NCBI GenBank assembly: GCA_949296775.1
Contig: CASFQA010000001.1
Location: 372,001-436,000, forward strand
Length of the DNA: 64,000 nt
Direction of reading: 5' to 3'
Source of the DNA: an uncultured bacterium
GTDB lineage: Bacteria > Bacillota_I > Bacilli_A > RFN20 > CAG-826
Part shown: positions 1 to 64,000 of the stretch, one piece after another
Layout: each line of letters opens with the position of its first letter
How positions within the stretch are numbered: the first letter of the stretch is position 1
Program-made: the position numbers and the translations under genes
The notes under the pieces: generated by a model
The model's input: only the letters and a program-made list of their open reading frames with translations
The model's database searches: none
What the model was told of the DNA's origin: nothing

Positions 1-85
1 CAACGACGAGGAAGCCGAGTTCTGCTCCCAATGCGGGGCCCCTTTGCCGAAAAAAGGAAAAAGGTATGAAAAAGAAAGAAGCTAA
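1..85 (+). CDS. C-terminal end of a zinc-ribbon protein (partial)
   Basis: The frame is open from the window edge and stops with TAA at 83-85. The visible 27 residues contain the knuckle FCSQCGAPLP followed by a lysine-rich tail. This is the usual short zinc-ribbon motif found at the ends of many Firmicutes membrane or regulatory proteins. Only one CxxC pair is visible, so a partner knuckle would have to lie upstream. The frame runs 20 bases into the next gene, which suggests translational coupling. The main domain is outside the window, so no function can be given. Confidence 0.6.
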   Translation, partial: NDEEAEFCSQCGAPLPKKGKRYEKERS

Positions 86-617
86 GTATCTGAAGCTCAA
101 CGAGGACGGCAAAGCGATATTGCCCCTGAAGATCAGCGACGACCGGGAATTCCTCTCCCCCTACTATTTCGACGAGCCGCTGATCAGCGATGAAGTCGCC
201 TCTTACCTTTCCGCCCATCGGAGTATCGGGTTATGGAAAGACGGGGTTGAGGTCCGGCTGTTCTCGGATAAGGTCAGCAAGAAGGAGAAAACGGTCTACG
301 AAAACGCCATCCACGCCTATTATCGGGAGAAACTGGCCCAATCCGCGCGCGAAAGGAAGCGGAATTTCCTGCTGTCCGGCTTCCTTTTCCTTTTGGGATT
401 GCTGGTCTTCGCCTCGATGTTCATCCTCGACCACTTTCTCGGAGAAAGGCTTGGCATGTGGAGCGAGGTCATCGACGTCGTCGCCTGGGTTTTCATTTGG
501 GAAGCGGTCGACATCGCCTTCATCGAGGGGATCGAGCATTCCTCCGACCATCGGATCGCCAAAAACCTAAGCCAATGCCAGGTCCGCTTCGAAAAACTGA
601 AAGAAAACGCGGACTAG
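66..617 (+). CDS. Hypothetical protein with two membrane segments
   Basis: A 183-residue protein with a soluble N-terminal part (about 1-98) that is rich in charged residues. Two hydrophobic segments follow at about 100-120 and 132-155, and the tail is charged. I do not recognise a family. The start overlaps the stop of the zinc-ribbon gene upstream, so the two are probably co-transcribed. A role for the soluble part in sensing or binding at the membrane is only inference. It converges with the minus-strand gene at 614-994, overlapping it by four bases. Confidence 0.65.
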   Translation: MKKKEAKYLKLNEDGKAILPLKISDDREFLSPYYFDEPLISDEVASYLSAHRSIGLWKDGVEVRLFSDKVSKKEKTVYENAIHAYYREKLAQSARERKRNFLLSGFLFLLGLLVFASMFILDHFLGERLGMWSEVIDVVAWVFIWEAVDIAFIEGIEHSSDHRIAKNLSQCQVRFEKLKENAD

Positions 618-994
618 CCGCGTTTGGATAAATAGGGATCCATCTCGAACTTGATGATGGAACGGGACAATTCGATGATGTCGAGCTCGCTTCCGGGAAA
701 GATGAACCCTTCCCCCTCCCCGTCTTCCCGTTCAAGGATCTCATATAGCCCCATCGAGGAGAAATCGTGGTCGAACGGCTCGCCGGTGAGCCCGTCTTTG
801 TAGCGGACTTTGGCCCAGACGTCGACGTCGGCGTAAAGCTTGTCGTCCTCATCCCGGTATAAAAGCCCTTTGATATGGCAGTACCTGACGTCGATGATCG
901 GGTATAAGGTGGCGACTTGCTCAGCCGAAAAGGAGATCGCCTCGTCTAAAGGAAAGTCCTTCTCGAAGGTGATCCGGCCTTTTTGGACCCTCAT
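614..994 (-). CDS. YceD/DUF177-like protein
   Basis: A 126-residue acidic protein. Its layout resembles DUF177 (YceD): an N-terminal strand-rich part, a middle segment with YADVDVWAKV, and an acidic stretch leading to a C-terminal helix ending in DPYLSKRG. Family members normally carry a cysteine motif and sit beside rpmF, with a proposed role in ribosome or rRNA maturation. Here most of the cysteines are absent and no rpmF follows. The ATG overlaps the pheT stop (ATGA), so it is the last gene of the pheST operon. The family call rests on overall pattern only and is tentative. Confidence 0.45.
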   Translation of the reverse strand: MRVQKGRITFEKDFPLDEAISFSAEQVATLYPIIDVRYCHIKGLLYRDEDDKLYADVDVWAKVRYKDGLTGEPFDHDFSSMGLYEILEREDGEGEGFIFPGSELDIIELSRSIIKFEMDPYLSKRG

Positions 995-3372
995 TTCCGG
1001 ACCTCGGCAGCGAGCTTGGCCTCGAGATCGGCGATGACTTTGGCCATGGCGTTATTGACCTCCTCGTCGACTAAGGTCTTGTCGGCGGCGAACTTGATGG
1101 AGATGGCCAGCGACTTCTTGCCGCTTGGCAGATGCGGCCCGACGTAGACGTCGAAGGGGACGACCTCCTTGATAAGGGAGGAATTCATGACCGTCTTCTT
1201 AACCTCGTCGAAACCGACCTTATCGTCGACGACGAAGGAAAGGTCGCGGGTCACGAAGGGGAAGCGGGACGGGGGCAGGCTCTTGATGGGGCTGACCTTG
1301 AGGTCGAAGACGGCCGAAAGGTCGATCTCCATCACCACGGCGGAATTAAGCCCCAATCGCTTCAGCAAGGACGGATGGACCTCACCGAGGAAGCCGATCC
1401 GCTGCTTCCCTAAGCAAACGTAGGCTGAGCGGCCCGGATGAAGGGAAGGGCAATCCTCCGCCTTAAGGTAACGGTAACGGGAAGGGATGACCCCGAGGGA
1501 ACGGAATATCTCCTCCAACGCCCCTTTGGCGTCGTAAAAATCGTACCTCCGGCGGGTAATGTCGCCCCACTGTTTGGCTTCGCCGGCATAGGCGAGGGCG
1601 AGGTGGGTGGCCTCATACCCTTCGGCATCGACGTCGGCCACCTCGAAGATGGCCCCGTCTTTGGCTTGCCGGGCGGCGTTATAGGAGAGGACCTCCAAAA
1701 GCGAATAGGCAATGGAAGTCCGGACGTAGGCGTGGTCGGAGGTCAAGGGATTGGCCAATTCGTAAGGCTTATGATCGAGGAAAAGAGGGAAATAACGGAG
1801 TTCGTCTTGACTCACCAAGGTATAGGTCAAGACCTCGTCGAGCCCCCGGAGATTGAGCAGCCTCCGGACCAGCCTTTCCTTTTTCTGCCTCTCGGTCAAG
1901 CCGGTCAGGGAAAGGGAAGAGACCGGGAGCTCGCTTTTGACGTTGTCTAGCCCCAACAGGCGGATCACTTCCTCCGAGACATCGGCTTTTCCGTCGATAT
2001 CCAGCCGGTAGGAAGGGGAAAGGAGATGGAATTCCCCCGCGGATTTCCCCATTAGGGTAAAGCCATCGCGGGTTAAGGCATCGAGCACCTGCTCTTCGCG
2101 GAATTCGGTCCCGAGCCGGGCGTTGAGGTAGGAAAGGGAGACCGTGATCTCTTTCGCCGGGGATTTCGCTTCCCCATAGGCCGACGCCACCTCGATATCG
2201 GCGGTTTCCGCCAACTCGAGGAGGAGTTTCTTGACCAGCCTCAGGGCTTGTTGCTGGGAGAGCGGGTTGACCCCTTTGACGAAGCGGAGGGAGGAATCGC
2301 TGCTTAAGCCAAGCCGGGATGAGGTGCGGCGGATGCTGGCCCCGGCGAAGGAAGCGGCCTCGACCACGATGTTGACGGTGCTTTCGTCGACCCGGCAGCA
2401 ATCGGCGGTCATGATGCCGGCTAGGCACATCCCTTTGCCTTGGCTTGAGACCAGGAGGTCGCCTTTTTGCAAATCGTACTCCTTGCCGTCCATCGCCAAG
2501 AACTTCCCCTCGTAATCGTCGATGACGTCGAGTTTCCGTTCGGGAAGCTTGTCCTCATCGTACATATTAAGCGGCTGCCCGGTGACCAGCATGACGTAGT
2601 TGCCGATGTCGACGATGTTGTTGATCGGGCGGATGCCGCTCGCCATCAAAACCGACTTCAGCCATAAAGGCGATTCCTTGGTCTTGACCCCTTTGGCGAC
2701 GATGGCTTGGAAGCTCGGGCAGGAAGGGGAAGAAGAGGTGACGAGGAAATCGGTCCGCTCTTCGCCCAATTCGACCCCCTCCTCGATCGTCGGCTCAAGG
2801 TTGAATAGGCAAGCCACTTCCCTAACGACGTTATTGAGGGCGTAGAGGTCGGGCCGATTGGGGAGGAGGTCCATGTCGAGGATGGCGTCGTCGTAGCCGA
2901 GTTTCCCCAGCGGGTCCTCATCCCCGACTTCGAAATCATCGGGCAATTCCTCGATGCCGGCGCATTGGTAGTCGCTAAGGTATTTCCGATCGACCCCGAG
3001 TTCATAAAGGGCGCAGCACATCCCGTTGCTTTCGACCCCGCGGATGAGGCTTGGCTTGATCTCGATTTCCGGGAGGCGGGCTCCGGGCCGGGCGACGATG
3101 ACCTTCAAGCCGGTCCGGGCGTTGGGGGCGCCGCAGACGATCTGCTCGACCCCGTATTTCTCCCCCTCGTCGACTTGGAGGATGCGGAGATGGTCGGAAT
3201 CGGGATGGGGAAGGCAGGAGAGGATCTTCCCGACCACCAGCCCGGTGGCCTCCGACAAACAGGAGATGCCCTCGACCTCGGCCCCGGCGAAGGTCAATTT
3301 CTCGGCCACCGCTTTCGGGGTCAAGCCGGTCAGATCAAGATGGGATTTCAAATAGTTGTATGAGACTTTCAT
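991..3372 (-). CDS. pheT: Phenylalanine--tRNA ligase beta subunit
   Basis: Beta subunit of the alpha2-beta2 enzyme that charges tRNA-Phe, 793 residues, close to the Bacilli norm of about 800. The N-terminus MKVSYNYLK is typical. A tRNA-binding (EMAP-like) domain covers about residues 40-150, with HPDSDHLRILQVD visible. B3/B4 and B5 domains fill the middle, and an anticodon-binding FDX-ACB domain containing SRFPFVTRDLSFVV lies at the C-terminus. The reading frame stays open for 46 codons upstream, but the ATG at 3372 has a good Shine-Dalgarno sequence (GAGGTG) and matches family starts. It lies 14 bases after pheS and shares its T-box control. Confidence 0.97.
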   Translation of the reverse strand: MKVSYNYLKSHLDLTGLTPKAVAEKLTFAGAEVEGISCLSEATGLVVGKILSCLPHPDSDHLRILQVDEGEKYGVEQIVCGAPNARTGLKVIVARPGARLPEIEIKPSLIRGVESNGMCCALYELGVDRKYLSDYQCAGIEELPDDFEVGDEDPLGKLGYDDAILDMDLLPNRPDLYALNNVVREVACLFNLEPTIEEGVELGEERTDFLVTSSSPSCPSFQAIVAKGVKTKESPLWLKSVLMASGIRPINNIVDIGNYVMLVTGQPLNMYDEDKLPERKLDVIDDYEGKFLAMDGKEYDLQKGDLLVSSQGKGMCLAGIMTADCCRVDESTVNIVVEAASFAGASIRRTSSRLGLSSDSSLRFVKGVNPLSQQQALRLVKKLLLELAETADIEVASAYGEAKSPAKEITVSLSYLNARLGTEFREEQVLDALTRDGFTLMGKSAGEFHLLSPSYRLDIDGKADVSEEVIRLLGLDNVKSELPVSSLSLTGLTERQKKERLVRRLLNLRGLDEVLTYTLVSQDELRYFPLFLDHKPYELANPLTSDHAYVRTSIAYSLLEVLSYNAARQAKDGAIFEVADVDAEGYEATHLALAYAGEAKQWGDITRRRYDFYDAKGALEEIFRSLGVIPSRYRYLKAEDCPSLHPGRSAYVCLGKQRIGFLGEVHPSLLKRLGLNSAVVMEIDLSAVFDLKVSPIKSLPPSRFPFVTRDLSFVVDDKVGFDEVKKTVMNSSLIKEVVPFDVYVGPHLPSGKKSLAISIKFAADKTLVDEEVNNAMAKVIADLEAKLAAEVRK

Positions 3373-3386
3373 CGAAGTACACCTCG

Positions 3387-4421
3387 TTATTTCGCGTAAA
3401 ACGGCGACAGGAAGCGGTAGTCGTCGGCGTAGAAACGGCGGATATCGTCGATCCCGTAACGGAGCATGGCGACCCGCTCGACCCCGACCCCGAAGGCGAA
3501 TCCGCTCCAAAGCTCGGGGTCATAGCCGCACATCTTGAGCACCTTAGGATTGACCATCCCGGCCCCCAGGATCTCGATCCAGCCCGATCCTTTGCACATC
3601 GAGCAGCCCTTCCCTTGGCAGGCGAAGCAGGAGACGTCGACCTCGACGCTTGGCTCGGTGAAGGGGAAATAGGAGGAACGGAGGCGGATCTCCCGCTTCT
3701 CGCCGAACATTTTCCTGGCGAAGAGCTCCAAAGTCGCCTTCAGGTTGCCTAAGGAGATGTTTTTGTCGACCACCAGCCCCTCGATTTGGGCGAACTGATG
3801 GGAATGGGTCATGTCGTCATCGTCCCGGCGGTAGGTTTTCCCCGGGCTGATCATCTTGATCGGGGTCAGCCCCTTCCTTTCGAGCATGACGTGGGCTTGG
3901 GCGGCCGAGGTTTGGGTGCGGAGCAGTTTCCCTCCCTTCAGATAGAAGGTATCCTGCATGTCCCGGGCCGGATGGTCGGCCGGGACGTTAAGCAATTCGA
4001 AGTTATACAAATCGGTCTCGACGTCGCGGCCGGAGACGACCTCATACCCCATGTCGAGGAAGATGTCGGTCACCTCGTCGATGATGAGCCGGAAGGGGTT
4101 CTGATGGCCGATGGCCGTCCCTCGCCCTGGGAGGGAAAGATCGATTCGCTCGGCTTCGAGCTTGGCTATAAGCGCGTTCTCCTCCATCGCTTTCTTTTTC
4201 GCCTCGTATTCCGCGCTCAACCGGTTTTTGGCCTCGTTGACCGCTTTGCCGAAGGCGGCTTTCCCCTCGTTAGGAATCGACCGCATCTGCCCCATCAAGG
4301 CGGCGATCGCCCCCTTTTTGGCGAGATAGGCGGCGTAAAACCGCTCCAACTCGGTTGGGGTTTGGGCTTTTTCCAGCGCCTCCAACCCCTCGGCTAAGGT
4401 CTTCTCGATTGCAGTGTCCAT
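3387..4421 (-). CDS. pheS: Phenylalanine--tRNA ligase alpha subunit
   Basis: Catalytic subunit of phenylalanyl-tRNA synthetase, 344 residues, full length. An N-terminal coiled-coil (about 1-85) that grips the tRNA is followed by the class II catalytic core. Visible motifs include HPARDMQDTFYL, RTQTSAAQ, GWIEILGAGM and the C-terminal GFAFGVGVERVAMLRYG (motif 3 region). A cysteine cluster CFACQGKGCSMC precedes motif 3. The start has a strong AAGGAG ribosome site. A T-box leader lies directly upstream, so expression should rise when tRNA-Phe is uncharged. First gene of pheS-pheT-DUF177-like. Confidence 0.98.
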   Translation of the reverse strand: MDTAIEKTLAEGLEALEKAQTPTELERFYAAYLAKKGAIAALMGQMRSIPNEGKAAFGKAVNEAKNRLSAEYEAKKKAMEENALIAKLEAERIDLSLPGRGTAIGHQNPFRLIIDEVTDIFLDMGYEVVSGRDVETDLYNFELLNVPADHPARDMQDTFYLKGGKLLRTQTSAAQAHVMLERKGLTPIKMISPGKTYRRDDDDMTHSHQFAQIEGLVVDKNISLGNLKATLELFARKMFGEKREIRLRSSYFPFTEPSVEVDVSCFACQGKGCSMCKGSGWIEILGAGMVNPKVLKMCGYDPELWSGFAFGVGVERVAMLRYGIDDIRRFYADDYRFLSPFYAK

Positions 4422-4647
4422 CTTCGCTCCTTAAATAAAAATAGGCCCCGTGGGAACGGATTTACCGCGGTGCCATCCCGATTCGATCCCCCATTGGGGA
4501 CCGCTCTCTTTTCCCGTTAACGCCGGGCGCGGGCGGGTCTCCCCGCCACCCTCGGAGGCGAATTCGCGGAACTCCCCTCGGATGGTCTCACTCTCCACCC
4601 GTCCCTGTAAGGGAAGTCGCCCCGTTACTACTCCTCGTCTTTAGGCG
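4422..4647 (-). promoter_or_regulatory. T-box riboswitch leader of pheST
   Basis: On the minus strand the leader opens with AAAGACGAGGAGTAGTAAC (4624-4642), the usual start of stem I. The near-canonical T-box GGGATGGCACCGCGG lies at about 4465-4479, just before pheS. In between are GC-rich complementary segments, including a CCCC..GGGG hairpin at about 4488-4505. T-box RNAs bind uncharged tRNA through a specifier codon and the tRNA acceptor end. Here two UUC triplets lie on the 3' side of stem I, but I cannot choose the specifier without folding. Confidence 0.9.
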
Positions 4648-4652
4648 AGGCC

Positions 4653-4658
4653 ATTCTA
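4653..4658 (-). promoter_or_regulatory. Probable -10 box for the pheST T-box transcript
   Basis: The minus strand reads TAGAAT about 7 bases before the start of the T-box leader, matching TATAAT at five of six positions. The -35 region is weak. The position is right for a transcript starting near 4646. It lies just past the end of the upstream gene. Confidence 0.4.
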
Positions 4659-4673
4659 TCCTTCGCCGCCGTT

Positions 4674-5345
4674 TTATGGAAGAGCCAACTCCCGGGAGAA
4701 GGCGGAAAGGAAGGGGAATTTGCTCAAGGCGTCGAATCGGGGGAAGCCGCGGATGAACAGCCCGAGCTCCGCGATAAGCCGGTTGGGGCAACCTAGATAA
4801 GCCTCCTCCTTCCCCTTTATCAAAGAAGGGGAACGGGTGGCGAGGAAAGCCAGCCTATTGAGCCGGTCGAGCAGACGGAGGAAATGGAGCTCAAGCTCCG
4901 CCTCCTTTTTGGCCATCGGCCCGCGAACGAAAAGCGAATCCGGGAGGGAACGGGCCAAATCCGAGAGGTAATCGGCGTAAAAGGGATAGTTGGGGTTAAG
5001 ATAAAGGATCGATTGGTAACGGTCATTGAGACGATGGAATATCGGGGCGAACGGCTCGATGATCTCCTTCTCCAACGCCAACTCCCTCGTCAATTCGTCC
5101 AGTTCCTTTAAGTCGGATGAAAGCCGTTGCCTCCGTAAGTAGGCGGCTAAAAAGGCGAGGAGAAAGGCAGCGAAGAGCAAGGACAAGGACAAAAACGAGA
5201 TGGTCAGATCCTTGGGGTCGGCCGCTTGGGAATAGGAAAAGGCGGCGTAAACAAGCAAAGACGAATAAAGCGCGATCATCAATATGGCCAAGACGACGCT
5301 CGGCCAGCGCGGATAGGCTTTTAAGGACAGAGGTGTTCGGTTCAT
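4674..5345 (-). CDS. Hypothetical membrane protein
   Basis: 223 residues counted from the ATG at 5345, which has GGGGGAA close upstream; the frame is open 15 codons further. Two hydrophobic segments lie at about 17-38 and 50-70 of this form, followed by a basic RRQR stretch and a long helical cytosolic part with many Leu, Glu and Arg residues. That is a coiled-coil-like layout. No family is recognised. The gene stands between a lipoprotein gene and the pheST T-box. Its last bases overlap the region of the pheST promoter. Confidence 0.65.
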   Translation of the reverse strand: MNRTPLSLKAYPRWPSVVLAILMIALYSSLLVYAAFSYSQAADPKDLTISFLSLSLLFAAFLLAFLAAYLRRQRLSSDLKELDELTRELALEKEIIEPFAPIFHRLNDRYQSILYLNPNYPFYADYLSDLARSLPDSLFVRGPMAKKEAELELHFLRLLDRLNRLAFLATRSPSLIKGKEEAYLGCPNRLIAELGLFIRGFPRFDALSKFPFLSAFSRELALP

Positions 5346-5393
5346 GTTTCCCCCACTTAAATATGTAGGCGGGGAAAAGCGAATCGTCACCTT

Positions 5394-6329
5394 TTAAAAC
5401 GTCGTGGCGGGCGGGATGACCCCCGAAAGGTCGAATTGCTCGTAACTGCCTTTGTCCCCGGGGGATTCGACCTCGAAGCCATCGTAGGCGAACTCAAAGC
5501 CGAATTCGAGGAAGGCTTCTCCGCCATTCGAATTAGCCGTCTGGTCGAGCCCTTCGACGTCGATGACCGCCTCAAAGCCCAAAAATCCGGTTTCGTCGTA
5601 TCGCCATCGCTCCGTGTATTCGTTGATGGTGGCGTTGGCGAAGGCCGCCTCCGTTTGGCCGAGGATGTCGCCGATTGAGCCGAGCCCTTCGGAACCGGCG
5701 TCTATTTCGGCGTTAGACGAAAGGTAATCCAGCAGATCGTCGACGTTATCGATGTTCAAGGTGAAGCCGGACTGGCTGAACTTGAAGCAATCGGCGTGGT
5801 CGGAATGGAAATCGCGGTAAGGCTCGGCGGAAAGCGAAGCAAACATCGAGCCGACCTCGACTTCCGTCCCCGTCTCTCCCAAAGGCATGACGATTTTCCG
5901 GGGGACGGTGGTATCCAGGGCGGTGTTGAGCAAGAGCCAAAAAGGCGACAGCGACGAATCGCTGCAATCGAGGTAAAGGCTCTGCCCATCCCCATACATC
6001 CCGAAAGCGAGCCCGTTTATCCCCATCGGCATCCCCGGGAGGGAAAGGCTGAACGAGCCTTGCTCATCCCCTAGCCCGGTGGTAAAGGAGAAGGAGGAGC
6101 CATCGACCCGGATATCAAGCGGCAGCTCATTGACGGTCAGCGGATATCCCCCATAGCTGCCGGAAAGGCTAAGCGGGGTCGAGGTCGTGATCTGCAAAGC
6201 GGTCTTCTCGCTTGAGCGGAGGGCGGCTTTGTCGAATAAGGCAAACGCGTCCTCCGGGGACGCCTTCTCTCCGCGGTGGCAGCCGATTAACGACAATAAA
6301 GGGAGGAGGAGCCAAACGGTTTTCTTCAT
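5394..6329 (-). CDS. Putative lipoprotein
   Basis: 311 residues from the ATG at 6329, which has AAAGGA at a proper distance. A further in-frame ATG at 6347 lies inside the upstream gene. The signal peptide ends in the lipobox LIGC, so the mature protein should be anchored to the outer face of the membrane. The rest is rich in Ser, Gly, Asp and alternating hydrophobic residues, as in a beta-rich secreted domain. Fold and function are not recognised. It lies directly downstream of the SPOUT methylase gene, with an overlap only of the alternative start, and so may share its transcript. Confidence 0.75.
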   Translation of the reverse strand: MKKTVWLLLPLLSLIGCHRGEKASPEDAFALFDKAALRSSEKTALQITTSTPLSLSGSYGGYPLTVNELPLDIRVDGSSFSFTTGLGDEQGSFSLSLPGMPMGINGLAFGMYGDGQSLYLDCSDSSLSPFWLLLNTALDTTVPRKIVMPLGETGTEVEVGSMFASLSAEPYRDFHSDHADCFKFSQSGFTLNIDNVDDLLDYLSSNAEIDAGSEGLGSIGDILGQTEAAFANATINEYTERWRYDETGFLGFEAVIDVEGLDQTANSNGGEAFLEFGFEFAYDGFEVESPGDKGSYEQFDLSGVIPPATTF

Positions 6330-6333
6330 AAGT

Positions 6334-7068
6334 TCAATCCTTTCCATTCAAATAGGCGGCGTAATGCATCAAGATCCCGCCGGCCACGCCGACATTGAGC
6401 GAATCGATGCCGGCCATGGATATTTTAATATTGGTTTGGCATCGCTCAAGGATGGTTTTCGCCACTCCCTGCCCCTCATTGCCGAGGCAGAGGGCGAATT
6501 TGGCGGGGAAGGCAAAGCCTTCGAGCGGCCTCGCCGACTGCAAACTGGTCCCGAAAAGCGGATAGCCTTCTTTTTCTAGCAAGGCCAAAGCCTCCCTTTC
6601 CCCCATTCTCATCAAGTTCAAGGAAAACAGCGCTCCCTGGGAGCTTTGGACGGCCTTGGGGTTGAAATAGGAACAGCTCCCCGTAAGGGCGATGACGTCA
6701 TGAAACCCGAAGCAGAGGGCAGTCCTTAGAAGCGTCCCCAAATTGCCGGGGTCTTGGATCCGGTCAAGGAGCAGGACCCGCTGGCTCGATAAAGGCTTAG
6801 GGGAAGCCGCCTTGGCGATCCCGACGATCGGTTCGGGGTGGACCGAGGTCGAAAGCCGCTTGATGATGTCCTCCCCCACTAGGTAGCCGCTGACCTCATA
6901 AGGCTGCGGGGCGGTGGCGAAAAAGCTTTGCAGCAAACCGGCCTCATAGGCCATCGAGACCAAATGGTGGCCCTCGACCAAAAAGCCCTCGGGGCCGCCT
7001 TTGGAAAGCAATTTGGCGGCTTCTTTGACTTTCCGGTTATCCTTGCTCGTTATCCTCTCCATAGGCAT
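6334..7068 (-). CDS. SPOUT-family (TrmH/SpoU) RNA 2'-O-ribose methyltransferase
   Basis: 244 residues. An N-terminal L30e-like substrate-binding part (about 1-95) begins ITSKDNRKVKEAAKLL, followed by the knotted SpoU domain. All three SpoU motifs are visible: DRIQDPGNLGTLLRTA, LCLGNEGQGV and SMAGIDSLNVGVAGGI. Such enzymes methylate 2'-hydroxyls in rRNA or tRNA using S-adenosylmethionine. In Bacillus the related ysgA gene lies beside pheST, and the same neighbourhood is kept here. The exact target nucleotide cannot be read from the sequence. The start overlaps the upstream metallopeptidase gene by 32 bases; an ATG two codons later is an alternative. Confidence 0.92.
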   Translation of the reverse strand: MPMERITSKDNRKVKEAAKLLSKGGPEGFLVEGHHLVSMAYEAGLLQSFFATAPQPYEVSGYLVGEDIIKRLSTSVHPEPIVGIAKAASPKPLSSQRVLLLDRIQDPGNLGTLLRTALCFGFHDVIALTGSCSYFNPKAVQSSQGALFSLNLMRMGEREALALLEKEGYPLFGTSLQSARPLEGFAFPAKFALCLGNEGQGVAKTILERCQTNIKISMAGIDSLNVGVAGGILMHYAAYLNGKD

Positions 7069-7666
7069 GGCTGATGATCCTTTTCCTCAGTTCCCAGTAA
7101 TTCGGGCAATATTGGAGCACAATCGCGTAAAATTTTGAAGAATGGTCCCGCACCCGGTCATGGGCCAATTCGTGGACGACGACCGAATCGATGACCTCGG
7201 GGGAGAAATGATAAAGCCAAAGCGAGAAGGCCAAGGTCTTGGTCCGGCTGGAATTGGTCCCGACCCGGCTATTCATGTCTTTGGCTTTGACTCGATAAGG
7301 GGTGGTTATCCCCATAAGGGGGGCGAAATAAGCGACCCGGGAGGCGAAATACTCCTCGGCTTGCTCGGCATAACCCGCCCTGACCGCCTCTTCATTCAGA
7401 TTGGTTTCGACCTTTTGGCCTTTGATGTAAGTGTAGGGGCGTTCTCTCTCCTCGCTCCGCTTCCGCGTTTGCCGCTCGACCCAGGCCATCATCTTGGCGA
7501 CCTGCTCGTCGATCGAGGAAAGGCTGGCTCGGACCGGGACCGAGATCAATAGGGTTCCGTCCCTCCTTAAGGAAAGCCGGATGCCCGAGCGGCGGCGAAA
7601 AAGCAACCGGGCTTCGTAGACCACCCCGTGATAAGAGTAATTCCGACGCAATTCACGCATATCCAT
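7037..7666 (-). CDS. YgjP-like (DUF45, M48-type) metallopeptidase
   Basis: 209 residues. The C-terminal half carries VVHELAHDRVRDHSSKFY, the HExxH zinc motif followed by a conserved histidine and the KFY of the YgjP/DUF45 family. After it comes an RKRI ending. Members are cytosolic zinc-dependent proteins of uncertain substrate and are often encoded beside RNA or nucleotide genes. The gene overlaps the SPOUT methylase downstream and is divergent from the DUF523 gene. The start at 7666 gives a normal family length. No signal peptide or membrane segment is present. Confidence 0.88.
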   Translation of the reverse strand: MDMRELRRNYSYHGVVYEARLLFRRRSGIRLSLRRDGTLLISVPVRASLSSIDEQVAKMMAWVERQTRKRSEERERPYTYIKGQKVETNLNEEAVRAGYAEQAEEYFASRVAYFAPLMGITTPYRVKAKDMNSRVGTNSSRTKTLAFSLWLYHFSPEVIDSVVVHELAHDRVRDHSSKFYAIVLQYCPNYWELRKRIISHAYGEDNEQG

Positions 7667-7697
7667 GTAATTATATCCTCCTTTCGCCTATTTAGTG

Positions 7698-7703
7698 TAT
7701 GAT
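7698..7703 (+). promoter_or_regulatory. Candidate -10 box for the DUF523 gene
   Basis: TATGAT preceded directly by TG (AGTGTATGAT) lies 10 bases before the likely ATG at 7714. No Shine-Dalgarno sequence fits between them, so the transcript may be nearly leaderless. The same AGTGTATRAT string precedes dnaE. Confidence 0.35.
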
Positions 7704-7713
7704 GGGCGACGCT

Positions 7714-8223
7714 ATGGAAAAGATTCTCATCTCCGCCTGCCTGCTCGGCGAGAAGACCCGTTACGACGGGCGCGATAACCTCGTTGAGGGGCTGATGGAG
7801 TTCACCAAATTCTATGACGTCGTCCCCTTCTGCCCGGAAGTCGAAGGCGGGATGTCCACCCCACGGATCCCCTCGGAAATCCGAAACGGGGCCGTCGTCA
7901 GCCAAGAAGGGGAGGACGTGACCCGCTATTTCGAGCGCGGGGCCCGCAAAGCGCTCAACATCTGCTCCTTCCTCGGCATTCGGCTCGCCATCCTCAAAGA
8001 CGGATCCCCCTCCTGCGGGACAAAGCAAATCCACAATGGCCGATTCAACGGCGGGAAAGTAAACGGGATGGGCGTCACCGCCGCTAGGCTAAAGGAAAAA
8101 GGCATCAAAGTCCTAAACGAGGAAGAGGGGTTGGCCCTCTTATCGGAATTGCTTGGCAAAGAGGCGGAAAAACAAGCCAAGCGGGCCCAGAAAGAGCGTT
8201 GTCATGGCCAAAGCGGCGAATAA
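7714..8223 (+). CDS. DUF523 family protein
   Basis: 169 residues from the ATG giving MEKILISACLLGEKTRYDG, the family N-terminus. The DUF523 hallmarks are present: ISACLLG, the cysteine-containing PFCPEVEGGMSTPR, and ILKDGSPSCGT near residue 100. The family is widespread and of unknown biochemical role. Its conserved cysteines hint at a thiol or metal chemistry, which is inference. An earlier in-frame ATG at 7699 overlaps the likely -10 box and is less probable. The C-terminus overlaps the ECF gene downstream by 20 bases. Confidence 0.88.
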   Translation: MEKILISACLLGEKTRYDGRDNLVEGLMEFTKFYDVVPFCPEVEGGMSTPRIPSEIRNGAVVSQEGEDVTRYFERGARKALNICSFLGIRLAILKDGSPSCGTKQIHNGRFNGGKVNGMGVTAARLKEKGIKVLNEEEGLALLSELLGKEAEKQAKRAQKERCHGQSGE

Positions 8224-8701
8224 ACCCTCGCATCGGAATAGCCTCCGCGATTGCGCCCTCATCGCCACCCTCGGGGGATTGGCTTTCGTCGTCAGCGCCG
8301 TTTTCCCCATCCCCTACCCTTGGGGCGGCTACTTCAACTTCGGCGATGCCTTCATCCTCACCTCCTCCATGCTTTTCGGTCCCTTAATCGGAGCCGGGGT
8401 CGGCATCCTTTCCGGGGTGCTTTCCGACGCCTCCGCCGGTTATTTCCTCTTCATCCCCTTCACCATCCTCGCCAAAGCCCTCTTGGGTTTGGGGGCGGGG
8501 CTCTTCCGTGAAAAGAAGATTTTTAAGTACGTAATGCCATTTTTCGGCTGCGCGGCCGAGGTGCTTATTTACCTACTTGCATACTTGCTTCTATATGGTC
8601 CAGCCGGTTTGTTGAGTTCGGCTTTCGATTGCCTGCAGGCCTTTGGCTGCCTCCTTCTTTCCTTCCCCTTGTCCCATCTAGCCAGGAAGGCTCTCCGTTA
8701 A
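8204..8701 (+). CDS. ECF transporter S component
   Basis: 165 residues from the ATG at 8204, with five or six hydrophobic segments. The segment FGDAFILTSSMLFGPLIGAGVG followed by GVLSDASAGYFLF is typical of ECF-transporter substrate-binding subunits of the pantothenate/folate-like group. Such proteins bind a vitamin or metal with high affinity and are energised by a shared EcfA/A'/T module, which is not in this window. The substrate cannot be assigned from sequence alone. The reading frame continues 17 codons further upstream inside the DUF523 gene. It converges with the minus-strand gene at 8698, with a 4-base overlap. Confidence 0.85.
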   Translation: MAKAANKPSHRNSLRDCALIATLGGLAFVVSAVFPIPYPWGGYFNFGDAFILTSSMLFGPLIGAGVGILSGVLSDASAGYFLFIPFTILAKALLGLGAGLFREKKIFKYVMPFFGCAAEVLIYLLAYLLLYGPAGLLSSAFDCLQAFGCLLLSFPLSHLARKALR

Positions 8702-8940
8702 AGCCCCTCGTCTTCCCTATCAAGGTCCTCGACCTTTTCTTTTTCCATCGCGCGGCGGGCGCTCGAATAGTAAAGCTGCCCCGCCAAAGCGGCGGCTAGC
8801 CCTAAGACCGCGTCTTCGGCCAGCCCGACGAAATCGGCGTTTAAGAAAAAGCGGAAACCGCCGATGACGGCCAAAGCCCCAGCCAAGACAAAGCAGAGGA
8901 TCCGGCTTAGGCTCAGCTCTTTGTATCGTTGTTCGTCCAT
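8698..8940 (-). CDS. Small hypothetical membrane protein
   Basis: 80 residues. Two hydrophobic segments lie at about 12-30 and 38-56, and the C-terminus is highly charged (EKEKVEDLDREDEGL). A strong AAGGAGGG ribosome site precedes the ATG, which supports a real gene despite the small size. No family is recognised. It follows the PucR-like regulator by 54 bases on the same strand and may end the glucosidase operon. Confidence 0.65.
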   Translation of the reverse strand: MDEQRYKELSLSRILCFVLAGALAVIGGFRFFLNADFVGLAEDAVLGLAAALAGQLYYSSARRAMEKEKVEDLDREDEGL

Positions 8941-8994
8941 CGTTTATCCCTCCTTACTTAATAAGTAACGAGGAAACGGGCCGACGTCACCGGC

Positions 8995-9558
8995 TTATTC
9001 GAATCCCCGGACGTTCAATACCCGATAAATGACGAGCAATAGCCCTTCATGGGGGTCATTCACATCGATCCCCCCGACCTCATAAAGCCGCTTCAGCCGA
9101 TAGGAAAGCGAATTCCGGTGGAGGTAGAGGGCGGCGGCAGCCTTCATCTTCTCCCCTTTATGGTCTAAGTAGGCCAACCCGGCTTTGATCCATTCGTTCT
9201 TCAGCCGAGCGAAATGGTCGAGAAAAGCCGAATAGAGACTGAAGTTTCCGTATAAGGTATCGCGCAAAATGAGCTCATCGGGCCGACTCACCTGCTTAGG
9301 ATAGGAGGCTAAAGCCGCCCCAAGCAAAGTCTCGGCCAATCTCCCTTGGAGGTTGGTCAATAGCCCCGCCGCTTCGGTAAGCGAATCGCTGCAATAGCCC
9401 CCGAGAAGCAAAGAGGCGGTCTCAAAAGCCATCTCAGCTTCGCAATAGGCGGCGGAGTCGTCGATCGGCTTGAACTCCCCCTTTACCCGAAGCCTCGATA
9501 AAGACGAGTTCAAAATCGCGAGGCTCAAAGGGGAAAGGCTTTTGACGTAGAGCCTCAT
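8995..9558 (-). CDS. PucR/CdaR-type helix-turn-helix regulator
   Basis: 187 residues. The C-terminal region LYLHRNSLSYRLKRLYEVGGID matches the HTH_30 domain of PucR/CdaR regulators. The N-terminal part (about 1-120) is a helical, all-cytosolic region without a recognised sensor domain, so this is a short member of the family. Its ATG overlaps the stop of the GH13 glucosidase gene (ATGA), so the two are translationally coupled. This suggests that it controls alpha-glucoside use or the operon itself. The link to sugar is inferred from position only. Confidence 0.8.
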   Translation of the reverse strand: MRLYVKSLSPLSLAILNSSLSRLRVKGEFKPIDDSAAYCEAEMAFETASLLLGGYCSDSLTEAAGLLTNLQGRLAETLLGAALASYPKQVSRPDELILRDTLYGNFSLYSAFLDHFARLKNEWIKAGLAYLDHKGEKMKAAAALYLHRNSLSYRLKRLYEVGGIDVNDPHEGLLLVIYRVLNVRGFE

Positions 9559-11255
9559 ACTTTCAATAGGAACGATTCGAAGGGCCTTAAGGTGAAGGTG
9601 TGGTTATCGAGCAAGACCGAATCGTAATTGTGGAGGACGACGTCTTTGATCCGCCAATAGAAGTCGAACTTGACCTCATAGGGGCGGAAGTTGCTGACGA
9701 CCATCAGCTTCTCGGTCCCGTCATGGAGATAGGCGAAGACGTCGGGGTTGTCGATGTCGATGAACTGCAATTCCCCGTTCAAGACCGTCTCGTTCAAATC
9801 GGGCAGCCTTCGCTTGAGGATGGCGTATTGATAGAAATTGATGATCGACCAGGGATCGTTCATCTCGTCCAAGACATTGATCCCGTGCTTGTATTCCTCC
9901 CCCAGCTTAAGCCACGGGGTCCCGGTGGTGAAGCCCCCGTTCTCGCCCCGGTTCCAAGGGATCGGCGAGCGGCCGGAAAGGCGGGATGTCCGTTGCAGAT
10001 AGTCGAGGATCTCCTCCTCGCTATACCCTCTTTTCCGGAATCCGGGGACTTCGCTTCTTTCGCCCGGGTCGGCGTAATAATCCTCGATCGAGGGATAGTC
10101 CGGATTGGCCATCCCGATCTCCTCCCCTTGGTAGATGAAGGGGGTGCCGTAAAGGAAAAGCAAGGTGATGAGCAGGCATTTGGCCGATTCGTTGCGGAAT
10201 TGCTTCGATCCGTATTGCGATAAGACCCGCGGATGGTCGTGGTTGCACCAATATAGCGGCATGTCGGCCTCGGCGTGGCAGACTTGGTACCAACGGAGGA
10301 AGTTCCTTTTCAGATTGACCAAATCGAGCTGCCGTTCCTCTTTTTTCTTCCCGATCGACTCCCAGCCCCCGTTTTGCCAGACGCAATCGAAGTTGAACAC
10401 CATGTTGATCGGGCCGGATTTCCGGTTCACGAGCTTCAAGGCCCGTTCCGGGGAGATGCAGCCCCCGGCCTCGCCGACGACTAGGCAATCGTAGGCCGAG
10501 AAGACCCGCTCATCGAATTCCTTGAGATAGTCGAGCACCTCGTCCCGGTTGGAGTACATGTCGACGTCGAGGACATAGCCGGTCGCGTCGATCGGCTTAG
10601 GCGAATCGGGGAGCCCCGGGGCTTTGGCGATATGGGCGATGGCATCGAGCCGGAACCCGTCGATCCCCCGGTCGAGGTAATAACGGGCGATGGCGTGGTA
10701 ACGTTCCCGAAGCTTGGGGTTGCTCCAGTCGACGTCCGGCATCTTGGGCGAGAAAAGGTGAAGGTAGAAATCGTCGGTCCCCTCGATGTTCTCCCAAGCG
10801 GAGGTGAAGAAGAAGCTCTCCCAATTGTTCGGGGGGAGTAATTTCCCGTCGACCCGCCTCCCTTTCCGGATGAAGTAATACCCTCTTTCCTCCGAGGAAG
10901 GCTCGGCGAGCGCCTTCTTGAACCAAGGGTGCTCGATCGAGGTGTGGTTCAAGGTCAAGTCAAGCAGCAAGCGGATGCCCCGGGCGTGAGCTTCCTCAAT
11001 GAGGCGCGAGAAATCCTCGTCGCTCCCGTAAAGGGGATTGATCTTATAGTAATCGCGGACGTCGTATCCCCCATCGTCCATCGGGGAATCGAAAAGCGGG
11101 CAAATCCAAAGGATATTGACCCCGAGATCATGCAGGTAATCGAGTTTCGACCGCAGGCCGTTGAGGTCGCCGAACCCATCGCCGTCGCTATCGAGGAACG
11201 ATTGGGGATAAATGATATAGCCGACCCCGTCAAGCCACCACTTCTTCTGCTCCAT
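9555..11255 (-). CDS. GH13 alpha-glucosidase (oligo-1,6-glucosidase type)
   Basis: 566 residues, the normal length for the MalL/TreC/oligo-1,6-glucosidase group. It has no signal peptide, so it is cytosolic. The four GH13 regions are visible: DLTLNHTS, GFRLDAIAH (nucleophile Asp), VVGEAGG (acid/base Glu) and CNHDHPRV. The N-terminus GVGYIIYPQSFLDSDGDGFGDLNG is typical. It hydrolyses alpha-1,4 or alpha-1,6 bonds in short glucosides; trehalose-6-phosphate hydrolase remains possible. The Shine-Dalgarno AAAGGA supports the start. It is followed by an overlapping PucR-like regulator, and it may feed the ROK kinase and the glycogen genes in this window. Confidence 0.93.
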   Translation of the reverse strand: MEQKKWWLDGVGYIIYPQSFLDSDGDGFGDLNGLRSKLDYLHDLGVNILWICPLFDSPMDDGGYDVRDYYKINPLYGSDEDFSRLIEEAHARGIRLLLDLTLNHTSIEHPWFKKALAEPSSEERGYYFIRKGRRVDGKLLPPNNWESFFFTSAWENIEGTDDFYLHLFSPKMPDVDWSNPKLRERYHAIARYYLDRGIDGFRLDAIAHIAKAPGLPDSPKPIDATGYVLDVDMYSNRDEVLDYLKEFDERVFSAYDCLVVGEAGGCISPERALKLVNRKSGPINMVFNFDCVWQNGGWESIGKKKEERQLDLVNLKRNFLRWYQVCHAEADMPLYWCNHDHPRVLSQYGSKQFRNESAKCLLITLLFLYGTPFIYQGEEIGMANPDYPSIEDYYADPGERSEVPGFRKRGYSEEEILDYLQRTSRLSGRSPIPWNRGENGGFTTGTPWLKLGEEYKHGINVLDEMNDPWSIINFYQYAILKRRLPDLNETVLNGELQFIDIDNPDVFAYLHDGTEKLMVVSNFRPYEVKFDFYWRIKDVVLHNYDSVLLDNHTFTLRPFESFLLKV

Positions 11256-11402
11256 TGCTTTTCCTTTCGCTGTATTTTCGAAGATATATTAAACCACTAA
11301 CCCCGGTTAAGGTAGATGGCTTTTGCGCGCCATTTGACCCAAGCGAAAGAAATTGCTTCTTCGCTCTTCCCTTCCCCTCCCCTTTGGGGTATCTTGTCGC
11401 TT

Positions 11403-13193
11403 ATGAAGTCATTGTGGAAGACTCTGAAGCAGATGATTAAGGGAACCGGGGTCGTCTATTTTTTCAATTTCGTTTTCCAACTGTTAACCGTCTGCACCTC
11501 GGTCTTCACCACTTTCCTCATCAAGGTGCTCCTCGACTCCTTCACCAAGGACCTCGACAAAGCCCAATACCTTGAAAAAATGATCGTCGATATGCTCACT
11601 TCCGGCAACGGGGCGCAGTATTTATACGACCATATGTCGATTTTGCCCATCGCCATCGCGGTGACGGCGGCCATCACCTTCCTCTTGTCGATGGCCCGAA
11701 TGCTCCTCCGCTTCCGGGCTTCAAGCTCGATTAACAAGAAAATGCAGCTGTCCTTATTCGAGCAGCTGGAGCATCAGCCTTTCGCCTATTATAAGAAGAC
11801 CAAGTCCGGCGACCTCATACAAACCTGCACCCGCGACGTCGATGTCCTGCGGCGGTTCATCATGATGGATCTGAACGAGTTCGCCTATACCTTGTTCATC
11901 GTCGTCATCTGCTTCGCGATCCTCTTCGACATTTCCTGGAAGCTGACCGCCGTCTCCCTCTCGATCCTTCCCTTCATGTTCGTCTATTCCTTCTTCCTGA
12001 TCAAGGAAGTCCGGAAGCGTTACCGCCGGACCGACGACTCGGAGGCCAACATGACCGAGAAGATCTCGGAAAACCTCGCCGCCGTCCGGATCGTCAAGGC
12101 CTATAACGCCGAGAACCACGAGATCGCCCAGTTTGAGGAGCGTTTGGCGGACTACGAAGGGAAGTTCCGTTCCTGGCGGATTTTCTCCTCTTTCTTCTTT
12201 TCCTCGACCGACATCTTCGTCTTCCTCTCCCGCAACATCGCCCTCATCTATTCCCTCTACCTCGCGATCGCGGGGGAAATCACCGCCGGCACCGTCGCCA
12301 TCGCCTTCATGTTCGTCAACATGATGGTCTGGCCCCTCCGGAGCTCGGCCACCTCCCTTTCCAACCTCGGCCAGGTCATCGCCAGCTCCGACCGGATGCA
12401 AAGCCTTCTCCAGTCCCCGATCGAGGACATCGAGACCGGCGACTCGCCGAAAATCGAAGGCGAGATTACCTTCGACCACGTCAGCTTCGCCTACCCCGAC
12501 GACCCAGGGCGGCTGGTCATCGACGACGTCTCCTTCACCATCAAATCCGGGCAGACGCTCGCGATCCTTGGCAAAACCGGCTCCGGCAAATCGACCTTGT
12601 CCCAGCTGCTCACCCGGCTTTACGAGCCGACCACGGGCCACATCTACCTCGACGGCCACGATATCCAGGGAATAGCCAAGAAATACCTCCGGACCCAGGT
12701 CGTCCCGGTCCTCCAGGATCCTTTCCTTTTCTCCAAGACCGTCATCGACAACATCCGCCTCGCCAAGGAGGGGGCGAGCGAGGAGGAGGTCAAACGGGCC
12801 GCCTACCTCGCCTCGGTCCAAGCGACCATCGAGTCCTTCCCCAAGGGGTATTTGACCCCAGTCGGCGAGAAAGGGGTCACCCTCTCCGGCGGGCAGAAGC
12901 AAAGGGTCGCCATCGCCCGAACCCTTTTAAGCGGGGCCCCGATCCTCATCTTCGACGATTCCCTTTCGGCCGTCGACACCGCCACCGACCTCGAGATCCG
13001 GACCCATCTTAAGAACCTCGGACGGAAGCTCACCACCATCCTCATCACCCATCGGATCATGTCGGCCAAGGACGCCGACCTCATCATCGTCTTGAACGAC
13101 GGGAAAATCGAGGAGATGGGGACCCACGAGCAATTGGTCAACCAGGAAGGGACCTACCGCCGAATCGCCGCAATCCAGGAGAGAATCGCATAA
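11403..13193 (+). CDS. ABC exporter half-transporter, degenerate catalytic site
   Basis: 596 residues from the ATG at 11403; the frame is open 29 codons upstream, but that stretch lacks family similarity. Six membrane helices fill about 1-320, followed by the nucleotide-binding domain. Walker A is LGKTGSGKST, the signature is LSGGQ, and Walker B is ILIFDDSLSAVD with Asp in place of the catalytic Glu. The H-loop is ITHR. This Asp substitution is the mark of the degenerate subunit in heterodimeric type IV exporters such as BmrCD, LmrCD and TM287/288. The stop overlaps the next gene's ATG, and the partner there has the canonical Glu. The substrate (drug, lipid or peptide) is unknown. Confidence 0.93.
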   Translation: MKSLWKTLKQMIKGTGVVYFFNFVFQLLTVCTSVFTTFLIKVLLDSFTKDLDKAQYLEKMIVDMLTSGNGAQYLYDHMSILPIAIAVTAAITFLLSMARMLLRFRASSSINKKMQLSLFEQLEHQPFAYYKKTKSGDLIQTCTRDVDVLRRFIMMDLNEFAYTLFIVVICFAILFDISWKLTAVSLSILPFMFVYSFFLIKEVRKRYRRTDDSEANMTEKISENLAAVRIVKAYNAENHEIAQFEERLADYEGKFRSWRIFSSFFFSSTDIFVFLSRNIALIYSLYLAIAGEITAGTVAIAFMFVNMMVWPLRSSATSLSNLGQVIASSDRMQSLLQSPIEDIETGDSPKIEGEITFDHVSFAYPDDPGRLVIDDVSFTIKSGQTLAILGKTGSGKSTLSQLLTRLYEPTTGHIYLDGHDIQGIAKKYLRTQVVPVLQDPFLFSKTVIDNIRLAKEGASEEEVKRAAYLASVQATIESFPKGYLTPVGEKGVTLSGGQKQRVAIARTLLSGAPILIFDDSLSAVDTATDLEIRTHLKNLGRKLTTILITHRIMSAKDADLIIVLNDGKIEEMGTHEQLVNQEGTYRRIAAIQERIA

Positions 13194-15136
13194 TGGCCAG
13201 CCATTTCGCCTTCGAGGAAGAGAAACTTCCCGACAAAGTCAACCTCGCCGTTTGGGGGAAGATCCTCCGCTACGCCCTTTCCGAGTGGCCGCTGCTTTTG
13301 GTTTGCCTATTCACCACCTTGGTCGTCACCTTCTACGACTCGAGCTTCATCCCCGTCATGAACAGCGCCGCCATCGCCGGCATCGGGGAGGCAAGCGAGC
13401 TCGGGATCAACTCGGCTTGGGGCGTCACCCTCCACGTCAACTTCATCTTCGGGATCAAGGTCGACATGGGTTATGGCACCTTCATCGCCCTGCTTCTCGT
13501 CATGATCTTCCTCCGGTCCGCCGCCATCTTCTTGCTTTTCTATTACCAGAACATCATCTCGATGAAGATCATGATCAAGCTCCGGCGCGACACCTTCAAG
13601 AAGATCCAGGAACTCCCCTTCTCCTACTTCGATTCCAATTCCAGCGGCTGGCTCATCGCCCGGATGCAAAACGACACCGCCTCGATCGGCGACGTCTTGT
13701 CGAATTCGCTCAATACCGTCCTTTGGGCCGGGTTCGAGCTCGTCTTCACCATCGGGACCATGTTCTCGACCAACTGGATATTGTCGCTCGTCGTCTTGGC
13801 CTCGATCCCCTTGGTGGCGGTCATCGTCCCGATCTTCGAGCGGATGCTCCTCCTCCGCCACCGCACCGCCCGAAGCGCCTATTCCCATTACGTCGGCTGG
13901 CTGGCCGAAGCCATCGACGGGGCCAAAACCATCAAAACCCTCTCGATCGAGGATCGGATCGACGAGGAGGCCAAAGACATCACCGAGGACATTCGCCAAA
14001 AGCGGTGGCGGGCGATGCGGGTCAACGCCTTCTTCACCCCCTTATTGGAGCTCATCTCGTCGGCGATGATCGCCATCCTGGTCACCATCGGCTTAAGCGA
14101 CATCATCTCGATCGAGGCGGCCGAACTAAGCGCCCTCATCGTCCTCTTCGTCGGCTTCGTCCAGAGCATCTACAACCCGTTGCAGGGCCTTTCCCAGACC
14201 TTCGGCGACATCATGGCCTCCCAAGCCGGGGCCGAGAAGGTGATGCAGCTGCTCGAGGCCAAGGTCGAGATCGTCGACAAGCCCGAGGTCATCGAGAAAT
14301 ACGGGACCATCTTCGCCCCGAAGAGCGAGAATTACGAGGATATCGAAGGCGACATCGATTTCGACCACGTGAGCTTCGCCTACTCCAACGGGATCGAGGT
14401 CATCCATGATCTGAACCTCCACGTGGAGAAGGGGACGAGCTTAGCCATCGTCGGGGAGACGGGCTCGGGCAAAACCACCACCGTCAACCTCCTCTGCCGT
14501 TTCTATGAGCCGACCGCCGGGACCGTTAAAATCGACGGGGTCGACTACAAAGACCGGTCGCTAGGCTGGCTCCGTTCCCACATCGGCTACGTCCAGCAAA
14601 CCCCCTTCGTCTTCGCCGCCTCCTATTTGGACAACATCCGTTACGGGAGCCCCACCGCCACCGAGGAGGACGTCATCAAAGCCGCCAAGATCGTCGGGAT
14701 CGACGATTTCATCCGCTCAAGCAAAGACGGATACGGCACCTACCTCCACGACGGGGGCGGGATGCTCTCCCAGGGGCAGAAGCAATTGGTAAGCTTCGCC
14801 CGGGCTTTGCTCCGCAACCCCGCCATCCTCATCCTCGACGAGGCGACTTCCAACATCGACACCGAGACCGAGGCCAGCGTCCAAGCCGCCATCGCCTCCT
14901 TGTTGAAAGGGCGGACCTCGATCGTCATCGCCCACCGGCTGTCGACCATCGTGAACTGCGACCGGATCCTCGTCATGGACAAGGGACGGGTAGTCGAAGA
15001 CGGCAACCACAAGAGTTTGATGGAGCAGAAAGGGGCCTACTACCGCCTCTATATGAACCAATTCAAGGAACTCTCGCTCGACGAACAGGAAAAAGCCTTC
15101 CAATCCCACATCGAAGACAAGGGGATAAACCTTTAA
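13193..15136 (+). CDS. ABC exporter half-transporter, catalytic partner
   Basis: 647 residues. The N-terminal six-helix membrane domain spans about 30-360, followed by an ATP-binding domain with Walker A VGETGSGKTT, Walker B ILILDEATSNID (catalytic Glu present) and H-loop IAHR. The signature reads LSQGQ, not LSGGQ. Its divergence pairs with the altered Walker B of the upstream subunit, so one of the two ATP sites in the heterodimer is degenerate. The stop of the first gene overlaps this ATG (TAATG). The promoter of the aldolase gene begins inside the last codons. Confidence 0.94.
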   Translation: MASHFAFEEEKLPDKVNLAVWGKILRYALSEWPLLLVCLFTTLVVTFYDSSFIPVMNSAAIAGIGEASELGINSAWGVTLHVNFIFGIKVDMGYGTFIALLLVMIFLRSAAIFLLFYYQNIISMKIMIKLRRDTFKKIQELPFSYFDSNSSGWLIARMQNDTASIGDVLSNSLNTVLWAGFELVFTIGTMFSTNWILSLVVLASIPLVAVIVPIFERMLLLRHRTARSAYSHYVGWLAEAIDGAKTIKTLSIEDRIDEEAKDITEDIRQKRWRAMRVNAFFTPLLELISSAMIAILVTIGLSDIISIEAAELSALIVLFVGFVQSIYNPLQGLSQTFGDIMASQAGAEKVMQLLEAKVEIVDKPEVIEKYGTIFAPKSENYEDIEGDIDFDHVSFAYSNGIEVIHDLNLHVEKGTSLAIVGETGSGKTTTVNLLCRFYEPTAGTVKIDGVDYKDRSLGWLRSHIGYVQQTPFVFAASYLDNIRYGSPTATEEDVIKAAKIVGIDDFIRSSKDGYGTYLHDGGGMLSQGQKQLVSFARALLRNPAILILDEATSNIDTETEASVQAAIASLLKGRTSIVIAHRLSTIVNCDRILVMDKGRVVEDGNHKSLMEQKGAYYRLYMNQFKELSLDEQEKAFQSHIEDKGINL

Positions 15137-15160
15137 CAAAAGCCGGCTTTGATTTAGAAT
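15133..15160 (+). promoter_or_regulatory. Promoter of fba
   Basis: TTAACA (15133-15138) and TAGAAT (15155-15160) are separated by 16 bases, and each matches the sigma-A consensus at five of six positions. The -35 box overlaps the stop codon of the ABC gene. A GGAGG ribosome site lies at 15182-15186 before the aldolase ATG. Confidence 0.7.
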
Positions 15161-15196
15161 AAGCCGACGATAAATAGCAATGGAGGATATACATCA

Positions 15197-16078
15197 ATGC
15201 TAGTTAATGCCACCCGCATGCTGAAGAAGGCCCACGAAGGCCATTATGCCGTCGGCCAATTCAACATCAACAACCTCGAATGGACCAAAGCCATCCTGCT
15301 CACCGCCGAGGAACTCAAATCCCCGGTCATCTTGGGCGTGAGCGAAGGGGCCGCCAAATACATGGGCGGATTCGAGGTCGTCGCCGCCATGGTCAAAGCC
15401 TTAGACCATTCCTTGGGCATCACCGTCCCGGTCGCCTTGCACCTCGACCACGGGACCTACGAAGGGGCGAAGAAATGCATCGAAGCCGGCTTCACCTCGA
15501 TCATGTTCGACGGCTCCCACTTCCCCTTTGAGGAAAACCTCGCCAAAACCACCGAGCTCGTCAACCTCGCCCATGACAAAGGGCTTTCGATCGAAGCCGA
15601 AGTCGGGGCCATCGGAGGCACCGAAGACGGCGTGACCGCCGACGGGGAAGTCGCCGATCCGGCCGAATGCAAGACCATCGCTTCCTTAGGCGTCGATTTC
15701 CTCGCCGCCGGCATCGGGAACATCCACGGCATCTACCCCACTGATTGGAAGGGGCTCCACTTCGACGCCCTCGAAGCCATCTCCAAAGCCACCGGAGGCA
15801 TCCCCCTTGTCCTCCACGGCGGCACCGGCATCCCCGACGATCAGATCCGCCACGCCATCAAAGACGGCATGAGCAAGATCAACGTCAACACCGATTGCCA
15901 GTTGGTCTTCGCCCAAGCCACCATCGATTACTGCGCCGCCGGCAAGGCCAACCCGACCGCCGACAACGAATCGAAGGGCTATGACCCGCGGAAGCTTCTA
16001 AAGCCGGGCTTCCTCGCCATCCAGGCCAAGGTCAAGGAGAAAATGGAACTCTTCGGTTCCGTCGGCAAGGCCGAATAA
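15197..16078 (+). CDS. fba: Class II fructose-bisphosphate aldolase
   Basis: 293 residues. It cleaves fructose 1,6-bisphosphate to glyceraldehyde 3-phosphate and dihydroxyacetone phosphate in glycolysis. The zinc-binding and catalytic features of class II enzymes are visible: LHLDHGTYEGAKKCI, SIMFDGSHFPFEEN, AEVGAIGG, VLHGGTGIPDDQI and KINVNTDC. Length and start MLVNATRMLKKAHEG agree with the Bacillus FbaA type. It has its own promoter, a strong GGAGG site and a clear terminator, so it is monocistronic. Other glycolytic genes (pfkA, pyk, eno) lie elsewhere in the window. Confidence 0.97.
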   Translation: MLVNATRMLKKAHEGHYAVGQFNINNLEWTKAILLTAEELKSPVILGVSEGAAKYMGGFEVVAAMVKALDHSLGITVPVALHLDHGTYEGAKKCIEAGFTSIMFDGSHFPFEENLAKTTELVNLAHDKGLSIEAEVGAIGGTEDGVTADGEVADPAECKTIASLGVDFLAAGIGNIHGIYPTDWKGLHFDALEAISKATGGIPLVLHGGTGIPDDQIRHAIKDGMSKINVNTDCQLVFAQATIDYCAAGKANPTADNESKGYDPRKLLKPGFLAIQAKVKEKMELFGSVGKAE

Positions 16079-16093
16079 GACCGCAAAACCGAA

Positions 16094-16122
16094 AAGACCG
16101 CCGCAAAAAGCGGTCTTTTTTT
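16094..16122 (+). terminator. Rho-independent terminator of fba
   Basis: An eight-base stem AAGACCGC/GCGGTCTT with an eight-base loop is followed by a run of T. It lies 16 bases after the fba stop and marks the left edge of the accessory island. Confidence 0.9.
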
Positions 16123-16124
16123 CA

Positions 16125-16536
16125 TTACATTCCCCGCAGATCAAATATGAGCGGCTTCCCTAAGCGCACCGCTTCCTTGGCTATTCTTTCGGCAAGAAAA
16201 AGGGTATGGGTAAGTTCGACCCCGCTTGGTAAGCGAATCGTATTCCGCATCGATCAGTTGAAGCAACGAAGACACCCTATCGGCAGGCATCATGGTTTCC
16301 AACCCGGCGCAAAAGGCGAAACCAAGCTGATGCAAGCAGCGCCTGTCCAATCCATACTCGAAAAGGGTGTTCAACTAGGTTGGGGTTAACAGCTACGGGC
16401 GAAAAGGCTGGATCGGGTTTTGAAACAAGGAAACGCGCAGGTGAGGTTCCTCCCCTAGAGGAATCAAGAGCATAAACTCCTTTTCCCAAATTCTTGGATC
16501 TCCCCAGTCGAATAGCCTCAAATTATCGTTATCCAT
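16125..16536 (-). pseudogene. Decayed second copy of cassette gene C
   Basis: The frame from the ATG at 16536 reads MDNDNLRLFDWGDP and then LLIPLGEEPHLRVSL, QNPIQPF. Two in-frame TAG stops follow, and a frameshift near the end restores PLIFDLRGM before TAA at 16125-16127. The same features occur in the intact gene at 18571-18960 (IISPLEEKEFPEVSL, NPRQPF, NIYFDFRDLL). It lies last in the decayed A-B-C row, as C does in the intact row. Function is unknown. Confidence 0.6.
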
Positions 16537-16553
16537 ATTTAGCGGCCCTTTGT

Positions 16554-16962
16554 TTATAAGTCAAATAATAGTTTTTGATTTAGCCGTTTGGCTAATCCCA
16601 CTGCTTTGCGAATCATTATCGTGGTTTCCTTAAGAAGCCCGTCGCTCCTTGCGATCCACAGCTCCAGATCCTCTTCATACTCAGTCAACCGTTCGGGCTC
16701 GACAAAAGGATTTTCCGTATGTTCTAAAGGACAATCGAATTGTTCAAAGGAAATATGCCATAGTTCCGAACATTCCAGCAGTTCCGCCTGCTGAATGCTG
16801 AGAAAACTACGAAATAATCACAATACGGGAGACCGTTCTCATCCTCGGCGGGACTATCAGGGGCATAGCCACCACCGAAAACCCGTTGCGCCGCCAGTCG
16901 ACATTACGGCCGCCTTTCTGAACATCAAACCAATCATCGAAACAAACTTTGTCATCCGTCAT
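16554..16962 (-). pseudogene. Decayed second copy of cassette gene B
   Basis: An ATG at 16962 gives MTDDKVCFDDW and WRRNGFSVV. The frame is then lost and continues in other frames with IQQAELLEC, EQFDCPL and RSDGLLKETTIMIRKAVGLA, ending in TAA at 16554-16556. The intact gene at 19006-19371 has matching elements in the same order: WYKGFSV, EEFDCFV and KRDGMLKDAYLLLAKAIRVA. At least two frameshifts are needed. It is flanked by decayed A and C copies in the same order as in the intact set. Confidence 0.55.
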
Positions 16963-17010
16963 ATTGTCTTCTCATCTGTCAATCATCTTTGTTGCGCCGT
17001 ATGCCCCGTT

Positions 17011-17420
17011 TCATACAATCGTCGAAAGAATCGGAAACCACCCCATCTCCGTTTTCTTCAAAATTCGGAAATGGGAGCCATTTGATTGTTCGTAGGAAGG
17101 ATTGCGCGGAACGGGCTTTAAATAAGAGTAATAATAACGACCGTTTCGATCAACTAAGTGAAAACTCCCGCCCTCAAAATCGGCCACGACATCCAGCCAG
17201 GAACAACAGATTTGAAATATATTTTCCTTTTAGTAATCCGCATAGGGAGATTAAGAAAATCGGGATGGACAAAATCGTTAATATTGAAGGATGGCCATGC
17301 TTCGCCTAATTTCTCCTTTTCAACCCGCCCTTTGTTCCATGCTACCATCAAATCTATGTTATGTTTCGCTTCAATCAATCGAATGAAGACGTTTTCCGAA
17401 TAACAATCTTTAGCTGCCAT
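17011..17420 (-). pseudogene. Decayed second copy of cassette gene A
   Basis: From the ATG at 17420 the frame reads MAAKDCYSENV and INDFVHPDF, closely matching gene A (MAAKEYYSENV, INRIVDPNF). A frameshift near 17190 breaks it. In the shifted frame VVADFEGGSFHLVDRNG and HFRILKKTEM match the intact C-terminus VVADIAGGYLCLTDDG and HYRILKKEEM. The shifted frame ends at 17011. The start overlaps the end of the upstream orphan gene, so it was once part of the D-E-A-B-C operon. Confidence 0.72.
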
Positions 17421-17808
17421 CATATTCTTCCTTCCGAACCATCTCTGAATGAGTTACTTTTTTGGCCTTTCGTTTGGCTTTTAGCTCAATGGGCTTTGGG
17501 CTATTACTGGCATTTCCGAATCCACTAAACAAGCAAAGGCCTTTTCCGCGCTCTCGACACAAACCCGCCAATCCCTTGATTAAGCAATCCTTGAAATCAG
17601 CCGCCGCCTGACCACGCAAACGAAGGTCATCGATAAGGAAAATACCGCGTTTAGAATCGGCGATCACGTTTTCGACAAAATGACCATCGTTCACTAGAAT
17701 ATCCGACAATTTGTAAGGGGAATAGCCAAATGGGGGTTGACCGCGTTGAAGCGGAATATCTAGTTGGTACTTAAGCAGCAAATCGTGCTGAAAACTATAT
17801 TTATTCAT
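17410..17808 (-). CDS. Cassette gene E, unknown protein
   Basis: 132 residues with no recognised family. The N-terminal part reads NKYSFQHDLLLKYQLDIP. The middle contains GIFLIDDLRLRGQAAADF, a hydrophobic strand ending in two aspartates, and then GKGLCLFSGFGN. The C-terminus is basic (KAKRKAKK) and could bind nucleic acid, which is inference. The ATG overlaps the stop of the DUF4417 gene by eight bases, and the end overlaps the start of decayed gene A. It is intact, unlike its three downstream neighbours, so selection may still hold it together with gene D. Confidence 0.6.
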   Translation of the reverse strand: MNKYSFQHDLLLKYQLDIPLQRGQPPFGYSPYKLSDILVNDGHFVENVIADSKRGIFLIDDLRLRGQAAADFKDCLIKGLAGLCRERGKGLCLFSGFGNASNSPKPIELKAKRKAKKVTHSEMVRKEEYDGS

Positions 17809-18484
17809 ATACGCGACCTCTCGCCAAGGAATTGAAATCTGGATATTGCTTCACTTCGACACCAGCGTTTTGCCAGGCCGCCAACTCGTCAGGATGCATT
17901 TTCCCATATGACAAAACGAGTTTGGGGTCAGAGAAGGTTAAATAAACTGCTCTGATCATATTTTCGATTTCCCTGGATTCGCGGGAATTCCGTAAGGTGC
18001 CAACCGTGCCGACGCTAGGGATAGGCGCATGGCGATAAGGAAAGAAATACGGGACGTTCTGGAAGCCGCCCCACCTGGTCGGAGCGGCGAATTTAATCCC
18101 GTTAACCCCAAAGAACGCGTTGCATAGGGCGTTTAAACGCAGGTGAAACAATTGATGGGATCGGTCGGCAAAACGGGTGACCGTGAAATCAAACGGCATG
18201 ACTCCCAGGAACTTCTTATAGGTAGACAAATCCTTTTCCAAGTTACGAGCCCGAGTATAAAGTTTGTCATCGTTTGAGTAAAAGCAGATCGCCGACCGGC
18301 CGGCCGGGAATCTTCTTCGCCCGGAGAAAGGAACGATATGCTCGGGAGCAGTGGGAAGAAACCACTCTTCCTGCATTATCGGGAAAAAAGCCGAGTTAAA
18401 TCCAACCCCACGATTGCGAAGGTACGATTCCAGATAATCGGCTATCTCGATGTCGATTCGACAATCAATCAGTGAAGTTTTCAT
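17801..18484 (-). CDS. DUF4417-like protein (cassette gene D)
   Basis: 227 residues. The pattern fits DUF4417, a family known mainly from phages and mobile elements with no established function. A strand AICFYSNDDKLYTRA resembles the family's FFIDDY segment. It is followed by GVMPFDFTVTRFADRS, GIKFAAPTRWGGFQN and SVGTVGTLRNSRES, with a late PKLVLSYGKM. The start has GAGGGGG upstream. It opens the D-E-(A2-B2-C2) operon, and its upstream region carries a 28-bp element shared with the gene A operon. The family call is by motif order only. Confidence 0.65.
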   Translation of the reverse strand: MKTSLIDCRIDIEIADYLESYLRNRGVGFNSAFFPIMQEEWFLPTAPEHIVPFSGRRRFPAGRSAICFYSNDDKLYTRARNLEKDLSTYKKFLGVMPFDFTVTRFADRSHQLFHLRLNALCNAFFGVNGIKFAAPTRWGGFQNVPYFFPYRHAPIPSVGTVGTLRNSRESREIENMIRAVYLTFSDPKLVLSYGKMHPDELAAWQNAGVEVKQYPDFNSLARGRVYE

Positions 18485-18501
18485 AAAATGTGACCCCCTC
18501 G

Positions 18502-18529
18502 GTTTACTTTGTATGCGTTTTTAGTGTAC
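18502..18529 (-). promoter_or_regulatory. Shared 28-bp upstream element, copy 1
   Basis: On the + strand it begins GTTTACTT and ends TTTTTAGTGTAC. It matches the element at 19786-19813 at 23 of 28 positions. It lies 18 bases before the ATG of gene D, just outside its ribosome site. The placement suggests an operator or promoter for a common regulator, for which the nearby XRE protein is the natural candidate (inference). Confidence 0.5.
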
Positions 18530-18570
18530 ATACGGGTAGAATTCTCCTTTGTCATCGTTCCATCGCGAAT

Positions 18571-18960
18571 TCAGGCTAATAGATCGCGGAAATCGAAATA
18601 TATATTCCGCTTGTTGGCAAAAGCCTCCTGAACAAAGTCATCGAAGAAACAGGCAAAACTTGCAAGACTTCCTCCGCAGTCGCGATATTTAGACAAGACA
18701 TTCAGCATTTCGGCGACATTGCTGGCAAGGACGGTCGATAATTCCTTCTCCTTCAAGCCATTATCCGTCAATCGCGCTATATCCCGACCAATTGGTAACG
18801 ACGATAACTCACGGACTAAACTTGGGGAGAGATATAAATAAAGAAATGGCTGACGAGGATTGCTTGATAGCGAGACTTCTGGGAATTCCTTCTCCTCAAG
18901 CGGGGATATTATTATGTATCCGTCATTCAAGCGTGGGTATTTATTACTAGCGTTGTTCAT
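18571..18960 (-). CDS. Cassette gene C, unknown protein (intact copy)
   Basis: 129 residues with no recognised family. It is a mixed strand/helix protein: a strand pair YIIISPLEEKEFPEVSLS, a segment QPFLYLYLSPSLVREL, a helical middle, and an ending RNIYFDFRDLLA. No membrane segments are present. The Shine-Dalgarno TTGGAGG is clear. It is the last gene of the intact A1-B1-C1 row, 45 bases after B. A decayed relative lies at 16125-16536 in the same relative position. Confidence 0.65.
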   Translation of the reverse strand: MNNASNKYPRLNDGYIIISPLEEKEFPEVSLSSNPRQPFLYLYLSPSLVRELSSLPIGRDIARLTDNGLKEKELSTVLASNVAEMLNVLSKYRDCGGSLASFACFFDDFVQEAFANKRNIYFDFRDLLA

Positions 18961-19005
18961 TGACGTTCCTCCAAGAAAAATAACTCTGTTTTCTTAAACT
19001 AATCA

Positions 19006-19371
19006 TTACATCATAATCATCAGGTCCCGACGTTCCCGGATTGCTACCCTGATGGCTTTAGCCAAAAGCAAATATGCGTCTTTCAACATTCCATCACGTT
19101 TGTCGATTCGGCCGGTTACTTCACGAAGCAGTTGAGGCAATAGACAAAACTCAACCGAATCGAAATCGAATTCGCAAACAAAGCAATCGAATTCTTCGCG
19201 AAGAAAATCCTCGGCATCGTCCAATAAGGCTTTGGCTTGCTCTGACGGAAGTCGGATTGAATAAGATAATTCCGTCGTTTCTTCCTCACCCTTACTCAGA
19301 TTGACGGAAAACCCCTTGTACCAATGATTAAGTTTGTAATCAATGGATTGGAACTTGGTATTTTCGATCAT
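19006..19371 (-). CDS. Cassette gene B, unknown protein (intact copy)
   Basis: 121 residues, acidic in the middle (FDCFVCEFDFDSVEFC) with a helical C-terminal half (KRDGMLKDAYLLLAKAIRVAIRERR). No family is recognised. The ATG overlaps the stop of gene A (ATGA), so the two are translationally coupled and probably made in fixed ratio. A decayed relative with the same C-terminal helix pattern lies at 16554-16962. The fixed pairing with A suggests that the products interact; this is inference. Confidence 0.65.
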   Translation of the reverse strand: MIENTKFQSIDYKLNHWYKGFSVNLSKGEEETTELSYSIRLPSEQAKALLDDAEDFLREEFDCFVCEFDFDSVEFCLLPQLLREVTGRIDKRDGMLKDAYLLLAKAIRVAIRERRDLMIMM

Positions 19372-19754
19372 GCTTCCATTTCCTCCTTCTTTAAGATTCG
19401 ATAATGAGCCAAACGACGAAGTTTTTTCTTACTGACCTCGTTAATCAATTTCCCTTCAATGGAATAAAAATGCTTCCCGTCGTCGGTCAAACACAAATAG
19501 CCCCCGGCAATGTCGGCCACGACCGTGATTCCCGGATAAATCGAGGGGAAAAACATCTTGCGAGCATTTATGCGTACCGATGAAAGATCAAAATTAGGAT
19601 CGACGATGCGATTGATATTCACGGTCGCCCATTGCCCGCTGTATCTCTCTTTCTCTTTTCGTGCCGCTTCCCATGCATGCTTTAGGTACGCGCTGGAAGC
19701 CAATTCGGCCAAACGAGCCTGAACGTTTTCCGAATAATATTCTTTAGCTGCCAT
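19368..19754 (-). CDS. Cassette gene A, unknown protein (intact copy)
   Basis: 128 residues. The N-terminal helix MAAKEYYSENVQARLAEL is followed by a basic helix with HAWEAARKEKERY. A strand-rich core then contains VNINRIVDPNF, RINARKMFFPSIYPG and VVADIAGGYLCLTDDG, and the end HYRILKKEEMEA is basic. I do not recognise the family. The GGAGG ribosome site is strong. It heads the A1-B1-C1 row and has the shared 28-bp element 32 bases before its start. The frameshifted relative at 17011-17420 keeps the same N- and C-terminal motifs. Confidence 0.68.
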   Translation of the reverse strand: MAAKEYYSENVQARLAELASSAYLKHAWEAARKEKERYSGQWATVNINRIVDPNFDLSSVRINARKMFFPSIYPGITVVADIAGGYLCLTDDGKHFYSIEGKLINEVSKKKLRRLAHYRILKKEEMEA

Positions 19755-19785
19755 GCCTTGACCTCCAAATCGCGCTGAACGACGT

Positions 19786-19813
19786 GTTTACTTCGTTCGC
19801 ATTTTTAGCGTAC
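19786..19813 (-). promoter_or_regulatory. Shared 28-bp upstream element, copy 2
   Basis: The + strand starts GTTTACTT and ends ATTTTTAGCGTAC, with five mismatches to the copy at 18502-18529. It lies upstream of gene A, between it and the ImmA/IrrE gene. Both copies face their operons in the same orientation. Confidence 0.5.
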
Positions 19814-19845
19814 ACCAATCAAACAAACATGGCAAACATTTTTCC

Positions 19846-20523
19846 CTATTTTTTCTCCAAATAGCGTTTTGCCCTTTTTCTAAGAGTGGATATTAGGTCT
19901 TCTTTAGTCTTGTCATCTATCAATTCAACTTCTTGCAAGCGATAGATAACCGCTTCTTTGCTTGCAACGAAAAACTTCGATAGTCGCCTTGTAACTATAG
20001 TCAGTGATTTAATGTCGTCCGAAGTTTTGAACTCATTGAACTTTTGGACAATGAATGGCTCTGGCAAAAGCAAATACGTGGCATATTTATTGGCCTGATG
20101 TTCTGCCATATCCAAACCTTTGTTAAGCTTGACTTTGATCGCTAACCCATTTTTCCCCGGATAATCCAAATCGACTTGAAAATGCCATGTCTCGTGGAGA
20201 ATGGTGAAATTCACAACGGGCGGGTAATTGTTATGGCAAGCTTGTTCGTCGACGAAGATAACTTTGCCAAGATTCTTTTCCTTCGCCGTAAGTCCATAGA
20301 TGCGCCCGTCGTCAGATAATTTTTTGAAAAACACTTCTTTGCCGGTTACGAAGCGGACGAATTCGTCAACCGGCAAAGGCTTAGGCTTTTGGAAATAGTT
20401 GGGATCAAATGAGCGCAGCTGATTATAGGCGAATTCCTCGATTTCCTTGTCCTTGACGAATAGCTGGCCATTCTTACCACGCTTAGACCGGATATAGTTC
20501 AGATCAATTTTCCGGGACGTCAT
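19846..20523 (-). CDS. ImmA/IrrE family metallopeptidase
   Basis: 225 residues. The zinc motif HETWH lies in FTILHETWHFQVD, and the third-ligand region EHQANKYATYLLLPEPF matches the ExxAnxFAaxLLmP pattern of ImmA/IrrE peptidases. Such enzymes cleave a partner XRE repressor in ICEBs1-type elements and phages, releasing repressed genes. An XRE gene overlaps it upstream by 20 bases, the standard arrangement. Its likely targets are the two nearby operons carrying the shared element (inference). The last 60 residues are helical and very basic. Confidence 0.88.
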   Translation of the reverse strand: MTSRKIDLNYIRSKRGKNGQLFVKDKEIEEFAYNQLRSFDPNYFQKPKPLPVDEFVRFVTGKEVFFKKLSDDGRIYGLTAKEKNLGKVIFVDEQACHNNYPPVVNFTILHETWHFQVDLDYPGKNGLAIKVKLNKGLDMAEHQANKYATYLLLPEPFIVQKFNEFKTSDDIKSLTIVTRRLSKFFVASKEAVIYRLQEVELIDDKTKEDLISTLRKRAKRYLEKK

Positions 20524-20890
20524 TTAACTTATCAACGACCTCGACCCAAAAATCGTCATCGACCTTTTTCTCCGAGGCGGTCCTGAGTGCGACCTGCGCA
20601 AAACGAGAATTTTTAAGATATTCGACCAAATCACGAGAAACGCGGTTTTTCTGCAAAGCCGAAAGCTCCGACATTTTTTTGAAATCAGCAATCTCGGCCT
20701 CGTTCATTTTGTAGGCGGAGGCGAAAGAAGCGGACAAATCCCCTTTGCGGCTGTTCAAAGGGAAAGCCCGGTCACCCGATTCCAAATCACAAAGAAAGGT
20801 CGGCGAAACCCCAATTAAGGAGGCGGCATGACGAATGGTCAAGCCCAATGATTGCCTCTTCTTTTGAATAAAGTTTCCGAATTCGTTCAT
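20504..20890 (-). CDS. XRE-family transcriptional regulator
   Basis: 128 residues from the ATG at 20890, which has AGGGAAC upstream; the frame is open 16 codons further. The N-terminal helix-turn-helix reads FIQKKRQSLGLTIRHAASLIGVSPTFLCDLESG, as in Cro/CI-type repressors. A helical C-terminal part (about 60-128) should mediate dimerisation or contact the ImmA-like peptidase encoded next. Together they resemble the ImmR/ImmA switch of integrative elements. A GTAC..GTATAC sequence between its start and the remnant upstream may be its own operator. Confidence 0.85.
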   Translation of the reverse strand: MNEFGNFIQKKRQSLGLTIRHAASLIGVSPTFLCDLESGDRAFPLNSRKGDLSASFASAYKMNEAEIADFKKMSELSALQKNRVSRDLVEYLKNSRFAQVALRTASEKKVDDDFWVEVVDKLNDVPEN

Positions 20891-20902
20891 CTTGTTCCCT
20901 CT

Positions 20903-20921
20903 GTACGCAAATAAAGTATAC
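20903..20921. promoter_or_regulatory. Candidate operator of the XRE gene
   Basis: GTACGCAAATAAAGTATAC is a near-palindrome with GTAC and GTATAC ends, 12 bases before the XRE ATG. Its ends resemble those of the 28-bp elements (GTAC.C ... AAGTAAAC), but the core is shorter. The resemblance could be chance. Confidence 0.3.
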
Positions 20922-20934
20922 GCGCGAAAAACGA

Positions 20935-21560
20935 TCATTTTAAAGTAAAATAACCCGTAGTTGGTTCTCGACTTATCAGGTCTAATAAGATGGATATAGC
21001 ACTTTCCTTAGCCTCGACGAAAATAAAGGTATTAGTTAAATGAGCAGCGTGAACTCCAGTCCCCCAAAAAGATGAGGTGCTGAATAGTCCTTTGCCGAAT
21101 AATCGGTCCCGGATTTGACTCCAACTGGCCTCGTTGACTCCTGATCTTTCGATGATATCCCCCACTGCTGATGGACCATTGCTTTCAAAGGACTTCAAGG
21201 ATTTTCTCTAAAGACGACGCCCAGTAAAAAGCTTTGCGTAAACATATACGGCCATCGTCGAATTAAAGGAAGAAAGGACTTTCGGGGTTAGAAGCAGGTT
21301 TTTCCTCGAAAATATTAGAATTCGGAACTTGATAGGCATAAGCGAAGCCTTTCGTCATCAAAGCCAACTTCGCGGCTTGATTAAAAAGAATGTCGAAAAC
21401 CGATTGATAGGAAGTGAGGGGATAACCAACGGACCTAAATTGTTACGTTGATTCGGCGAAAAGAAGTTCGATTTGCCGGAGCCCCGGAGGCCAGGATTAA
21501 ATTAAGACGACGGTTCGTTTGCTACTCTGGAGACGGGCTTTTAACCATATCGAATCGGCC
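20935..21560 (-). pseudogene. Remnant of an AAA-type ATP-binding protein
   Basis: A small open frame at 20935-21198 encodes an 87-residue piece with ERSGVNEASWSQIRDRLFGKGL, the winged-helix-like C-terminal segment seen in standalone AAA ATPases. Upstream, other frames hold GLRGSGKSNF, a Walker A-like string at about 21470-21500, and LTSYQSVFDILFNQAAKLALM. The pieces lie in the right order but in different frames with stops between them. This is consistent with a decayed ATPase once forming part of the element. The extent of the remnant is approximate. Confidence 0.45.
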
Positions 21561-21625
21561 AAAGGGCAAATTTTTTATAGACTATCAAAAGCACCTCAAG
21601 ACTATTAAACCAGTTGAAAACCGGC

Positions 21626-21684
21626 TTTGTCATACATTTTTAAATTTGTCATTATTTGTCATTATTTGTCATAAGATGTCATAA
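21626..21684. repeat. Array of TTTGTCATTA repeats with 10-bp period
   Basis: Four consecutive 10-base units run from 21645 to 21684: TTTGTCATTA, TTTGTCATTA, TTTGTCATAA, GATGTCATAA. An isolated TTTGTCATA lies at 21626. Ten-base spacing places each unit on the same face of the helix. The array marks the right edge of the accessory island, just before the terminator of the next gene. Confidence 0.75.
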
Positions 21685-21700
21685 TAACGTGTTTAGATAT

Positions 21701-21723
21701 AAAAAAGGCCCTTGCGGACCTTT
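21701..21723 (-). terminator. Terminator of the glgB-glgP-dUTPase-CBS operon
   Basis: On the minus strand AAAGGTCC GCAA GGGCCTTT is followed by T residues, forming a hairpin that starts at the stop codon of the CBS gene. Confidence 0.75.
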
Positions 21724-22132
21724 ATTTATTGTCTTTCCCCAGCAGGTAGTTCATGACCGCCTTCCGGGTGACGATCCCGATGAAGACACCCTTGTCATCG
21801 GTCACCGGGACGAAGTTCTGGGCGACGATCAAGGCGATCAGGTCATCCATCGTCATGGCGATCGAGACCGAGCGGTAATTCCGATGGACCTCGACTTCCT
21901 CCAAATCGAATCTCGAGCTCTCCTCGACGGTGCAGCCGTGGGTTTTGAGGAAGAAGAGGAGGTCGCCTTCGGATATGGAATGGAGATACTTCCCGGTCAC
22001 CGAATCGACCACCGCGACGACGTTGTAACGATGGTATTCCATCTTCTCGATGGCTTGCCGGACGGTCGAGTCGGAATCGATGTATTCGAGCTCGGCTTTC
22101 GGGGTGAGGAAGAATAGGATGTTCTTTTCCAT
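21722..22132 (-). CDS. CBS-domain protein, CbpB/YkuL-like
   Basis: 136 residues made of two CBS motifs (about 10-70 and 80-132), with FFLTPKAELEYIDSDSTVRQAIEKM at the front and FVPVTDDKGVFIGIVTRKAVMNYLL at the end. The arrangement resembles CbpB/DarB (YkuL), a small cytosolic protein that binds c-di-AMP and links it to (p)ppGpp or pyruvate metabolism in Bacilli. Ligand binding here is inferred from similarity of layout, since single motif residues do not prove it. It is the last gene of the glycogen operon. Confidence 0.75.
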   Translation of the reverse strand: MEKNILFFLTPKAELEYIDSDSTVRQAIEKMEYHRYNVVAVVDSVTGKYLHSISEGDLLFFLKTHGCTVEESSRFDLEEVEVHRNYRSVSIAMTMDDLIALIVAQNFVPVTDDKGVFIGIVTRKAVMNYLLGKDNK

Positions 22133-22133
22133 G

Positions 22134-22634
22134 TCAGTAATGCTCCTCCTGCCGTTTGTAGTTGACTCCCAGCTTATTGAGGTAAGCCGCCTCCACCTCC
22201 ATGACCGAATACCCGAATAAGGGGATGAGGTTCAAGAAGGCGGAGAAGGCGGAAAGGTAATGATCGGCGTCGAAACGCCCATAGAGCTCCCCCACTTTCC
22301 GATAGACATCCACGATGGCCTTGCTCGCGTCTTTCTCGCGAACATGGAAATGATGGGTGTATTCCTCCGCCCCGAGCATCACCCCGAGGCTTAGGAAGAA
22401 ATGGAGGGCGTCGGCGTATTCGTCGAGGATCCGCTCCTTCGGCGAAGGGGGCTTCTCGCTCCAATATTTGAAGCAGCGGGTCTCGTTGGCGAATTCCCCC
22501 AGCTCGACCAATAAGGCCAAAACCCGTTCGGCGAAGGTCGACTCATAGCTTACCTTATGCCGCGAGGCGATGTCTTGGTCCAAAGCGGCCTGCTTCGCGA
22601 AAAGCGGGCTCAGGCAAATCGAATCTTCAGTCAT
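22134..22634 (-). CDS. Dimeric all-alpha dUTPase (MazG-like)
   Basis: 166 residues, all helical. The metal-binding pattern of the dUTPase_2 family is visible: LVELGEFANETRCFKYW followed by DEYADALHFFLSLGV. Members hydrolyse dUTP to dUMP and pyrophosphate, which keeps uracil out of DNA. A broader MazG-type NTP pyrophosphatase activity is possible. The start overlaps the end of glgP by eight bases, so it is translated from the glycogen transcript, an unusual partner for a nucleotide-cleaning enzyme. Confidence 0.85.
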   Translation of the reverse strand: MTEDSICLSPLFAKQAALDQDIASRHKVSYESTFAERVLALLVELGEFANETRCFKYWSEKPPSPKERILDEYADALHFFLSLGVMLGAEEYTHHFHVREKDASKAIVDVYRKVGELYGRFDADHYLSAFSAFLNLIPLFGYSVMEVEAAYLNKLGVNYKRQEEHY

Positions 22635-25050
22635 TGGGGGAGACGGTGAGTTTCTTCAAATGCCAGATGTCGCGGTTATATTCCTCGATCGTCCGATCGG
22701 AGGTGAAATAGCCGGAGGAGGCGATGTTCATGATGGCGGCTTTGGCCCACTTCTTCTTGTCCTGATACAGCTGATCGGCGGCCTGGCAGGCTTTGTTGTA
22801 GGCGTTGAAGTCGGCTAAGACGAAGAACTGATCGTTTCGAGCCATGATCTCGTCGAAGATCATCCGGAAGCGATTCCCGTCCCCTTCGCACCAAGGCCCG
22901 GTGAAGAGGCTGTCCATGATGGCCTTGACCCGGGTGTCGGAATTATAGACGTCCCAAGGGTTATAGGTCCCTTCGTCGCTCATCTTTTGGACCTCGTCGG
23001 CGGTGAGGCCGAAGATGACCTCGTTCTCCCGCCCGGCGAAATCGGCGATCTCGATGTTGGCCCCGTCTAAGGTGCCTAAGGTGATGGCCCCGTTCATCAT
23101 GAGCTTCATGTTCGAGGTGCCGCTGGCCTCTTTGCCGGCGGTCGAGATCTGCTCGGAGATGTCGGCGGCCGGGATGATCCGCTCAGCCAGGGAGACGCCG
23201 TAGTTCTCGACGAAGACGATCTTGATGAACCGGCTGACGTAGGGATCGGCGTCGATGACTTTGGCGACGGCTAGGATCAATTCGATGATCTTTTTGGCAT
23301 AGACGTAGCTCGGCGCCGCCTTGGCCCCGAAGACATAGGTATGGGGGGTGATCTTGAAGGAAGGGTCTTCCTTGAGCTTTTGGTAAAGGTAGATGATGTG
23401 GAAGATGTTGAGCAATTGCCGTTTATAGGCGTGGAGCCGCTTGATCTGGACGTCGACGATGGCTTTCGGGTCGATGTCGATGTCGTAGGCTTTCTTGCAG
23501 AAGGCGGCGAAATCCTGCTTGTTCTCGGCCTTGATGGCCATGATCTCCTTTTGGAAGGATGGGTCATCGGCATAGGCTTTGAGCTTCCCGATCTCGTGCT
23601 CGTAATCCTTCATCCAGCCGTCGCCGATCCGCTTGGTGATGGCTTCGGCGAGCCGGGGGTTGGCGTAGGCGAGCCAGCGCCGATGGGTGACCCCGTTGGT
23701 CTTGTTGTTGAACTTCTCCGGGTAGAGATGGTAGAAATCGCGGAAGGTGAAGTCCTTGAGGATCTCGGTATGGATTTTGGCGACCCCGTTGACCGAGAAG
23801 GCGGTGGCGATGGCCATGTTGGTCATATGGATCTGGCCGTCTTTGATGATCTGCATCTGATAACGGGCGCTTTGATCGACCCCTTTCTCGTTGAGCAGAA
23901 GGTTGAACCGGCGGTTGATCTCCTCGATGATCATGTAGACTCTGGGGACCAGCTGCGAGACGTATTGGACCGGCCATTTCTCCAAGGCCTCCGGCATGAC
24001 GGTGTGGTTGGTGTAGGCGAAGAGGTGGCTCACGATCTTCCAGGCCTCATCCCAGCCATAGCCGTATTCGTCCATCAAAAGCCGCATGGCCTCGGGGATG
24101 GCGAGGATCGGGTGGGTGTCGTTGAGCTGGAAGACGTAGGAAGAGGCGAAGGTATCGAGGGTATGGTAACGGTTGTAGTAGGACCGCATCGCGCTTTGCA
24201 ACCCGGCCGAAACCAGGAAATACTGCTGCCTCAGCCGGAGCATCCGCCCGTGTTCGGTCGAATCGTCGGGATAAAGGCCGTGGCATATTTCCTTGATGGT
24301 CTGGAGATATTCCTCGAAGCTTTGGTTGGTCGGGAGGTTGTTCTCGCTCGGCTCGGCCGACCAGAGCCGCAAGGTATTGGCGACCCCGTTTTTATACCCC
24401 GGGACCGAAACGTCGTAAGGGACGGCCCGGACGGAGATGGCGTTGACCGTCCGCATCCCATAGCCCCCTTCGGGCTTTAGGAAGGTCTCGGCGTTGCCGT
24501 AAAATTGGACCTCGACCGCGTGCTTGGGCTTGCGGACTTCGAAGACGAAGCCGTTGGAAAGCCATTGATCGGGCAATTCGACCTGCTGGCCGTTGACGAA
24601 TTTCTGACGGAAGAAGCCATATTCGTAACGGATGGTGTTGCCATGCCCGGGATAGCCTAAGGAAGCGATGGAATCGAGGAAGCAGGCGGCGAGGCGGCCT
24701 AAGCCCCCATTGCCAAGCCCGGCGTCGGCTTCCATGTCCTCGAGCTCCCCGATATCGATGCCGAGGTCGGCTAAGCCGTCTTTGGCGATCTTGTAGATCC
24801 CGAGGTTCTGCATGTTCGAAAGCAATAGCCGCCCCATCAGGAACTCCATCGAGAAATAGATGAGCTGGCGCTGGTTCTTGGCCAAGATGTTCTCCCGGCA
24901 CGCCCGCCAGTTGTAGCCGGCGTAGTCCCGGACCATCTCGCCGAGGATGTCATACCTTTCGGTGATGTGGCTGTCCTCGACCGTCCGGCCGTATTTCTCC
25001 TCGAGCCGCCGCTCGAAGGTCTGCTTGAAGTCTAGTTTGTTCTGAAACAT
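22627..25050 (-). CDS. glgP: Glycogen/starch phosphorylase
   Basis: 807 residues, normal length. It releases glucose 1-phosphate from the non-reducing ends of glycogen, using pyridoxal phosphate. The cofactor region KEASGTSNMKLMMNGAITLGTLDGAN is present, as are ADAGLGNGGLGRLAACFLDS near residue 100 and QLNDTHPILAIPE. The gene follows glgB by 11 bases. No glgC or glgA lies in the window, so glycogen synthesis would be completed elsewhere, or the pair may mainly process glucans. Confidence 0.97.
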   Translation of the reverse strand: MFQNKLDFKQTFERRLEEKYGRTVEDSHITERYDILGEMVRDYAGYNWRACRENILAKNQRQLIYFSMEFLMGRLLLSNMQNLGIYKIAKDGLADLGIDIGELEDMEADAGLGNGGLGRLAACFLDSIASLGYPGHGNTIRYEYGFFRQKFVNGQQVELPDQWLSNGFVFEVRKPKHAVEVQFYGNAETFLKPEGGYGMRTVNAISVRAVPYDVSVPGYKNGVANTLRLWSAEPSENNLPTNQSFEEYLQTIKEICHGLYPDDSTEHGRMLRLRQQYFLVSAGLQSAMRSYYNRYHTLDTFASSYVFQLNDTHPILAIPEAMRLLMDEYGYGWDEAWKIVSHLFAYTNHTVMPEALEKWPVQYVSQLVPRVYMIIEEINRRFNLLLNEKGVDQSARYQMQIIKDGQIHMTNMAIATAFSVNGVAKIHTEILKDFTFRDFYHLYPEKFNNKTNGVTHRRWLAYANPRLAEAITKRIGDGWMKDYEHEIGKLKAYADDPSFQKEIMAIKAENKQDFAAFCKKAYDIDIDPKAIVDVQIKRLHAYKRQLLNIFHIIYLYQKLKEDPSFKITPHTYVFGAKAAPSYVYAKKIIELILAVAKVIDADPYVSRFIKIVFVENYGVSLAERIIPAADISEQISTAGKEASGTSNMKLMMNGAITLGTLDGANIEIADFAGRENEVIFGLTADEVQKMSDEGTYNPWDVYNSDTRVKAIMDSLFTGPWCEGDGNRFRMIFDEIMARNDQFFVLADFNAYNKACQAADQLYQDKKKWAKAAIMNIASSGYFTSDRTIEEYNRDIWHLKKLTVSPND

Positions 25051-25061
25051 TGGGTATTCCT

Positions 25062-27062
25062 TTATTTTTTCGCGGTTTTCTTAACCGTTTTCTTCGCCGC
25101 GGCTTTCTTCGCCGGGGCCTTTTTGGCCGCGGTTTTCTTCGCTATCGCCTTTTGGGCTTTCGGCGCGGCTTTCTTTTCGCTCGTTGGCTCTTCCTTTTTC
25201 TCGCTTTCCTTGGGTTTATCGACCCGGAGCTTGAGGATGAGGGCGCAATAGCTGCCGAGCTTGACGGTCACGTGGTATGGCCGATTCTCCGGACCGCCGG
25301 GATAAGTCGAGGTCGGGAGGCCGTTGTATTGGTTCCAGCCGCCATAGACGTCCTTATCGGAATTGAAGATCTCGTCATAGACCCCCGGGGTATAGGCCCC
25401 GACGTCATACCATTCGTAGTAATTCGGGGTCATGTTGTAGATGAACAAGAGCACCGAATCCCCATAGGACCGCTCGAAGGCGAACACCGACTGATCGGCG
25501 TTGTCGACCATGGTCCAGCGGAAATGGGCCGGGTTGTACTCCTCGACCTTCATCGCGTCCTCGGCCTGATAGATGAGGTTGAGGTCGCGGCACATCCTCT
25601 TGACCGAGTCGTGCTTGGGGAAGGAAAGGAGGTTCCAAGGCAAGGACCGCTGCTCATTCCATTCGTCGAAGGAGGCGAGCTCGTTGCCCATGAAGTTCAG
25701 CTTCTTCCCCGGATGGCCGAATTGGTAGGCATAGAGGTTCCGCAGCAGGGCGAACTTGGTATCGTAATCGCCCCACATCTTGTTGATGATGGTCCCTTTG
25801 CCGTGGACGACTTCGTCGTGGGACAAGGGGAGGAGGAAGTTCTCGGAATAGAAATAGGCCATCGAGAAGGTGAGCTTGTTGTGCTCATACTTTTTGTAAA
25901 TCGGGTCCTTGGAGTAATACTTGAGGGTATCGTTCATCCAGCCGAGGTCCCATTTATAATCGAAGCCCAGGCCGCCGTATTCGACCGGATGGGTGACTTT
26001 GGTGAAATCGGTCGAATCCTCGGCGATCATCATGACCCCGGGGTGGCGTTCGTGGAGCTTGTAGTTGAGCCGCTTGATGAACTCGGTCGCCCCGGTGTTC
26101 TCGCCATTGGCCTTGTTCCCGTCCCAATAGACGATGTTGGAGACGGCGTCGCAGCGGATCCCGTCGAAATGGAAATAGGTGAGGAAATAGTTCATCGCCG
26201 ACATCAGGAAGCTCCGGACCGGGTCTTTGCCGAGGTCGAACTGGGCCGAGCCCCACGGCGAGAGGGTGTGGGCGGGGTCGCTGTATTCGTATAGGCAGGT
26301 CCCGTCGAATTCCCGGAGGGCATAGTAATCGTTGGCGAAGTGGACGGGGGCGAAGTCGAGGATGACCCCGAACCCGGCGGCGTGGAGCCGGTCGACGAAA
26401 GACATCAGCTGCTTGGGGTTGCCGTACCGGCTATCGACCGAGAAGAAGCCGGTCGCTTGATAGCCCCAGGACCCATCGAATGGATACTGGGTGATCGGCA
26501 TGATCTCGACGTGGGTATAGCCGCATTCCTGCAAATAGGGGATCAAATAATCGGCCACTTCCTCATACGAGGGGTAACGGTCGAATATCTTCCCTTTCCA
26601 CGAGCCGAGGTGGATCTCGTAGATCGACATCGCCTTGTCGAAGTTCCGGTCCCGGGTCCGCATCCACTGCTCGTCGTGCCAGATGAAGTCCTCGATATTG
26701 AATAGGCGCGAGGCGGTCTGGGGGCGGTATTCGGAATAGAAGGCGAAGGGGTCGGCTTTATCGACGTATTCGCCTTTGGCGTTTTTGAAATGGTATTTGT
26801 AGGACTGATAATCGTGGAGGTTGCCGACGAAGCATTCATAGACGCCGGAGTCGTCGATCTTCTCCATCTTGTCGGCCCGAACGTCCCAGCCGTTCCATTC
26901 CCCGATGACCGAGACGTCGCTCGCTAAGGGGGCGTAGAGGCGGAAATAGACGCCATCGACCATCTTCCCGTCGAACTCCTTCCGCCCGAAGTGGGCGCCG
27001 AAGTAATTGAAAGCGTCGATGCTTTGACCCATCAGATAGTCATACAGTAATCCGTAAGCCAT
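25062..27062 (-). CDS. glgB: 1,4-alpha-glucan branching enzyme with lysine-rich tail
   Basis: 666 residues. An N-terminal carbohydrate-binding module (CBM48, about 35-120) contains GEWNGWDVRADKM. The GH13 barrel follows, with FAPVHF, GIRCDAVSNI (nucleophile Asp), MIAEDST (acid/base Glu) and LSHDEVVHGK. A C-terminal all-beta domain ends near residue 615. The enzyme makes alpha-1,6 branches in glycogen. The last 50 or so residues are unusual: an acidic-basic linker and then AAKK/PAKK-type repeats like a histone H1 tail, not normally part of GlgB. It heads the glgB-glgP-dUTPase-CBS operon. Confidence 0.95.
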   Translation of the reverse strand: MAYGLLYDYLMGQSIDAFNYFGAHFGRKEFDGKMVDGVYFRLYAPLASDVSVIGEWNGWDVRADKMEKIDDSGVYECFVGNLHDYQSYKYHFKNAKGEYVDKADPFAFYSEYRPQTASRLFNIEDFIWHDEQWMRTRDRNFDKAMSIYEIHLGSWKGKIFDRYPSYEEVADYLIPYLQECGYTHVEIMPITQYPFDGSWGYQATGFFSVDSRYGNPKQLMSFVDRLHAAGFGVILDFAPVHFANDYYALREFDGTCLYEYSDPAHTLSPWGSAQFDLGKDPVRSFLMSAMNYFLTYFHFDGIRCDAVSNIVYWDGNKANGENTGATEFIKRLNYKLHERHPGVMMIAEDSTDFTKVTHPVEYGGLGFDYKWDLGWMNDTLKYYSKDPIYKKYEHNKLTFSMAYFYSENFLLPLSHDEVVHGKGTIINKMWGDYDTKFALLRNLYAYQFGHPGKKLNFMGNELASFDEWNEQRSLPWNLLSFPKHDSVKRMCRDLNLIYQAEDAMKVEEYNPAHFRWTMVDNADQSVFAFERSYGDSVLLFIYNMTPNYYEWYDVGAYTPGVYDEIFNSDKDVYGGWNQYNGLPTSTYPGGPENRPYHVTVKLGSYCALILKLRVDKPKESEKKEEPTSEKKAAPKAQKAIAKKTAAKKAPAKKAAAKKTVKKTAKK

Positions 27063-27095
27063 ATATTCAAGGTTTCTCCTTTTTCTCTAGCCGGC

Positions 27096-27104
27096 ATTAT
27101 AGCA
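27096..27104 (-). promoter_or_regulatory. Extended -10 promoter of glgB
   Basis: The minus strand reads TGCTATAAT, a perfect extended -10, 34 bases before the glgB ATG. No good -35 is visible, as expected for extended -10 promoters. Confidence 0.65.
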
Positions 27105-27136
27105 ATTTAAAGAAAAGTAAAGAAGAGGAAGTAAAC

Positions 27137-27381
27137 GCTGGCGCGTATATGCGCGCAAGGAACCGGCCATCCACGAGCGCTCCGCCTCTTAAGGAAGCGG
27201 CGAGGATTTGGTCTTGGCGCGTTGCTAAGGCAGATGGCACATCCGCTTTGTTCCCTTGATAAAGCGGTAATTCGCCATCAGTAGAGGGAATAGTTAGTCA
27301 AGCTAAGGCGCATCCACGGGGCAGACTGCTCCTCCCCGGCCCTTCTCGCCTTAACTCCGTTTGATCAAGGAGAGAACGGAG
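27137..27381. ncRNA. Candidate structured RNA between glgB and a lipoprotein gene
   Basis: A non-coding stretch with dense complementary segments. H1 pairs GATGGC (27233-27238) with GCCATC (27274-27279) and CCGCTTT (27243-27249) with AAAGCGG (27261-27267). H2 pairs TAAGGCG (27304-27310) with CGCCTTA (27347-27353), enclosing CGGGG/CCCCG. H3 pairs CTCCGTT (27355-27361) with AACGGAG (27375-27381). The H1 loop holds CCTTGAT and the H3 loop ATCAAGG, which are complementary. A smaller stem CCGC/GCGG lies at 27182-27200. I cannot match it to RNase P, tmRNA, SRP or 6S RNA. The strand is undetermined, and no clear terminator is seen. Confidence 0.45.
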
Positions 27382-27411
27382 AAAGAAAATTAGGTCAGAC
27401 CCTGGCCGTGG

Positions 27412-28326
27412 CTAAAACTTTTTGTCGACCTGGTTCAGCTTGATCTTGTTGTCGTCAGAGAAGAAATCCGGATCGACGACGTATCGCCGGGAAAGATCGC
27501 TATATGGCAAACGAGTGAACCCGGCGTTCGGCTGATCGACGTCTTCGAACACCCCAAGCGTCAAAATCCCGTCTTCATAATAGCCAGTCGCTACCGGCTC
27601 TCCTTGCCCGATATGCCCGTACTCGCCGTAGATATAGAGCTTTTCGCCGTTGCTGATCCGATAGCATCGCAAAGCGGAATACGTCCTCACAATGCAACGC
27701 GGCGGAAGCTTGTCGAGCGGTATCTCGATCGTCCACTCCGGCGAGTCGAATACCCCGATCTCAAAATAATCGTCTTCCTTCGTTACCATCACCTGCCCGA
27801 ACCGGTGGTCTTCGCCTTTTAGCATTCCCCGAAGGTCGACTTCCAAGGGCTTGAGCTCATATTTCAGCCAAGTTTCGGTGGAAGTCGGCCCCTCATAGGA
27901 TAGAGGCGGGGCTTCCCCGGTCGGAAAATAGAACAAGGTGGTCAGTATGCAAAACCGGAAATCGTCGTAATTCTCCGATGTCACGATGACGCAGTCAGTT
28001 CGGTCGCCGTTGAAGCACGGGATGAAGGGCATCCCCCCGAAAATGAAGCCGAGTTCGAAAACGCCGGAAGTGATGGGTTCGATCGGATAGGAAGCGCCGA
28101 TGCCGAAGTGATACGTATAAGGTTCGGGATTCGGCAAAGGGAAATACCAATTGGGGTCGAGCCATCCAACGGTCACGATGTTATCCGTTTTGCCGTCTTG
28201 GTGGAGCTCGGACCGAAGGGCGAATTCGTCTTCGTCGATGCGCTCGAAATAGGCGAAGCCGGCGCCTTCCCCGCCGCACCCGCAGGTTAAACATGCCACG
28301 GCCAGCAAAGAAAGTTTGTTTTTCAT
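27412..28326 (-). CDS. Putative lipoprotein partner of the secreted HEXXH protein
   Basis: 304 residues. A short hydrophobic signal is followed by CLTCGCGGEGAG, so lipidation at one of the cysteines is likely although the lipobox is not canonical. The mature part is rich in Phe, Tyr, Pro and acidic residues with strands such as YTYHFGIGASYP. No family is recognised. Its ATG overlaps the stop of the metallopeptidase-like gene upstream, so the two are coupled. A role as anchor, chaperone or substrate of that protein is inference. Confidence 0.7.
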   Translation of the reverse strand: MKNKLSLLAVACLTCGCGGEGAGFAYFERIDEDEFALRSELHQDGKTDNIVTVGWLDPNWYFPLPNPEPYTYHFGIGASYPIEPITSGVFELGFIFGGMPFIPCFNGDRTDCVIVTSENYDDFRFCILTTLFYFPTGEAPPLSYEGPTSTETWLKYELKPLEVDLRGMLKGEDHRFGQVMVTKEDDYFEIGVFDSPEWTIEIPLDKLPPRCIVRTYSALRCYRISNGEKLYIYGEYGHIGQGEPVATGYYEDGILTLGVFEDVDQPNAGFTRLPYSDLSRRYVVDPDFFSDDNKIKLNQVDKKF

Positions 28327-30269
28327 TGGGTGCTCACCTCCAATAGTGAGGAGGGGAAATGAACGTATTCAAGCTCGGTCCGCCCCGCGACCTTGAGGTA
28401 TACCGCACCTCCACCGGCATCGCCGACGATGGTATCCCAGGTCGACGAGGACGGGTTCCACGAATATGAATCGTGGCTGCTGATGGCGTATATCGGCATC
28501 AGCTCTTCGTTATAGACGGTCAGGTAGAAGGAGACGAAGGGATGGGTGGTCGACCCACCAGTCCCCTCCCAGGAGAACCTCGGCCGGCCGAAGGCGAAGC
28601 TGACCGCAAGGTTCTTGGGCGAGAAGTCGAGCCGCTCGAGCAGCGTGCCGAGGGCGAAGGAGTCGTCATCGTCCAAGACATCCAAGGCGTGATTCACGAA
28701 GCTGCCGGCGGTTTTGCTGGCCCCGATGTGATCGAGCATCGATATGACCGCCGCGTCCCCGAGGCCCAAGCCGTCGTAAAGGTCGACGCGGGAGTCCGCC
28801 ATCTTGTAAAGCAGCTGGCTGATGGCGTATTCGTTGCCCGCGCCTTTGGGAATTACGGTGAATTCTCCATGGGTATAGCCGTAATCGTCAAAGTTGTACG
28901 AATAGCCGTTCGCGGTCGTATAGGCCCTGTCGTTTGCCAGCGGAACGGTCGCCAAGGCCTCCGAGTTGTGGCGGAGCGCCGCCTGCCCCAGATAGGTGGC
29001 CAAGCCTTCCGTCCAAGCGAACTCGAGGCCTTCTTCGGGCGTGTTCGAATACTGGGAATGAGCGAACTCATCGATCATATTGAGATCGTCGGAATGGTCC
29101 ATGGCCCATTCCCCCAAATGCGCCCATCCGAGTTCCGAGGAAAGGAAGTGGCCGTACTCGTGAGCAACCGTGTCCCAGTCTTCGTATGTACAAATGGAAG
29201 AAGAACCACCGGAATGGTAAGGGTCAACCTTGATTATTCGCGATTGGTCATCAGTGACTAGAAAATAGGGATTGCCAAAAGAATCGGAGTAAGCGATGGT
29301 TAGCTGGTGCAAAGTCCGATTCCCGGCAATGCTTTGGCCAAAAAGCGAACAATATGCACCAATCTCGAAAAGTTGGAAGAAATGATTGGCTTCGGAATCG
29401 GAGGCCAGTTTCAACGAAAAAACGCGATTCCTAACAACGTTATCAATGGAAAAAATGTACAAATCATGGCTTTCCTCGTCGCCTTGACTCACCTGAACCT
29501 GTTCGTTATAGGCAAGAACGTCTACCGAAAAGGAATCGGCATCGGCAGCCGAGACGGAAAGCGTTTTAAGGGTCGCCTCTCCATTTTCATCGGTAACCGC
29601 AGAGCTTAGCTTGGTCTTTGCCCCATCAACGATTTTATACAGTTCAACCGTCACGTAGGCAAGGGGCTGTTCATTGCCATCGCCGTCGGTCCAAGAAAGC
29701 GACGGATAAAAGTAATCATAAAGGCTTACAGGAGGAGGCGGAATGATTGGGCCTAAAGAGGGGGTCGTATCCTCGACCAAGAGCCGAGCGGAACTGACAA
29801 GACGAGAATGCTCCGCCTCGCCAATCGTCCCGTTTTCGAAAGCGTCATCGTAATAGGCGACCTTGGCTGAAGCTAGGGAAAGACAGGAAGCATACCATCC
29901 GCCGCCCGCCTTAAAGAAATAGGCCGCCGGCAAGCTGATAGACCCAGAGTTATCGACGACTCGCGTCGCCAAAGAACATTCTTCGGAGGCTAGGAAGACG
30001 GATATGATGACGGATTCGCCGATCGGCGAAACGTCTATCACCTGGCAACCGTCAGTCTCGAATCCCCCAATTGCCTGCCCAGCAGAGAGATGCAAAGTCA
30101 ACATCACGTCCCGCCCGCGATAAAACGGGTGAACGTTTGAAAAGACGGCGTTTTCCGTTTCTCCCGGCGAATAGGCGATTGCCGATTGCTCAACCGGAAA
30201 AGATTCAAAGCCCCGGGGGCCGGCGAACGAACCCAATAACGAGAACAGGAACAAGCTTTCGGCCAGCAT
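28323..30269 (-). CDS. Secreted zinc metallopeptidase-like protein (HEYGH)
   Basis: 648 residues with an N-terminal signal peptide (about 1-20) and an excellent AAGGAG site. About 60-330 is a beta-rich region containing a transthyretin/CnaB-like segment YVTVELYKIVDGAKTKL. The catalytic-looking part lies near residue 380: VAHEYGHFLSSELGW (HExxH). It is followed by EGLATYLGQAALRHN, whose Glu could be the third zinc ligand of a gluzincin. A fibronectin-like tail ends the protein. The substrate is unknown; an extracellular or cell-surface protease is most likely. Confidence 0.8.
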   Translation of the reverse strand: MLAESLFLFSLLGSFAGPRGFESFPVEQSAIAYSPGETENAVFSNVHPFYRGRDVMLTLHLSAGQAIGGFETDGCQVIDVSPIGESVIISVFLASEECSLATRVVDNSGSISLPAAYFFKAGGGWYASCLSLASAKVAYYDDAFENGTIGEAEHSRLVSSARLLVEDTTPSLGPIIPPPPVSLYDYFYPSLSWTDGDGNEQPLAYVTVELYKIVDGAKTKLSSAVTDENGEATLKTLSVSAADADSFSVDVLAYNEQVQVSQGDEESHDLYIFSIDNVVRNRVFSLKLASDSEANHFFQLFEIGAYCSLFGQSIAGNRTLHQLTIAYSDSFGNPYFLVTDDQSRIIKVDPYHSGGSSSICTYEDWDTVAHEYGHFLSSELGWAHLGEWAMDHSDDLNMIDEFAHSQYSNTPEEGLEFAWTEGLATYLGQAALRHNSEALATVPLANDRAYTTANGYSYNFDDYGYTHGEFTVIPKGAGNEYAISQLLYKMADSRVDLYDGLGLGDAAVISMLDHIGASKTAGSFVNHALDVLDDDDSFALGTLLERLDFSPKNLAVSFAFGRPRFSWEGTGGSTTHPFVSFYLTVYNEELMPIYAISSHDSYSWNPSSSTWDTIVGDAGGGAVYLKVAGRTELEYVHFPSSLLEVSTQ

Positions 30270-30396
30270 GGGTTTGTCTCCTTGGTTTTTATTTTAAGGT
30301 AAGGGCACTCGAAGTCAAGGAAAGGCAAAAAGGGGCGCTTTTTCATTGGAAAAGGGCTTTTCAATCGCATATCTCGACACCGATGCGGCGGAGTTG

Positions 30397-30405
30397 TGCT
30401 ATCAT
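30397..30405 (+). promoter_or_regulatory. Extended -10 promoter of ackA-nrnA
   Basis: TGCTATCAT, an extended -10, lies 31 bases before the ackA ATG. A TCGACA-like -35 is present but at a wide spacing. AGGAG at 30421-30425 provides the ribosome site. Confidence 0.5.
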
Positions 30406-30436
30406 AGGCCCGCTAGAAAAAGGAGAACATGCGCAT

Positions 30437-31639
30437 ATGGCAAAAGTAATGGCGGTCAACGCCGGCAGCAGCACGCTGAAATACAAGCTTTTCGAGATGC
30501 CCGAGGGGAAGGTCCTCTGCTCGGGGATGGCCGATCGGATCGGCCATGAGGACGGGATCTTCAAAATCAAATACGATGGGAAAGAAGAGAAGATCACCCT
30601 CCCCCTGCCCGACCATTCAAAAGCGGTCGAGCTTTTGCTCGAGGCCCTGACCAAATATGGGGTCGTCAAGCACCTCGACGAGATCAAATGCGTCGGCCAT
30701 CGGGTCGTCCAAGGGGGGAAATACTTCTCCCATTCGGTCGATTTCGACCTCGACGCGGCCAAAAAGATCGAGTCGCTCACCCCGCTTGACCCCCTCCACG
30801 CCCCGGCCCACCTCACCGGATGGAAAGCCTTTGAGGACGCCCTTCCCGGGGTTCCGGAGATCGCGGTCTTCGACACCGCCTTCCACCAAACCATGGAACC
30901 GGAGGATTACCTGTTCCCGATCCCCTATGAATTGACCGAGAAATACGATTGCCGCCGTTACGGGGCCCATGGCACCAGCCATCAATACCTGTCCATCAAA
31001 GGGCAGGAGGATTTCCTTTCCGGCTACGAGCATACCCGCATCATCTCCTGCCATTTGGGCTCCGGCTCGAGCTTAGCCGCCATCAAGGACGGGAAATGCG
31101 TCGCCACCTCGATGGGGCTCACCCCCTTAGGCGGGGTCATGATGGGGACGCGGACCGGTGACCTCGACCCCTCGGTGATGGAATACCTTTGCACCTGCAC
31201 CGGCCTCTCAGTCGAGGAAATGTATGATATCTTCAACAAAAAATCCGGATTCCTCGGGGTTTCGGGGCTATCCAACGATACCCGGGACGTCGAAGACGCC
31301 GCCATCGCCGGGGATGAGCGCTGCCTCAACGCCGTCAAGCTCTTCGCCCGGCGGGTCGCCGATTACATCGGCCAATACTTCGTCCGGCTTGGCGGGGCCG
31401 ACCTCATCGTCTTCTCGGCCGGCATCGGGGAGAATTCCGGCTACTTCCGCCGCCTCATCCTCCAAGATTGCGAGGAAGCGCTCGGATTGAAGATCGATTA
31501 TGGGAAAAACGAGCCGCTTCGGGGGAAGGAGGAGCTCATCTCCTTGCCGGAATCGAAGATCAAGGTCGCCGTCATCCCGACCGACGAGGAATACATGATC
31601 GCCCTCGATTGCTATAAGAGGATCGAAGATGCCGCTTAA
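30437..31639 (+). CDS. ackA: Acetate kinase
   Basis: 400 residues from the ATG giving MAKVMAVNAGSSTLKYKLF, the family start; the frame is open much further upstream only by chance. It interconverts acetyl phosphate plus ADP with acetate plus ATP, the ATP-yielding last step of acetate fermentation. The ASKHA features are visible: NAGSSTLKYK, CVGHRVVQGG, FDTAFHQTM, RRYGAHGTSHQY, SCHLGSGSSLAAI and FSAGIGENS. It overlaps the downstream DHH gene by 11 bases, so the two are co-translated. No pta is in the window. Confidence 0.97.
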   Translation: MAKVMAVNAGSSTLKYKLFEMPEGKVLCSGMADRIGHEDGIFKIKYDGKEEKITLPLPDHSKAVELLLEALTKYGVVKHLDEIKCVGHRVVQGGKYFSHSVDFDLDAAKKIESLTPLDPLHAPAHLTGWKAFEDALPGVPEIAVFDTAFHQTMEPEDYLFPIPYELTEKYDCRRYGAHGTSHQYLSIKGQEDFLSGYEHTRIISCHLGSGSSLAAIKDGKCVATSMGLTPLGGVMMGTRTGDLDPSVMEYLCTCTGLSVEEMYDIFNKKSGFLGVSGLSNDTRDVEDAAIAGDERCLNAVKLFARRVADYIGQYFVRLGGADLIVFSAGIGENSGYFRRLILQDCEEALGLKIDYGKNEPLRGKEELISLPESKIKVAVIPTDEEYMIALDCYKRIEDAA

Positions 31640-32642
31640 CAAAAAGCTCGACCCCGAGATCGTGGGCTTCGCGCTGGCCCACCAAAAGCAATACAACGCC
31701 ATCTATTCCGCCATTAAGCGGTATCAGAAGATCGTCGTCTTCCGCCACATCAAGCCCGACTTCGACGCCATGGGGACCCAAATGGGGGTTTACACCTTCA
31801 TCAAGGACAACTTCCCGGAGAAGGAGGTCCATTTCGTCGGGGATAACCACGTGACCTTCACCCCGCGCCTTTTCCCCGCGACCGAATCCTTGCCCAACGA
31901 TTGGTTCGCGGGCCGCGACTTCCTCGCCATCATCTGCGACGTCGGGGATAAGGAAAGGATCGCCGACCCCCGCTTCGCCAAAGCCAAATACAAGATCAAG
32001 ATCGACCACCACCCCTGCAAAGCCGAGGTCGCCCCGAAAGCCACGGTCTGCGATTTAAGCAAGGCCGCCGCCGCCGAAGTGGCCGCCAACATCCTCTTGT
32101 CCTGGAAAGGGACTAAGCTATCCGCGGAAGCCGCCCGTTATCTTTACATCGGCCTCGTCGGGGATTCGGGACGGTTCATGTTCTCCTCGACCACCGGCCA
32201 TACCTTCGCCATCGCCAAGGCCCTGATCGAAACCGGCTTCGACCTCCGCTCGACTTACCTAAGCATGTACGAGAAGAAGCTCGATTCCCTCTATTCCCAA
32301 GCCTATGTCCTCTCCAACTTCCGCGTCTCGCCCCACGGGGTCGCCTATTACCTGCTACCCTGCGAGGTCCAGGAAAAGCTCAAGATCACGACCGAGCAAG
32401 GCAAAGAGAACGTCAACATGTTCTCCAACATCGAAGGGATCAACGCCTGGTGCTCGATCACCGAGGACCCCGACCCGAAGGAACCGTGTTGGCGGATCTC
32501 GATCCGCTCGAAGAAGGAGGACATCTCCCCCATCGCCTTCAAATGGGGCGGGGGCGGCCACGCCCAAGCCTCCGGGGCGAAAATCAAAGACCTGAGCGAG
32601 CTCGACGCCTTCATCGGCGACCTCGACGCTCTCTTCGCCTAG
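31629..32642 (+). CDS. nrnA: DHH-family phosphoesterase, NrnA-like
   Basis: 337 residues. The N-terminal DHH domain shows RHIKPDFDAMGTQMG, CDVGDKERI and the KIDHHPC motif. The C-terminal DHHA1 domain shows GGGGHAQASGA. This two-domain form without membrane helices matches NrnA, which degrades short RNA oligomers and pAp in Bacilli. Cleavage of linear cyclic-dinucleotide products is a further known activity of related enzymes. It is co-transcribed with ackA and followed by a perfect hairpin terminator that begins at its stop codon. Confidence 0.92.
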   Translation: MPLNKKLDPEIVGFALAHQKQYNAIYSAIKRYQKIVVFRHIKPDFDAMGTQMGVYTFIKDNFPEKEVHFVGDNHVTFTPRLFPATESLPNDWFAGRDFLAIICDVGDKERIADPRFAKAKYKIKIDHHPCKAEVAPKATVCDLSKAAAAEVAANILLSWKGTKLSAEAARYLYIGLVGDSGRFMFSSTTGHTFAIAKALIETGFDLRSTYLSMYEKKLDSLYSQAYVLSNFRVSPHGVAYYLLPCEVQEKLKITTEQGKENVNMFSNIEGINAWCSITEDPDPKEPCWRISIRSKKEDISPIAFKWGGGGHAQASGAKIKDLSELDAFIGDLDALFA

Positions 32643-32666
32643 GGGATATCCCCTAGGTTTTCTTTT
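32638..32666 (+). terminator. Terminator after nrnA
   Basis: CCTAGGGGATATCCCCTAGG is a perfect 20-base palindrome ending in TTTTCTTTT. The TAG stop of nrnA lies inside the left arm. Confidence 0.88.
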
Positions 32667-32669
32667 AAG

Positions 32670-32677
32670 TGTATAAT
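32670..32677 (+). promoter_or_regulatory. -10 box of dnaE
   Basis: TGTATAAT ends six bases before the GTG start of dnaE. Transcription would begin at or very near the start codon, so the message may be leaderless. No -35 is visible because the terminator hairpin occupies that position. Confidence 0.5.
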
Positions 32678-32683
32678 AAACGG

Positions 32684-35683
32684 GTGAACGTCTTACCCCT
32701 CCATGTCTATTCCTCCCATTCCCTGCTTGAAAGCGCCCTTTCGGTTAGGGATATCGCCGCCAACGCGAGGCGGAACGGCTTCCCCTACGTCGCCTTGACC
32801 GATTTGGGGACGATGTCGGCCTTTCCGGAATTAGACGATCTTTCCCCCCAAGTCCCGGCCCAGCCCCTATTCGGGATGGACCTCCGCCTCGAAGGCCGCC
32901 TTTTCACCCTTTTCGCCAATAACGAGGAGGGGTATCGAAACCTGCTCTGCCTCGAGCATGAAAACAGCTTCCGCGAGCTCTCCTCTTCCGATCTATTGGC
33001 CAAATCCGGCGGCCTGACCGCCGTCTATACCCCCGACGGCCCGGCGTCGCTGGAAGGGGAAGCCAATATCCGCGAGCTGGCCAAGCTCTCGATGGGGTTC
33101 GGCCGCTTCTACCTCGGCATCCCCTATAGTTCCACCTCGACCCTGCTGCGCGACGCCATCCGTTCCTTCGCCCTCAATCGCCCCTATTTGACCATCGCTT
33201 TCCCTTTGTTCCGCTACAAAAAGCGGGAAGACGCCATCGCCATCAAGATCCTCTCGGCCATCAAAAACGGCCAAACGCTGTCGGAAAAGCGATTGGACGG
33301 GGATGAGTATTTCCTTAGCGAAGAGGAAGCCAACCTTTATTACTCAGCCGAGGAAATCCAAGCCTCCTATAGCCTCGCCGCCTCGATATCATCCTTCGCT
33401 TTCAATATCCGGCGGGGCAGCTTGCCGATCTTCCCGGTCCCCGAGGGGTTCACCCCCGAGTCCTATTTACGGCAGCAGGTCAATTTCGGCTTGGCCGGGA
33501 AGATCCCCAATTACGGCGAGGAATACCGGAAGCGGCTGGATAAGGAGCTTGACGTCATCGAGAAGATGGGCTATGCCTCCTATTTCCTCATCGTCGCCGA
33601 TTACGTCTCCTACGCCAAGCGGCATGGCATCTTAGTCGGCCCCGGGAGAGGCTCGGCGGCCGGGTCGCTGGTCGCCTTCGCTTTGGGCATCGTCAAAGCC
33701 GACCCGATCGAATACGGCTTGATGTTCGAGCGCTTCCTCAATCCCGAACGGGTCTCGATGCCGGATATCGACGTCGATTTCGCCGATTACCGGCGGGATG
33801 AGGTCATCGCCTACCTCGAGGCGAAATACGGGGGCGAACGGGTCGCCCGCATCCTAAGCCTCCAACCCATCCGGGCCAAAAGGGCGCTCAAGGACATCGG
33901 GATGGTCTATGGCTACCCCGAACGGCATATCAACCTCCTATCCGGAACCATCGCCGATCGGCGGCTGACCTTACGGGAAAACTACAAAACCAATCAAGCC
34001 TTCCGCTCCTTGGTCGACCAAGACCCCTACTACTTGGAGATCGTCTCCTTAGCCAGCAAGATCGAAGGGGTCCCCCGGAACCGCAGCCTCCACGCCGCCG
34101 GGGTCATCATCAACGACGACCCCCTCCCCTCCTGTTTGCCCTGCCATAAGGAGGCGGAGGGCGAGGTGGCCCAATTCGAGATGACCCACCTGGAGAAGCA
34201 GGGATTCCTGAAGATGGACTTGCTCGGGCTCACCAACCTCACCATCATCGAGACCAACCTGTCCTTATTGAAAAACAGCCGGGGGATCGAGCTCTCCTAT
34301 GACGACATCCCCTTCGACGACCTCGAAGCCATCCGCCTTATCAAAGACGGGCTGACCGCCGGGCTCTTCCAGCTCGAATCCGCGGGGATGAGGAAAGCCA
34401 TCGCCCAAGTCTCCCCCGACCGGTTCGAGGATTTGGTCGCCATCTTGGCCCTATTCCGCCCGGGCCCGATGAGGAACATCCCCCTTTACGCCAAAAGGAA
34501 GAAAGGGCTCGAGCGGCCCTCCTACCTTTGCCCCGAGCTGGAGCCGATCCTCTCCCCGACCTACGGGATCATCGTCTATCAGGAGCAGATCATGCTGATC
34601 GCCATCGAACTGGCCGGCTTCTCCCTCGCCGGGGCCGACTCCTTCCGCCGGGCCATCTCGAAGAAAGACGCCTTGAAGATGGGGGCGCTGAAGCAAAGCT
34701 TTCTTGACGGCTGCCTGAAAAAAGGCCATTCCAGGGAACTCTCGGAACGCCTTTTCCGCCTGATCGAGGAATTCGCCGATTACGGCTTCGCCAAAAGCCA
34801 TTCCCTTTGCTACGCCATCCTCGCCTCCCAAATGGCCTACCTCAAAGCCCATTACCCGGTCGAGTTTTACGCCAATATGCTCTCTTACCTCCGGCTGAAT
34901 GACCCCGGGTTCGGGGAATACCGGGCGGAGATGCTCCATTTCGGCATCCTCTTCGCCCTGCCCTCGGTCGATCGTCCGAGCCTATATTTCCTCCCCGAGG
35001 AAGGGAAGAGGATCCGGATGCCTATCTCCCTCATCGCCGGGCTAAGCAAAGACCTCGCCCAAGCCATCATCGAGCAAAGGGCGAAAGCCCCCTTCGCCTC
35101 GTACTTCGATTTCGTCAAGCGGCTATCCCCCTATGGCCTTGACCAAGCGAGCCTAATCCGGCTGATCGACGCCGGGGCCCTCGATTGCTTAGGGCTCCCC
35201 CGGGTCGACCTCCGCCTTTCCGCCAGCGAGGCCTTGGATTACGCCGCCCTTTTCAAAGGCGGGTCGCTGCTGGAGTCGCTCGACCTCCCCGCCCCGGCCT
35301 TGAAGCATGGCAAAACCGATAAAATGGCCGATTTGGTGGCCGAGCGCAACGCCGTCGGGATGATGGTGAGCGGCTCGCCTCTATCGGGGAAAGAGGATAT
35401 CATCAAAAGCCGGGGGCTGGTCGGCCTCTCTTCGTTGCGCGGGGAATTCAAAACCGCCGGCATCATCCGCGAGGTCAAATCCATCACCACCAAGAAGGGG
35501 AAGAAGATGGCTTTCCTCCGGGTCTATGACCAAGACGCCGAGCAAAGCTTCCGTCTTTTCGAGGAAGCCTACTCCAAAGCCTTCCCTCTTTTGGTCAAGG
35601 GGTCGATGGTCGAGATCGATGGCCACGAGGACCATTTCCTCGGCCATGACGATCTGATCGCCGACGTGATTAAGCCGTTATAG
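32684..35683 (+). CDS. dnaE: DNA polymerase III alpha subunit, DnaE type
   Basis: 999 residues from the GTG at 32684, which gives MNVLPLHVYSSHSLLE as in other DnaE proteins; an earlier in-frame GTG at 32669 overlaps the -10 box. An N-terminal PHP domain (about 1-200) is followed by the Pol III palm. GPGRGSAAGSLVAFALG and the catalytic PDIDVDF (about residue 360) are visible, with RNRSLHAAGVII and GLFQLESAGM further on. A helix-hairpin-helix and an OB domain end the protein. The PHP start reads LHVYSSHS, not LHxHSxYS, so its metal site may be lost. It is the short DnaE3 form that primes lagging-strand synthesis in Bacilli. No Shine-Dalgarno sequence precedes the start. Confidence 0.95.
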   Translation: MNVLPLHVYSSHSLLESALSVRDIAANARRNGFPYVALTDLGTMSAFPELDDLSPQVPAQPLFGMDLRLEGRLFTLFANNEEGYRNLLCLEHENSFRELSSSDLLAKSGGLTAVYTPDGPASLEGEANIRELAKLSMGFGRFYLGIPYSSTSTLLRDAIRSFALNRPYLTIAFPLFRYKKREDAIAIKILSAIKNGQTLSEKRLDGDEYFLSEEEANLYYSAEEIQASYSLAASISSFAFNIRRGSLPIFPVPEGFTPESYLRQQVNFGLAGKIPNYGEEYRKRLDKELDVIEKMGYASYFLIVADYVSYAKRHGILVGPGRGSAAGSLVAFALGIVKADPIEYGLMFERFLNPERVSMPDIDVDFADYRRDEVIAYLEAKYGGERVARILSLQPIRAKRALKDIGMVYGYPERHINLLSGTIADRRLTLRENYKTNQAFRSLVDQDPYYLEIVSLASKIEGVPRNRSLHAAGVIINDDPLPSCLPCHKEAEGEVAQFEMTHLEKQGFLKMDLLGLTNLTIIETNLSLLKNSRGIELSYDDIPFDDLEAIRLIKDGLTAGLFQLESAGMRKAIAQVSPDRFEDLVAILALFRPGPMRNIPLYAKRKKGLERPSYLCPELEPILSPTYGIIVYQEQIMLIAIELAGFSLAGADSFRRAISKKDALKMGALKQSFLDGCLKKGHSRELSERLFRLIEEFADYGFAKSHSLCYAILASQMAYLKAHYPVEFYANMLSYLRLNDPGFGEYRAEMLHFGILFALPSVDRPSLYFLPEEGKRIRMPISLIAGLSKDLAQAIIEQRAKAPFASYFDFVKRLSPYGLDQASLIRLIDAGALDCLGLPRVDLRLSASEALDYAALFKGGSLLESLDLPAPALKHGKTDKMADLVAERNAVGMMVSGSPLSGKEDIIKSRGLVGLSSLRGEFKTAGIIREVKSITTKKGKKMAFLRVYDQDAEQSFRLFEEAYSKAFPLLVKGSMVEIDGHEDHFLGHDDLIADVIKPL

Positions 35684-35689
35684 GAGATA

Positions 35690-38272
35690 ATGGATATGGA
35701 AAAGAAAAAACTATACGTGATCGATGGCAATTCCTTGCTGTTTCGGGCCTTCTACGCAACCTATATGGGCGACCCAAACGCCATAATGCGGGCAAACGAC
35801 GGCACCCCGACCAACGCCATCTTCGCCTTCGCCAACATGCTTATGAAGATCGTCTCCTCCTTCGAAGGCGGGGAGTACCTCTTCGTCGGCTTCGACTCGG
35901 ATTCCGAGACTTTCCGGAAGAAGGAATTCGCCTCCTATAAGGCCAACCGGAAGCCGGCCCCGCCCGAGCTCATCCCCCAATTCGCCCTCTCGCGGGAACT
36001 GCTTTCCTCCCTCGGCATCAAATACTACGAGGAAAGCGGGATCGAGGCCGACGACATCTGCGGCACGCTCGCCAAGCTCGCCTCCAAGCAAGGGGATTTC
36101 GCGGTCGAGGTCTTCACCTCCGACAAGGATTACCTCCAGCTGATCGACGACAACATCAAAGTCAACCTGCTGAAAACCGGCTTATCGAACATGGTCGCGA
36201 TGGACGAGGCCAAAATGCGGGAGGAATGGGGATTCGGCCCCACCCAGATCATCGATTACAAAGGGCTGTGCGGGGACGCGAGCGACAACCTCCCCGGCGT
36301 CCCGGGGATCGGGGATAAGACGGCGAAGAAGCTCATCGCCGAATACGGCGACTTCCCCTCGATCATGAAAGCCGCCAAGGAAGGGGGGATCAAGGGGAAA
36401 CTCGGGGAAAAGATCCTCTCCGGGGAGGCAAGCGGCCTCGAATCGTATAAATTGGCCCACATCCTCCTCGATTGCCGGCTGCCTTTCGCCTTAGAGGACT
36501 GCCGTTACCAAGGCTATAACCCGGCCGAGGCCTCCTCTTTCGCCGAGCGATACGGGCTGCGCCAATTGGCCTCGCGCCTGCCGAAGCGGCTCGCCAAAGG
36601 GGCGGAGGGGGAAAAGACCGCCTACGTCGATGAGGCCAACCTCGATTTCAATCAGCCCTATTGCTTTTACCTTCATTGCGAAGAGGAAGGCTATCCTCAT
36701 TCCGCTCCCAAGGGGCTCGCCCTGGTAAGCGGCCATTACTACCATTATTTCCCCCTCGTTGAGTTAGAGGCCAACGAGGCTTTGAAGCGCTCGCTCTCCG
36801 ATGCCAAGGTGAGGAAAATCGGCTGCAACCTCAAGCAGGCTTACTGCGGGCTCGCCCATTTGGGGATCCAGCTAAAGGGGGCCGATTACGATTCGTTGCT
36901 CGCCGCCTATGTCCTCGATTCCAACGCCGCCGGGGACCCCGTCGCCGCCCTCGCCTCCTTAGGGGAGACGGTCACCGGGGAGGGGGGGCAACGGGCCGTG
37001 AGCATCGCCATCGCCACCGCCGAAACCGAAAAGAAGGCCATGGAGGCCCTCCGCGCCTCCGGGCAGGAAGAGCTCTTCCGTACCGTCGAGCTCCCCTTGA
37101 CCTTCGTCTTGGCCAAAATGGAAGAGGAGGGGATCGCGGTCGACAAAGCCGAGCTGCTTTCAATCGGGGAAAGGTATAAAAAGAAGCGGGACGCCGCGGA
37201 AAAAGAGGTCATCCGCCTGGCCGGGCACCCTTTCAACGTCGCCTCCTCCAAGCAAGTGGCCGCCGTGCTTTTCGATGAGCTCGGGCTGCCCTCGACCAAG
37301 AAACGCTCGACCTCGGTCGAGGAGCTTAAAGCCCTGCTTAACGCCCATCCGATCGTCGCGGCGATTTTGGAATACCGGAAATACGCCAAATTGGTCGGGA
37401 CCTATATCGAAGGGCTTTCCGCCCATATCGGGGAGGACGGGAAGATCCACACCACCTTCAACCAGACCCTGACCTCGACCGGCCGGCTTTCCTCCTCTTC
37501 CCCGAACCTCCAAAACGTCTCGACCCGGGACGAGGAAAGCGCCCTGATCAAAAAAGCCTTCCATTACGATGACGGTTATAAGATCCTTTCCCTCGACTAT
37601 TCCCAGGTCGAGCTGCGGATCCTTTCCTCCTTAGCCGATTGCGAGGCTTATAAACAGGTATTCGCCCTCGGGCACGACGTCCATAGCGAGACCGCCCGAA
37701 GGATCTTCCGCCTTTCTGACGAGCAAGAGGTCAGCAAGGAAATGCGGAGAAAAGCCAAAGCCGTCAACTTCGCCATCATCTACGGGACCTCGGCCTATGG
37801 GCTTTCCGAGCAAATCGGCTGCTCGCCCAGGGAGGCGAGTTCCCTCATCGCCGAGTTCTACCGTCATTACCCGGAGATCGACGCTTACCTCCGTTCCATC
37901 GTCTTGACCGTCGAGCAGCAAGGCTATGTCTCGACCGTCTTGAACCGGCGCCGCTACCTCCCCGACATCACCTCCCCCAACTACGCGACCCGCGACGCCG
38001 CCAAGCGGGCGGCCCTTAACGCCCCGGTCCAGGGCAGCGCCGCCGACTTAATCAAGATGGCGATGATCAAAGTCGACCGATACCTAAGCGAGCACCATTG
38101 CCGAAGCAAGCTCATACTGCAGATCCATGACGAATTGCTTTTCGCCCTTCATCCAGAGGAGGCGGATAGCTTGCCGAAGGCGATAAAGGAGATCATGGTG
38201 AGCGCCTTGCCATTCGACGTCAAGCTCGAGACCGAGGAAGGAATCGGCGATAATTGGCTGGAGGCTAAATAA
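35690..38272 (+). CDS. polA: DNA polymerase I
   Basis: 860 residues (858 from the ATG two codons later). It removes RNA primers and fills gaps in repair. The 5'-nuclease domain spans about 1-290, with IDGNSLLFRAFYAT, EADDICGTL and GDASDNLPGVPGIGDKTA. The middle exonuclease-like domain lacks the acidic DxE motif (CFYLHCEEEG stands in its place), so proofreading is probably absent, as in Bacillus PolA. The polymerase domain shows DYSQVELRILSSL, RRKAKAVNFAIIYGTSAYGLS and the motif C QIHDELLF. It follows dnaE by 6 bases and precedes the mutM-coaE fusion by one base. Confidence 0.96.
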   Translation: MDMEKKKLYVIDGNSLLFRAFYATYMGDPNAIMRANDGTPTNAIFAFANMLMKIVSSFEGGEYLFVGFDSDSETFRKKEFASYKANRKPAPPELIPQFALSRELLSSLGIKYYEESGIEADDICGTLAKLASKQGDFAVEVFTSDKDYLQLIDDNIKVNLLKTGLSNMVAMDEAKMREEWGFGPTQIIDYKGLCGDASDNLPGVPGIGDKTAKKLIAEYGDFPSIMKAAKEGGIKGKLGEKILSGEASGLESYKLAHILLDCRLPFALEDCRYQGYNPAEASSFAERYGLRQLASRLPKRLAKGAEGEKTAYVDEANLDFNQPYCFYLHCEEEGYPHSAPKGLALVSGHYYHYFPLVELEANEALKRSLSDAKVRKIGCNLKQAYCGLAHLGIQLKGADYDSLLAAYVLDSNAAGDPVAALASLGETVTGEGGQRAVSIAIATAETEKKAMEALRASGQEELFRTVELPLTFVLAKMEEEGIAVDKAELLSIGERYKKKRDAAEKEVIRLAGHPFNVASSKQVAAVLFDELGLPSTKKRSTSVEELKALLNAHPIVAAILEYRKYAKLVGTYIEGLSAHIGEDGKIHTTFNQTLTSTGRLSSSSPNLQNVSTRDEESALIKKAFHYDDGYKILSLDYSQVELRILSSLADCEAYKQVFALGHDVHSETARRIFRLSDEQEVSKEMRRKAKAVNFAIIYGTSAYGLSEQIGCSPREASSLIAEFYRHYPEIDAYLRSIVLTVEQQGYVSTVLNRRRYLPDITSPNYATRDAAKRAALNAPVQGSAADLIKMAMIKVDRYLSEHHCRSKLILQIHDELLFALHPEEADSLPKAIKEIMVSALPFDVKLETEEGIGDNWLEAK

Positions 38273-38273
38273 G

Positions 38274-39653
38274 ATGCCTGAATTGCCGGAAGTCGAGTCC
38301 TTCAAGCGGACGTTGGAAGGGAAACTGCTCGGCCGAAAAATCGAAAAGGCCGAGCTGCTTTACCCGCGTTTGCTCATCACCCCGATCGAGCGATTCAAGT
38401 CACTCGAAGGCGAATCTTTCATCGGAATGGGCCGGAAAGGGAAGCACCTCATCTTCTTTTTGACCAACGAGAAGGTCTTAGTCGGCCACCTCCGGATGGA
38501 AGGCAAATACTTCGTCAAGAAGGAAAATGCCCCGATTGAGAAAGCCGATGAGGCGATATTCCACCTGGATAATGGCGAAAAACTCGTTTATAACGACACG
38601 AGAAAATTCGGCGTCCTCGGTTTATATTCTCTTGATACATATTTGCTTCTATCTCCATTGGCCAACGTCGCCCCTTCGCCATTAGAAATGGAAGAGGACG
38701 AATTGTTCATGGCGATAAAAGGCTCAAGAAAGACCATCAAAGAGACTTTGCTTGAGCAAAATCGGGTGTCGGGATTAGGAAATATATACGTCGATGAAAC
38801 GTTGTTCAAGTCGGCGATCAACCCTCGTCGCAATGCCAGCAGCATCAATAGAGAAGAGGCGGTGGCAATATTGGCAAACGCCAAATCCACTTTAGAAGAA
38901 GCGATTAGCCAAGGCGGGTCGACCATCCATTCCTTCCACGTCGAGGAAGGGAAATCCGGCTCGATGCAATCGCATCTTCTTTGTTATGGAAAAGCCCCAT
39001 CGCCTTGCCCTAGATGCGGCTTTCCCTTTATGAAGATCCAACTTGGGGGCCGTGGCACCACCTATTGCCCTATTTGCCAAGCTGACCCCGACCGCCCTTT
39101 CGTCATCGGGATCACCGGACCGATCCATTCTGGCAAATCGACCGTCAGCCAATACCTGATTGAAACCAAGCATTACCCCTTCTTCGATTGCGATAAGGAA
39201 GTCGCTAAGCTTTACCGCGACAAAGGATTCGCGGCGAAATTCGTCGAGGAGTTTCCCATCGCTAGCCTAGACAAGCGAGAGGAACTCAATAAGGACGAAG
39301 TATGGAAGGTAATAAATAAGGAAAAGGAAAAAGTTGAGCAATTCGTATTTTCGGAAATATATAAAAAATGCGAAGAATGGATTGGGACGCAGAAGGGGAC
39401 CGTCTTGATCGAAGCCCCTTTGCTCTATCAAGCCAGAATGGATAATCTTTGCGACGCGACCATCTGCGTCCTCGCCGACGAGGCGATCCGCCGGCAGCGT
39501 CTAGAGGACGAAGGCCGCGACGCCATCCGGATGCTCTCCCTTAACAAGCGTTACCCGATTGGGCTTATAAAAAGAAAAGCCTCGTTCGTCATTACAAACA
39601 ATGGCGACAAGGCGGATCTCAATCGGGAAATCGACTCTTTGCCTTTGCCTTAA
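38274..39653 (+). CDS. mutM-coaE: Fusion of formamidopyrimidine-DNA glycosylase and dephospho-CoA kinase
   Basis: 459 residues in one open frame. Residues 1-275 are MutM: the catalytic N-terminus PELPEVESFKRTLEG, FIGMGRKGKHLIF, the middle helix pair with RVSGLGNIYVDETLF, and the zinc finger CPRCGFPF...YCPICQ at about 243-270. Immediately afterwards, without a linker, comes a CoaE kinase: P-loop GITGPIHSGKST (about 278-290), FFDCDKEVAKLYRDK and a LID region ending RRQRLEDEGRD. MutM excises oxidised purines; CoaE makes coenzyme A from dephospho-CoA. In many Bacilli the two are separate genes behind polA. The end overlaps convergent dnaI by four bases. Confidence 0.95.
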   Translation: MPELPEVESFKRTLEGKLLGRKIEKAELLYPRLLITPIERFKSLEGESFIGMGRKGKHLIFFLTNEKVLVGHLRMEGKYFVKKENAPIEKADEAIFHLDNGEKLVYNDTRKFGVLGLYSLDTYLLLSPLANVAPSPLEMEEDELFMAIKGSRKTIKETLLEQNRVSGLGNIYVDETLFKSAINPRRNASSINREEAVAILANAKSTLEEAISQGGSTIHSFHVEEGKSGSMQSHLLCYGKAPSPCPRCGFPFMKIQLGGRGTTYCPICQADPDRPFVIGITGPIHSGKSTVSQYLIETKHYPFFDCDKEVAKLYRDKGFAAKFVEEFPIASLDKREELNKDEVWKVINKEKEKVEQFVFSEIYKKCEEWIGTQKGTVLIEAPLLYQARMDNLCDATICVLADEAIRRQRLEDEGRDAIRMLSLNKRYPIGLIKRKASFVITNNGDKADLNREIDSLPLP

Positions 39654-40552
39654 TCGACCGGCTGTCCCGAAATATCGTAGGTTTTTTTACACCGGGCCTT
39701 CAAGAGGCGATACAGTTGGCCAGCCCGGGCCAAGCCGACCTTCGATTCATACATCTGCTCGATCTCCTCAAAAGAGAAATCGCTGGCGAAGAAAGTGGTC
39801 AGCCCGTTTTTGGCCCTAGCCGAGATAATGGGGAAAAGGATGGAGGAATAAGTGTATTCGCTTTTGAATTCGTTGCCGAATTCGTCGAGGACGAGCAAGG
39901 GGCAGGAAGAAAGCCGTTCCAGCATCTTCTCGAATTCCTTCTTATCGTTGATGGACATATCCTTCAGCTCCTCGACGATGCGCGAGGTCGAGACGAAGGC
40001 GGAGCCGGGGTGCCGCGCGGCGTATTGGCCGGCGAAAGTCGCCAAGACGAAGCTTTTGCCCGAACCCGAGTCGCCGGTTAGGTAAACCCAGTTCGGCTCC
40101 TCCCCTTTGATGGCCTCCTTTAAGGCCACGAAGGCCGGGGACCGCTTATTGGTGATGTTGGGCTTCTCCCCCAGCCATTCGGAGGGGCAGGAAGCGATGA
40201 AGAAGCTTCGGGAGAGCTCAATCGACTTTCTTTCTTTCCGGCAAGGCCCGTTAGTCCGGACCAGCCGCCCGTTTTCCAAAGTCAGGGAAATCTCGTTCCG
40301 TTTATTGTCCTTCGGGCATTTATCCTTCCCGGGGCAGTTATCGCAGATCTGCTGATCGGCTTGGTATTCGAGCAAAGCGGGAAGCGAATCGGCGACCTGC
40401 TTCCGGGACAAGCCGAGCGAGCGGATGTATTTGACGAGCCTTTCGTCCTTGACGATCGCCTCCATCGGCGAGGTATCCCCAAGCGAAAGCTCCTTGCCCG
40501 TTTCCCGAGCGACCTTTTGGGCGGTTTTGATATCGATTGGCTGCTTGAACAT
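39650..40552 (-). CDS. dnaI: Primosomal protein DnaI (helicase loader)
   Basis: 300 residues. An N-terminal domain with CDNCPGKDKCPKDNK (about 80-95) matches the metal-binding part of DnaI that contacts the replicative helicase. The C-terminal AAA+ domain has Walker A LTGDSGSGKSFVLATFAG, Walker B LLVLDEFGNEF and a sensor region TTFFASDFSFEE. It loads the DnaC/DnaB-type helicase ring at origins and stalled forks in Bacilli. It follows the DnaB-family gene directly, as in Bacillus, and converges with mutM-coaE. Confidence 0.93.
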   Translation of the reverse strand: MFKQPIDIKTAQKVARETGKELSLGDTSPMEAIVKDERLVKYIRSLGLSRKQVADSLPALLEYQADQQICDNCPGKDKCPKDNKRNEISLTLENGRLVRTNGPCRKERKSIELSRSFFIASCPSEWLGEKPNITNKRSPAFVALKEAIKGEEPNWVYLTGDSGSGKSFVLATFAGQYAARHPGSAFVSTSRIVEELKDMSINDKKEFEKMLERLSSCPLLVLDEFGNEFKSEYTYSSILFPIISARAKNGLTTFFASDFSFEEIEQMYESKVGLARAGQLYRLLKARCKKTYDISGQPVD

Positions 40553-40553
40553 A

Positions 40554-41747
40554 TTAGTCTCCGAATATTTCCCTTAAAGCCGCTTCCCCTTCCTCGAGGC
40601 TCACTTTCTCCTCCTCGTCTTGGACGCCAGATTCCTTTTTGGCTTTGGGCGCTGGCTTCCCCTTATCCTTCCTCGCTTTGCCTTTCTGCTTTTTTTCGTA
40701 GTCGACGAGGAACTCAATGGCGTCGCGGCTGGTGTTGATGCGGTTCCGGGCGAGTATCCCGGCCATCATGGTGACGTAATAAGGCGGAAGGGTATTGCCG
40801 TGGCTGCTTAAAGTGAAGGAAAGCAAAGCGTTGATGACGGGATCGGTGAGCCCCATCGCCTTCAATTGCCTAACCAGTTTCCCGTCGGCCGGGCTTGGCT
40901 TTCCCCCGCCTTGATAGAAAGATAGGTATCGAAGCGGGGTCAAGGAGTCGAACAGGCGGATAGCCTCGGCTTGCCGGGAATCGTTCCCGACCGGGGACTT
41001 CTCCTCCTTTTTGGCCAAGAAGGAATAGACGGAGGCTTCGTCGAGCTTCCGCTCGAGCTTCCTTAAATCCAATTTAGCTCCGAAAGGCGACGAGTAATCC
41101 AAGCATTCGCCCGCCAACTGGCCAGTCACCATCGAGGAGACGGAATAGAATTCGGAAAGGCGGGCCGCCATCTCGATCTCTTGGTCGGAGAGCAGATTGA
41201 TCTTCCGCCCGGCTTGGCTTAATCCCGAGGCGAACTCGCTTTTGTCGAAGCTCAGCCGGATCGGGGCCTCGTCGATGTCCTTAAACGCACTGGAGAAAGG
41301 GGTGGTCACCTCAACGAGACCATTCGCGTCGATAGCCCCCGCCAAGAGCTTAGAGGAAAGGTAGGAGTAAGCTTGCTCGCCGACTGCTTCCTTCAGCTTT
41401 CGCGAAAGCAAGGGATGGGCGAAGAAGCCCTCGTAGGAAAGCGGGGGGTACACGCAAAGGAGGAAGGCCTCCCTCTCGGCGGTGAAAACCCGGATGAGCC
41501 CAACCCCCTCAAGCAAACCCAAGCCGGCGGAGAACTGATCGGGGTTGAGGCTGGTTTCGTTGAAGGCCGAATCGAAGAAACGATTGCCGTTAGACAGCTG
41601 AACCTGGGAATGGAGATAAGCGTAAACCCCCATCCCGGTGGCCCCAATAAGCGGGAGGTAGCAATTCGCCGCCCGGGAAAGGTCGGCGTCGGACAAACTC
41701 CGCCCGCAGGATAATCGGTATAGGTCTTTTCCGCCAAGCAATCTCAT
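40554..41747 (-). CDS. dnaB: Replication initiation and membrane attachment protein DnaB (Bacilli type)
   Basis: 397 residues. The N-terminal part (LPLIGATGMGVYAYLHSQVQ, about 25-45) is a winged-helix domain of the DnaB/DnaD type. The C-terminal DnaD-like domain contains DPVINALLSFTLSSHGNTLPPYYVTMMAGILARNRI. The tail is lysine-rich and then acidic. With DnaD and DnaI it loads the replicative helicase. Coupled directly to dnaI, one base apart. The name should not be confused with the E. coli helicase DnaB. Confidence 0.9.
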   Translation of the reverse strand: MRLLGGKDLYRLSCGRSLSDADLSRAANCYLPLIGATGMGVYAYLHSQVQLSNGNRFFDSAFNETSLNPDQFSAGLGLLEGVGLIRVFTAEREAFLLCVYPPLSYEGFFAHPLLSRKLKEAVGEQAYSYLSSKLLAGAIDANGLVEVTTPFSSAFKDIDEAPIRLSFDKSEFASGLSQAGRKINLLSDQEIEMAARLSEFYSVSSMVTGQLAGECLDYSSPFGAKLDLRKLERKLDEASVYSFLAKKEEKSPVGNDSRQAEAIRLFDSLTPLRYLSFYQGGGKPSPADGKLVRQLKAMGLTDPVINALLSFTLSSHGNTLPPYYVTMMAGILARNRINTSRDAIEFLVDYEKKQKGKARKDKGKPAPKAKKESGVQDEEEKVSLEEGEAALREIFGD

Positions 41748-41937
41748 AACTGGTTTATTCTATCACAACTGGGCTTCCGGTGACTAAGAAGCTGCGGCTC
41801 CCCCTCGATGCTCCCATGGCCTTAAGCCCCAGAAGGCCAGGCCGTCTGGCAATCGGTAAATTGATAATTGACGCCTAGTTGGCTTTGCCTCGAGCAGGAG
41901 TTTGCGCTTCCCCTACACGCGCGGATAGGTAATGCGT

Positions 41938-41943
41938 TATAAT
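41938..41943 (+). promoter_or_regulatory. -10 box of the pfkA-pyk-ROK operon
   Basis: A perfect TATAAT lies 34 bases before the pfkA ATG, with no convincing -35. The 190 bases upstream, back to dnaB, contain several GC-rich inverted segments but no gene. Confidence 0.5.
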
Positions 41944-41977
41944 CAATCCGATTTTGAGCAAGAGGAGCTTAATACAT

Positions 41978-42940
41978 ATGATCCACAAAATCGGTGTACT
42001 CACTTCCGGCGGCGATGCCCCGGGCATGAACTGCGCCATCCGCGCCGTCGTCCGCGCGGGTTTGGCTTATGGGCTAGAGGTCTACGGCGTCAACGACGGC
42101 TATCGCGGCCTCGTCGACGACGATATCTTCCAAATGGACCGTTCGTCGGTCTCGGATATCGTCAACCGGGGCGGGACGGTCCTGCAAACCGCCCGTCTAA
42201 GGGAATTCAAGGAAGAATCGGTCCGGCAAATCGCGGTCGATAACCTCCGCCGGCGGGGAATCGAGGCCCTCGTCGTCATCGGGGGCGACGGCTCCTACAT
42301 GGGGGCGAAGAAGCTGACCGAGATGGGCATCAACTGCGTCGGGCTCCCCGGCACCATCGACAACGATATCGCCTCGACCGACTTCACCATCGGCTTCGAT
42401 ACCTGCTTGAACACCATCGTCGACTGCGTCGACAAGATCCGCGACACCACCGAATCCCATCAACGGTGCGCCGTCATCGAGGTCATGGGCAACCACTGCG
42501 GCGACCTCGCCCTATTCTCCGGCATCGCCGAAGGGGCGGAGATGATCATCACCCCCGACCATCCGATCCCCGAGGAAGAGATCTTCGCCTCGCTCAAAAA
42601 GCTCCATGACGCGAAGAAGAAACGGGCCATCGTCATCGTCTCCGAGAAGATTTACCCCGATATCCATGCCTTCGCCGACCGGATCGGCAAAGCCACCGGC
42701 TTCGAATGCAAAGCCGAGGTCTTAGGCCGGGTCCAACGGGGCGGGGCCCCCTCGGCCTCCGACCGGGTCCTAGCCGCCAGGATGGGCGCCTATGCCGTCG
42801 ATTGCCTCCTCTCGGGGAAAGGCGGCATCTGCATCGGCATCGTCAACAACAAAATCGTCGACTACGACATCTACGAAGCCCTCTCGCTCCCCCGCGACAA
42901 GCACATTTCCATGCTCCGCCTAATCGATATCCTGAAATAA
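41978..42940 (+). CDS. pfkA: ATP-dependent 6-phosphofructokinase
   Basis: 320 residues from the ATG at 41978, preceded by AGAGGAG. It phosphorylates fructose 6-phosphate, the committed step of glycolysis. Typical features are LTSGGDAPGMNCAIRAVV, GGDGSYMGAKKL, LPGTIDNDI, the catalytic TIGFDT, AVIEVMGNHCGDLA and VLGRVQRGG with SASDRVL. Length equals that of the allosteric bacterial enzyme. First gene of a glycolytic operon with pyk and a ROK kinase. Confidence 0.97.
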   Translation: MIHKIGVLTSGGDAPGMNCAIRAVVRAGLAYGLEVYGVNDGYRGLVDDDIFQMDRSSVSDIVNRGGTVLQTARLREFKEESVRQIAVDNLRRRGIEALVVIGGDGSYMGAKKLTEMGINCVGLPGTIDNDIASTDFTIGFDTCLNTIVDCVDKIRDTTESHQRCAVIEVMGNHCGDLALFSGIAEGAEMIITPDHPIPEEEIFASLKKLHDAKKKRAIVIVSEKIYPDIHAFADRIGKATGFECKAEVLGRVQRGGAPSASDRVLAARMGAYAVDCLLSGKGGICIGIVNNKIVDYDIYEALSLPRDKHISMLRLIDILK

Positions 42941-42958
42941 GGAAAAGAGGATAAAGGT

Positions 42959-44413
42959 ATGCATCTGAACATCAGCAAGAAAACCAAGATCGTCTGCACC
43001 ATCGGCCCAGCCACCCAAACCCCGGAGATGGTCCGGAAGCTCTATTCGGCCGGGATGACCGTCATGCGGATCAATTTCTCCCACGGCACCCACGAGGAGC
43101 AGCTGAACAAGATCAAGATCGCCCGTTCCTTCGAAAAGGAGGGAATCTATATCCCCGTCGCCCTCGACACCAAGGGGCCGGAGATCAGGACCGGCTATAT
43201 GGAAGGGGGCAAAATCCCCGTCAAGACCGGACAGGTCATGCGGATCTCGATGGAGGATTGCCTCGGCAACGCCGAGCGTTTCTCCGTCTCCCACGCCGGC
43301 TTATATGAGGACGTCGCCATCGGCAACCACATCCTGATCGATGACGGCAACCTCGATTTCAAGGTCACCGGCAAAGACGAGGCCAAGCGGGAGCTGATCG
43401 TCGAGGCGCAGAACAACCACGTCCTAAAGGACCAGAAAGGGGTCAACGCCCCCTTCTCCCGCCTCTCGATGCCCTTTATCTCCGAAAAAGACGAGAAGGA
43501 CCTCCGTTTCGGCTGCGAGCAGCACGTCGACGCCATCTTCGCCTCCTTCGTCCGCCGGCCCGAGGACATCCAGGACATCCGTGCCTGCTTAGCCAAATAC
43601 GGCGACCCCACCATCCCCATCTTCGCCAAAATCGAGAACCCGGAAGGGGTTGAGAAGTTCGAGGCCATCATCGACGCCTGCGACGGCGCGATGGTCGCTA
43701 GGGGCGACTTAGGGGTCGAGGTCCCGCCGGAGGAGGTCCCGGTCATCCAGAAACGGATGATCGACATCTGCCGCCGGAAGGGCAAACCGGTCATCACCGC
43801 CACCCAGATGCTCGACTCGATGGTCACCCACCCCCGGCCGACCCGGGCCGAGGTAAGCGACGTCGCGACCGCGATCGCCGAGTCCAGCGACTGCGTCATG
43901 CTCTCCGCCGAATCGGCCTCCGGCGACTATCCGGTCGAGGCGGTGCAGATGCAGGCGAAGATCGCCAGCACCATGGAGCAATACCTCGATTACGAGCAGC
44001 TGGCCCGCGATTCCTACGAAACCTCCGAGCATTCCAATAACGACGCCATCAGTAACGCCGTCGCCAACACCGCCCTCCTCATCGGGGCCAAGCTCATCGT
44101 CAACTTCACCGAAACCGGCAAATCGACCATCCGGATCTCGAAAGCCCGGCCCTGCTGCCCCATCATCTCCATCACCAACCGGCGGAAAACCGCGATGGCC
44201 GGGGCCTTCATGTGGGGGGTCTACTCGGTGCTGCTTAAAACCTCGATGCCCGACTTCATCGAGGAAATGGAGGTCTTAGCCCTCAAAGTCGCCCGCGATT
44301 TGGGGTTCAAGGAAGGCGAGCCGATCATTCTCGTCGGCGGCACCCCGACCGGGGCGGGCAAAACCAATTTCATGCGGATACTCAACGTCAACGCCATTCA
44401 GGAGCTCGATTAA
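42959..44413 (+). CDS. pyk: Pyruvate kinase
   Basis: 484 residues. It makes pyruvate and ATP from phosphoenolpyruvate. TKIVCTIGPATQTPEM, MRINFSHG, ALDTKGPEIRTG, FAKIENPEGVEKF, the catalytic-loop region MVARGDLGVEV and ATQMLDSM are all present. It lacks the extra C-terminal PEP-utilising domain found in Bacillus pyruvate kinases, so it is the short form. It follows pfkA by 18 bases with AGAGGATAAAGG upstream, and its stop overlaps the ROK kinase start (TAATG). Confidence 0.97.
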   Translation: MHLNISKKTKIVCTIGPATQTPEMVRKLYSAGMTVMRINFSHGTHEEQLNKIKIARSFEKEGIYIPVALDTKGPEIRTGYMEGGKIPVKTGQVMRISMEDCLGNAERFSVSHAGLYEDVAIGNHILIDDGNLDFKVTGKDEAKRELIVEAQNNHVLKDQKGVNAPFSRLSMPFISEKDEKDLRFGCEQHVDAIFASFVRRPEDIQDIRACLAKYGDPTIPIFAKIENPEGVEKFEAIIDACDGAMVARGDLGVEVPPEEVPVIQKRMIDICRRKGKPVITATQMLDSMVTHPRPTRAEVSDVATAIAESSDCVMLSAESASGDYPVEAVQMQAKIASTMEQYLDYEQLARDSYETSEHSNNDAISNAVANTALLIGAKLIVNFTETGKSTIRISKARPCCPIISITNRRKTAMAGAFMWGVYSVLLKTSMPDFIEEMEVLALKVARDLGFKEGEPIILVGGTPTGAGKTNFMRILNVNAIQELD

Positions 44414-45261
44414 TGAAAAAAGTCATCGCTTTGGACATCGGGGGGACCAATACCCGGGTCGCCCTCATCAACGAGAAATACGAAACCGAGAAGATCCTCA
44501 TCAAGCCGACTGAGGTCGGAAACCTCGACATCTTCCTAGACTCGATCGTCAAGATCATCAAGGAGGCCATCCCCGACTACAAGGACCAGGCTCGCTGCAT
44601 CGCCGCCGGGGTCCCGGGGCGGGTTCGGCATGACGGTTATATATACGCCCTACCCAACGTCCACGTCGAGCACATCCCTCTAGCCGCCTACCTTAACGAA
44701 AAGCTCGGACTCCCCTGCTACGTCCGCAACGACGCCGAGGTGGCGGCCTTATCGGAAGCCAACCTCGGGGCGTATAAAGCCGCCAAGTCGCTTTATTTCG
44801 TCACCGTCTCAACCGGGGTCGGAGGGGCGCTGACGATCGGAGGGAAACTGGTTAACTCCTCCTACGAGGTCGGCCATACGATGTTCGAATACAAAGGCGA
44901 AATCCACGAGTTCGAGCATATGGCCTCCGGGACTGGCATCTGCCGCCTGTGCGATAAAAACGGCCTCTCGGTCAGCTCGGCCAAGGACTTCTTCGCCTTA
45001 GTCGAGAACAAACATCCCGAAGCCCTTCGGGTCTATCACGATTGGATCGATCTGATGGCTTCCTTCATCAAGATGGTCTATGACGCCTTCACCCCGGAGG
45101 TGTTCACCTTCACCGGCGGGGTCTTCAAATCCGATAAGGTGTTCTGGAAGGACTTAGAAGCCGCCTGCCCGGGCATCAACCTCAAAAAATGCTCCTTTTC
45201 CCAAGAGGCGGGATTAGTCGGCGCGGCCGTCTATGGCTTCCAGATGATGGAAGGGAAGTAA
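44413..45261 (+). CDS. ROK-family sugar kinase (probable glucokinase) lacking the zinc motif
   Basis: 282 residues. The ATP site DIGGTNTRVALI opens the protein, with the catalytic aspartate in CYVRNDAEVAAL and a second phosphate motif VSTGVGGALTIGG. After VGHTMFEYKG the usual ROK zinc motif CxCGxxGCxE is absent: the segment reads EIHEFEHMASGTGICRLC. Some ROK kinases lack it, but most glucokinases have it. Placement in the pfkA-pyk operon supports a glucokinase or similar hexose kinase. Substrate not proven. Confidence 0.85.
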   Translation: MKKVIALDIGGTNTRVALINEKYETEKILIKPTEVGNLDIFLDSIVKIIKEAIPDYKDQARCIAAGVPGRVRHDGYIYALPNVHVEHIPLAAYLNEKLGLPCYVRNDAEVAALSEANLGAYKAAKSLYFVTVSTGVGGALTIGGKLVNSSYEVGHTMFEYKGEIHEFEHMASGTGICRLCDKNGLSVSSAKDFFALVENKHPEALRVYHDWIDLMASFIKMVYDAFTPEVFTFTGGVFKSDKVFWKDLEAACPGINLKKCSFSQEAGLVGAAVYGFQMMEGK

Positions 45262-45413
45262 TGCCTTTTCTTAAATAAGGAACAATAAGCAGTCACGTTG
45301 GTTATCGGTAAAGACATCTTCTCCGAGGGCCGACTGGCTGCTTTTCCAATAGTTCTGAAGGCCTTTGTTGCGCCGTCTCTCGATCCATCGATTTCGACCG
45401 GCTTCCTTTGGGG

Positions 45414-46646
45414 ATGAAAGTCGATGACGCCAAAAGCTCATCGGCGTCATTTTGCTTATCAATTTTCGACGCCTGCAACCTTGGCTGCGCTTATTGTTTC
45501 AATAAAGATAAAAAGGGCAAGTCAATCGACCTTAAGCTGGCCATTGCCTTTCTTGAAGAATGCTTCCGTCTCTTTCCCAATAAGGATAAATACCACGTAG
45601 ACCTCTCTGGCAAAGGAGAACCATTGCTCTATTTGAGGCCAATCCTTGCCATTAAAGAATATTGCCTTAGGAAGCAGGACGAACTTCGAAAAGAGGTTCT
45701 AGTTCAATTTGTATGCAATGGCACATTGCTAACCCCTCAAGTAGCCCAAATATTACAGAGCAAAGGCGTATTATTCGGAGTGTCCATCGATGGGAATCGG
45801 GCTATTCATGACGCAAATCGCCTGACGAAAAACGGGGAGTCGACCTACGACCTTATTTTAAGAAACGTCAACGCAATCCAAAATCACCAATACGTCGGGG
45901 CAGCAGCCACCTTGACGAAAAAGGTTTTCCCATTGATCGATTCGCTAAAAGAATTGGGAAAGACTTTCAATACCGTCGGTTATAAACCTGCTCGCGATTG
46001 TGCCGAAGCGTTTGACTTAAAGGCGTCCGAAGCTTGGGCGAAGGAATATGAAAAGCTGACAATTTTCTTAATTCAGGAAGCCAAACGTGGCGACCTTAAA
46101 TACCTGCGGATCCTGCTCAATGGCGACGACTATTTTGGCAAGTTCATCAAGCGGTTACTTCTAAATCAGCGAGTCGTCTGCCGTTGCGATGGTGGGATTA
46201 GCCGATTGTCCCTTGATTCCTCCGGCCACATCTATCCTTGCCCCGCCGCCTTCCCCTTTGATGATTTGACGTTGGGAGATGCCGATAATATTAATAAAGC
46301 AAAACGGGAAGCGCTGTTTCAGGAGCAAATAAGGCAAGAGGGATGTCGTCTCTGCGAGGTCCGCCACGTTTGCGGCGGCGAATGCTTAATCGAGAAGCGG
46401 CTGTCAGGCGGAAACAACCAAGCGATGTGCCTTTGGAAGAAGCACCTAATATATTTGGCCGCCTATTTAGTCGTATCTTTAGTTGAGGATTGCCCTACCG
46501 TCTACAAAGAAATCAAATCATTTGCCAAAGAAGTTTCGATGCGCAACAAGTCTGATCCGGAGCTCGTCGTTTTCCTGAATTCCCATCCCGAATTGTCCTT
46601 CACAGAAGGCAAACGAATATTCGACAGACAAACGAAACGTTATTAA
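45414..46646 (+). CDS. Radical SAM/SPASM domain protein
   Basis: 410 residues from the ATG at 45414, which has only a weak ribosome site. The iron-sulfur motif CNLGCAYC (CxxxCxxC) lies at about residues 21-28. A TIM-barrel-like core follows, and a C-terminal cysteine cluster CRCDGG, YPCPAAF, CRLCEVRHVCGGECL marks a SPASM domain with auxiliary clusters. Such enzymes modify peptides or proteins (thioether maturases, anSME-like). No sulfatase or small precursor peptide is evident nearby. The next genes are a secreted cysteine peptidase and a lipoprotein, so one of these could be its target (inference). Codon use is AT-richer than in its left-hand neighbours. Confidence 0.88.
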   Translation: MKVDDAKSSSASFCLSIFDACNLGCAYCFNKDKKGKSIDLKLAIAFLEECFRLFPNKDKYHVDLSGKGEPLLYLRPILAIKEYCLRKQDELRKEVLVQFVCNGTLLTPQVAQILQSKGVLFGVSIDGNRAIHDANRLTKNGESTYDLILRNVNAIQNHQYVGAAATLTKKVFPLIDSLKELGKTFNTVGYKPARDCAEAFDLKASEAWAKEYEKLTIFLIQEAKRGDLKYLRILLNGDDYFGKFIKRLLLNQRVVCRCDGGISRLSLDSSGHIYPCPAAFPFDDLTLGDADNINKAKREALFQEQIRQEGCRLCEVRHVCGGECLIEKRLSGGNNQAMCLWKKHLIYLAAYLVVSLVEDCPTVYKEIKSFAKEVSMRNKSDPELVVFLNSHPELSFTEGKRIFDRQTKRY

Positions 46647-46707
46647 GAACTTACCTGATTACCGAATGAATTTATCCTATATATCAACCGAAATTCAATG
46701 CAAAAAC

Positions 46708-46736
46708 TTGCAAAATAGCTAAGCAATGGGTATGCT
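46708..46736 (+). promoter_or_regulatory. Promoter of the first peptidase-lipoprotein pair
   Basis: TTGCAA and TATGCT are separated by 17 bases, 26 bases before the ATG, with GAGG in between as ribosome site. This separates the pair from the radical SAM gene transcript. Confidence 0.5.
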
Positions 46737-46762
46737 TTACTCGCCGTAGATGAGGTCTCTCG

Positions 46763-48160
46763 ATGAAACGGCAATTTCTATTTGGCTTATCTGTGACGTT
46801 TTTGTGCGCTTTATTAGCCGGCCAAACCGTTAAATCCCATTTATGCGCCGAACCATCTTTCGACCATGCGCAGGCGGATTCAACGTACTCTCCCGAAGTA
46901 GAATTTGATATTGAAACCGCCAAATTAACCCTTGCTCGCCTAACCAGCAACCCCGTCGATGCTGATGGCGGGCGGATGATACGAGTGATCGCCGACAGAA
47001 GCGACGAATATTGTTACCTTCTCGACTTTATCGGCGATCAAGGGTTCGCTGTTTTCGACGACGACACCATCTACGCCAAAGCCGAGGAAGGCGACTTCCC
47101 GCTGCTTTACGACGAAAGCGTAGTCCTCGGGACCTCAAGCGGATTCTTGAAGGAAACCGAAGAGGGGAGCCAGAACTATTACAGGGTCGACATCAAAGAC
47201 GGAGCGGCGTTGACTGAGGAATTATACGAGATAGAGCCTTTTGATCGCAGTACCAATTGGACAGACAAAGACGGAGAGCTTAGCAGCAACGATATCACTA
47301 GTTACCTCTCTTCCGAGCATCCGGATTGGACATTGGGATGGGAAAGCCTTTTGTCCAACTTCACTTACTTCAATCAAAGAACCACTTCTTACTATATCGT
47401 AGAATATCACACGGAAAACCACACCTATAAAACAAGTTGGTTGGGTGAGGGAAACTGCGCCCCCAACGCCATCTTCACCTATCTATATAATCTTCCAACT
47501 GCAAAAGGCCAAACCGGAGTCGCGCCTAAAGGTCTCGATTCTTTGCTCAATGGCAGACAACGTAAGAACGTCTTCAATATATTCGCCGCCGGTCAGGACG
47601 CCCTATATGACGACTTCGCCAACAACACTTACAAGCAACCGTGGTATAGCAATGAAACCGTCTTTTTCAATCCTCCGGGCCAAAAACTGAGGTATTACGA
47701 CGAAACATGGAAGCTTGATAGCCTAAGCAAAGATATATTCGCAAACACCCCTCACCTCTATTGGCAAGTGAGAGATTACGCGATCGATCACGGATACACT
47801 CCTAAAGACGGATATCAGACTACGAAGTACGGTGAGGACACGATTGAATACGTTTCAGGTCTATACGACGTTACACTTGACATTCAAACGACCAAAAACA
47901 TCGAATCCGCCATTTCCAACATCATGAACGGGATACCCGTCGTTATGTCTGTATCCCAATCAAAAACGTATGGCAATCATGCGATGACAATCACGGGTTA
48001 TCGGAGGTACTTCAAAAACGACGACCGGAGCAAATCCTATTATCTGCTCCGCGTCGCCGACAATTGGGCCACAACCCCGCGATGGTTCGACCCTTACAAA
48101 GCCAAATCGATTACCTATTACGTGACAAATCAAAATAGTTTGGAGTGGCCCGAATGCTGA
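46763..48160 (+). CDS. Secreted papain-like cysteine peptidase (C10/C39-like)
   Basis: 465 residues. A signal peptide (about 1-25) is followed by a long prodomain-like region (about 40-200) containing YCYLLDFIGDQGFAVFDDD, reminiscent of streptopain-type propeptides. The catalytic part carries the Cys in GEGNCAPNAIFTYLYNLP, the His in YGNHAMTITGYRRY and an Asn/Trp in RVADNWATTPRWFDPY. The exact peptidase family cannot be fixed by eye; C10 and C39-like are the nearest. The stop overlaps the ATG of a lipoprotein gene. A broken paralogue with the same arrangement follows at 48895. Confidence 0.78.
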   Translation: MKRQFLFGLSVTFLCALLAGQTVKSHLCAEPSFDHAQADSTYSPEVEFDIETAKLTLARLTSNPVDADGGRMIRVIADRSDEYCYLLDFIGDQGFAVFDDDTIYAKAEEGDFPLLYDESVVLGTSSGFLKETEEGSQNYYRVDIKDGAALTEELYEIEPFDRSTNWTDKDGELSSNDITSYLSSEHPDWTLGWESLLSNFTYFNQRTTSYYIVEYHTENHTYKTSWLGEGNCAPNAIFTYLYNLPTAKGQTGVAPKGLDSLLNGRQRKNVFNIFAAGQDALYDDFANNTYKQPWYSNETVFFNPPGQKLRYYDETWKLDSLSKDIFANTPHLYWQVRDYAIDHGYTPKDGYQTTKYGEDTIEYVSGLYDVTLDIQTTKNIESAISNIMNGIPVVMSVSQSKTYGNHAMTITGYRRYFKNDDRSKSYYLLRVADNWATTPRWFDPYKAKSITYYVTNQNSLEWPEC

Positions 48161-48720
48161 AAAAATATCGTTTTGCTGCCGTGATAACAGGCTTTTTCCT
48201 GTTACTAATGAACGCCTGCGATGACGGTGGCCCTTGTCATCCCCCTGCCATTGTCATCATGCCAACAGAAATAACTTGGAACGGAACGGCATTTGGCAAA
48301 ACCGACCTGAATTTTAAAACCTTCTCAGAATTCTTTGCGGGAAAAGGCATTCCGGAAAAGGCCGACTACTATTTAATAAGAAGCGAGGATTTAATCGACT
48401 CTGGCAACCAGCCGTTACCGGAAGGGCGGTACTTGGTGTGGGAGTTGCCGCTCCAAACAGAACAAGCCATATCTCCGCCCCATACCAGAGTAGATCCTAA
48501 TAAATTATTCTACGTTTATACAAGCAAGGCGTTTTCCTGGTTCATTGTCTCGCCCTACCAATTGAATACCTCAATTGAGGAATATGATACGGATTTCGCT
48601 TGGGATTGGATACAAGACGACTCGATTCGAGGTTACTGCCCCAACGCAAGCCCAATCGAAAACGGCACCCCAATTGAAATTACGATGGAGATGGAACTCC
48701 TTAACGTTTATTCAGAGTGA
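48154..48720 (+). CDS. Lipoprotein paired with the cysteine peptidase
   Basis: 188 residues from the ATG inside the end of the peptidase gene; three codons further upstream are also open. A basic start MLKKYRF and hydrophobic core end in LMNAC, a lipobox-like site. The mature part is rich in Tyr, Ser, Pro and acidic residues without a known domain. Its coupled translation with the peptidase suggests an inhibitor, anchor or chaperone, comparable in position to the inhibitor gene that follows streptopain, although no sequence similarity is claimed. Confidence 0.68.
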   Translation: MLKKYRFAAVITGFFLLLMNACDDGGPCHPPAIVIMPTEITWNGTAFGKTDLNFKTFSEFFAGKGIPEKADYYLIRSEDLIDSGNQPLPEGRYLVWELPLQTEQAISPPHTRVDPNKLFYVYTSKAFSWFIVSPYQLNTSIEEYDTDFAWDWIQDDSIRGYCPNASPIENGTPIEITMEMELLNVYSE

Positions 48721-48859
48721 TGTCAGTTTTTGAACCCACCGAGATTATTGAGATTGTAAATCAAAACGCAAGTTGCATTACTTGAAACCAGTTTTCAAAA
48801 GGGATTTTAGCGCCTATTCGAACAACGTGTTTATAATCAAGACACTGGGCAAAACTCAA

Positions 48860-48889
48860 TTGACAGCCAAATCTGGCGGGCGTGATAAT
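48860..48889 (+). promoter_or_regulatory. Promoter before the broken peptidase copy
   Basis: A perfect TTGACA and a GATAAT are separated by 18 bases. The -10 ends five bases before the ATG at 48895, so the message would be leaderless. The 140 bases before it hold no gene. Confidence 0.6.
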
Positions 48890-48894
48890 AGAAT

Positions 48895-50012
48895 ATGGAA
48901 AACCATAAATCAAAACGGCCAGAAACAATAGTCGTCAGGGTAGTATCGGCAAGTTTTTTGGCTGCCATTATCGGGCTTGTGGCGCAGCAAAAGCCATTCG
49001 TCTCTTCGCGCTTCGATTTTGAAAAGATGGTGAAAGCCAGCGCCATTGCTAATTCGCACGACGAATTTTTGCTTTCAGCAGAAGATTCCATAAATAACGC
49101 CCTATCATCAATTGATAATTTCGCCGAGCGCGACGGTAAAATCAAGGATGATATGCTACCTATTTATATTATCTCGGAACACAGCGACTAGAACTTGAAC
49201 ATGGAACGATCGCTCATAGATTATCAACCATTTACCCAAAGCCAGTTTTCGTATTATGAAGCGTTTTATTATGCCGACGTTAACGGATATTCTTATATTC
49301 AAGGACCAGTTGGCGAAGGCAATTGCGGCTTAGTGGCGACGTACTCACTCCTTTATAATTTGCCGACCGTTAAAGATTATCTCGGATCCCCCCTGGAAAT
49401 AGCCGATGGTCTTCTAAATGGCCGAAAAATAGTAAATGTCATCAATCACTTTGCCAATCGGACCGACCCGTTATATTCCCGATACGGAAACGTTACTTAC
49501 TATCAGTCTCCTGACTCAAATAACAATATATTTTTCACTCAACTATTGAGAGAGGAAAGGTACTACAAAGTCTTTTGGGAATGCGATCCATATAACAACG
49601 ACTTGATGCAAACAACGCCGGAACTATATTGGGAAATCCGCGAATCGGCCTTGGATATTGGCTATACCGATTCAATTCTTTCTATTTAGAAGGGATTATC
49701 GAGGGCGCCGTCAACATTTACGACGTTGATTTGGATATATTAAATTCCGTAAGCGAAGAGACCGTCGCCGCCAACATCGTCAGAGGCCTTCCGAGTATAA
49801 TCGTGACTGAAAACTCTCTAACATATAAAGGACATGCAATGAATATCATCGGTTTTTCGCGTTATCTTGTGGAATCTACGAGCGAATACCGTTATATGTG
49901 GCTGGTTTCCGATGGCCACGAATGGACGCCCACTTGGTTTGACCCCTACAAAGCGACTAGGGTGATATATTTTGCCGTTGATCACGAAAGCTTGGAGTGG
50001 CCCTCATGTTAA
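48895..50012 (+). pseudogene. Broken second cysteine peptidase gene
   Basis: The first frame encodes a hydrophobic segment and a helix, then stops at TAG (49189-49191). The same frame resumes with QFSYYEAFYYADVNGY and the catalytic GEGNCGLVATYSLLYNLP, and ends at 49689. A frameshift near 49670 leads to a third piece with YKGHAMNIIGFSRY and TPTWFDPYKATRVIY, ending LEWPSC like the intact copy (LEWPEC). Most of the prodomain is missing. One nonsense codon and one frameshift therefore inactivate it, unless the pieces are translated separately. Confidence 0.75.
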
Positions 50013-50509
50013 AGAAAACATCCTTGTTCATCCTCTTACCGGCCTTGCTCGTTTCCTGCGGTCCCACAACTTCCTCTAGTAGCGATAAAGGCATCATCAT
50101 CGGACCGGATAGCCCCGGTTACAGCTTCCCTTATGGGGATGCATTGAAAATAGAGAATCGCATCTTCGCTCGGGATGGTTTGAAGCCGGTTGATCCGCCC
50201 TCTGACCTTCCAGTTGGCAAAGCGAGCAATTTCCTAATCGGCGACAAGGATTTCGCCGATTACATCGAAAAGACCGTACCATGGTCCGGCACCTACTATA
50301 TCTACGACCAAACAGTCAGAGACTTTGAGAATACGCTCAATAACGGCGACTTAATGATGTATTTCGTCGGCGAATTCGCCCTAGCCAACGAATTCTATCT
50401 CTACCAAACCGATTATTATGGCGGGAGCGGGCTTTACCGTTACCACGTGGCCGATGAGTTGCCTGAGCATATGAGGTTAACGACGGTCATCGACATCCAA
50501 GCAATTTGA
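50006..50509 (+). CDS. Lipoprotein paired with the broken peptidase copy
   Basis: 167 residues from the ATG that overlaps the last codons of the broken peptidase. The start MLKKTSLFILL and lipobox LLVSC are clear, followed by a serine-rich spacer. The mature part contains GDALKIENRIF and SGTYYIYDQTV. It shares position and N-terminal layout with the lipoprotein at 48154 but little obvious sequence elsewhere. It remains intact although its partner is disrupted, so it may have an independent role or may have lost function recently. Confidence 0.68.
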   Translation: MLKKTSLFILLPALLVSCGPTTSSSSDKGIIIGPDSPGYSFPYGDALKIENRIFARDGLKPVDPPSDLPVGKASNFLIGDKDFADYIEKTVPWSGTYYIYDQTVRDFENTLNNGDLMMYFVGEFALANEFYLYQTDYYGGSGLYRYHVADELPEHMRLTTVIDIQAI

Positions 50510-50556
50510 TTATCTGTCTTCTGTTCCGATAGACGAAGCGGCGCTAATCAGCTTGG

Positions 50557-51342
50557 TTACAGCGCCAGCAAATGCTCAATAGCATAGGCCACCCCATCCT
50601 CATCGCAAGACTTGGTAACGATTTTCGCCGTTCGTTTGACTGGTTCCACCGCGTTGCCCATCGCCACTCCATGGAAGGCTTTGATCATCCCGAGGTCATT
50701 AAGCTCATCGCCAAAGCAAAAGGCTTCTTGGGCTTTGGCATATTCCTTAACGAACCCCACCCCTTTGGCTTTATCGACGCCGGGATGGAGGATCTCAAAG
50801 AAGACCGGGCTGCTCCGGGTCACATCATAACGGAAATCATGGAAAGCGATGGTCTTGGATACATCGGGGTCAGCCCCGATCATGACCTTGGCCACCGGGG
50901 TCGTTAGGTCAACCCCGTTAGGCGAGGGAGGCAGGATAAGCGATGACGGAAGGCGGTTGATCTCCTCTTCTAATTGCACATACTTCCCCTTCTTGAAGGC
51001 GGCGATGCTCCCATCGGTCAAATAGGCATAGACGTCGAACTTAGGGTCGGCATATAGGGAATAGACATAATAAAGGTCGGCGTAGCTTAAGGTTTGGGAA
51101 TAAAGCACTGCCCCAGCAAGGGAATAGACGATGGCCCCATTGAAGGCGATGACGTATTTCTCGCCTTCATTAAAAGAGGCGAGGTAACGGGCTAAGGAAG
51201 CGAAAGGCCGGCCGGAAGCCAAAGCTATGGCGTCCCCGGCCGATAGTCGGGTGTTGATCGCCTCGATTTCCTTTGGCGGAATCGCGGCCTCGCCTCTGGG
51301 AATCAAGGTATCATCGACATCGAAGGCGAATAGTCTTTTCAT
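50557..51342 (-). CDS. Cof-type HAD-superfamily phosphatase
   Basis: 261 residues from the ATG at 51342, giving MKRLFAFDVDDTLIPRGEA (motif I DxD). Further HAD motifs are IALASGRP (motif II) and the late FGDELNDLGMIKAFHGVAMGNA (motif IV). The C2-type cap between them marks the Cof/YbiV group, which dephosphorylates sugar phosphates, cofactors or flavin mononucleotide. The frame is open 21 codons upstream, but those residues are hydrophobic and unlike the family. No Shine-Dalgarno sequence is present; TATCAT lies 10 bases before the ATG. Confidence 0.9.
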   Translation of the reverse strand: MKRLFAFDVDDTLIPRGEAAIPPKEIEAINTRLSAGDAIALASGRPFASLARYLASFNEGEKYVIAFNGAIVYSLAGAVLYSQTLSYADLYYVYSLYADPKFDVYAYLTDGSIAAFKKGKYVQLEEEINRLPSSLILPPSPNGVDLTTPVAKVMIGADPDVSKTIAFHDFRYDVTRSSPVFFEILHPGVDKAKGVGFVKEYAKAQEAFCFGDELNDLGMIKAFHGVAMGNAVEPVKRTAKIVTKSCDEDGVAYAIEHLLAL

Positions 51343-51498
51343 AAACGCGACAATGATAGTCAAAATAAGGCTTAAGGGAAACGGTTTGAATAAGAAAGGC
51401 GGCATTGCTTTAGACAGGAATTTCAGGAAAAACGCCCAAATAATCGAAAAAGCATAGGAACCAAAGGTTGATGGTGTTCACTTAATTAAAGAAAACCC

Positions 51499-51563
51499 GC
51501 ACCAAAACTCCTACCGACTTTTGGTGTGGTCGCACTAAAACTCCCACCGACTTTTAGTGCGAC
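51499..51563. repeat. Two tandem hairpin repeats with a shared 11-base loop
   Basis: GCACCAAAA/TTTTGGTGT (51499-51527) and GTCGCACTAAAA/TTTTAGTGCGAC (51529-51563) form stems of 9 and 12 base pairs. Both enclose the loop CTCCYACCGAC. Units repeat at 33 bases. The rest of this gene-free stretch (51343-51665) holds an AT-rich sequence with GTTCACTTAATTAAAG to the left, possibly the end of a lost mobile element, and the enolase terminator to the right. Confidence 0.7.
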
Positions 51564-51615
51564 TTTCCTTTAACGTTTTGAACAATATCCGCATTTTGTC
51601 TTAATTTATTGACGG

Positions 51616-51646
51616 AAAAAGGGCCCACCCGGACGGATGAGCCCTT
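51616..51646 (-). terminator. Terminator of eno
   Basis: On the minus strand AAGGGCTCA and TGGGCCCTT pair with a short loop and are followed by TTTT. It lies 20 bases after the enolase stop. Confidence 0.8.
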
Positions 51647-51665
51647 ATACAAGGGAAGAGAATCC

Positions 51666-53041
<1,376 letters not shown>

Positions 53042-53138
53042 GAGCAAAAGGCGAAGACGACGCCGATAAATATTATCTTTGATAATAAAAAGGCGAAATG
53101 AAGATGTTTGGCCTTGGCTTTTATGTTTGATTTAATAC

Positions 53139-53321
53139 TTTTCACTTCTAGATAATTTCTAGGAAACTTCTAGATACTTCTAGATGCGGAAAATCTTTGC
53201 TACCGAGGTAAAAAATATCGATGTTGAGTACGCTTTTTGAATATTTAATATTATATAGGTAAACTCGATATTCTTTTTCACTTCTAGATAATTTCTAGGA
53301 AACTTCTAAATACTTCTAGAT
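53139..53321. repeat. Two 47-bp direct repeats built of TTCTAG units
   Basis: The copies at 53139-53185 and 53275-53321 differ at one base. Each contains four CTTCTAGAT/TTTCTAGGA units spaced about 10-11 bases apart, so the sites lie on one helix face. The 89 bases between are AT-rich without a gene. The remainder of the gene-free stretch 53042-53539 shows no coding sequence; a T-arm-like piece near 53466-53490 was noted but is not a tRNA. Confidence 0.8.
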
Positions 53322-53539
53322 CAATTGGGCCGCCATTCGGATAACGGGATATCCGCCCATTTGCCCCCCGGTCAAGAAATGAGGCCCCGTTTCATTAAGG
53401 AACCACTGATCACCGAAGGAAAACATTCAATACTCGAGGCATTTCTCTTTATGATCGCCATTATTGGGCGAAGCAAGAATTGAACCCGCTTGCTTCCCGT
53501 TACCGTCTTCCCCTAATATTCCGTCCACCGAATCCCGTT

Positions 53540-54889
53540 TTATAAAAGGCCGGCCATGTATAAAGGAAGATAAACAACGCCATCCTGCACTTTTAGGTCA
53601 GAAGCGTGAATCACATAAGGGGTCGCCAGTTCGTTTTGGTATTTGGCTTGGAACTTTTTAAGCGAGTTCAAGGTGTAATTGCCCGTCGACTTCACTTCAA
53701 TCGGACAAATGTTATGTCGGGAGGTCAGTTCCCTTTTGGCAATGAGGAAATCGATTTCCATCCGTTCTTCGCGTTGTTTGCTATTTCGGGAATAAAAATA
53801 TAGTTTCCTGCCGCTCGCGACCAAAGCCTGGGCAACCGCGTTCTCCATGATCATTCCCTCATTGATGCTGAGCTTGTCGAAAAGGATTTTGTTATATAGC
53901 GTCTCCCGATCAAAAGGCGAGTCGTTTAAGGAAAGGTTAATGAGCAGACCGGTGTCGCCCATATAGCATTTGAAAAGGGAGGAATCCATGTTCATCGCCA
54001 AGCCGACTCCGGCGAGGGTGCCGTTATAAGCGGAGTTGATGATCATAGAGTCATCAAGCCAATAGAAAGCCGACTCGTAATCGCGGTAACGGGCGCCGGA
54101 TGCCAAAGAAGACAGCCGGAATCGCTTCTCGTGTCGAGAAAGTTGGCTCGGAAGCTCTTCGAGGATGCGCTCGACTTTCCTTTTGTCGGAATCGGCGTTC
54201 TTATTAATGTCGGATCGGTATAAGTCGAGGATATCCTTTTGCGTTTCGTAAACTTTGGCGAAATTCTTTGTTTTCACGTAGGTTTCTACCGCCTGGGGCA
54301 TGCCGCCAACCAGGAGATATTGGCGAAAAAGATCCATGATTTTCCGGTGCATAGTTTGACCAAGAGGTCGGAGCTTGGAAAAGCAGTCGCGAAGGAGATC
54401 CATTAATTGCAATTCGCCCAGTGACCAAAGGAATTCCTCGAAATCCATTGGGTACATCTTCAGATGCCGCTCCTCCGACGGAAGCAATATACCCTCAACG
54501 TTCTTCTTAATGGAAAGCAGCGACCCGGTCTCGATATAGTCGAATCGTCCATCCTGTACCAAATACTTGATAGCCGACCTTGCCCTTGGAAACGCCTGCA
54601 CCTCATCGAAAATGATTAGGCTCTTGCGAGGGCGAAGATGAACATGCAAAAGGGCCGAAAGGTAAAAGAAGAAGGAATCGAGATCATATAAGTAAGTATC
54701 GAAAAGAAGGGGTATCTGCCCTTGGGCACGATTAAAATCAATGAGGGCGAAGGATTCGTATTCTTTTTTGGCGAATTCCTCGACGATGTAGCTTTTGCCA
54801 ACGCGGCGGGCGCCTTCGATCAGTAACGCGGTTTTGCCTTGGGAATTATTTTTCCAATCAAGCAATCGCTGATAAATTTTCCGTTTCAT
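53540..54889 (-). CDS. AAA ATPase with C-terminal DUF4143
   Basis: 449 residues from the ATG at 54889; the frame is open nine codons further, but those overlap the -10 box. The N-terminal AAA domain has LIEGARRVGKSYIVEEFAKK (Walker A) and SLIIFDEVQAFPRARSAIKYL (Walker B). DUF4143 follows, with DYESAFYWLDDSMIINSAYN. The C-terminal region MEIDFLI...ICPIEVKS is a PD-(D/E)xK nuclease-like signature. The family is common in gut Bacilli and archaea, often in mobile or defensive contexts, and its function is not settled. Its promoter region carries an unusual array of 32-33 bp repeats. Confidence 0.88.
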   Translation of the reverse strand: MKRKIYQRLLDWKNNSQGKTALLIEGARRVGKSYIVEEFAKKEYESFALIDFNRAQGQIPLLFDTYLYDLDSFFFYLSALLHVHLRPRKSLIIFDEVQAFPRARSAIKYLVQDGRFDYIETGSLLSIKKNVEGILLPSEERHLKMYPMDFEEFLWSLGELQLMDLLRDCFSKLRPLGQTMHRKIMDLFRQYLLVGGMPQAVETYVKTKNFAKVYETQKDILDLYRSDINKNADSDKRKVERILEELPSQLSRHEKRFRLSSLASGARYRDYESAFYWLDDSMIINSAYNGTLAGVGLAMNMDSSLFKCYMGDTGLLINLSLNDSPFDRETLYNKILFDKLSINEGMIMENAVAQALVASGRKLYFYSRNSKQREERMEIDFLIAKRELTSRHNICPIEVKSTGNYTLNSLKKFQAKYQNELATPYVIHASDLKVQDGVVYLPLYMAGLL

Positions 54890-54907
54890 AGGTTGTTTTC
54901 CGATAAC

Positions 54908-55032
54908 ATTATACACATAATCAAGATTTTTAACTCGGATTTTTGCACATTTTCAAGGTTTATCTATTTTAGATTTTACACGTTTTCTAGGTTTTTAACA
55001 TTGGAAATATACACATTTTCGAGGTTTTAAGC
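54908..55032 (-). repeat. Four tandem 32-33 bp operator-like repeats over the ATPase promoter
   Basis: On the + strand TACACATTTTCNAGGTTTTTAAC-like units begin at 54912, 54944, 54977 and 55010. On the minus strand the first unit abuts and slightly overlaps the TATAAT at 54908-54913, upstream of the DUF4143 ATPase. The spacing equals three helical turns, so all units face the same side. This is the layout of a cooperative operator or an upstream activator array. Confidence 0.7.
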
Positions 55033-55063
55033 CACATATCAGCATAGTGGTAACCTAAAAGTG

Positions 55064-55445
55064 GACACATCAAACCGGGTCGGGGCGATAATATGACAAA
55101 GCCCGCCGCGGAGGCCAGCAGGCGATACGGCGTTACCACTACGTCCGTCTCGGACTACTGCCGGGAATACCTGAAGTCTATCAACGGCTGGGTCAAGACC
55201 GAGATGTTCATCGGCTTCGACGTCAGGGATTGCCAGGACGTGCCGTCCTTCGCCAAGGAGTACGTCGGGCTCTTCAACTAGGAAAGGCCTTCATATGCCT
55301 TGGTCTACCTGACGCCCTAGGAATACCAAAAAAGGGGAGCAGCCCAAGAAGCCGAGCAAGATCGCCTACGAGAAGAAGGAGAAGATAATCAAGGAGGCAA
55401 AAGCCAAGAAGGAATCGAGGCTTAAAAATAGGTGTCTACAAAACG
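55064..55445 (+). mobile_element. Remnant of an IS3-family insertion sequence
   Basis: Imperfect inverted ends with GTGGACACAT (left) and GTAGACACCT (right, read inward) enclose a decayed transposase. The body is GC-richer than its left flank. The region to 55545 holds nothing else recognisable. Confidence 0.5.
55093..55340 (+). pseudogene. IS3-family transposase, C-terminal remnant
   Basis: The frame encodes SINGWVKTEMFIGFDVRD and FAKEYVGLFN, then TAG, ERPSYALVYLTP, TAG, EYQK. This matches the end of IS3-type OrfB (NxRPHxALxYxTPxEY), with two amber codons where sense codons are expected; the first stands at a position normally Tyr or Asn. The DDE core upstream is missing. The 28 residues at the start do not match and come from a deletion junction or another frame. 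It is clearly non-functional. Confidence 0.7.
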
Positions 55446-55545
55446 TTTGCTAGCGCATTTCTAGATGAGTCCAGCTTAGCGGTTGGAGCATCAAAACGGA
55501 AAGCCAATCGCATGACTGCTAAGCAGCATCAGCCCGGATGGCCCA

Positions 55546-58500
55546 TCATTCGACTATCTCAACGATATCCAGCAAAGGGGGATCAATATAGGCCGGACGG
55601 ATGCCCCGTTCGAAGGATATCGAGCTCACCGGCGTGTCCTCGAAGGCCTCAAGCAGCACTCCGTAAACCGCAACCGTCCGACCATCTTCGGTCGTTATCG
55701 AGTTCGGTATCTCGGCATGATCCTGGCTACCGGTATAGCCGATAATGAAGTATTGGAGGTCGGTCGCGGAGTTGTTAGCCCGAAGATGAGCATAATAGAA
55801 CTCCCCGTCATAGCCTCTTTCGCCGTCGAAGCCAAAAACCTCTTTGCAGGGCAGCATATCGGCGTCATTGGTTTGGTTGAAGCCCCAAGAGAAGAATACC
55901 CATCCTGAGTCATGGTAACCTTCGAAGACAACTAAATCCTGTCGCGGGTTGAAAGTACCGCTGCAATCAATGAGGGAAAGGGAAGAGCAACCCTCGAATA
56001 ACTGGGCGCCGCAATGGGAGAGTTGGCTTAGATTCATATGTAAGTATTCCAAGCTTTGGTTGCCGGCGAAGGCGCGGCTTACGATTTGGGTGACGGACCA
56101 GCCCTCCCCCTCGACGGCAATCGGCTTCTCCAGGTCTAAGGAGACGACATCAGCCTCCCACTCAATTATTGCCCATCCTGAATTATTCGATCCGGCAGCG
56201 ACTTTCGCGAGATGCATCCCGTTAGTTTCAACTACCTCCCCTTGATAATCATAGACGGCCCGCTCATAAGGCAAGTCGAGGACCGCTTCAGCCCCATCGG
56301 CGAAGAAGTAAAGCGGCTCCCCATCAGAATCCATCGCCCCATGGCCGATGGTCTTTAAGCTTGAGGGCAAGAACACATCGACCGCGGGCAAATCGCAGAA
56401 GGCATTGGAGGCCACTGCCTCCACCGGGGCAGAGATGGTCCCGACGCTCTTTTCCTCAGCAACCACGATATCGTCGGAGGTCGATCCGTAGTCGAGGACC
56501 GTGAAGTAATAATCGCCGGACTCGTGCTGGCAAAGGGCATAGATAAGCGAACCCTCGACCGCGTATTGGCCGGCATATTCATAGACGATGGGGAAATCCT
56601 CCTCCGGGTATAAGGGGGCCTTTTCATCTTCCGCTTGGCTAAGGCCGACGAAACCGCCGACATAGCCAAAGGAATAGCTCTCCTCGGGATTGGAAGCCGA
56701 CCCCGATCCGAACACATCGGTATAGATGTTATGGATGCCCTCCGGCTCAATCTCGATCCCATCGGCGATCGAAATGGAGGGAATTCGGATGTTATAGAAG
56801 GCGTGGCGGTCGATCCGCTTGATCGAGGCAGGTATCGAAAGGGGCTCATCGTAGTTGGAACCAACGGTCCCAAAGGCATAAGGCGCGATTTCCTCGACTG
56901 GATAAGTCAGCCCCTCATATGTGACTTCGGAAAGGATCGGCGCGCCGATGACCATATCGGAAATGATGCAGGCGTACTTATGACCGGAATCGTCTTCGCA
57001 AAGAGCGTAACGGTAGTCGTCGATCCAGGGGGTGTCCGTCCCAGCGTAACCGACCGTGGTATAGCCATCGATCCTGGTCGGCGGCCCCTCGAAGAAAACA
57101 TTATTGGTCCCCACCCCTTTCGATAAGGGGAGCTCAACCTCCAGCCCCTTGGCGATCCATAACGGGAAAACATAGCCGAAATCGGCAAAGCAATTGGGGG
57201 AGACCCGCCGGACGGGATAGGAAAGGCCATCCCGATCGATTGATTCCTGGAGAATATGGGGGCCGAACAATCGCCAATAACAAAGTTCCGCCCAAGAGCC
57301 GGCTCCATCTTCAAAGAGGGCGTATTGCCCTTCCTCAACTGTCTGGTAGCCTAGGAACCCAGTCTGGAAATCGAAATTGTCGCCCGTAAAGGCGGTGAGG
57401 GCCGCTTCGGGCATTTGCTTGGCCTCGAAGTAAACGATGGTGACCCAATCGCCCCGGTCATATTGGAAAACCCCTCGTCCGAAGCTAACGACCGAGGCCG
57501 GAATGACGATCGGGCGGGCGACCCGGGTATCGCGGAATGCCCCCTCGCCGATTTTGCTTAGGGATGAAGGAAGGGTCAGCGAGGAAAGATAAAGCCCCGA
57601 GCCGGCATAGGGAGCGATCTCCTCAACCGGGAAACCATCATATTCATCGACGATGACTAGATCGTCTTCGACCTCATTGACCTTGAGGGCGATCGAATAA
57701 GCGTGGCCGTTTTCCTCCCGGGCCAAATAGTAGATGCCGTTTTCCTCCCCCATCGAGGTCGCCCCGAAGTAGACTTTATCCGCCTCGGTTCCCCAAGATT
57801 CGGAATAAGTCAGCTTCGAGCCGGTTTCCACAGCCACAATCGTGTCCGGATCGAAAGCCCCCTCAGCGATGAATTCGATGGTTTTGGGAAGGAAGACATA
57901 ATCGGCCGGACAACGCTCAATCCCGACGATCGGCAAGCTTAGGCCTAAGGGATGGGCATAGGTTTCGGGGATATTGACGAGGCCAGTCGGGGTATCAGTC
58001 AGCACCACCCGGGCATTCTCCCCTTGGCCCAGGACATAGCCATAAAAGCCGTTGGCGTAGGAAGGATCCCGCGAGAGTTCGAAATTGTAATCGAAGAAGG
58101 CTCGGGCATTAGGATAGAGCCAGTCCTCCCCTAATTGGCAATTCTGCTGGGGCGCCCGGAAGCAAACCTTCTCAATGAATGGGCTAAAAAACGCCTCTTT
58201 GGCGACCTCGATGTTCTTCGATTCGATATAGACATTCTTGATCGCCGTCCCATAAAAGGCCCGGTCCTCAATCGTTTCAGCCGCTACAATGGTCAAGGAG
58301 GAATCGTTTAGGGCGAAAGTCGCCCCGGCGAAAGCTTCCTCGCCAATGACTTTGACTTGGTAAAATAGGGCGTAGCTTTGTAAGCCGGGGCAATCGGCGA
58401 AGGCCCGGGGGCCGATCTCGACCATATTGTCCCCATCGGCATAGACGTTGGCGATGTTCGAGTTGCCCTCAAATGCCGAGGCCCCGATCCCGATCACCGG

Positions 58501-59307
58501 ACGTCCGAGATAAGTCTCAGGCAGATAAACCGTATCCTCGCTTCCAAGATAACGGCTGACCTCATAGGCATAGGGGTCGCCTTTTTCGTTATAGAGCAAA
58601 GAAAACTCCAAATCAGGCCGCGGCTGCTCAACATAAACATTCAGCCAAGCCTGCTCTCCGGTGGCCCGAACGTTGGCGAACAAAGAGCAAGTTCCCGCGT
58701 GGAGGCCAAGAATGGCATTGGTCAAGCCGTCATAACGGACGACGTTGTCATCGGAAGAATAGATGAAGAGGTCCGTCAGGTCATGGCCGTTCAGATCAAG
58801 GTAATCCAGAAGACCGACCGATTGGCCCTCCAATAAATAAAGCTCGGTTTGGGTGAAATACGGGGTCGAGGGGTCACTGACCTCAGCCGGCCCTACATTC
58901 ACGGTAAAGGAATCCGTCAAGGCGGGGTTGGCGAGCATATAGCCTTTGACCGTCGCCGTCCCGACGGCTAAAGCCTGGATCGAATTTTCTTCGGTCAAGA
59001 CGATGGACGGATCGCTGGACTCCAAGGCATAGCCGCCGTAAAGATCGCCGGCGTATTCGCCATCTAAGAAAGCCGTGATTCCCCGTCGCTCCCCGACCGT
59101 CAATTCCAGGTTATCGACTTCATCGAGCCAAAACTCGTGCTCATTTTCGTCGAGGTAAACCGACGATGACGTTTCGGAAGTCGGCTCCAAAACTGAGGAA
59201 GATTCTTGTGGCGTGGTCGTTTCCGGGGGCGAGGAAACAGAAGGGGCGCCGACGTCGCAGGAGCAGAGCAGAAAGAAGAACGACAGCAAACCACAGGCTT
59301 TTTTCAT
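55546..59307 (-). CDS. Giant BspA-like leucine-rich-repeat lipoprotein 1
   Basis: 1253 residues from the ATG at 59307 (GGAGGG upstream; the frame is open further). The signal ends with the lipobox LCSC at residue 17, and a Ser/Thr/Pro-rich spacer follows. Residues about 50-240 contain bacterial Ig-like (Big_2) segments such as SSDPSIVLTEENSIQALAVG. The rest is built of BspA-type LRR_5 repeats with VIGIGASAFEGNSNI, MVEIGPRAFADCPGL and VEEIAPYAFG patterns, separated by modules containing YAL...GHxYA. Such proteins are surface adhesins of host-associated bacteria. The ATG overlaps the stop of the related gene upstream, forming an operon. Confidence 0.88.
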   Translation of the reverse strand: MKKACGLLSFFFLLCSCDVGAPSVSSPPETTTPQESSSVLEPTSETSSSVYLDENEHEFWLDEVDNLELTVGERRGITAFLDGEYAGDLYGGYALESSDPSIVLTEENSIQALAVGTATVKGYMLANPALTDSFTVNVGPAEVSDPSTPYFTQTELYLLEGQSVGLLDYLDLNGHDLTDLFIYSSDDNVVRYDGLTNAILGLHAGTCSLFANVRATGEQAWLNVYVEQPRPDLEFSLLYNEKGDPYAYEVSRYLGSEDTVYLPETYLGRPVIGIGASAFEGNSNIANVYADGDNMVEIGPRAFADCPGLQSYALFYQVKVIGEEAFAGATFALNDSSLTIVAAETIEDRAFYGTAIKNVYIESKNIEVAKEAFFSPFIEKVCFRAPQQNCQLGEDWLYPNARAFFDYNFELSRDPSYANGFYGYVLGQGENARVVLTDTPTGLVNIPETYAHPLGLSLPIVGIERCPADYVFLPKTIEFIAEGAFDPDTIVAVETGSKLTYSESWGTEADKVYFGATSMGEENGIYYLAREENGHAYSIALKVNEVEDDLVIVDEYDGFPVEEIAPYAGSGLYLSSLTLPSSLSKIGEGAFRDTRVARPIVIPASVVSFGRGVFQYDRGDWVTIVYFEAKQMPEAALTAFTGDNFDFQTGFLGYQTVEEGQYALFEDGAGSWAELCYWRLFGPHILQESIDRDGLSYPVRRVSPNCFADFGYVFPLWIAKGLEVELPLSKGVGTNNVFFEGPPTRIDGYTTVGYAGTDTPWIDDYRYALCEDDSGHKYACIISDMVIGAPILSEVTYEGLTYPVEEIAPYAFGTVGSNYDEPLSIPASIKRIDRHAFYNIRIPSISIADGIEIEPEGIHNIYTDVFGSGSASNPEESYSFGYVGGFVGLSQAEDEKAPLYPEEDFPIVYEYAGQYAVEGSLIYALCQHESGDYYFTVLDYGSTSDDIVVAEEKSVGTISAPVEAVASNAFCDLPAVDVFLPSSLKTIGHGAMDSDGEPLYFFADGAEAVLDLPYERAVYDYQGEVVETNGMHLAKVAAGSNNSGWAIIEWEADVVSLDLEKPIAVEGEGWSVTQIVSRAFAGNQSLEYLHMNLSQLSHCGAQLFEGCSSLSLIDCSGTFNPRQDLVVFEGYHDSGWVFFSWGFNQTNDADMLPCKEVFGFDGERGYDGEFYYAHLRANNSATDLQYFIIGYTGSQDHAEIPNSITTEDGRTVAVYGVLLEAFEDTPVSSISFERGIRPAYIDPPLLDIVEIVE

Positions 59308-62300
59308 AGGTTGCCCTCCGGCATTTTGACCCCGAAGACGACCTTGGCATTCCCGGGATCGAATACCTCGCATGGCTCGGTCGATTCAAAAAGCAAGGTC
59401 GCCCCATTGGTGAAAGGATGGACAATCTTGATGCTGGAAGGGATATAGATATATCCCTCCCCGGCATCGGAAGAAAGCTCTTCGATGCCCGAAGGCATCA
59501 CCAAAGCCCCGTAATTGTCGTTAAAGACATACGAACCGACTTTCTTAAGAGACGAAGGTACATGGTCAGCCTTCAAAGGCCCTAAGCAATCATCGCCAAG
59601 AACCTCGATGGTATCAGGCAAATAAACCGTCGGATGGTAGGCGATACTATGAATATTGAAAGCTCTCTTTTCGATGCGTCGGACAATATACGACTTCCCG
59701 CGGTAAACGATCGATTCGGGGACGTAGACATTCGCGATTTCGCCCTCATATGAGATAAGGTCGGCGCTTAGCCGATCGCCATCTTCATTGAGAACAAAAC
59801 GCATTTGATTCCTCGTCACCTCAGCGACGAAATTCGAGTAATAGCGGACATCCTCGGGAATATCCTGCTCGACGATGCCCTGATGGTAATAGGCGACGTT
59901 GGACGAGAAAGAGACGATCCGTTTCACCGATGAAGGAATCGTGATTTCGCCATAACCATCCGCCGCCCCGTAGGAGAGCTCCTCGACCGGGATCCCAACG
60001 ATCGAAGAAGGCAGGACCGGGCTCCCCCAAGCGTTGGCATACACGATCGAAGCATAGTCATGCCCCTCTTGAGCACAGAAAGCATAATAGATCCCGTCAG
60101 GGGTTTTCCCGAAACCATCAGAATAATGGGCCACCGCGCGCACCTCCGCCCCCTCGGGGATCAACGGTTCCCCATGGCAAAGGAAATAAGCCGCCGAGCG
60201 AACGGGCAACCTCACCGTTTCCGGGACCACCACAAATGGCGCGTCGAAGAAGAGCTCACTGGATAAAGAAATACCCTGATGGAAGCCTTCGGCGATGAAG
60301 GAAACGGGGTAATCGGCGGCCCCATCGCTGACGCTCTCCTTGATCTCGTATTCCTGAGCATGCAATCCATCAAGCAAGGCAACCGCCGCCATCCCTTGGT
60401 CAGTCAAGGCATAAACCACCCGGCCTTCTTCGATTCGCAACCCGGCGTAGGAATAAACCATTGTCCCGCCTTCTAAATACCGCCCTACCGCCTGCTCTTT
60501 GGCGAAATCAAAGCAGGCCAAGCAGTCGGAATTGGTAAGGAAACGTTGGATATTATCGTCGAAATACAGCGAGGGAATTATCAAAGCATCGGGTATTTTC
60601 CAGCTGCCGATTGCGACCTCGAGCCCCCGGAGGTCCGCTTCTATCGATTCGTCGAAATCCAAAGCCCCAAGATTGATTCCTTTGACCGGGAGGCCTCGCC
60701 CCTCATGAACGATGGTTTGGGGGACATTATTGGAAGGCAAAGCCAAAACGAAAGCGCATTCTTCCCCGTTCGAATCGGTCCAAAGGGCGTAATCGACGCC
60801 TTGATATTCCCCGAATTCCCCTTTATACCCTCCAAGGGCGGTCTCGACCGTTTGCCAACCAGCGGGAATCGGATCATCGCCAAGCAGGAAAACCCGAACC
60901 GAACTAAGCAGGTCGAACCATACCGACGCCCCTTCCTCGATCGCCAAGACTTCGATGGACGATCCGACAAAAGGGTCCGCGTTCTGAATGACGAAAGAGG
61001 AAGGGAGGGAAAGGGCCAAAAGATTTGGCGAAAAATAAGGTGAACCAGCAAAACCAGTCACCGGGTACACTTTATAATCTTTCCACACTTCCCCAGGGAC
61101 TTGCGCGGCTTTGCCCTCGCCATAATAACCAAGCAAAAGGGCCTGTTCCCCGTCAAGGCGGAAATAGAAACCGGAATCGTTGAGAAGTTCGTCCGGGCTG
61201 ATGGACGATAAGCCGCTGCCAAGGTTTCCGGCGATAATCGTGCCATCTGGGAAAGACCGATCACCGATCTTGACGGTCGAAGGAGGGAGATAGACCACCT
61301 CGTCTTGTAGGCGGAAGAAGGCATAATCGTCGATTTCCTGCAGTCGGTCCCCGAATCCGAAATCGGTTAAGGGGCACGAATAGAAGGCCGAATTCCCGAC
61401 CGACACGGCGTTGAATCCCGTTACGGTAGTGAGCCTATTGCAAGAACCGAAGGCGCTGCCGCCAATCGTCTCTAATGTCGACGGAAGGACGACTTCCTCT
61501 AAATAGCCGCAGCCATTAAACGCCAAGTCGGATAGTTCCTTCACTCCCTCGGGGATAACAATCCGCCGAATTAACTCATTGGCATACTGACTGCTCGCCT
61601 CAATCCGGGTCACGGGAATATCGTGGATTGAAGAAGGGAAAACGACTTCCTCCCTGTTAGGCCAGGAGTTGACGGTGGCGCTGCCATCGGCATTCAGGTA
61701 ATAGCCGAATAACGAGCCGACTTGAACGATAAGCTTGGTTATGTGGTCATCGGCTTTCACGTTGATATAAGCCTGCCCATCGGAAAGCCCGGTCAAAATC
61801 CCGCTGAAGCGATCGACCTCGGCGATATCGGGATTCAATGATTCGAATTCGAATACCGGATCACCATCCCCTTTCCAATATAGGTAATCGGCCAGATCAA
61901 CCGTCTCCCCGACTTCGATTGCCAAACCGCCGGGGGCTCCCCAGGATATAACCGCGGTGTAGGAGTCGGAGACGATGATTTCCTCTTCCCCTACGTAAAG
62001 ATTCCCGTTGGCGTCAACATAGCTCGCCTCGATCGCCGTATGGCCGGCTTGTAAGCCCGTCACCGCCCCTTTCGGGGAAATGGAAAGGACTTCCGGGTCA
62101 GCCACGGTGAAATTTGGGAAGACCCGGACGTAATCGGGAAGGGCATAGGCTTCGAGCATAGTCGATTCCCCGACCGAAAGCCTCATCGTCTCTTCCGAGG
62201 AATGGGAACGGAAATGCAAGTCCAAGGACCCGCTTGCTTCCCCAACCGGGGCTTTTAGCAAAGCGAATTCGGAGGATGGGCTATCGCAGCCGGATAAAGC

Positions 62301-62348
62301 GAAAGCCGCCAATAAGCCAAAGAGGATTCTGAACGATTTCCGAACCAT
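59304..62348 (-). CDS. Giant BspA-like leucine-rich-repeat lipoprotein 2
   Basis: 1014 residues with signal peptide and canonical lipobox LSGC (Cys21), and a strong AAAGGAG ribosome site. Two Big_2-like segments (about 45-200) include LSISPKGAVTGLQAGHTAIEASY. LRR_5 units follow, for example LSDLAFNGCGYLEEVVLPSTL, ETIGGSAFGSCNRL and VGNSAFYSC. Insert modules repeat the pattern GVDYALWTDSNGEECAF. It shares overall design with the downstream gene, so the pair arose by duplication, but sequences have diverged widely. A surface adhesin or ligand-binding role is inferred from the family. Confidence 0.88.
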   Translation of the reverse strand: MVRKSFRILFGLLAAFALSGCDSPSSEFALLKAPVGEASGSLDLHFRSHSSEETMRLSVGESTMLEAYALPDYVRVFPNFTVADPEVLSISPKGAVTGLQAGHTAIEASYVDANGNLYVGEEEIIVSDSYTAVISWGAPGGLAIEVGETVDLADYLYWKGDGDPVFEFESLNPDIAEVDRFSGILTGLSDGQAYINVKADDHITKLIVQVGSLFGYYLNADGSATVNSWPNREEVVFPSSIHDIPVTRIEASSQYANELIRRIVIPEGVKELSDLAFNGCGYLEEVVLPSTLETIGGSAFGSCNRLTTVTGFNAVSVGNSAFYSCPLTDFGFGDRLQEIDDYAFFRLQDEVVYLPPSTVKIGDRSFPDGTIIAGNLGSGLSSISPDELLNDSGFYFRLDGEQALLLGYYGEGKAAQVPGEVWKDYKVYPVTGFAGSPYFSPNLLALSLPSSFVIQNADPFVGSSIEVLAIEEGASVWFDLLSSVRVFLLGDDPIPAGWQTVETALGGYKGEFGEYQGVDYALWTDSNGEECAFVLALPSNNVPQTIVHEGRGLPVKGINLGALDFDESIEADLRGLEVAIGSWKIPDALIIPSLYFDDNIQRFLTNSDCLACFDFAKEQAVGRYLEGGTMVYSYAGLRIEEGRVVYALTDQGMAAVALLDGLHAQEYEIKESVSDGAADYPVSFIAEGFHQGISLSSELFFDAPFVVVPETVRLPVRSAAYFLCHGEPLIPEGAEVRAVAHYSDGFGKTPDGIYYAFCAQEGHDYASIVYANAWGSPVLPSSIVGIPVEELSYGAADGYGEITIPSSVKRIVSFSSNVAYYHQGIVEQDIPEDVRYYSNFVAEVTRNQMRFVLNEDGDRLSADLISYEGEIANVYVPESIVYRGKSYIVRRIEKRAFNIHSIAYHPTVYLPDTIEVLGDDCLGPLKADHVPSSLKKVGSYVFNDNYGALVMPSGIEELSSDAGEGYIYIPSSIKIVHPFTNGATLLFESTEPCEVFDPGNAKVVFGVKMPEGNL

Positions 62349-62368
62349 ACTTTTTCTCCTTTGGTCAT

Positions 62369-62397
62369 TTTACCATGTTGAAAAACAATGTTAAGAT
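62369..62397 (+). promoter_or_regulatory. Probable promoter of thrS
   Basis: TTTACC and TAAGAT, each four of six to consensus, are 17 bases apart and lie just before the T-box leader. Confidence 0.4.
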
Positions 62398-62640
62398 ATA
62401 CTTGACCGCGTTGGACAACGGCCTAGAATATAGGCGGCGATGACGGAGACACGCCCCTTCCCTATAGGGAAAGAGGTACCACTCCCGAGCCCTTGGCGAC
62501 GAGTCAAGCGGATGGCCCCCGTTATCAGGCCCCAAAAGAGCGTTCCCTCTTTTATCAAGACGGGCAACGAAGTAAGGTGGTACCGCGTCCCCCGACGTCC
62601 TTATATGTCGGGGGATTTCTTTATCTAAAGAGGCAAAACC
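62398..62640 (+). promoter_or_regulatory. T-box riboswitch leader of thrS
   Basis: The T-box AAGGTGGTACCGCG (62574-62587) is canonical, followed by a terminator hairpin. Upstream lies a stem I region with GGTACCACTCCCGAG near 62454-62468, in which ACC is a plausible threonine specifier. Binding of uncharged tRNA-Thr would favour the antiterminator and switch thrS on. Confidence 0.92.
62589..62622 (+). terminator. T-box terminator of thrS
   Basis: CCCCCGAC/GTCGGGGG with a 10-base loop, followed by ATTTCTTTAT. The left arm starts right after the T-box, as needed for mutually exclusive folding. Confidence 0.88.
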
Positions 62641-64000
62641 ATGCACATCATCTTCAAGGGGGAGAGAAAAGAGCTCCCCGATAATTCGATCGGCTTCCAG
62701 GCTTTGAAGGTTTTGGAGCCGGAGAAGAAAAACAAAGCCATCGCCATGAAGGTCAACGGGACGGTCGAGGACCTGTCCCGGGAATTGGCGGAAGGCGAGG
62801 AAGTCAGCTTCCTGACCGGCGAGGACAAGGAAGGGTTCGAGATCCTCAACCATTCCTGCTCCCACTTGATGGCCCAGGCCATCCATCACCTCTACCCCAA
62901 CGCCAAATTCGGCTACGGCCCCGCGATCGAGGAGGGGTTCTATTATGACGTCGATTTCGCTGATGTGGCCTTGACCGACGCCGCCTTCCCCTCAATCGAG
63001 GCGGAAATGAGGAAGCTCGTCAAGGAGAATCTCCCCTATAAACGGGCGGAAGTGAGCAAGGAAGAGGCTTTGTCCATCTTCAAGGACAACCCCTACAAGG
63101 TAGAGCATATCCAAGAGCTAGAAGGGACCATCTCGACCTATACCCAAGGCGATTTCGTCGACCTTTGCCGCGGCCCCCACGTCCCCTCGACCGGCTATTT
63201 GAAGCATTTCAAATTGCTTTCCCTCGCCGGCGCTTACTGGAAAGGGGACAGCCAGAACAAGCAGCTGACCAGGATCTACGCCACCTGCTGGCCCAGCGAA
63301 GAGGCCTTGAAGGAATATTTGGCCATCCTGGAGAAGCGGAAGGAGAACGACCATCGCCGCTTAGGCAAGGAGCTCGGCCTCTTCATGATCAGCGACTATG
63401 GCCCCGGCTTCCCCTTCTTCCTGCCGAAGGGGATGCAGCTGAAGAACGAGCTCATCGCCTATTGGAGGGAGATCCATGCCCGGGAAGGGTATCAGGAGAT
63501 CGAGACCCCGACCATGCTTTCCCGCGAGCTTTGGGAGACCAGCGGCCACTGGGACCATTACAAGGACAACATGTACACCACCAAAATCGACGGGAAGGAT
63601 TTCGCCATCAAGCCGATGAATTGCCCCGGGGCCATCTTGACCTATAACGCCACCCTCCATTCCTATAAGGATCTGCCGGTGAGGATCGGGGAGCTCGGCC
63701 ACGTCCACCGCCACGAGGCCAGCGGGGCCCTCAACGGGCTCTTCCGGGTTCGGGCCTTCACCCAAGACGATGCCCATATCTTCTGCCGACGCGACCAGCT
63801 CGAGGAGGAGATAAAGGGGATCATGCGCTTATTCGACGAGGTGTATTCGGTCTTCGGGCTTTCCTACAAGATCGTCTTAAGCACCCGGCCCGATGACTAT
63901 ATCGGGGAGAAGGCGTTCTGGGATGAGGCCGAGGCGATCTTGGCCCGGGCTTGCGAGCATTCGGGCCACGAATACCAAATCAACCCCGGGGACGGGGCGT
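62641..64000 (+). CDS. thrS: Threonine--tRNA ligase (partial, runs off the window)
   Basis: The visible 453 codons cover about two thirds of a normal ThrS of roughly 640 residues. The N-terminal TGS domain (about 1-60) begins MHIIFKGERKELPDNSIG. The editing domain contains ILNHSCSHLMAQAIHHLYP (the HxxxH zinc/editing motif). The class II core follows, with GPGFPFFLPKGM, the motif 2 region RIGELGHVHRHEASGALNGL and the zinc-site residues INPMNCPG-like KPMNCPGAI. AAAGAGG precedes the ATG. Expression is under T-box control. Confidence 0.97.
   Translation, partial: MHIIFKGERKELPDNSIGFQALKVLEPEKKNKAIAMKVNGTVEDLSRELAEGEEVSFLTGEDKEGFEILNHSCSHLMAQAIHHLYPNAKFGYGPAIEEGFYYDVDFADVALTDAAFPSIEAEMRKLVKENLPYKRAEVSKEEALSIFKDNPYKVEHIQELEGTISTYTQGDFVDLCRGPHVPSTGYLKHFKLLSLAGAYWKGDSQNKQLTRIYATCWPSEEALKEYLAILEKRKENDHRRLGKELGLFMISDYGPGFPFFLPKGMQLKNELIAYWREIHAREGYQEIETPTMLSRELWETSGHWDHYKDNMYTTKIDGKDFAIKPMNCPGAILTYNATLHSYKDLPVRIGELGHVHRHEASGALNGLFRVRAFTQDDAHIFCRRDQLEEEIKGIMRLFDEVYSVFGLSYKIVLSTRPDDYIGEKAFWDEAEAILARACEHSGHEYQINPGDGA

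What the first reader, a model, noticed from the sequence alone, without database searches (positions are those of the whole stretch)
16125..19754. Tandem duplication of an unrecognised three-gene cassette, one copy intact and one decayed
Genes A (19368-19754), B (19006-19371) and C (18571-18960) recur in the same order and orientation as remnants at 17011-17420, 16554-16962 and 16125-16536. Shared short motifs (MAAKxxYSENV, HxRILKKxEM, KGFSV-like, DGxLKxxxxxxxKAxxxA, QPF, IxFDxR) support each pair. None of the three families is recognised. The conserved order, the A/B translational overlap and the co-duplication indicate a functional unit. This is the best candidate in the window for an undescribed system.
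Basis: partly seen in the sequence, partly recalled or inferred. Interest (0 to 1): 0.85.

Follow-up and report, generated by a model that had tools for sequence, protein, structure and literature searches.

The report
DUF4417-linked toxin–immunity island with decayed copy
The three "unknown" genes belong to a small mobile island that most likely carries a bacterial toxin, its antidotes, a repressor–protease switch and a partner protein (DUF4417); the same partner precedes many different toxins in other bacteria and phages, a link I could not find described.

Summary
A has a frameshifted 45%-identical copy. B' and C' are fainter, but each beats 1000 shuffles and 500 window tiles, in the right place and order. 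No library names A, B or C. The interpretation needs changing: the unit is not A-B-C alone. In four other genomes A sits immediately after a DUF4417 gene (D) and is followed by B; the window has an intact D (17801-18484) between the two copies. Across 50 DUF4417 loci, 47 carry an adjacent small ORF, often with a short N-terminal tag (MKGxSPLF, MxTKGxSxxYG, MGGRG). Behind the tag lie exchangeable bodies, including the Pfam toxins Ntox50, Ntox28, Gln_amidase, Ntox24 and C80-like, followed by immunity-type genes. In mycobacterial, Gordonia and Streptococcus phages DUF4417 likewise precedes MGGRG-tagged proteins. A occupies this toxin slot; its confident model matches no known fold. A 23-bp operator-like dyad occurs three times in the 1.52-Mb genome, before the XRE repressor, A and D. 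The 5.5-kb island is low in GC and absent, apart from gene scars, from the closest relatives. Most likely: a polymorphic toxin–immunity module with a DUF4417 partner under XRE–ImmA control, duplicated and reciprocally degraded. Toxicity, tag recognition and delivery are inferred, not shown.

The parts
16122..21659 (.). Island between fbaA and a CBS-domain gene
   Evidence: GC about 0.44 against 0.56-0.60 in flanks; flanks are contiguous within 190 bp in relative G070
20504..20890 (-). XRE-type repressor (internal ATG, MNEFGNF..., taken as start)
   Evidence: HTH_31 1.5e-4, couple_hipB 5e-6
19846..20523 (-). ImmA/IrrE-type metallopeptidase (HETWH)
   Evidence: Peptidase_M78 4e-4, phrog_2439 3e-13, capP 5e-10
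20899..20921 (-). Operator-like dyad, XRE promoter
   Evidence: One of exactly 3 sites in the 1.52-Mb genome
19791..19813 (-). Operator-like dyad before A
18507..18529 (-). Operator-like dyad before D
19368..19754 (-). A: candidate toxin in the DUF4417-adjacent slot; tag-like N-terminus MAAKEYYSENV
   Evidence: Homologues directly after DUF4417 in L004, L005, L006, L020; model pLDDT 91, no fold match
19006..19371 (-). B: candidate immunity protein
   Evidence: Positional partner of A in L004, L005, L006, L020, L011
18571..18960 (-). C: candidate second immunity protein
   Evidence: C-terminal scar in relative G070 at the same site
17801..18484 (-). D: DUF4417 protein, intact
   Evidence: PF14386 2.9e-6, just below cut-off; family profile; model pLDDT 91
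17410..17808 (-). E: small gene, weakly similar to the third gene of L005/L006; overlaps D by 8 nt
   Evidence: 28% over 63 aa, E 0.03; alignment A10
17044..17420 (-). A': remnant of A, one frameshift
16554..16962 (-). B': remnant of B (detected match 16566-16745)
16125..16536 (-). C': remnant of C (detected match 16342-16476; C-terminal part near 16128-16178)

Best explanation
The locus is a small mobile-type island carrying a polymorphic toxin-immunity module of a DUF4417-partnered type. A is the toxin-type effector; B, and probably C and E, are immunity-type proteins; D (DUF4417) is the conserved partner that probably recognises the short N-terminal tag of A. The XRE repressor holds three transcription units off (its own, A-B-C and D-E...), and the ImmA/IrrE protease relieves repression on a stress or intruder signal. 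An ancestral promoter-D-A-B-C unit duplicated; copy 1 lost D and copy 2 lost A', B' and C', leaving one set between them. Shown: gene order, homologies, the slot relationship, tag/D-clade association, operator-like sites, island limits. Inferred: toxicity of A, immunity by B and C, tag recognition by D, ImmA triggering, and delivery (open: phage-type carriage, since the same cassette occurs in phages, or action inside the carrier cell).
For: A directly follows DUF4417 in L004/L005/L006/L020. 47 of 50 DUF4417 loci have an adjacent downstream ORF. Slot-1 proteins match Ntox50 6e-12, Ntox28 4e-9, Gln_amidase 1e-8, and weakly Ntox24 and C80; slot-2 proteins match CdiI_3 4e-18, Cys_rich_CPCC, DUF4926. 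One tag (MKG..LF) heads six groups of bodies without detectable similarity to each other. Tag type follows the D tree: 7 changes against a shuffled mean of 25, minimum 19. Mycobacteriophage, Gordonia and Streptococcus phage DUF4417 genes precede MGGRG proteins, among them Gln_amidase and ADP-ribosyltransferase toxins. Operator-like dyad at three places only. Island and scars.
Against: A itself matches no toxin family or fold, so its toxicity rests on position. B and C have no family match; their mutual homology is inconclusive. Tags could be conserved recombination joints or linked inheritance rather than recognition signals. No delivery apparatus was identified in the island.
Confidence: 0.68

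Rival explanations
1. Intracellular abortive-infection or addiction module: XRE-ImmA senses phage or damage and releases A to stop the carrier cell, with B/C as antitoxins; no export.
For: XRE-ImmA and shared operator-like sites; ImmA resembles capP; no delivery genes seen in the island.
Against: Toxin-then-immunity order and exchangeable toxin bodies are typical of polymorphic or phage toxins; phage versions are present without XRE-ImmA annotated immediately beside them.
Confidence: 0.3
2. Phage-type cargo: A is loaded into virions of a resident or helper phage through D and its tag, and injected.
For: Phage DUF4417-MGGRG cassettes lie near terminase/portal genes; two slot-1 proteins match a portal-protein PHROG.
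Against: No phage structural genes seen in the island; A's tag is not MGGRG; the mycobacteriophage cassette sits at the genome's left end, which may be expressed in lysogens instead.
Confidence: 0.3
3. The D-A-B genes are non-toxic phage or mobile-element accessory genes; the toxin resemblance is a feature of other cassettes only.
For: No direct match of A or B to any family.
Against: A stands in the same slot where proteins with Pfam toxin domains stand.
Confidence: 0.15
4. A-B-C and D-E-A'-B'-C' were acquired separately at an insertion hotspot rather than duplicated in place.
For: Deep divergence; DUF4417 modules sit beside the same CBS gene in another genus (L117) and beside folD and rpsI in two genomes each.
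Against: A is nearer to A' (45%) and L004 (44%) than to the L005/L006/L020 forms (about 30%).
Confidence: 0.4

Closest known systems
Polymorphic toxin-immunity systems (Zhang et al. 2012, PMC3482391), including polyimmunity loci
   Same: Exchangeable toxin bodies, adjacent small immunity-type genes, tandem arrays, decay
   Different: No long trafficking domain: only a short N-terminal tag and a separate DUF4417 partner
MuF phage polymorphic toxins (Jamet et al. 2017, PMC5576092)
   Same: Phage-borne toxin domains followed by a small gene; some shared toxin families
   Different: No MuF domain; tag plus DUF4417 instead; chromosomal XRE-ImmA islands
ParB-DUF4417 phage fusions (PMC12704722)
   Same: Same DUF4417 domain; L047 (357 aa) looks like such a fusion
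   Different: That paper lists DUF4417 as of unknown function and does not contain the word toxin; D here has no ParB part
XRE-ImmA (ICEBs1-type) and CapH/CapP switches
   Same: Repressor next to a metallopeptidase, presumed derepression by cleavage
   Different: Controls a DUF4417-toxin cassette; no CBASS genes identified here

Membership tests
Polymorphic toxin-immunity system | Known toxin domain at the effector position | tested here: inconclusive
   Met for several slot-1 homologues; A itself has no match
Polymorphic toxin-immunity system | Constant N-terminal part with exchangeable C-terminal bodies | tested here: met
   Met for the wider DUF4417-linked set: MKG..LF tag before six unrelated body groups; not testable within A's own clade, where all bodies are one family
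Polymorphic toxin-immunity system | Adjacent immunity gene neutralising the toxin | tested here: inconclusive
   A small following gene is usual; immunity-type families in some; neutralisation needs an experiment
MuF toxins | MuF domain | tested here: not met
   None found in slot-1 proteins
DUF4417 (PF14386) | Profile match above curated cut-off | tested here: inconclusive
   D scores 27.3 bits, cut-off 28.9; iterated profile joins it
CBASS CapH/CapP | Cyclase and Cap effector beside CapH/CapP | tested here: not met
   Peptidase and repressor resemble capP/capH, but no other island gene scanned matched PADLOC
XRE-ImmA switch | XRE repressor plus HExxH peptidase and repeated operator | tested here: met
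   binding and cleavage not tested

The most novel reading that the evidence does not exclude
DUF4417 proteins are dedicated adaptors that read a short N-terminal tag and load exchangeable toxins for phage-type delivery, a delivery class distinct from MuF; chromosomal islands such as this one carry it under XRE-ImmA control, and A is a toxin of a new fold.
Probability: 0.3. Interest if true: 0.82.

Novelty: new variant of a known kind. Interest (0 to 1): 0.62.

Why it matters
DUF4417 is found in hundreds of phage records and many bacterial genomes, with no stated function in the paper on it that I could read. The association found here gives it a concrete, testable role: partner of short-tagged toxins. 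It also adds an unrecognised candidate toxin family (A) with its likely antidotes, and puts a context on the VIP2-like toxins of cluster A actinobacteriophages, whose role a 2020 paper called unclear (PMC7302621).

Tried and rejected
Phage and plasmid tblastn with A, and viral-contig scans, found no relative of A; weak phage hits to the L006 form (E 0.5-0.9) were dismissed. A profile over 392 genomes of the phylum found A in no further genome. PDB and BFVD fold searches of A, and PDB for D, gave no significant match; D looks like a beta/alpha barrel but is not assigned. B-C, B-E and C-E profile comparisons were inconclusive or negative. No Rfam match, no tRNA in the window, no repeats of 9 bp or more shared by the island ends.

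Full report
1. Observation. A, B and C are open reading frames at the stated positions. A' matches A at 45% over 75 aa and then, after a frameshift, 38% over 52 aa; in the whole genome it is the only second copy, E 2e-13. B' and C' are weaker (28% over 60 aa, 33% over 45 aa), but each is the best non-self match in the 64-kb window, and neither score was reached in 1000 dinucleotide shuffles or 500 tiles from elsewhere in the window.

2. What lies between and around. On the minus strand the order is XRE repressor, ImmA/IrrE peptidase, A, B, C, D (DUF4417), E, A', B', C'. The named families are XRE and M78 and DUF4417 for D, just under its cut-off. GC falls to about 0.44 from about 16200 to 21600 against 0.56-0.60 outside. 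In the close relative G070 the flanks (88% identical) are 190 bp apart, and those 190 bp hold a 42-aa scar of C's C-terminus; in G076 a C'-like end survives beside other cargo; G048 has only a short gap. So the site once held such genes in relatives and has lost them.

3. Relatives. In 279 genomes of the order only three besides the host carry A above threshold, plus a divergent one (L020, found through DUF4417) and a fragment in G088. In L004, L005, L006 and L020 A starts within or at the end of a DUF4417 gene and is followed by a B-type gene. In L007 (the same contig as L004) the order is XRE, ImmA-type peptidase, DUF4417, A, B, with an integrase-like stretch at the contig end, read by eye. 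G088 keeps an intact B behind a broken A.

4. The general rule. I read 50 DUF4417 loci from the order and class. 47 have an adjacent downstream ORF, typically overlapping by a few to a few dozen nt; at least 22 of 44 with enough upstream sequence have an HExxH gene before them, and in L054/L117 peptidase and DUF4417 appear as one 407-aa protein. Many of the downstream proteins begin with a short tag; one tag, MKG..LF, stands before six groups of bodies that do not match each other. Pfam recognises Ntox50, Ntox28, Gln_amidase and, weakly, Ntox24 and C80 in this slot and CdiI_3, CPCC and DUF4926 in the next. Tag classes, which I assigned by eye, fall along the DUF4417 tree: 7 changes against a shuffled mean of 25. 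The A clade is one such class (M..K..Y[ST].N). Linked inheritance explains part of this; that one tag outlives body replacement is the part that suggests function or a recombination joint.

5. Phages. In mycobacteriophages Centaur, Bugsy, Cookiedough, Luchador and Finemlucis, Gordonia phage Remus and Streptococcus phage Javan377 the gene after DUF4417 begins MGGRG; Roseburia phage Jekyll has FGGRG, a Christensenellales phage MGTRG and Streptococcus phage IPP52 an internal GGGRG. Pfam finds Gln_amidase (8e-14, 6e-12) and ADP-ribosyltransferase (4e-22, 4e-21) domains in four of them; the following gene in Centaur is annotated as an immunity protein. The library held three papers that mention DUF4417; I read one, which gives its function as unknown and does not contain the word toxin. 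No preprints and few subscription papers are held, so absence from the literature is not proven.

6. Regulation. A 23-bp imperfect dyad, derived from these three sites, occurs exactly three times in the 1.52-Mb genome, on the coding strand directly before XRE (internal start), A and D; none is expected by chance. Because the pattern was built from the sites, the test shows restriction to the island rather than discovery of an independent motif. It ties A and D into one presumed XRE regulon although they are no longer adjacent.

7. How it probably works. XRE represses all three units; ImmA, on a signal not known here, relieves it; D and A are made together; B, C and perhaps E protect the producer. 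Delivery is open: intracellular suicide and phage-type carriage are both compatible. The duplicated unit may have included promoter and D, with D lost from copy 1 and A', B', C' decayed in copy 2; separate acquisition at a hotspot is nearly as likely, since DUF4417 modules lie beside the same CBS gene in another genus and beside folD and rpsI in two genomes each.

8. Limits. A's toxicity is inferred from its slot; its model is confident (pLDDT 91) but matches nothing in PDB or BFVD. C and E are assigned mainly by position. The host genomes are draft assemblies, so single frameshifts could be errors, although A', B' and C' together carry several.

Noticed in passing
window 20935-21659: Fragmentary frames upstream of XRE (87-aa TTG ORF and shorter pieces), possibly the remains of a further gene; no confident family match.
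   Followed up: no
L076 (G000:C2:366000-376000), 4254-5347: Second DUF4417 locus in the same genome: truncated DUF4417, an MASRGSV-tagged small protein and a small following gene, beside what look like HipB/HipA-type genes and near rpsI.
   Followed up: partly
L117, 4505-6871: XRE, a 407-aa protein joining the peptidase and DUF4417 regions, MGGRGSF protein and small following gene directly downstream of a CBS gene, with glgP nearby, as in the window but in another genus.
   Followed up: partly
L113, 8377-10022: In G076 the fbaA-CBS gap holds an unrelated 447-aa gene plus a C'-like remnant: the site seems to be a turnover hotspot.
   Followed up: partly
A4 members: Six slot-1 proteins match phrog_9479 (unknown function, E 3e-46) and two match a portal-protein PHROG, hinting at a virion link.
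   Followed up: no
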